Assembly: GCF_026339875.1 (NCBI RefSeq)
Contig: NZ_JAPEPZ010000011.1
Span: forward strand, 1 to 15,367
From: Streptomyces sp. NBC_01571
Lineage (GTDB): Bacteria > Actinomycetota > Actinomycetes > Streptomycetales > Streptomycetaceae
Direction: 5' to 3'
DNA length: 15,367 nt
The translations under genes were made by a program, and so were the position numbers. The stretch's first letter is position 1. Each line of letters opens with the position of its first letter. The notes under the pieces are model-generated. The model searched no databases. It saw nothing but the letters and a program-made list of their open reading frames with translations, and was not told where the DNA came from. Of the stretch, positions 1-15,367 are shown one piece after another.

Positions 1-300
1 TAATTGGCGCGGAGCGCCAATAGAGGCCGGTCTATTTCCCGAAGGGAAATTGGGCCCCAATTCGCGGAGCGAATCGCATTCCACGTTTGGAGCGCAGCGG
101 AAAACGTGGAAATTCCCCTGAACGGGGAATGTGAAAAGGCGCGGAGCGTCTTTTCATCGCTCCAATCTGAAAACCCGAGCGAAGAATTCAAGGGAATTGG
201 AATTCACCGGAATTACAATTCCGGAGGAATTGTTTCGTCTTTCCGGGGGCCGGTCGGGTGAATTCTCGGGCCGAATTCGACCGTTTCCGCCCTTCGGGCG
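1..300. repeat. Hairpin-rich non-coding left end (telomere-like or origin-like)
   Basis: At least eight inverted repeats lie nearly end to end. They include 3-21 (8-bp stem, loop GGA), 34-50 (7 bp, GAA), 60-74 (6 bp, GGA), 79-111 (10 bp, 13-nt loop that itself holds a GC/GC stem with loop GCA), 112-130 (7 bp), 132-156 (11 bp with one G-T pair, loop GGA), 207-224 (8 bp, 2-nt spacer) and 288-300 (5 bp, loop TTC). The DNA is AT-richer than the coding part and rich in AATT. Streptomyces telomeres carry similar stem-GNA-stem palindromes (for example CCCGCGGAGCGGG), so a linear-plasmid end is one reading. A structured origin of a circular plasmid cut at this point is the other. No credible gene is seen here. 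Confidence 0.75.
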
Positions 301-365
301 CTGACTACGGAGGGTGATGGATCGTACGACGAACGCCCCAAATTCCTATGGGGAGGCCAAAATCC

Positions 366-528
366 GGGGGGCACGGGGGGCACGGGGGGCACGGGCTCTA
401 TAACCGCAGGTCAGGAGGGTGTTTCCCGTGCCCCCCGGCGCGGCCGTGCCCCCGTGGCCGGGGGGCACGGGGGGCAGGACCGGGGGGCACGGCCCTGTCG
501 GGGGGGCACGGGGGCCGTGGTGCCCCCC
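366..528. repeat. Iteron-like array of GGGGGGCAC 9-mers in both orientations
   Basis: Exact copies of GGGGGGCAC start at 366, 375 and 384 (tandem) and at 460, 482 and 501. A variant ending in CAG starts at 469. Inverted copies GTGCCCCCC lie at 428-436 and 520-528, with a partial one at 446-453. The block is non-coding and lies between the hairpin-rich end and the first gene. Short direct repeats in a gene-free segment suggest iterons of a replication origin. The runs of six G also allow G-quadruplex formation on the plus strand. Function is inferred. Confidence 0.6.
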
Positions 529-577
529 GGACCGGTACGACTACCGGTCACGATCCGTGAGGTTCGCCGGGCAAAAG

Positions 578-624
578 GAATTCCCCCTACGGTGCTCCGG
601 AGGGAGAATTCGCGGGGGGAATTC
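578..624 (-). terminator. Inverted repeat after the 631-1002 gene
   Basis: GAATTCCCCC (578-587) pairs perfectly with GGGGGAATTC (615-624), and the loop contains the palindrome CTCCGGAG. It lies just past the stop codon of the minus-strand gene ending at 631. There is no T-tract, which is common for actinomycete terminators, so its role is inferred from position. Confidence 0.45.
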
Positions 625-630
625 GGCGGG

Positions 631-1002
631 TCAGATGCCGATGTGTCGGCGGCCGGAATCGTAGAGGCGCCGGACGCTGGACTGCTTGTTGGCGTCGTCG
701 TAGAGCGCGGTGGCAATGCGCCGCCAGGACAGGCCGTAGTGGTCGCGCAGGCGGACGACCTGCACAGCGGCGCGGCGCTCCAGGAGCCGTCCGAGCTCGG
801 CGGTGGCCGTCGCCATGGCCACGGCGTACTCCTCGGTGGCGGGCTCGGTGTGGCCGGCCTCGCTCGCGCCGAGGGATTCGAGCGCGAAGGCGAGCTGGTC
901 GCTCTCGACGGAGCGGGCGAGGTAGCCGCGGGGGTCGTCCGCCTGCGGCTCCCAGGTGATCTCTGCGCGGTTCCCGGCGGTCTTGGTGAGGGTCACAGCC
1001 AT
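631..1002 (-). CDS. Small putative DNA-binding protein, HTH-like C-terminus
   Basis: This 123-residue protein starts at an ATG at 1002 behind a strong ribosome binding site (GGGGAGGA, 1009-1016). No family was recognised with certainty. The N-terminal 30 residues look like a short beta-rich segment. Residues 56-80 are an alanine/glutamate-rich helix. Residues 82-104 (VVRLRDHYGLSWRRIATAL) read as a helix-turn-helix of the kind found in sigma region 4 and small regulators. The gene stands alone, with its own promoter at 1050-1078 and octamer cluster A immediately upstream of the -35 box, so it is probably controlled by the protein that binds that cluster. It is the gene nearest the candidate origin, so a copy-control or replication-accessory role is possible but unproven. 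Confidence 0.75.
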   Translation of the reverse strand: MAVTLTKTAGNRAEITWEPQADDPRGYLARSVESDQLAFALESLGASEAGHTEPATEEYAVAMATATAELGRLLERRAAVQVVRLRDHYGLSWRRIATALYDDANKQSSVRRLYDSGRRHIGI

Positions 1003-1049
1003 GGTGGGTCCTCCCCGATTCGGTCGGTGTGCGCGTTGTGCACGTCTCC

Positions 1050-1078
1050 ACTATGGCAGGGGGGTGCGCAATGCGCAA
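1050..1078 (-). promoter_or_regulatory. Promoter of the 631-1002 gene
   Basis: Read on the minus strand, a -35 TTGCGC (1073-1078) and a -10 CATAGT (1050-1055) are separated by 17 bp. The -35 box lies in a near-palindrome built of two TGCGCA units (1065-1077). Octamer cluster A begins about 10 bp upstream. Confidence 0.5.
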
Positions 1079-1088
1079 GGGGCGTTGG

Positions 1089-1120
1089 TGACGTCGTGGC
1101 GTCACGACGCTACGACGTCA
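1089..1120. promoter_or_regulatory. Octamer cluster A (YGRCGYCR x4)
   Basis: Four contiguous 8-bp units fit the self-complementary consensus YGRCGYCR with one deviation. The stretch 1088-1121 is also a 16+2+16 bp inverted repeat with a single mismatch. It lies between the parAB terminator and the promoter of the 631-1002 gene. It is the most symmetrical of six such clusters in the window and a candidate binding site for the RHH protein encoded at 1187-1606. Confidence 0.7.
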
Positions 1121-1130
1121 CATACATGGC

Positions 1131-1162
1131 AAAACCCCTGCCAGACAAGGGCCTGGCAGGGG
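1131..1162 (-). terminator. Rho-independent terminator of parA-RHH operon
   Basis: CCCCTGCCAG (1135-1144) and CTGGCAGGGG (1153-1162) form a perfect 10-bp stem with an 8-nt loop. On the minus strand it is followed by TTTT (1131-1134). It sits about 25 bp past the stop of the 1187-1606 gene. Confidence 0.8.
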
Positions 1163-1186
1163 CACAGACGGCCGCAGGGCCGCCCG

Positions 1187-1606
1187 CTACGGCTTCAGCC
1201 GCCGTAGGAGCTTGCGCCGTACCGCGTCGTCCTCGCGGGCGAGCCGGATCAGCTCCCGGTAGACCTCGGCCTTGTCCAGCCGGGTCCGCCGGGCGTCGTC
1301 GCGCAGGCCGAGGATGAACCGGTCCACGTCGCTGGCCTCCTCGGGTTCCAGCCGGACCGTGTGGGCCACGGCGTCCTTCACGGCCGGGGCCGGGCGCCGG
1401 CCACCCCGCGACCTCCCCGGCCTGGAAGGAGCGGGCGCCGAAGGCGCTTCCTTCTGTTCTTCCTCCTGGACGTCGGGCGCGTCCTCCTGGCGGTCCGCCC
1501 CCTGGTCCTTCTCGGCCTCACGGCGCCGGAGATCCTGGAGGGTCTTCCAGTCGCCCGTCAGGCCGCCCATGTCCGGCGGGGGCAGAGAGCTGCGGGAGGC
1601 GTTCAC
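1187..1606 (-). CDS. Ribbon-helix-helix partition partner (ParB-like)
   Basis: This 139-residue protein is probably the centromere-binding partner of ParA. The start is the GTG at 1606, which overlaps the parA stop as GTGA and so indicates translational coupling; the longer in-frame extension would lie inside parA. Residues 1-75 are a charged, Pro/Ala/Arg-rich, probably disordered arm, the type of N-terminal tail that RHH partners use to stimulate ParA ATPase. Residues 81-125 fit a ribbon-helix-helix fold: a beta strand (AHTVRL), a helix from about 88 to 104 and a second helix from about 110 to 125 (DKAEVYRELIRLA). It has no classic ParB N-terminal or HTH domain. Expected targets are the YGRCGYCR octamer clusters, one of which lies upstream of this operon. 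The fold assignment is by pattern and the binding sites are inferred. Confidence 0.7.
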   Translation of the reverse strand: MNASRSSLPPPDMGGLTGDWKTLQDLRRREAEKDQGADRQEDAPDVQEEEQKEAPSAPAPSRPGRSRGGRRPAPAVKDAVAHTVRLEPEEASDVDRFILGLRDDARRTRLDKAEVYRELIRLAREDDAVRRKLLRRLKP

Positions 1607-2382
1607 GCGGCCAGCACCACCTTCGCCAGGTCCCGGTACCAGTCGGCGGCCTCGGACTTGGGCGCGTACTCCAGGACGGACTTCTTCTCGCGCCACGCCT
1701 TGCGGATGTCGGTCCGCTTGCGGATCTCCGCGATGACGGGCGGCTCACCGAGGCCGCGGAACGCGTCCAGCATGGAACTGACGATCTCGCCGTCGCGCAT
1801 GTCGAACCGGCTCGGGACCAGGCCCAGGATGTCGATGTCCGTGCGCATGTCGGCGCACAGGATGCCGACCTGACGCAGGAGCAGACGCAGGGCGCGGATG
1901 CTGGAGTCCTCGGCCTCGACCGGGATCACGAGTCCGGAGCGCTTGCCGGGGCGCCGGCGCGCGGCCATCAGCGCGCACTCGGTCCCGATGCCGAGCGAGG
2001 GCGGGGCATCGAGCACCCCCGCGTCGAAGTCCTCCTCGAAGTGCTCCAGGAGGTGAGCCAGCCGCATCTCCCGGTTGGTCGCGGCGTACAGCCCCTTGTC
2101 GAGCAGGAACATGTCCAGGGAGGTCGGCAGGACCCACAGGTTCGGCCGGTACTCCACCAGGAGCTGGTGGGGGTCGCCGGTCCACTCCCCCAGAACCCAG
2201 CCCTTCATGGTCCGGCCCTCGGCAGCCTCGGGCACGCCCAAAGCCTCGGTCAGGTGACCTTGGGGGTCCCAGTCCACCAGGAGCGTGCGGCGGCCGTACT
2301 CGGCCAGGGCCGCGCCCAGGTTGATGGAGTTCGCCGTCTTGCCGACCCCACCCTTCTGGTTCGTCATGCTGTAGATGTCCAC
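1603..2382 (-). CDS. parA: ParA-family partition ATPase
   Basis: This 259-residue Walker-type ATPase drives plasmid segregation. Visible motifs are the deviant Walker A KGGVGKT (residues 10-16, with the signature first lysine), Walker A' VDWDPQG (36-42) and Walker B GVLDAPP (122-128, D125). The short N-terminus without an HTH matches type Ib ParA proteins, which normally pair with small RHH partners as here. I chose GTG 2382, six residues before the first ATG (2367). A GGGAGG motif is 15 nt upstream, too far for ideal use. A TACGCT hexamer (2389-2394 on the minus strand) ends 6 nt before the GTG, so a leaderless transcript is possible. The gene is followed by its partner with a 4-bp overlap and preceded by octamer cluster B, suggesting autoregulation. 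Confidence 0.93.
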   Translation of the reverse strand: MDIYSMTNQKGGVGKTANSINLGAALAEYGRRTLLVDWDPQGHLTEALGVPEAAEGRTMKGWVLGEWTGDPHQLLVEYRPNLWVLPTSLDMFLLDKGLYAATNREMRLAHLLEHFEEDFDAGVLDAPPSLGIGTECALMAARRRPGKRSGLVIPVEAEDSSIRALRLLLRQVGILCADMRTDIDILGLVPSRFDMRDGEIVSSMLDAFRGLGEPPVIAEIRKRTDIRKAWREKKSVLEYAPKSEAADWYRDLAKVVLAA

Positions 2383-2417
2383 GGCGGCAGCGTAGAGCCT
2401 CCCGGCCCGCCCCGTGG

Positions 2418-2457
2418 TGACGCCACGACGCCACAGCCGCACGACGCCACGACGCGC
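2418..2457. promoter_or_regulatory. Octamer cluster B upstream of parA
   Basis: Five contiguous octamers follow the YGRCGYCR pattern. Units 1, 2 and 4 match it exactly, and units 3 and 5 are degenerate. The segment 2411-2437 is identical over 27 bp to 10343-10369 at cluster C. It lies 35-75 bp upstream of the parA GTG, over or just above where a -35 box would be, which is a fitting operator position for RHH-mediated autorepression and for a centromere. Confidence 0.7.
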
Positions 2458-2470
2458 CCTGTGCGGCCCC

Positions 2471-2573
2471 CTGTCGCGCTCGGACCAGGCCCGGGGGTTC
2501 CGGCCCGTCTGCCCAGCTCACAGCACGCGACAGCACCGCACACGACAGGCCCGCGCGACAGGCCGCGCGACAG
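2471..2573. repeat. RCGACAG repeats upstream of parA
   Basis: CGACAG occurs in direct orientation at 2528, 2543, 2556 and 2568 (spacing 15, 13 and 12 bp), in the broader context GCGYGACAGGC. One inverted copy, CTGTCGCG, lies at 2471-2478. The same motif family recurs at the 3' end of traB (14508-14635). CACGCGACAG is present exactly in both places. This is a candidate protein-binding array of unknown role. Confidence 0.5.
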
Positions 2574-2612
2574 CCGAGTGCCCAGCACCGAGGGTCGATG
2601 CTGGGCACTCGG
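2574..2612 (-). terminator. Terminator of the replication operon
   Basis: CCGAGTGCCCAGCA (2574-2587) and its exact complement (2599-2612) form a 14-bp perfect stem with an 11-nt loop, 10 bp past the stop of the 2622-2960 gene. No T-tract is present. The hairpin could act in either direction. Confidence 0.7.
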
Positions 2613-2621
2613 CGAGCCGTT

Positions 2622-2960
2622 CTAGCCGCCGTTGGAGAAGCTGAAACCCTTCTCCGCTCGCTGGATCTCCTCGAAGTTTAGGCCGTTGGTCTCGGCCCAC
2701 TCTTCGAGGTCGTCTGCGGTTTCGTACACCTCGGAAACCTCAGCGATCCGGTGCCAGGGGAAGAACGCCGCGCCGACCTGGAAGCTCCTCGACTCGTCCC
2801 CGTCGTTCTTGAACACGGTCAGTTCCCAGCAACCGGTGAGCCAGAGCCCGTGCTCTCGGAACTTGAGGTACTTGCCGCGGACGTCGATGCCTTCGGCGAC
2901 GCCGTCCTCCCTGGTGCTGTCGGTGAACGTGATCGTGTAGTGCGGTTCGGAGGCAGCCAT
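2622..2960 (-). CDS. Hypothetical protein, last gene of replication operon
   Basis: This is a 112-residue acidic soluble protein of unrecognised family. The ATG at 2960 has an AAAGGG ribosome binding site (2968-2973). The first 60 residues look beta-rich (YTITFTDST, KYLKFRE, CWELTVFKN), followed by FPWHRIAEVSEVYE and an acidic helix (TADDLEEWAE). A single cysteine, C44, is present and there are no membrane segments. It begins 29 bp after the 2990-3562 gene and ends at a strong hairpin, so it is probably cotranscribed with the replication protein. The compact strand-rich N-terminus would suit a small binding domain, but no function can be assigned. Confidence 0.75.
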   Translation of the reverse strand: MAASEPHYTITFTDSTREDGVAEGIDVRGKYLKFREHGLWLTGCWELTVFKNDGDESRSFQVGAAFFPWHRIAEVSEVYETADDLEEWAETNGLNFEEIQRAEKGFSFSNGG

Positions 2961-2989
2961 GCTGATGCCCTTTCAGTTCTGAGGACGGG

Positions 2990-3562
2990 TCAGTAGTCCA
3001 CGCTGTGGATCGTGGACGCCGAGACGTTGATCAGGCCGCCCGGGATCCCGTACGCGTCCGCGATCAACGGAATGGCGACGTCGTAGTCGGGTCCGCCCTT
3101 GGCCTCCATGGCGTCGATGAACGTCTTCACGTCCGACCCGTGCAGCGTGCCGGACATCGTGCCCGACCACTCGGTATCCGAGATCACCCAGTCACCGTCC
3201 GCGCTCACGTGAAGGAACGGCGGGTAGACCCGCTCCGGCCGCTCCCCGGGCCCGGCCGGACCGCCCTCACCCTCGCCCTCCTCGCCGGGAGCCTCGGGAG
3301 GCGCCGCCTCCTCGGCCGGGGCCGAGGGAGCCGAGGGCGCGGACGGAGCAGACGGAGCCGAGGGAGCCTCGGGTGCCGGGGCCTCCTTCTTCTTCCCCCG
3401 GCCGAACAGCCGCCCGAGCAGACCGCCGCGCTTCTTCCCGCCCTCCTCAGCCGGGGCCGGGGTCGGCTCGGGCCGAGGCGCCGGCGCCGGGGTCGGGGTC
3501 GGCTCTGGGCGCGGGCCCTCCTCGCGGTCCTTGCCCCTGCCGAACTTCCACCACTTGGCCAT
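2990..3562 (-). CDS. Hypothetical protein with Ala-Pro-Ser linker and compact C-terminal domain
   Basis: This 190-residue protein starts 3 bp after the replication gene ends, and its ribosome binding site (CTCCCCCC complement, 3569-3576) lies inside that gene. It has a basic N-terminus (MAKWWKFGRGK), a Pro/Ala/Glu-rich stretch (about 15-42), a very basic patch (GGKKRGGLLGRLFGRGKKK, 41-59) and a low-complexity tract with five APS repeats (about 66-82). An acidic glycine-rich spacer follows, then a folded-looking C-terminal domain (about 112-190, from VYPPFLHVSADGDW to SASTIHSVDY). The architecture resembles a tethered adaptor: a nucleic-acid or membrane-binding basic segment, a flexible arm and a small binding domain. 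The family was not recognised. Tight coupling suggests that it acts with the replication protein. Confidence 0.75.
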   Translation of the reverse strand: MAKWWKFGRGKDREEGPRPEPTPTPAPAPRPEPTPAPAEEGGKKRGGLLGRLFGRGKKKEAPAPEAPSAPSAPSAPSAPSAPAEEAAPPEAPGEEGEGEGGPAGPGERPERVYPPFLHVSADGDWVISDTEWSGTMSGTLHGSDVKTFIDAMEAKGGPDYDVAIPLIADAYGIPGGLINVSASTIHSVDY

Positions 3563-3565
3563 GGG

Positions 3566-6500
3566 TCACTCCCCCCGCTGGTTCAGGTACCGGTCCAGTG
3601 CGCCGTGGGCGCCGGTCTTGTGCTCCGGGGCGTCCAGGAGCGGAAGGAGCTCGGCCATGGGTGCCTGGCCCTCGATGCTCCAGGAGCGGCCCGAGGTGCC
3701 GATCTCCATGGACGCGGGCTTGGCCGCCATCGGATCGGCGTCGTCGCTCACGTAGGTGGCGGCGTCCACGTAGACGCTCAGCGGGAGACGGCCGTCCTCC
3801 CGGGCGAACTTGGCCAGACCCCGGTAGAGGTTCGCCGTCGCGTGCGCGATCAGCATGTGCGCCCAGTCGGGCCGGAAGTACACGTCCTTGGTGAAGTCGC
3901 CGCCGGTCGCGTGGTCGGTCTTGTGCTCCCGCCGGGAGAGGTAGCCGCGGAAGCTCTGGTAGATCCGGCCGTGCACCTGCTTGGCCCACTTCGCTCCGGG
4001 CCGTCCGTCCTCCATGGCCGCCACGATCCGGTTGCGGCTGGTGGACATCAGCTTGTACATGCGGGACAGGGCCGCCGGGGAGGTCTCCCAGTGCCAGGAC
4101 TCCAGCACCTTCGGCGTCCACTCCTGGTACTCATCCATCAGGAGCTCCACGCTCGGGGTCGGCAGCCAATAGCCGCCCTCGGGCATCTCGCGGAACTGGA
4201 AGTCCGGCAGGCCCGGCAGACCGGTGCCGGGGACGTCGGCCAGCCGCCAGTACCCGGCCATCCCCTTGTCGAACGGCGTGCCCTCGCCGCCGTGGGTCGG
4301 CTCCCCGATGCCGAGCTTGGTCGGCCCGTACGCGCCGAGCCAGGCCGCCGTCTTGTCGTACCGGTGCAGCCAGCCGCCCGCCCGCTCGGCCTCGGTCGGC
4401 TCGCGGTGCCACTGCTGCGGGACCATCAGCGGCACCATGCGCAGACCCTGCGCGGCCGGGGGCACGGCGCCCTCGCGCACGGCCTGGCACAGGAACTCGG
4501 TCTTGCCCTTCCCGCCGGCGAAGTCCTCGCCGGTCTGGTTCGGGCCTTGGAAGTACGGCACGACCTTGGGCCGCTCCTGGGTGCCGTGCAGCGTGGACAT
4601 CAGGTAGACCATCAGCGCGTCCAGGAGGACTTCCGGGGTCTCGGCCCCGCCCCAGCCTCCCCGGCCGGGCTGCTTGGCCTTGTCGAACCGGTGCTCATAG
4701 GCGGGCACGGCCACGACCACCCGGCGGTCCCGTGCGGTCTCGTCGGCCAGGACCAGCGTCATCCATGCCGTGATCCCGGCCGGGTGCAGCTCGGCCACGG
4801 GCGACCCGGCCGATGGGATCGCCCACGGGTGCGCCACGGGGTTCATCGCCCCCGGCGGCTTCACCGAGTCTTCCTCGCCCTTGCCCTCGGCCGCCCGGGT
4901 CTGGGCCATGCCCAGCTTCCGCCGCTCCTCGAACGAGGGCAGGCCCATGGCCTCCATGGCCTCCTGGTGGACCCAGAGCGTCTTGAGCCCGTACGCGGCC
5001 ACCAGGGCTGGCACGTCGTCCACCGAGCGGGGCACGGGCACCTTCACCGGCTCCCGGTTGGGCAGATGCAGCACCCCGTTGCCCAGGACGCCGAACCGGG
5101 TCGCGGATAGGGTGCGGCCGATCGCCCGCGCCTCGAGGGAGGCGAACGAGCGGTCCGTCACGCGCTCGGCGGCCTCGGGGAAGACGATCCGGGGCGGAGC
5201 CGTGGGCCGGGGTGGAGCCTGCACGGTCCTTGTGACGTCACGACGCCGTGACGCTGCGGCGTCGGCATCCTGGGCCTGAACTGCGGCGGCAGGGTTCCGG
5301 TAGGTCTCCATGGCCCGGTTCTCGGCCGCCACGGTGGCCGAGTCGTCGCCGGGTACCGGAGCCTGGTCCGGGGTCACCTGCGGCGGCGTCTCGCGGTCGG
5401 TGAAGGCTTCCTGGGCCTTGGCTGGGTCGAAGATGTACGCCCGTCCCGGCAGCGCGTCGCGCAGCTCCCGGGTGGCGTGCTTGGACGCCAGCTTGGTCTT
5501 CTCGGTCGTCTTCAGCACGCCGCGCCGCTTCAGCTCCTGGAGGCCCGGCACGGGCGAGTCGATGCCGCCCGCCTTCACCAGCTCGGCCAGCGTCGCCACG
5601 TACACGTAGACCTGGCCCTGGTGGTAGTAGCCCAGCACCCGCCGGGGCTTGAACTCCTGGCCAGCCCAGACTTCCGGAGCCAGGATCGTGGACTGGACCC
5701 ACGCGGCGGGCTCCTGGACGATGGCGCCGGCCACCTTCTCCCACAGGATCTGTCCCGGGGTCAGGTGGTGCTCGATGGCCTCACCGAGGATGCGCGGGAG
5801 CTCCCGGCGGGCGTCCTCCTCGGCCATCGCGCCGAGCTCGGGCATCCCCAGGAGCTCCGCGAGCATGTACGCGCCGACGCACCACGCGGACAGGATGCGG
5901 GCCAGGGTCAGCGGGATGCCGCCGTTGTTCCGGGTCTCCTCGGTCGCCAGACGGTCCACGATCTCCGTGTGCAGCTCCCGCCAGGTCGCCATCCGCTCGG
6001 CCGTGAAGAATCCGCCGTCCCGTGCCCACACCAGCGGCCAGCCGTGGAAGCGCGAGGCCAGGTCGAACGCCTCGGCCGTCGCGGGTGCGGCGGTGAAGAA
6101 CGGGCCGTTCAACTGGAGGAGGCGGGAGGCCAGGGACTCCACCTGGCCCTGGCGGTGCAGCGACTCGTTTGAGGAGGTGACGAAGATGCTGTGCCAGGTG
6201 CCGACCGACTTCACGAGCGCGTTGCCCTTGCCCAGCCGCCCGCGCTTGGCGCCCGCCACGATCCGCTGGAACAGCTTCTCCAGCTCGGGCAGCGACAGGG
6301 CCGAGGAGGACGTCTCCTCGCGGCACATCGGCAGGTAGCGGGCCTGAATCAGGATCTCGGGCAGGGACAGGCCCGTGTTGTTCATCGAGCCGAACAGCTC
6401 GCCGGTCTCCTCGCTCGGGTCGCCCATCAGCGCGCACATGACCTGCTGCACGCTCGACTTACCGATCTGCCCGCCGCCGGTCAGGTTCAGGATGTGCGCC

Positions 6501-7156
6501 GGGACGCCGTGCAGGCTGGAGATCAGCGGGCCCGCGAACATCGCGGACAGGACCAGCGTCGTGCGGGGCGACTGCGTGGCCAGGTGCATGACCCGGGCCC
6601 ACCCCTTGCGGGCAGCCTCCTGGTCCAGCTCGCGCACCTTGAGGTAGCCGTACTCCTGGGCGTCGGCGTCGGGGAGTGTCAGGCCGCCGGCCGCGTCCTT
6701 CACCGGCAGGGCCGGGACCTCCTCGGCCGCCATGACGTCCTCACCGAAGATCTGCGCGTAGGCGTGCCGCGCATCGGGGGTGGTGGGGCGCTGTCTGCCT
6801 GCGCGGTCGGCCCAGGTGCCGTCCAGCACTTCCTCGGCCGAGACGATCCGCGGACCCTCCTCGGTCTGGATCTGGTACGCGATCTTCGTGTGCCGCCGGT
6901 CGGACATGCGGTAGGTGATCCGGCCCATGACCACGGGCACGGTGCCCACGGGCAGAGCCGGGGCGTCCTTGCTCGCGCGGTGCAGAAGCATCCGGTCCAC
7001 GGGCCGGAAGAACCAGCCCGCCTTCAGGCCCGCGATCGGCCGAGCGCCGACAGGGGTCCCTTCCCGTTCGAGGTTCGAGACCGTCCCGCCCGTGCCCCGC
7101 TTCTGCCGGGGTACCTCTTCCGCAGACTCTGAGGTCTGCGGGTGCTGCTGATTCAC
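3566..7156 (-). CDS. Putative replication protein: DUF927-like ATPase joined to a polymerase-B-like region
   Basis: This 1196-residue protein starts at GTG 7156 behind AGAAGGG. Residues 185-355 form an ATPase module: P-loop GGGQIGKSS (227-235, K233), a Walker B-like YLPMCREE (E280/E281), a sensor-like VTSSNES (N330) and a finger-like SRLLQL (R345), in the order seen in DUF927/SF3-type helicases. Residues 600-670 are a linker containing octamer cluster D. The C-terminal 500 residues hold RYDKTAAWL (D934), KQVHGRIYQ (K1059 and Y1066, spaced as in the family-B motif Kx3NSxYG) and VYVDAAT (D1131), followed by SDD (1137-1139). The A-to-C spacing of 197 residues is like that of protein-primed family-B polymerases, but the second motif C aspartate is alanine. 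It is the only strong replication candidate here. The ATPase is fairly secure; the polymerase link is inference. Confidence 0.8.
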   Translation of the reverse strand: MNQQHPQTSESAEEVPRQKRGTGGTVSNLEREGTPVGARPIAGLKAGWFFRPVDRMLLHRASKDAPALPVGTVPVVMGRITYRMSDRRHTKIAYQIQTEEGPRIVSAEEVLDGTWADRAGRQRPTTPDARHAYAQIFGEDVMAAEEVPALPVKDAAGGLTLPDADAQEYGYLKVRELDQEAARKGWARVMHLATQSPRTTLVLSAMFAGPLISSLHGVPAHILNLTGGGQIGKSSVQQVMCALMGDPSEETGELFGSMNNTGLSLPEILIQARYLPMCREETSSSALSLPELEKLFQRIVAGAKRGRLGKGNALVKSVGTWHSIFVTSSNESLHRQGQVESLASRLLQLNGPFFTAAPATAEAFDLASRFHGWPLVWARDGGFFTAERMATWRELHTEIVDRLATEETRNNGGIPLTLARILSAWCVGAYMLAELLGMPELGAMAEEDARRELPRILGEAIEHHLTPGQILWEKVAGAIVQEPAAWVQSTILAPEVWAGQEFKPRRVLGYYHQGQVYVYVATLAELVKAGGIDSPVPGLQELKRRGVLKTTEKTKLASKHATRELRDALPGRAYIFDPAKAQEAFTDRETPPQVTPDQAPVPGDDSATVAAENRAMETYRNPAAAVQAQDADAAASRRRDVTRTVQAPPRPTAPPRIVFPEAAERVTDRSFASLEARAIGRTLSATRFGVLGNGVLHLPNREPVKVPVPRSVDDVPALVAAYGLKTLWVHQEAMEAMGLPSFEERRKLGMAQTRAAEGKGEEDSVKPPGAMNPVAHPWAIPSAGSPVAELHPAGITAWMTLVLADETARDRRVVVAVPAYEHRFDKAKQPGRGGWGGAETPEVLLDALMVYLMSTLHGTQERPKVVPYFQGPNQTGEDFAGGKGKTEFLCQAVREGAVPPAAQGLRMVPLMVPQQWHREPTEAERAGGWLHRYDKTAAWLGAYGPTKLGIGEPTHGGEGTPFDKGMAGYWRLADVPGTGLPGLPDFQFREMPEGGYWLPTPSVELLMDEYQEWTPKVLESWHWETSPAALSRMYKLMSTSRNRIVAAMEDGRPGAKWAKQVHGRIYQSFRGYLSRREHKTDHATGGDFTKDVYFRPDWAHMLIAHATANLYRGLAKFAREDGRLPLSVYVDAATYVSDDADPMAAKPASMEIGTSGRSWSIEGQAPMAELLPLLDAPEHKTGAHGALDRYLNQRGE
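5233..5264. promoter_or_regulatory. Octamer cluster D inside the replication gene
   Basis: Four contiguous YGRCGYCR octamers lie within the inter-domain linker of the 3566-7156 gene, where they encode DAAASRRRDVT at about residues 632-642. Cluster E in the spdB-like gene is read as DAATLRRRDVT in the same frame. Confidence 0.65.
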
Positions 7157-7161
7157 GTGTG

Positions 7162-7198
7162 CCCTTCTGGGCCACCGCCAGAGTGATCGCCAGAAGGG
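7162..7198 (-). promoter_or_regulatory. Leader hairpin masking the ribosome binding site of the replication gene
   Basis: On the minus strand CCCTTCTGG (complement of 7190-7198) pairs perfectly with CCAGAAGGG (complement of 7162-7170), which includes the AGAAGGG ribosome binding site of the GTG at 7156. The stem is 9 bp with a 19-nt loop and falls within the predicted transcript. It could limit initiator synthesis. Confidence 0.55.
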
Positions 7199-7224
7199 GG
7201 GAGGAGAAATCTCCCCACCTCTGC

Positions 7225-7253
7225 CTTACACTCGGCAATGACTGCTAGGTCAA
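7225..7253 (-). promoter_or_regulatory. Promoter of the replication operon
   Basis: On the minus strand a -35 TTGACC (7248-7253) and a -10 TGTAAG (7225-7230) are separated by 17 bp. Transcription would start near 7218, giving a leader of about 60 nt that contains the hairpin at 7162-7198 and a further GGAGA/TCTCC inverted repeat near 7203-7214. Confidence 0.65.
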
Positions 7254-7328
7254 CGCGAACCCGTTCCGGGACTTCGACTCTGCTTGAGGCTTCGATTCCT
7301 CATGCAGAGCCCGGTGCGGGTTTTCGCG
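7254..7328. other. Long imperfect intergenic hairpin upstream of the replication promoter
   Basis: Nested complementary blocks AACCCG/CGGGTT, CCGGG/CCCGG, CTCTGC/GCAGAG and TGAGG/CCTCA fold into one hairpin about 75 nt long, flanked by CGCG on both sides. The apical arm with TTCGATT recalls a tRNA T-arm, but no full tRNA fits. The hairpin lies between the 7408-7635 gene and the -35 box of the replication promoter. It may end transcription of the former, or be a protein site or a remnant RNA. Confidence 0.45.
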
Positions 7329-7407
7329 TTTGCGGATCTTGTTTTTGGTTTTGTGCAGCTTACGCCGCGTACCGGACACCTCTACGCGCGGTAGGGACAC
7401 CACTCGG

Positions 7408-7635
7408 TCAGGTGGCGTTCGGAGCCTTGCCACGCAGGATGCTCAGGATCTGGGCCAAGGCTTCCTGGTGCTGTGTGAGTGCGGCCTTCATCTGCTCCTG
7501 GCCCTTCTCCAGCCGGTCGAGCGACGCGGTGTGGTTCGCCAGGGCGATGGTGTGCTCGGTCTGCTTGTCGATCACCCGCTGGAGCTTCTCGTTCAGGATG
7601 CGGGCCATTTCCTGGCTGATCGGGTCTTCCGGCAT
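7408..7635 (-). CDS. Small coiled-coil protein
   Basis: This 75-residue protein has an ATG at 7635 and a strong GGGGAGGA ribosome binding site. Residues 5-70 are almost wholly helical, with hydrophobic residues at heptad-like spacing (ILNEKLQRVIDKQTEHTIAL... LDRLEKGQEQMKAAL), so a coiled-coil oligomer is likely. No catalytic motif is seen. Octamer cluster F lies immediately upstream, between this gene and the repressor gene that precedes it by about 54 bp. The gene may be cotranscribed with the repressor or expressed from a site controlled by the octamer-binding protein. It points toward the replication operon, so a copy-control or adaptor role is conceivable. The family was not recognised. 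Confidence 0.7.
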   Translation of the reverse strand: MPEDPISQEMARILNEKLQRVIDKQTEHTIALANHTASLDRLEKGQEQMKAALTQHQEALAQILSILRGKAPNAT

Positions 7636-7655
7636 CTGGGCTTTCCTCCCCTTGG

Positions 7656-7687
7656 TGGCGTCATGACGTCGTGGGTTCGTGACGTCC
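7656..7687. promoter_or_regulatory. Octamer cluster F
   Basis: Of four contiguous octamers, two match YGRCGYCR fully, the fourth differs only at its last base, and the third (TGGGTTCG) is degenerate. They lie directly between the ribosome binding site of the 7408-7635 gene and the stop codon of the GntR gene, with which they nearly abut. Confidence 0.6.
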
Positions 7688-7688
7688 T

Positions 7689-8483
7689 CTACTGCTTTGG
7701 TGTGACCGGTTCAACGGGCCACTGGGCTGACTCATCGCGTCGCAGCTCACTGACCAGCTCTACACGGTCGGCGGGGATGACGCGGGATGTCACCTCGATG
7801 ATCTGTTCAGTCTGGGCGGACTTGCCCGCCCAAAGCAGCTCGAAGATGGGTGCCTCAGTGCTGATGTCCAGGAGCGTGGCTTCTTCGCGGCTGGGCAAGC
7901 GACCCCGGCCGTATTCGGTCCAGGAGATTGGACCGTGGCCAGCCTCTTCCAGCCGGTCCAGATAGCCGCCTGGCCCGGTGTTCGGCTCGGCTGCTTGCGG
8001 CGCGTCCCGGACGACTTCGGCGGACAACCAGGTGTCAACGATCTGGAATGGGGGCTCCCCTGCGGGAGAGGTCACACGGCGACGTCGAAGGACGGCGATG
8101 CCGGGCTCTATCCCGAGGACTTCCGCGATCCGCTCAGGGATGGGCTCGTAACTGGTCACTGGCCTGCCGTGGGTGTCCCAGGGTTCGTCAGGGGAGGACG
8201 CCGCAGGGCCGACATACCCGCGTCGAGGGTCGCGATAGATGAGCTGTCCGCGGCTGATCCGACGTCGCTGCACTCGCCAGTCCAGGACTCGGATGCCGGC
8301 CTTTTTGACGACCCTGATCAGCCCCTCGCGCTCCAGCACCCCGAGTGCGGAGCTGATGACTCCGCGCCCGACGCCGTAGGTATCCGTGAGTTCGGCATAC
8401 GTCGGCAGCTTGGCGCCGATTGCGTACTCACCCTCATGGATGCGCGCTCGCAGATCATCCGCGACCTGCTCATAACGGGGCAT
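7689..8483 (-). CDS. GntR/HutC-family repressor (KorSA/TraR type) of the transfer operon
   Basis: This 264-residue regulator has an N-terminal winged helix-turn-helix (residues 3-67, with KLPTYAELTDTYGVGRGVISSALGVLEREG as the recognition region) and a C-terminal ligand-binding UTRA-like domain (about 90-250). The ATG at 8483 follows a GGGAGG ribosome binding site; the longer in-frame extension would run into the operator DNA and is rejected. In Streptomyces conjugative plasmids, repressors of this class bind palindromes in front of tra genes and prevent lethal unregulated TraB expression. Two GTACCGGTAC palindromes and a half-site lie in the divergent region 8525-8609, so it very probably represses the plus-strand transfer operon and itself. 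The UTRA ligand is unknown. Confidence 0.9.
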   Translation of the reverse strand: MPRYEQVADDLRARIHEGEYAIGAKLPTYAELTDTYGVGRGVISSALGVLEREGLIRVVKKAGIRVLDWRVQRRRISRGQLIYRDPRRGYVGPAASSPDEPWDTHGRPVTSYEPIPERIAEVLGIEPGIAVLRRRRVTSPAGEPPFQIVDTWLSAEVVRDAPQAAEPNTGPGGYLDRLEEAGHGPISWTEYGRGRLPSREEATLLDISTEAPIFELLWAGKSAQTEQIIEVTSRVIPADRVELVSELRRDESAQWPVEPVTPKQ

Positions 8484-8524
8484 GTGCCCTCCCTTCCTCA
8501 GTACAGGAGTGATCCTCTCACAGG

Positions 8525-8544
8525 AAACAGTACCGGTACTGTTT
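8525..8544. promoter_or_regulatory. Operator O1, perfect palindrome
   Basis: AAACAGTACCGGTACTGTTT is a 20-bp perfect palindrome between the divergent GntR and sigma-factor genes. It overlaps the first two bases of the plus-strand -35 box, so occupancy should block the transfer promoter. Confidence 0.8.
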
Positions 8545-8571
8545 GACACGATGCCAGCCGGAGGGCAATAT
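8543..8571 (+). promoter_or_regulatory. Promoter of the transfer operon
   Basis: TTGACA (8543-8548, a perfect -35) and CAATAT (8566-8571, a weak -10) are separated by 17 bp. The promoter is bracketed by operators O1 and O2, leaving a 5' leader of about 130 nt before the sigma-factor gene. Confidence 0.65.
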
Positions 8572-8585
8572 CAGTACCGGTACAG
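8572..8585. promoter_or_regulatory. Operator O2 and downstream half-site
   Basis: CAGTACCGGTACAG carries the same GTACCGGTAC core as O1 and directly follows the -10 box. A further half-site, GCAGTACCG, lies at 8601-8609. With O1, the spacing gives the repressor sites on both sides of the promoter. Confidence 0.7.
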
Positions 8586-8706
8586 CTTGCCTCCATGGAA
8601 GCAGTACCGACCTGTGCACGAAAGCGGCCCCAGGGTTGGCGTCCTACCGCCGCCCAGGGGCCTGAGATCGACACCCGTTCTGACCCACAGAAGGGACCGA
8701 TCCTTC

Positions 8707-9219
8707 ATGGATCGTATCGACGCTTCGCAGCTCTCCGCAGAAGCCGCGGAACGCCTTGACAGGCTGTTCCGCCTCTACTCCGGCCGGGTCCTGGCCTACG
8801 CCGTGACCCGCGCCAAGTGCCCCGCCGACGCCGCCGACATCGCCGGTGACGCCTGGGTGCTGGCCTGCCGGTACATCAGCGGCCTCCGGGCTGACGACGA
8901 CCACGCCATGCCGTGGCTCTCGTCGGTCGTCCGGACCGCGGCCCGCAACCACTACCGCCCTCGCCGCGCGAGTGAGCAGCCCCGGGACTGGACGGACGCC
9001 GTGGCGTCCTTCTCTCTCCAGGCCGCCCCGCCGGCCTATGCGGACGTGCTCGCCTTCGCCGCGCTCACGCCCCGCCAAGCCGCCGTCTGGAAGCTCAAGT
9101 CCCAGGGCTTGAGTGACCGCCGGATCGAGCTTCGCCTCGGTCGGTCGGAGACCGCGATCCGCAAGCGCAAGCACGCGGGTGCCCGCCGTCTCCGCTCCTC
9201 CATGGCGCTGGCCCGGTGA
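8707..9219 (+). CDS. ECF-like RNA polymerase sigma factor
   Basis: This 170-residue protein starts at ATG 8707 after AGAAGGGA. Region 2 covers about 15-85 (DRLFRLYSGRVLAYAVTRAK... DIAGDAWVLACR), including the core-binding helix and a -10 recognition segment with AARNHYR. Region 4 covers about 118-165 (LTPRQAAVWKLKSQGLSDRRIELRLGRSETAIRKRKHAGARRLR), a clear sigma-4 HTH. The length is typical of minimal ECF proteins, and no anti-sigma gene is adjacent. It is the first gene behind the repressor-controlled promoter and is followed 6 bp later by small coupled genes. It may switch on further transfer promoters once repression is lifted, but it could instead act as a non-sigma DNA-binding regulator. 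Confidence 0.8.
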   Translation: MDRIDASQLSAEAAERLDRLFRLYSGRVLAYAVTRAKCPADAADIAGDAWVLACRYISGLRADDDHAMPWLSSVVRTAARNHYRPRRASEQPRDWTDAVASFSLQAAPPAYADVLAFAALTPRQAAVWKLKSQGLSDRRIELRLGRSETAIRKRKHAGARRLRSSMALAR

Positions 9220-9225
9220 TGGGCC

Positions 9226-9327
9226 GTGAACGTTCTGCTCTCCGTGCTGCGGCACATGTGGCAGTGCTCCGGCTGCGGGGCTTGGATCGTCGCGGACTCG
9301 AACCCCGGAAAGTGCGGGCAGTGCTGA
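9226..9327 (+). CDS. 33-residue zinc-ribbon-like microprotein
   Basis: A GTG at 9226 opens a 33-residue frame whose second half is WQCSGCGAWIVADSNPGKCGQC: two CxxC pairs 13 residues apart, as in small zinc ribbons. Its TGA (9325-9327) overlaps the ATG of the next gene by one base, and it starts 6 bp after the sigma-factor stop. This perfect tiling into the operon is the main reason to accept so short a frame. An internal ATG at 9256 would give a 23-residue form with no ribosome binding site. No function is assigned. Confidence 0.5.
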   Translation: MNVLLSVLRHMWQCSGCGAWIVADSNPGKCGQC

Positions 9328-9542
9328 TGTCCCTCTTCCGCCGGACCGAGAAGGCCGCCGACGACTTCGCTCGTACCGGGCGACTCCTGGAGGGACTGGA
9401 GGCCGCGTACGCCGCGCGTACCGGTGACCCGGCCTCCGACCTTCCGCTCACCGACTTCGAGGATGTCGTCATCGAGGGCGCGATGCCGCTGCCCGGCGAG
9501 ACGTACCCGCCCGCCGGCCACTCGTTCCCGAGGAGGGGCTGA
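9327..9542 (+). CDS. Small hypothetical protein of the spread operon
   Basis: This is a 71-residue protein. I prefer ATG 9327, which overlaps the stop of the preceding frame (TGATG), over the longer in-frame start at 9216, which would overlap both the sigma-factor stop and the whole microprotein. The N-terminal half (MSLFRRTEKAADDFARTGRLLEGLEAAYAA) is a probable amphipathic helix. The rest is acidic and proline-rich without known motifs (LPLTDFEDVVIEGAMPLPGE). No membrane segment or cysteine is present. Its place suggests a transfer accessory role only by context. Confidence 0.6.
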   Translation: MSLFRRTEKAADDFARTGRLLEGLEAAYAARTGDPASDLPLTDFEDVVIEGAMPLPGETYPPAGHSFPRRG

Positions 9543-9544
9543 CC

Positions 9545-9865
9545 ATGGCCAAGCCCAACACCAAGCCGTTCGACCGCCAGATCCGCGAGGCCGAGTCCAA
9601 GCTCCAGCGCGTCCGCAACGGCGAGATCAGCGCCCTGTCCGGCGGTGAACAGGCCCGCGCCTTCCTGCACATCGGCCGTGGCGTCCGCCGGGTGATCCGT
9701 GGCAAGTCCACGTCCGGCCCGGACCGAGCCGTGGACCGCGTGTTCGCGGACGCCGAGGAGCGGATTGGCGCCGAACTTCAGGCCGCCAGGACCGCCCGCC
9801 AGGCCGTCATCTCCGAGGCCGCCACCGCCAAGGTCGCCAAGCGCGCCGAATCGAAGTGGTGGTGA
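9545..9865 (+). CDS. Small basic helical protein
   Basis: This 106-residue protein starts at ATG 9545, 2 bp after the previous stop, with AGGAGGGG (9531-9538) as ribosome binding site. It is strongly helical and basic (FDRQIREAESKLQRVRNGEIS..., RGVRRVIRGK, then ERIGAELQAARTARQAV...), ending in KRAESKWW. Heptad-like leucine and isoleucine spacing suggests a helical hairpin or coiled coil. No catalytic residues are seen. Genes of this size and character are common in the spd region of Streptomyces plasmids, but the family was not recognised. Confidence 0.75.
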   Translation: MAKPNTKPFDRQIREAESKLQRVRNGEISALSGGEQARAFLHIGRGVRRVIRGKSTSGPDRAVDRVFADAEERIGAELQAARTARQAVISEAATAKVAKRAESKWW

Positions 9866-9867
9866 CC

Positions 9868-10035
9868 ATGGCGAGCGAGAAGGCCCTGAACCCGCCGAAG
9901 GGCGAGTGCCGCCAGTGCTGGCTTCACGCCTACGACAGCCGCGAGCAGCACCAGCACCTGGCCCCGCGCGAGGACTGCCCGGCGTGTGTGTCCCACATGG
10001 GCGGTCGCTGCCCCGACTCGATGATCGTGCGGTGA
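9868..10035 (+). CDS. Cysteine-rich small protein, pRL2-8-like (tentative)
   Basis: This 55-residue protein is tiled between neighbours (2 bp after the previous stop, 4 bp before the next start). It has CRQC (14-17) and CPAC (37-40) pairs with histidines between and after them (H20, H28, H30, H43) and a last cysteine C48, a probable zinc-binding fold. The pattern PPKGECRQCWLHAYD...CPACVSHM recalls from memory the small 'pRL2-8'-type proteins of Streptomyces plasmids; this assignment is uncertain. The role in transfer is unknown. Confidence 0.65.
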   Translation: MASEKALNPPKGECRQCWLHAYDSREQHQHLAPREDCPACVSHMGGRCPDSMIVR

Positions 10036-10039
10036 CGGC

Positions 10040-10339
10040 ATGAGGACCCTGATTGCCCTCCCCGTGTTCTACGCCGTCTCCCGTGCGCCGCAGCTCCTGG
10101 CCGCGCTCGTCGGGCTCGGCCTGGCCCTCGGGACCCGCGCCGCCGGCGCCTCCCCGCTGGGCATGGTCGCGGTCGCCCTCCTCGGCCTCCTGGCCGTCCG
10201 GCTCGCCTGCGCCCTGCCGGTCCTGCGCCTGCCCAAGGGTGGACGCCGCGCCGTGCGGGACGCGTGTTGGCAGGCCGCCGACGCCGTGGCCGACTGGGCC
10301 CGCTGGACCTACGTCCCCTCCCCCGACGACTCCCACTGA
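10040..10339 (+). CDS. Small membrane protein of the spread region
   Basis: This 99-residue protein starts at ATG 10040. Two hydrophobic segments are visible: about 3-33 (IALPVFYAVSRAPQLLAALVGLGLALG) and about 39-63 (PLGMVAVALLGLLAVRLACALPVL). A short basic cytoplasmic loop (LPKGGRRAVRDAC) and a helical tail rich in tryptophan (WQAADAVADWARWTY) follow. Small membrane proteins next to spdB are typical of Streptomyces plasmid spread modules, where they assist passage of plasmid DNA between mycelial compartments. The exact family was not identified. Confidence 0.7.
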   Translation: MRTLIALPVFYAVSRAPQLLAALVGLGLALGTRAAGASPLGMVAVALLGLLAVRLACALPVLRLPKGGRRAVRDACWQAADAVADWARWTYVPSPDDSH

Positions 10340-10349
10340 CTCCCCGTGG

Positions 10350-10381
10350 TGACGCCACGACGCCACAGCGCCACAGCGTCA
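10350..10381. promoter_or_regulatory. Octamer cluster C upstream of spdB-like gene
   Basis: Four contiguous octamers follow the pattern: the first two match YGRCGYCR and the last two carry CAGCG in place of CGRCG. GTGGTGACGC (10346-10355) and GCGTCACCAC (10376-10385) form an outer inverted repeat. The left 27 bp (10343-10369) are identical to 2411-2437 at cluster B. The cluster ends 27 bp before the GTG start of the next gene. Confidence 0.65.
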
Positions 10382-10407
10382 CCACGGTCCCGAAAGGACA
10401 GCTCACT

Positions 10408-11565
10408 GTGAAGTTCAAGACCGAGAAGCGTTCCCGCGTCGTCCAGCACACCCGTGACGGCATCACCCACGACGTCACCGAGCCCTACGAGATCCGGACG
10501 CCCGTCATGCCGGCCGACTGGGACCAGTACGCCATCAAGGCAGCCGTCACCGTCGTCGCGCTCCTGACCGCCGTGGCGGTCGTCTGGTCCACGTACTCCA
10601 TCGGCGCCCTCCTGGACGGGGGCATGGGCTACGCCGGGGCCGCCGTGTTCGACGCCGCATGGATCGTCAACGTCCTCATGGAGTACCTGGCCCGGTTCGA
10701 CCCGGCCAAGCGGTCGTTCTCCAAGAAGGTCGGCTGGCTCCTCCTGGCCGCCACGATGGGCTCGATCTTCTGGCACGGCCTCCTGGCCGGGTCCGTCGCC
10801 CTGGGGGTCGTCGGCGCGGCCGTCTCCCTGTTCGCCAAGGTCCTCTGGATGGGGATCATGCGGTTCATCAACCGCGACCTGTCCCAGGCGGACCAGCAGT
10901 GGGTGAAGGCGGAGATCAGCCGCTCGAACGCCCAGCTCGCCATCGCAGGTGTCCGCCGCCAGGTCGCCCGTGCGGAGAACCGCGCCGCCCTGGAGCTCCT
11001 GGCCGCCGAGCAGACCCGCACCGAGGTCTCCGACTGGATGGCCACGACCGCCCCGGCCGTGGAGGTCAGCACCGCCCCGGCCGCCGTGTCCGCCGGAACG
11101 TCCACGGCATCCGCCCTCACGTCCGCCCCGGAAGGTGACGCCGCGACGCTGCGACGCCGTGACGTCACCAAGCCCGGAAACCCGCTGTTTCAGGCCCCCG
11201 CCATCCGCAAGGATGAGGACGGATATCCGGCGGATGACGAGTTCGCCCAGGTCAGCGCGACGGACAACGTGCACGCCATCCGCCCGGACGTCCGCCCCGC
11301 CCCGGAGACCACGCCCGAGCCCCCCGCCGCCGCCCACGCCGACGACGACCGGGTGCCCGAGCAGACCCCCCGCCGTCCCTCCATCGCGTCCGCCGTCCGC
11401 AAGGCCGTCCAGGACGGAGTGATGGACGCGGAGACGATCGTCCGCTCCCTCGGAGAGCGGTTCGACCGCACCGAGGACCCGAAGTTCGCGGCCACGGTCA
11501 AGCGCTACGTCCGCGAGGCCAAGCAGGAGCAGACCGACGACCAGGCCCACGGCCTTTACCTGTAG
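10408..11565 (+). CDS. spdB: SpdB-like multi-pass membrane protein (DUF2637 type)
   Basis: This 385-residue protein starts at GTG 10408 behind GAAAGGACAG. Residues 40-150 carry four hydrophobic helices: about 43-62, 73-92 (GYAGAAVFDAAWIVNVLMEYLARFD), 107-128 and 130-150. This is the layout of DUF2637/SpdB proteins, which help spread plasmid DNA through the mycelium after TraB-mediated transfer. A helical cytoplasmic segment follows (about 155-212), then a long Ala/Pro-rich disordered tail. A compact C-terminal segment (about 323-375) repeats helices and may bind DNA or a partner. Octamer cluster E lies within the tail at residues 244-254. A 16-bp-stem terminator follows the gene. Confidence 0.8.
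   Translation: MKFKTEKRSRVVQHTRDGITHDVTEPYEIRTPVMPADWDQYAIKAAVTVVALLTAVAVVWSTYSIGALLDGGMGYAGAAVFDAAWIVNVLMEYLARFDPAKRSFSKKVGWLLLAATMGSIFWHGLLAGSVALGVVGAAVSLFAKVLWMGIMRFINRDLSQADQQWVKAEISRSNAQLAIAGVRRQVARAENRAALELLAAEQTRTEVSDWMATTAPAVEVSTAPAAVSAGTSTASALTSAPEGDAATLRRRDVTKPGNPLFQAPAIRKDEDGYPADDEFAQVSATDNVHAIRPDVRPAPETTPEPPAAAHADDDRVPEQTPRRPSIASAVRKAVQDGVMDAETIVRSLGERFDRTEDPKFAATVKRYVREAKQEQTDDQAHGLYL
11136..11167. promoter_or_regulatory. Octamer cluster E inside the spdB-like gene
   Basis: All four contiguous octamers fit YGRCGYCR closely. The cluster lies in sequence encoding a disordered tail and is read DAATLRRRDVT. It is arranged in the same reading frame as cluster D in the replication gene, although the two proteins are unrelated. 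Confidence 0.65.
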
Positions 11566-11570
11566 CCCCC

Positions 11571-11617
11571 ACGGCCGGGAGTGTCCCCCAAGACAGTCCC
11601 AGGACACTCCCGGCCGT
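11571..11617 (+). terminator. Terminator after the spdB-like gene
   Basis: ACGGCCGGGAGTGTCC (11571-11586) and its exact complement (11602-11617) form a 16-bp perfect stem with a 15-nt loop, starting 5 bp past the stop codon. It separates the sigma-to-spdB block from the next genes. No long T-tract follows. Confidence 0.75.
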
Positions 11618-11674
11618 CTCTCCAGGTCAACACACCAATCCAACGTCCAATGTCCCCCTGAAGGGATCACCCTC

Positions 11675-11854
11675 GTGAGCTACGCGACGTACATGGAGAA
11701 GGCGGAACAGATCCTCGAATCCGCCCGCGCGATCCTCAACGACAAGCCGGACGAGCGACAGCTTCAGCGTGCCCGCGCCGCCATCACCCTGGCTGAGGCG
11801 TACGGCCGACTGGCCAGCATCGCCTCCCGCAAGGAGCGGGAGGAGTCGCGATGA
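11675..11854 (+). CDS. 59-residue helical protein
   Basis: GTG 11675 follows AAGGGA (11661-11666), and the stop overlaps the next start as ATGA. The protein (MSYATYMEKAEQILESARAI... QRARAAITLAEAYGRLASIASRKER) is nearly all helix, an amphipathic helical hairpin with an alanine-rich face. It starts after the terminator of the spdB block, so it must have its own promoter or rely on read-through; none is clear in 11618-11674. The family was not recognised. It is too short for a longer-ORF filter but well supported by coupling and ribosome binding site. Confidence 0.65.
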   Translation: MSYATYMEKAEQILESARAILNDKPDERQLQRARAAITLAEAYGRLASIASRKEREESR

Positions 11855-12186
11855 GCTACGTACAGACCACCCACGGCGCCGACTTCTTTGGCCAGGACAC
11901 CCACAGCACCAAGGCCGTCCGGGACCTGGCCGCCTGCGCCCGCGGCTGCCTCCCGTACGACGTCCGCGAGCCCCTGGCCCGGCTCCTGGAGTTCGCCGGC
12001 ACCGAGACCGAGGCGACCATCCCGGCCGACCAGGCCGAGACGTTCGCGGACCTCCTGCGGACCGTGGCCAGCCACCGCTTCACCAAGGCCAAGGCCGCCA
12101 AGGTCGCCCGCCTCCTGGGTGACTCGGCCGCCCGCGCGGCGGCCGAGGGCGAGCCCTGGACCTGGACCACGACCGCCACCGGATGA
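11851..12186 (+). CDS. Hypothetical protein coupled to the preceding gene
   Basis: This 111-residue protein starts at ATG 11851, overlapping the previous stop, with GGGAGGAG in the end of that gene as ribosome binding site. It is mainly helical and soluble: an N-terminal SYVQTTHGADFFGQDTHSTKAV segment, a helical bundle (about 25-95) with CARGC, and a short Trp/Thr tail (EPWTWTTTATG). No membrane segments or known motifs are seen. Similar small proteins sit upstream of traB on Streptomyces plasmids, but no function is assigned. A hairpin follows at 12195-12221. Confidence 0.75.
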   Translation: MSYVQTTHGADFFGQDTHSTKAVRDLAACARGCLPYDVREPLARLLEFAGTETEATIPADQAETFADLLRTVASHRFTKAKAAKVARLLGDSAARAAAEGEPWTWTTTATG

Positions 12187-12194
12187 CCTGTCCG

Positions 12195-12221
12195 GTCCGG
12201 GCGAGAAAGTCCGGCCCGGAC
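12195..12221 (+). terminator. Hairpin after the 11851-12186 gene
   Basis: GTCCGGGC (12195-12202) and GCCCGGAC (12214-12221) form an 8-bp perfect stem with an 11-nt loop, 9 bp past the stop. It has no T-tract, so terminator function is inferred. Confidence 0.5.
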
Positions 12222-12319
12222 TGTCACACGGAGCCCGAAAACCACACCTCTACCAAGTGAGACCCCGAAATCCGGGTGTCAGTCCCACCAGCCAAGATCC
12301 ATCCCATAGGGGATTCGCT

Positions 12320-12366
12320 CCCGCCCGGCAGGCCCCACTCCTGCCAGAGATTGCCTGCCGGGCGGG
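12320..12366 (+). promoter_or_regulatory. Strong hairpin in the leader of traB
   Basis: CCCGCCCGGCAGGC (12320-12333) and its exact complement (12353-12366) form a 14-bp stem with a 19-nt loop, ending 29 bp before the traB ATG. It may serve as terminator, attenuator or transcript stabiliser for tightly controlled traB. Bases 12222-12319 show only weak further inverted repeats and no clear promoter. Confidence 0.55.
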
Positions 12367-12395
12367 CCGGGTCCCCCGAGTACGAGGGGAACTCG

Positions 12396-14933
12396 ATGCA
12401 CAGCATGACGGCCGCCCTCGCGGCTGGCACCAAGGCACCGCCGGACCCGGCCACCCAGGAACAGGGCGGCCGGGTCACCGAGCTGTTGGGCCAAGCGTGG
12501 AACTGGTCCGCCGGACACCTCCCCGGCGGGAACCTCACCGTCATCGGCGCCGTGATCGTCCTGGCCATGCTCGCGGACGGCCACAAGAAGAGCGGCGCCG
12601 CCAAGACTGACTGGAAGAAGGCCGACCAGGCCGTCGCGGGCATCTTCCGCAAGCTCTACGGCACCGTCCGCGGCCTGGTCCTGGCCGTCTGGGCCGTCCT
12701 GCGGTTCTACGGTGGCCGGGAGCTCCGGGGCGAGCCCCGCTCGGACGCCACGTTCCTGCGCTCGGGCAAGCTCACGTCCGCCGGCGCCCCGCAGGTCGAG
12801 GCCGTGGCCATGGAGTCCATCGCCCTGGCCCCGCCGAGGGTGAGCCTGGTCAAGCCTCAGCGCCGCCAGCCGCGCCCGTGGGCACTCGCCACGGCGGCCT
12901 GGATCGAGACCTACAGCGGCAAGGGCGCCCGCGCCCTGGACAGGGCCGTCCGTGCCCTGGACAGGGCCGTCCGTGCCGCCCTGTGGGCCGTCCGCGCCGC
13001 CGTGCGCGTCTGGCGCTTCCTGGTGGCCGTGTGGGGCGTCCTGCGGGCCGTCTACGGCTTCCTGGCTCCGATCGTCACCACCATCGCCCGCATGGTTCGC
13101 CTGTGGCACACCTGGCCGTACGCCGCCCGCGGCCTGGCCCGCGTCGCCATGACGGCCGCCCTCCTCGGCCTCCTGGTCCCGGCCTGGCGGACGATGACCG
13201 TCGTCCTCCTGGTCCTGGCCCTCGGAGCCGTCGCCGCCGCCGCGCACCGCTTCCAGCCCAAGCCGCCCGGCGACAACGCGGTGTACGGCCCGAAGATCTG
13301 GCCCATCCTGAGCCACGACCTCGGCCTGCCCGAGGACGAGCCCTGGGAGAACTGGCTGCACCTCCCCGAGCGCCTGGCCGACGCCGACGCGCGGATGGTC
13401 GTCCGCCTCCCCTGGGACTTCCGCGGCTCCGAGGGGGAGCGGGAGGCCCTGACGGCCCTGCTCAACTCCCGCGTGCCGGGGGAGTGGGTCGGCCGCTTCA
13501 GGTTCACGGGTGAGCACGCCACGGCCGTCTACACCCACAAGCCGCCGCCCAAGCCGCCGGCGCCCACGCCCGAGCCTCCGGGCGCCGTGGATATCTGGGA
13601 CCCGAAGGTTCAGGAGATTCTGGCCGCCCTCGGACCGGATGAGTTCTACTGCGGACAGGACACGTTCAACCAGCCCATCATTCAGAAGATGAGCGACGAA
13701 CAGGCCCACTGGGCCCTGTCCGTCGGCTCGGGTGGCGGTAAGTCCGCATTCCTTCAGTGGCTCGCCGTCCAGATGCTGATGAAGCGCGGAACCATCATCG
13801 GAATCGACCCCAAGATGGTCAGCCTTACGCCCCTCATCGGAATTCATGGCGTGCACCTCTACGGCAACCCGCAGGCACCCCAGGACATGCGCGCGACGCT
13901 GGAATGGGTCGTCCAGGTCGTCAACGCCCGGAACTACGAGAAGAAGCACAAGACGCGGACGGAATTCCTCCCGCTCTACGTGTTCCTGGAAGAGTGCAAC
14001 CAGCTTGCCGACATTCTGAAGGAGGAATACACCGCCACCAAGGAAAGCGGCGCCCCGGCCGGTGACCCGATTTGGCGCGACGCGGTGGCTTCGACCCTCC
14101 GCCTCGGCCGTGAGGTCAACGTCCACATCATCGCCGTATTCCAGGACTTCAAGGACACGCAATTCGGCGGCGTCTCCCTCGTTCCCCTCTTCCCTTTCAA
14201 GATTCTGGGCAGCTACCGGGAACAGCAGTGGAAGCGGATTATGGGCGCGAGTTTCCCCATGCCGCCCATTCAGAAGAAGGCCGGTCGAATGGTTCTCGTG
14301 ACGGACACCGGAGACGTCACCCGAATTCAGACGCCCTACGCCCCGTGGGACCCGGAACTCACCAAGGATGAGAACCAGCAGGAGGCGTACAGGCTCCTGA
14401 CGGCCTACTACAAGGAGCTGCGCGCCGAGCACGGCTACAGCACCGAGGGCCTGTACGTCGCCCCGCCGGCGCACTCCCCGGAGGTCGCGCCCGCGCTCAT
14501 CAGGGCGGTGTCACGCGACAGTGCTCCCGAGGGCCCGAACGGGGGTTCTGAGGGGGGTCTGAGCGACGAAACCGCAGGTCGCGGTGTCACGCCCGAGGGG
14601 AGCGTGACACCCGGCGTGACAGGCCAGCGTGACAGGCTCCGGCTCATCCCGGGCCAGGGCGGCGCCAAGGCCGCTGGGAGCCCCCTGGAGGCCCCCACGC
14701 TCCTCACGATCGCCGAGATCGCCCGGGAGATGCAGGCCCGCGGCTACGACATCGAGGCCGGTCTGATCCGCCAGCACAAGCGGCGCCGGGAAAGCACCGG
14801 ATTCCCGGTCGGAATCGAGAACGACGGGGCCGAGAAGTTCACCCTGACCCAGCTCCTGGCGTTCTACGAGCAGCGCGGCATTGAGAAGCGCGAAGAAAGC
14901 AAGGTAGGGGCCGAACAGGGCGACGCTGTCTGA
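12396..14933 (+). CDS. traB: TraB/FtsK-like DNA translocase for conjugation
   Basis: This 845-residue ATPase moves double-stranded plasmid DNA between cells, the single-protein transfer mechanism of Streptomyces. ATG 12396 follows GAGGGGA (12384-12390); the upstream in-frame extension crosses the leader hairpin and is rejected. The N-terminal 300 residues carry hydrophobic membrane-associated helices (about 47-60, 88-105, 195-235 and 250-285). Walker A is GSGGGKS (444-450, K449) and Walker B is YVFLEE (E532/E533). The FtsK-like core ends near residue 690. A low-complexity linker (about 705-765) overlaps GCGYGACAG repeats. The C-terminus (about 769-835, LTIAEIAREMQARGYDIEAGLIRQ) looks like a winged-helix DNA reader. 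It should be controlled by the GntR repressor, directly or through the sigma factor. Confidence 0.9.
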   Translation: MHSMTAALAAGTKAPPDPATQEQGGRVTELLGQAWNWSAGHLPGGNLTVIGAVIVLAMLADGHKKSGAAKTDWKKADQAVAGIFRKLYGTVRGLVLAVWAVLRFYGGRELRGEPRSDATFLRSGKLTSAGAPQVEAVAMESIALAPPRVSLVKPQRRQPRPWALATAAWIETYSGKGARALDRAVRALDRAVRAALWAVRAAVRVWRFLVAVWGVLRAVYGFLAPIVTTIARMVRLWHTWPYAARGLARVAMTAALLGLLVPAWRTMTVVLLVLALGAVAAAAHRFQPKPPGDNAVYGPKIWPILSHDLGLPEDEPWENWLHLPERLADADARMVVRLPWDFRGSEGEREALTALLNSRVPGEWVGRFRFTGEHATAVYTHKPPPKPPAPTPEPPGAVDIWDPKVQEILAALGPDEFYCGQDTFNQPIIQKMSDEQAHWALSVGSGGGKSAFLQWLAVQMLMKRGTIIGIDPKMVSLTPLIGIHGVHLYGNPQAPQDMRATLEWVVQVVNARNYEKKHKTRTEFLPLYVFLEECNQLADILKEEYTATKESGAPAGDPIWRDAVASTLRLGREVNVHIIAVFQDFKDTQFGGVSLVPLFPFKILGSYREQQWKRIMGASFPMPPIQKKAGRMVLVTDTGDVTRIQTPYAPWDPELTKDENQQEAYRLLTAYYKELRAEHGYSTEGLYVAPPAHSPEVAPALIRAVSRDSAPEGPNGGSEGGLSDETAGRGVTPEGSVTPGVTGQRDRLRLIPGQGGAKAAGSPLEAPTLLTIAEIAREMQARGYDIEAGLIRQHKRRRESTGFPVGIENDGAEKFTLTQLLAFYEQRGIEKREESKVGAEQGDAV
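12933..12974 (+). repeat. Exact 21-bp tandem duplication within traB
   Basis: Two identical 21-bp units (12933-12953 and 12954-12974) encode ALDRAVR twice, in a basic helical stretch before the membrane segments. The two copies have no differences, so the duplication is probably recent. It is in frame and continues into a looser AALWAVRAAVR copy. Confidence 0.8.
14508..14635. repeat. GCGTGACAG/GTGTCACGC repeats at the 3' end of traB
   Basis: GTGTCACGC lies at 14508-14516 and 14584-14592, its complement GCGTGACAC at 14602-14610, and GCGTGACAG at 14614-14622 and 14627-14635 (spacing 12 and 13 bp). CACGCGACAG at 14512-14521 also occurs upstream of parA. The repeats lie in sequence encoding a low-complexity linker. 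Transfer loci (clt) of TraB systems can lie at or near the 3' end of the gene, so this is a clt candidate. Confidence 0.5.
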
Positions 14934-14948
14934 CCTGCACAAACGCGG

Positions 14949-14977
14949 TAGGCCCCTTCTCCGGAGGGGGCCTATTT
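14949..14977 (+). terminator. Terminator of traB
   Basis: TAGGCCCC (14949-14956) and GGGGCCTA (14967-14974), with an inner CTCC/GGAG pairing, are followed by TTT. The hairpin is 15 bp past the traB stop. Confidence 0.8.
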
Positions 14978-15042
14978 GCATGTCCGGACCCCCTCTGATA
15001 CCTTGCTAAACAATTCGATAAAGCCCTAGAAAGGGGTCAGAA

Positions 15043-15225
15043 ATGCCGAAAGAAAAGCCGTGCGATAACTGCGGGGAAATGTGTGGAGACCCCTGCTGTG
15101 GGAAATGCCCGCACTGCGGGGGAGAACTCGAAGAGGATTATACGAATTGGCCTAATCCGTGCATGAAATGCCGTCTAGAAGAACACAAAAGGCAACTCCT
15201 AGAGCCTCCTCTATTCGACATCTAA
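15043..15225 (+). CDS. Cysteine-rich zinc-binding-like small protein, AT-rich codons
   Basis: This 60-residue protein starts at ATG 15043 with GAAAGGGG as ribosome binding site. It has nine cysteines: CDNC (7-10), C14, CC (18-19), CPHC (22-25) and CMKC (40-43), consistent with two zinc sites. The C-terminus (RLEEHKRQLLEPPLFDI) is a short charged helix. Codons such as GAT, GAA, AAA and TTC/TTG are far more AT-rich than those of every other gene here, resembling the hairpin-rich ends, so the segment 14980-15367 may have a different origin. A weak -10 GATAAA precedes it at 15016-15021. No family was recognised; small zinc proteins of this look occur in actinophages and plasmids. Confidence 0.7.
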   Translation: MPKEKPCDNCGEMCGDPCCGKCPHCGGELEEDYTNWPNPCMKCRLEEHKRQLLEPPLFDI

Positions 15226-15235
15226 AGCGTTCTGA

Positions 15236-15340
15236 GCGCGAAGCGCGAAGAATTCGGATTCATGTCATAAAGCGATCCCAATTCGCGCAGAATTCCGCGC
15301 ACTAAAGCCCCGAAGCGCGAAGCGCGAGGAATTCGGATTC
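15236..15340. repeat. 26-bp direct repeat with GCGAAGC cores at the right end
   Basis: Copies at 15236-15261 and 15315-15340 differ at one base. Each holds GCGCGAAGCGCG, which can form a 4-bp stem with a GAA loop (the very stable GCGAAGC mini-hairpin), followed by AATTCGGATTC. The shared string GCGAAGAATTC also occurs at 180-190 in the left end. Confidence 0.7.
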
Positions 15341-15344
15341 GCTT

Positions 15345-15363
15345 AGAATTGCATCGCAATTCT
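15345..15363. repeat. Terminal hairpin of the right end
   Basis: AGAATTGC (15345-15352) and GCAATTCT (15356-15363) form an 8-bp stem with an ATC loop, 4 bp from the end of the window. This mirrors the hairpin 2 bp from the left end (3-21), although the two are not copies of each other. Confidence 0.65.
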
Positions 15364-15367
15364 TTAT

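Follow-up and report, generated by a model that had tools for sequence, protein, structure and literature searches.

Four-unit octamer arrays linked to a ParA-associated protein: a probable distributed centromere in Streptomyces plasmids

Among the described plasmid partition systems, delta/omega of pSM19035 is one of the closest to the locus studied here. As presented in PMC5016525 and PMC9499535, its ribbon-helix-helix (RHH) ParB acts on contiguous short units in register, and its parS sites are several, separate and overlapping promoters, with six copies per plasmid. At least four contiguous repeats are needed for ParA activation by this RHH ParB (PMC9499535). The Streptomyces arrays share this general design and differ in their dimensions: the pSM19035 units are described as 7 bp long and as forming promoter arrays of 7, 9 and 10, whereas the units here are 8 bp long, lie four to an array and are found partly inside coding sequences. 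Because 7-bp units in arrays of 7-10 were not found, the locus was not assigned to delta/omega proper. TP228 ParF-ParG-parH and pCXC100 ParAB likewise combine a ParA and a small RHH ParB with repeats upstream of the par operon (PMC5016525). However, parH is described there as one continuous centromere, unlike the several separate arrays of the Streptomyces plasmid, and the pCXC100 site, compared by its description alone, is given as direct repeats only.

Six arrays of four octamers

The window, a 15,367-nucleotide stretch from Streptomyces sp. NBC_01571, was found to contain six octamer clusters at 1089, 2418, 5233, 7656, 10350 and 11136, in strict 8-bp register, just as an earlier note on this DNA had claimed. 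All are given without strand. Array 1 (1089..1120) separates the parA-RHH operon from the 631-1002 gene and is 10 bp upstream of a TTGCGC, a -35-like element directed towards that gene, and array 2 (2418..2449), whose third octamer is poor, lies 35 bp upstream of the parA start. Array 3 (5233..5264) falls within a variable stretch of the gene for a 1196-aa Rep-like protein (3566..7156, reverse strand), which has a DUF927 part and a C-terminal part matching proteins annotated as telomere-binding on Rhodococcus plasmids. Array 4 (7656..7687) is placed 20 bp upstream of a small coiled-coil gene (7408..7635, reverse strand). The gene for an SpdB-like spread protein (10408..11565, forward strand) is preceded at 26 bp by array 5 (10350..10381) and contains array 6 (11136..11167), which is near the point where two SpdB parts that differ in ancestry meet. 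Four of the six arrays are 20-86 bp upstream of genes, and the remaining two (5233 and 11136) are held in coding sequence.

A matrix built from relatives alone gave the window arrays 23.8-35.4 bits, and they were the sole window peaks of at least 8 bits; the top score of the reversed window was -4.4. Among 1000 first-order simulated windows, four had any four-unit peak of at least 14 bits, with a maximum of 21.1, below the 26.2 of the weakest window array when one matrix was used for both. Clusters were not as frequent in simulated sequence, and the six arrays stood far above chance. In 20 stretches of the host genome (399,160 bases), some picked because they matched a short motif or carried a ParA gene, a score of at least 14 bits was seen at one place, a simple tandem repeat for which that stretch had been picked.

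The clusters had been described as four or five units long, which was not borne out: the arrays consist of four units, and flanking units are at background. In 73 arrays from 12 plasmids, the adjoining units on the two sides were positive in 5% and 3% of cases, against a background of 3%. Four units were positive in 64 arrays, three in eight and two in one; five arrays had a positive adjoining unit, including L012:16383, which has three positive adjoining units. In the window, all four units were positive in five arrays and three in the array at 2418. The 73-array table retains L114:14199 (13.2 bits), excludes L114:10364 (14.2 bits, in a conserved Rep stretch and probably a chance match) and counts the second half of the L011 dimer once; L010:12874 and L012:13291, with one poor unit each, were kept out of the matrix and entered in later counts. 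Shorter arrays beyond these were compared with a reversed control, giving two three-unit sites versus one at 14 bits (0 versus 0 at 18) and eight two-unit sites versus two at 14 bits (4 versus 0 at 17), so that a few two-unit sites may exist.

The proposed consensus YGRCGYCR proved too strict, the wider form being YGRNNYCR. At least one unit deviates from YGRCGYCR in every window array, and CG-centred units are found in 49/73 and 53/73 of the outer positions versus 30/73 and 23/73 of the inner ones. The short motif has no diagnostic value by itself. Exact runs of three YGRCGYCR units occurred in 42 of 392 Streptomyces genomes and the reversed pattern in 32 of 392 (counted by eye); many of the listed three-unit matches resemble simple 8-bp tandem repeats, and among those listed one contig only (G088:C5) also belonged to the RHH contig set. 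MetJ operators also consist of adjoining 8-bp units that are self-complementary and share a GACGTC core, but MetJ is a chromosomal metabolic repressor with no known partition role.

DNA-level constraint on arrays inside genes

Array 3 is read in codon phase 2 of the Rep gene and encodes the peptide ADAAASRRRDVT; only 3 of 20000 synonymous recodings scored as high. Array 6, also in codon phase 2, encodes GDAATLRRRDVT in spdB, and its score was equalled by none of 20000. Across ten plasmids, 22 intragenic arrays were collected, and the 20 lying away from gene starts were all in codon phase 2. Set apart in this count were arrays that coincide with or precede the spdB start in L010, L111, L114, L190 and L191; those covered by an open frame are in phase 1. 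For 17 of the 20 arrays, at most 12 of 20000 synonymous recodings matched the observed score. Seven of the ten plasmids had contributed to the training of the recoding matrix; the six arrays of the other three were matched by 12, 504, 78, 118, 0 and 0 of 20000. Since the codon phase is constant and codon choice mostly offers no explanation, selection acts on the DNA. Among 11 pRL2-like plasmids an array lies within rep in nine and within spdB in ten, hundreds of bases from the gene start.

Selection for a repeated peptide such as GDATTSRGHDVT, with the DNA pattern as a coding by-product, is disfavoured and extremely improbable. Similar peptides do return in rep, spdB, a recombinase and the ParB gene itself, but most arrays in the ten plasmids with gene tables lie outside genes, and codon choice, as the recodings show, rarely yields the DNA pattern.

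The ParA-linked protein and its arrays

A 139-aa ParB-like protein (1187..1606, reverse strand) is the proposed reader of the arrays. Its gene overlaps by 4 bp that of a ParA Walker ATPase (1603..2382, reverse strand; Pfam AAA_31, E 1.9e-30), so that the ParA is encoded upstream of the small ParB in one operon, a pairing kept in relatives. The protein comprises an N-terminal tail, an Arg-rich linker and an RHH-like C-domain (TVRL..LDKAE..REL; residues about 78-139). Its putative RHH fold is weakly recognised: RHH profile matches were weak (best E 0.0036 and 0.014), and an AlphaFold model gave an RHH-like order. A fold comparison with three aligned chains yielded no match, PDB sequence searches no relative, and Pfam and NCBIfam no match at the thresholds used. 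CTPase and HTH domains were not found in the protein with Pfam and NCBIfam, and it was not placed in the HTH-ParB (CTPase) ParABS class. Among viral contigs, the RHH alignment brought up no confirmed relative; in the phage collection, identity was at most 35% in the 15 of 121 matches listed, and one record outside these was in the 60-80% band. Genome contigs searched with the ParA alignment returned general ParA proteins at 26-37% identity (80 loci kept).

A matrix scan of relatives revealed such arrays in 13 further plasmids or contigs of the Streptomyces family, with 4 to 7 of them per plasmid unit; all encode the C-domain of the small protein just downstream of parA. Wherever an intact parA directly preceded the C-domain (14 of 14 plasmids or contigs), at least four arrays of at least 14 bits were present; this includes L190 and L191, for which the arrays were predicted before scanning and then found. 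Natural part-swaps separate the components. Arrays were kept in L109, L111 and L112, where ParA is 29-34% identical and the C-domain 61-68%. No arrays were detected on scanning L015 and L016, where ParA is 64% identical and the C-domain 25-29%, or L017, a third plasmid of this kind. That the arrays follow ParA was therefore ruled out by these three Nocardiopsis/Streptomonospora plasmids, the scan covering three of the four plasmids with a 64% ParA and leaving out the contigs behind 78 homologues. Array presence follows neither the ParA family, the N-terminal tail nor Rep; it tracks the parA-linked C-domain. The comparison strongly supports the earlier proposal that the 1187-1606 protein reads the octamers, and binding would probably reside in this C-domain.

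A C-domain match without an intact parA just upstream occurred at 12 loci, of which 11 had no array and one, L193, which carries a parA remnant, had one marginal match. The C-domains of L110, L192, L193 and L194, all among these loci, are 60-65% identical to that of the window, as close as those of some array-bearing plasmids. As such close orphan C-domains lack proper arrays, the C-domain alone is no predictor of arrays, and the notion that it implies them was dropped.

A distributed centromere and alternative roles

We consider it probable that ParA and a small ParB of the RHH type form a type-I system that partitions the plasmid, and that its centromere is divided among about six four-dimer modules, some of them also operators. 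The ParB C-domain, as a dimer, would occupy each 8-bp unit, and four dimers side by side would fill one array. A filled module may represent the minimal partition complex able to trigger ParA, and the modules, spread over promoters, intergenic gaps and the variable rep and spdB stretches, would together form a single distributed centromere. Those at the promoters of parA, the 631-1002 gene, the coiled-coil gene and spdB could double as operators, which would tie the ParB level to partition and transfer genes. We infer ParA activation, segregation and repression through the arrays from this arrangement.

A more specific form of the proposal is put forward tentatively, in which about six minimal parS modules, each at the four-dimer threshold of ParA activation, are interchangeable and the DNA-binding half of ParB stays with them while ParA and the tail that contacts it are exchanged. 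Equally tentative is the view that a small, mostly linear plasmid carries the modules in scattered places, coding stretches included, so that it would be gripped at many points. If this is true, a plasmid could change its segregation motor and leave its centromere unrewritten.

Promoter placement bears on whether the arrays are operators only. A contiguous short-repeat array near the par promoter, as in type-I RHH-ParB systems, is present, and its centromere role is proposed. In the window, a -10-like TACGCT (2389..2394, reverse strand) before parA is 23 bp from array 2; TACGCT lies 10-23 bp from the parA-side array in all 11 plasmids aligned (of 14 with arrays), and this array is 24-56 bp from the parA start in 10/10 plasmids with a gene table. 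Such conserved positions relative to promoter-like elements, and the four window arrays close upstream of genes, suit an RHH protein acting as a plasmid-wide regulator of par, transfer and replication genes, with the centromere elsewhere or confined to the parA-side array and the intragenic arrays as auxiliary looping operators or roadblocks. This reading is unlikely, however: the arrays within rep and spdB, far from gene starts, are not simple operators, and the fixed four-unit size would fit the ParA-activation threshold of pSM19035, as described, better than operators of graded strength. Service as both operators and centromere is plausible from the array positions. Two observations weigh against the distributed centromere: rep holds no array in L155 and L190, and the circular plasmids L009, L011 and L012 have most of their arrays around parAB.

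Two further explanations assign the octamers to other proteins, and both are highly improbable. Streptomyces conjugation uses 8-bp recognition repeats (TRS/clt), a gene for an FtsK-like Tra is present on the plasmid (Pfam E 0.0002, short of the curated cut-off), and spdB has one array in front of it and one inside; yet the arrays track the parA-linked RHH C-domain, contiguous self-complementary units would suit dimers, and a separate irregular 8-bp repeat block (GGGGGCAC, 367-527) is the better match for a single clt locus. Streptomyces linear plasmids are known to have origins within rep genes, and one array within rep might suggest iterons recognised by Rep. However, the repeats do not follow the Rep family: L158 and L159, Rep relatives in which no such C-domain was found, showed no arrays on scanning; L155 and L190 have Rep with no array in it; and L009, L011 and L012 have arrays but are annotated with a different replication module, a primase-polymerase plus an ATP-binding or VapE-like protein, and are absent among the Rep-relative matches listed (40 of 58).

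These plasmids provide a natural example of arrays that almost always have four units, the biochemical minimum for ParA activation given for pSM19035 (PMC9499535), and the question raised in that paper, how many parS sites a plasmid needs, becomes testable module by module. The natural exchanges of ParA and ParB C-domain make specificity readily open to experiment, and the arrays within genes illustrate cleanly how proteins can carry a DNA site in a single reading frame. In a plasmid partition survey of 2026, the RHH systems used to query PLSDB were those of pB171 and pSM19035 (PMC13245405); with queries so described, a system as divergent as this one may count as unidentified.

The archaeal SegA-SegB system also pairs a ParA relative with an RHH protein and has many scattered, mostly intragenic sites; as described in PMC12284271, these are 13-bp palindromes on a chromosome rather than contiguous four-unit arrays on a plasmid. 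Partition of Streptomyces plasmids is represented by SCP1 ParABS, with three parS sites around each of two operons (PMC13245405), and by SCP2 ParA-ParT, with a specific parS (PMC12260392). In contrast to the arrays reported here, the CTPase ParB of SCP1 and the ParT of SCP2, as these sources present them, slide on DNA from inverted repeats and use no RHH arrays.

Octamer arrays on the plasmid and its relatives

The window, a complete contig of 15,367 bases and one of 15 in the genome, carries genes for an FtsK-like Tra, SpdB, a sigma-like protein, a GntR regulator, a 1196-aa Rep, ParA and a small ParB-like protein. The same gene order was found in 15-18 kb plasmids, among them three whose records give a linear topology: NBC_01260 unnamed2, NBC_01335 unnamed3 and S. 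niveus pSniv4. On visual comparison, the window and pSniv4 are nearly identical at one end of each. Genes annotated pRL2-8 were present in some relatives; pRL2, a linear plasmid known from Streptomyces, has a telomere class of its own (PMC8743542). ParA identity to the window was 76-83% in six Streptomyces plasmids and 64% in four Nocardiopsis or Streptomonospora plasmids, three of which were scanned for arrays. The C-terminal part of the window Rep (3566-7156; about residues 866-1180) shares 25-28% identity with Rhodococcus plasmid proteins annotated as telomere-binding, so that replication helicase and telomere functions may be joined in this single protein.

The window contains six arrays of contiguous octamers, beginning at 1089, 2418, 5233, 7656, 10350 and 11136. 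These six, reported in the earlier note, were recovered with no others by a position weight matrix for four-unit arrays trained without the window (23.8-35.4 bits; reversed window, maximum -4.4). Peaks of at least 14 bits, the cut-off for an array, occurred in 4 of 1000 simulated windows, the highest at 21.1 bits, and the weakest window array scored 26.2 bits with the final matrix. Four units scored positive in five of the six arrays and three in the array at 2418 (third unit, -3.4). Among the related plasmids and contigs scanned, six arrays were found in L012, L013, pSniv4 (L109) and L114 (one of the last probably by chance), seven in L010, L014, L111 and L112, five in L009, twelve in L011 (two copies of one unit with six), and four in L155 (five with the window-trained matrix instead of the general one). 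No array reached 14 bits in L015, L016, L017, L110 or L113, or in the reversed-sequence control of the 17 sequences scanned in both directions. In 1.5 Mb of other loci there were 8 matches, and every one fell in a copy of the window or of one of its relatives. Since the matrix derives from these plasmids, some family members may escape it.

Across 73 arrays from 12 plasmids, units 1-4 averaged 9.1, 6.7, 6.2 and 9.0 bits and the flanking units on both sides were at background level. The initial description of four or five units was thus borne out for four and not for five. All four units were positive in 64 of the 73 arrays, three in 8 and two in 1, with a positive adjoining fifth unit in 5. 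The search sets a minimum near four units, yet the rarity of longer arrays is informative because they would have appeared. Outer units are mostly CG-centred (TGRCGYCA) and inner units looser (YGRNNYCR), with a tendency to TSG before and CSA after the array. Outside arrays, three-unit runs showed no excess over control and two-unit runs a small one (8 versus 2 at 14 bits).

A different 8-bp repeat, GGGGGCAC, occurs near one end of the window (367-527) in irregularly spaced copies, six of them direct and three inverted. Similar blocks were found in L109 (15294-15433, 8 copies) and in the contig L191 (12860-13032, 10 copies), and 0 or 1 copies in eight other relatives. The block is a candidate clt or Tra recognition locus.

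Placement within genes and near promoter-like elements

Gene tables, available for ten plasmids, place 22 arrays within annotated genes. Of these, two (L010, L111) start where spdB is annotated to start and are in phase 1; the remaining 20, located in rep, spdB, recombinase or ParB genes, are all in codon phase 2 and encode peptides like GDATTSRGHDVT, these 20 representing four gene contexts rather than independent cases. Phase 2 was also seen in five more arrays, which lie in the rep or spdB genes of L114, L190 and L191. Stop codons would arise in 16 of the 20 arrays in phase 0, in one in phase 1 and in none in phase 2, so stop avoidance excludes phase 0 but not phase 1. Among 20000 synonymous recodings per array, drawn with each plasmid's own codon usage, at most 12 scored as high for 17 of the 20 arrays, and 504, 78 and 118 for the other three, which points to constraint on the DNA itself; seven of the ten plasmids had also served to train the matrix, which makes this comparison partly circular. 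For the six arrays of the untrained L109, L111 and L112, the counts were 12, 504, 78, 118, 0 and 0.

Of 11 pRL2-like plasmids, nine carry an array in rep (not L155 and L190) and ten in spdB (L155 unsettled); L155, the rep of which is array-free, is the most divergent array-bearing plasmid. In the circular group (L009, L011, L012), arrays cluster mostly around parAB and the adjacent recombinase region, and a spread over the replicon therefore holds for the pRL2-like group. The window SpdB (10408-11565) is a mosaic, with an array near the junction of its two parts. The N-terminal half resembles SpdB-like proteins encoded on small plasmids of a different type (up to 44-45%), and the C-terminal part is related to SpdB of pSniv4 and L010. 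Inside rep of L112 (about 5400-6000), the 8-mer GAGCCACC or its complement occurs up to nine times in a 400-bp stretch, beside the array at 5536.

Downstream of the parA-side array, TACGCT was present in all 11 plasmids aligned (of the 14 with a parA-linked C-domain), 10, 12, 21 or 23 bp away; these distances form two classes set apart by roughly one turn of the helix, and the start codon follows closely in plasmids with the window's ParA family. In seven of eight aligned plasmids, by eye, the array after the ParB gene is positioned upstream of TTGCGC or TTGAC(A/G), at a distance of 8-11 bp, the exception being L114. These elements are promoter-like by resemblance.

The small ParB-like protein as candidate array reader

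The distribution of arrays strongly indicates that the octamers are read by the small ParB-like protein (1187-1606, minus strand), as the earlier note proposed for this RHH-like protein. L109, L111 and L112 combine a ParA of 29-34% identity and a different N-terminal tail with a C-domain 61-68% identical to the window's, and carry arrays; four are present in L155, where identity is 30% for ParA and 49% for the C-domain. L015 and L016, with ParA at 64%, a tail at 40-52% and a C-domain of another kind (25-29%), lack arrays, as do the Rep relatives L158 and L159, in neither of which such a C-domain was found. Predictions for L190-L198 were written down ahead of scanning. Scanning gave 6 arrays in L190 and 4 in L191, both new contigs in which the match is full-length and parA-linked; the five loci matching in the C-domain only (L194-L198) had none; L192 and L193, predicted as "perhaps", had none and one marginal match.

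Taken together, none of the 14 parA-linked cases has fewer than four arrays. Arrays were absent from 11 of twelve loci with a C-domain match and no intact parA just upstream (L110, L113, L154, L156, L157, L192-L198; L154 partly masked, L192 and L196 short contigs), and L193, with a parA remnant, gave one match of 19.8 bits. Since four of these twelve loci (L110, L192, L193 and L194) have C-domains 60-65% identical to the window's, the C-domain predicts arrays only within the par operon, and the proposal stands for the parA-linked protein and not for the C-domain alone. Orphan copies likely serve different sites or have lost theirs. Two of them, at about 10052-10231 in L194 and 854-1018 in L192 (60-64%), have neither parA nor arrays. 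The Kitasatospora plasmid L110 has two small ParB-like genes (17483-19069), a Nocardiopsis-type C-domain gene adjoining ParA and a window-type one further on, without octamer arrays. The GntR protein is disfavoured as reader because two palindromes around AGTACCGGTAC upstream of its gene (about 8525-8590) are likely its own operators.

A homologue search returned 78 relatives of the small protein, many on 13-20 kb contigs. T83, R85, D111, K112, E114, R117 and E118 are conserved in a 76-member alignment. Profile matches were weak: RHH_1 in 4 of 76 members (best E 0.014), a ParD antitoxin model against the L112 protein (E 0.0036) and PHROG repressor families (0.015 and 0.13). The confident C-terminal part of the AlphaFold model comprises an extended segment and helices 88-105, 112-125 and 127-137, an order that would be expected of an RHH chain. 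Fold comparison of three chains gave no match, a negative that carries little weight given that such a chain folds as a dimer and has a disordered tail.

Comparison with known partition systems

On this comparative evidence, the arrays would act as a centromere and in gene control; about six repeats of a four-unit array would suit a centromere assembled from minimal modules. Modules of four units that are distributed across a small plasmid, conserved in genes and retained when the ParA family changes were not found in combination in the open-licence library searched, which lacks most subscription journals. Neither multiple nor intragenic sites are new by themselves, since several parS sites at promoters are described in pSM19035 (PMC5016525) and scattered, mostly intragenic sites for archaeal SegB (PMC12284271). 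In pSM19035, the RHH ParB activates ParA only with four or more contiguous heptads (PMC9499535), and the four-unit size of the arrays fits this threshold.
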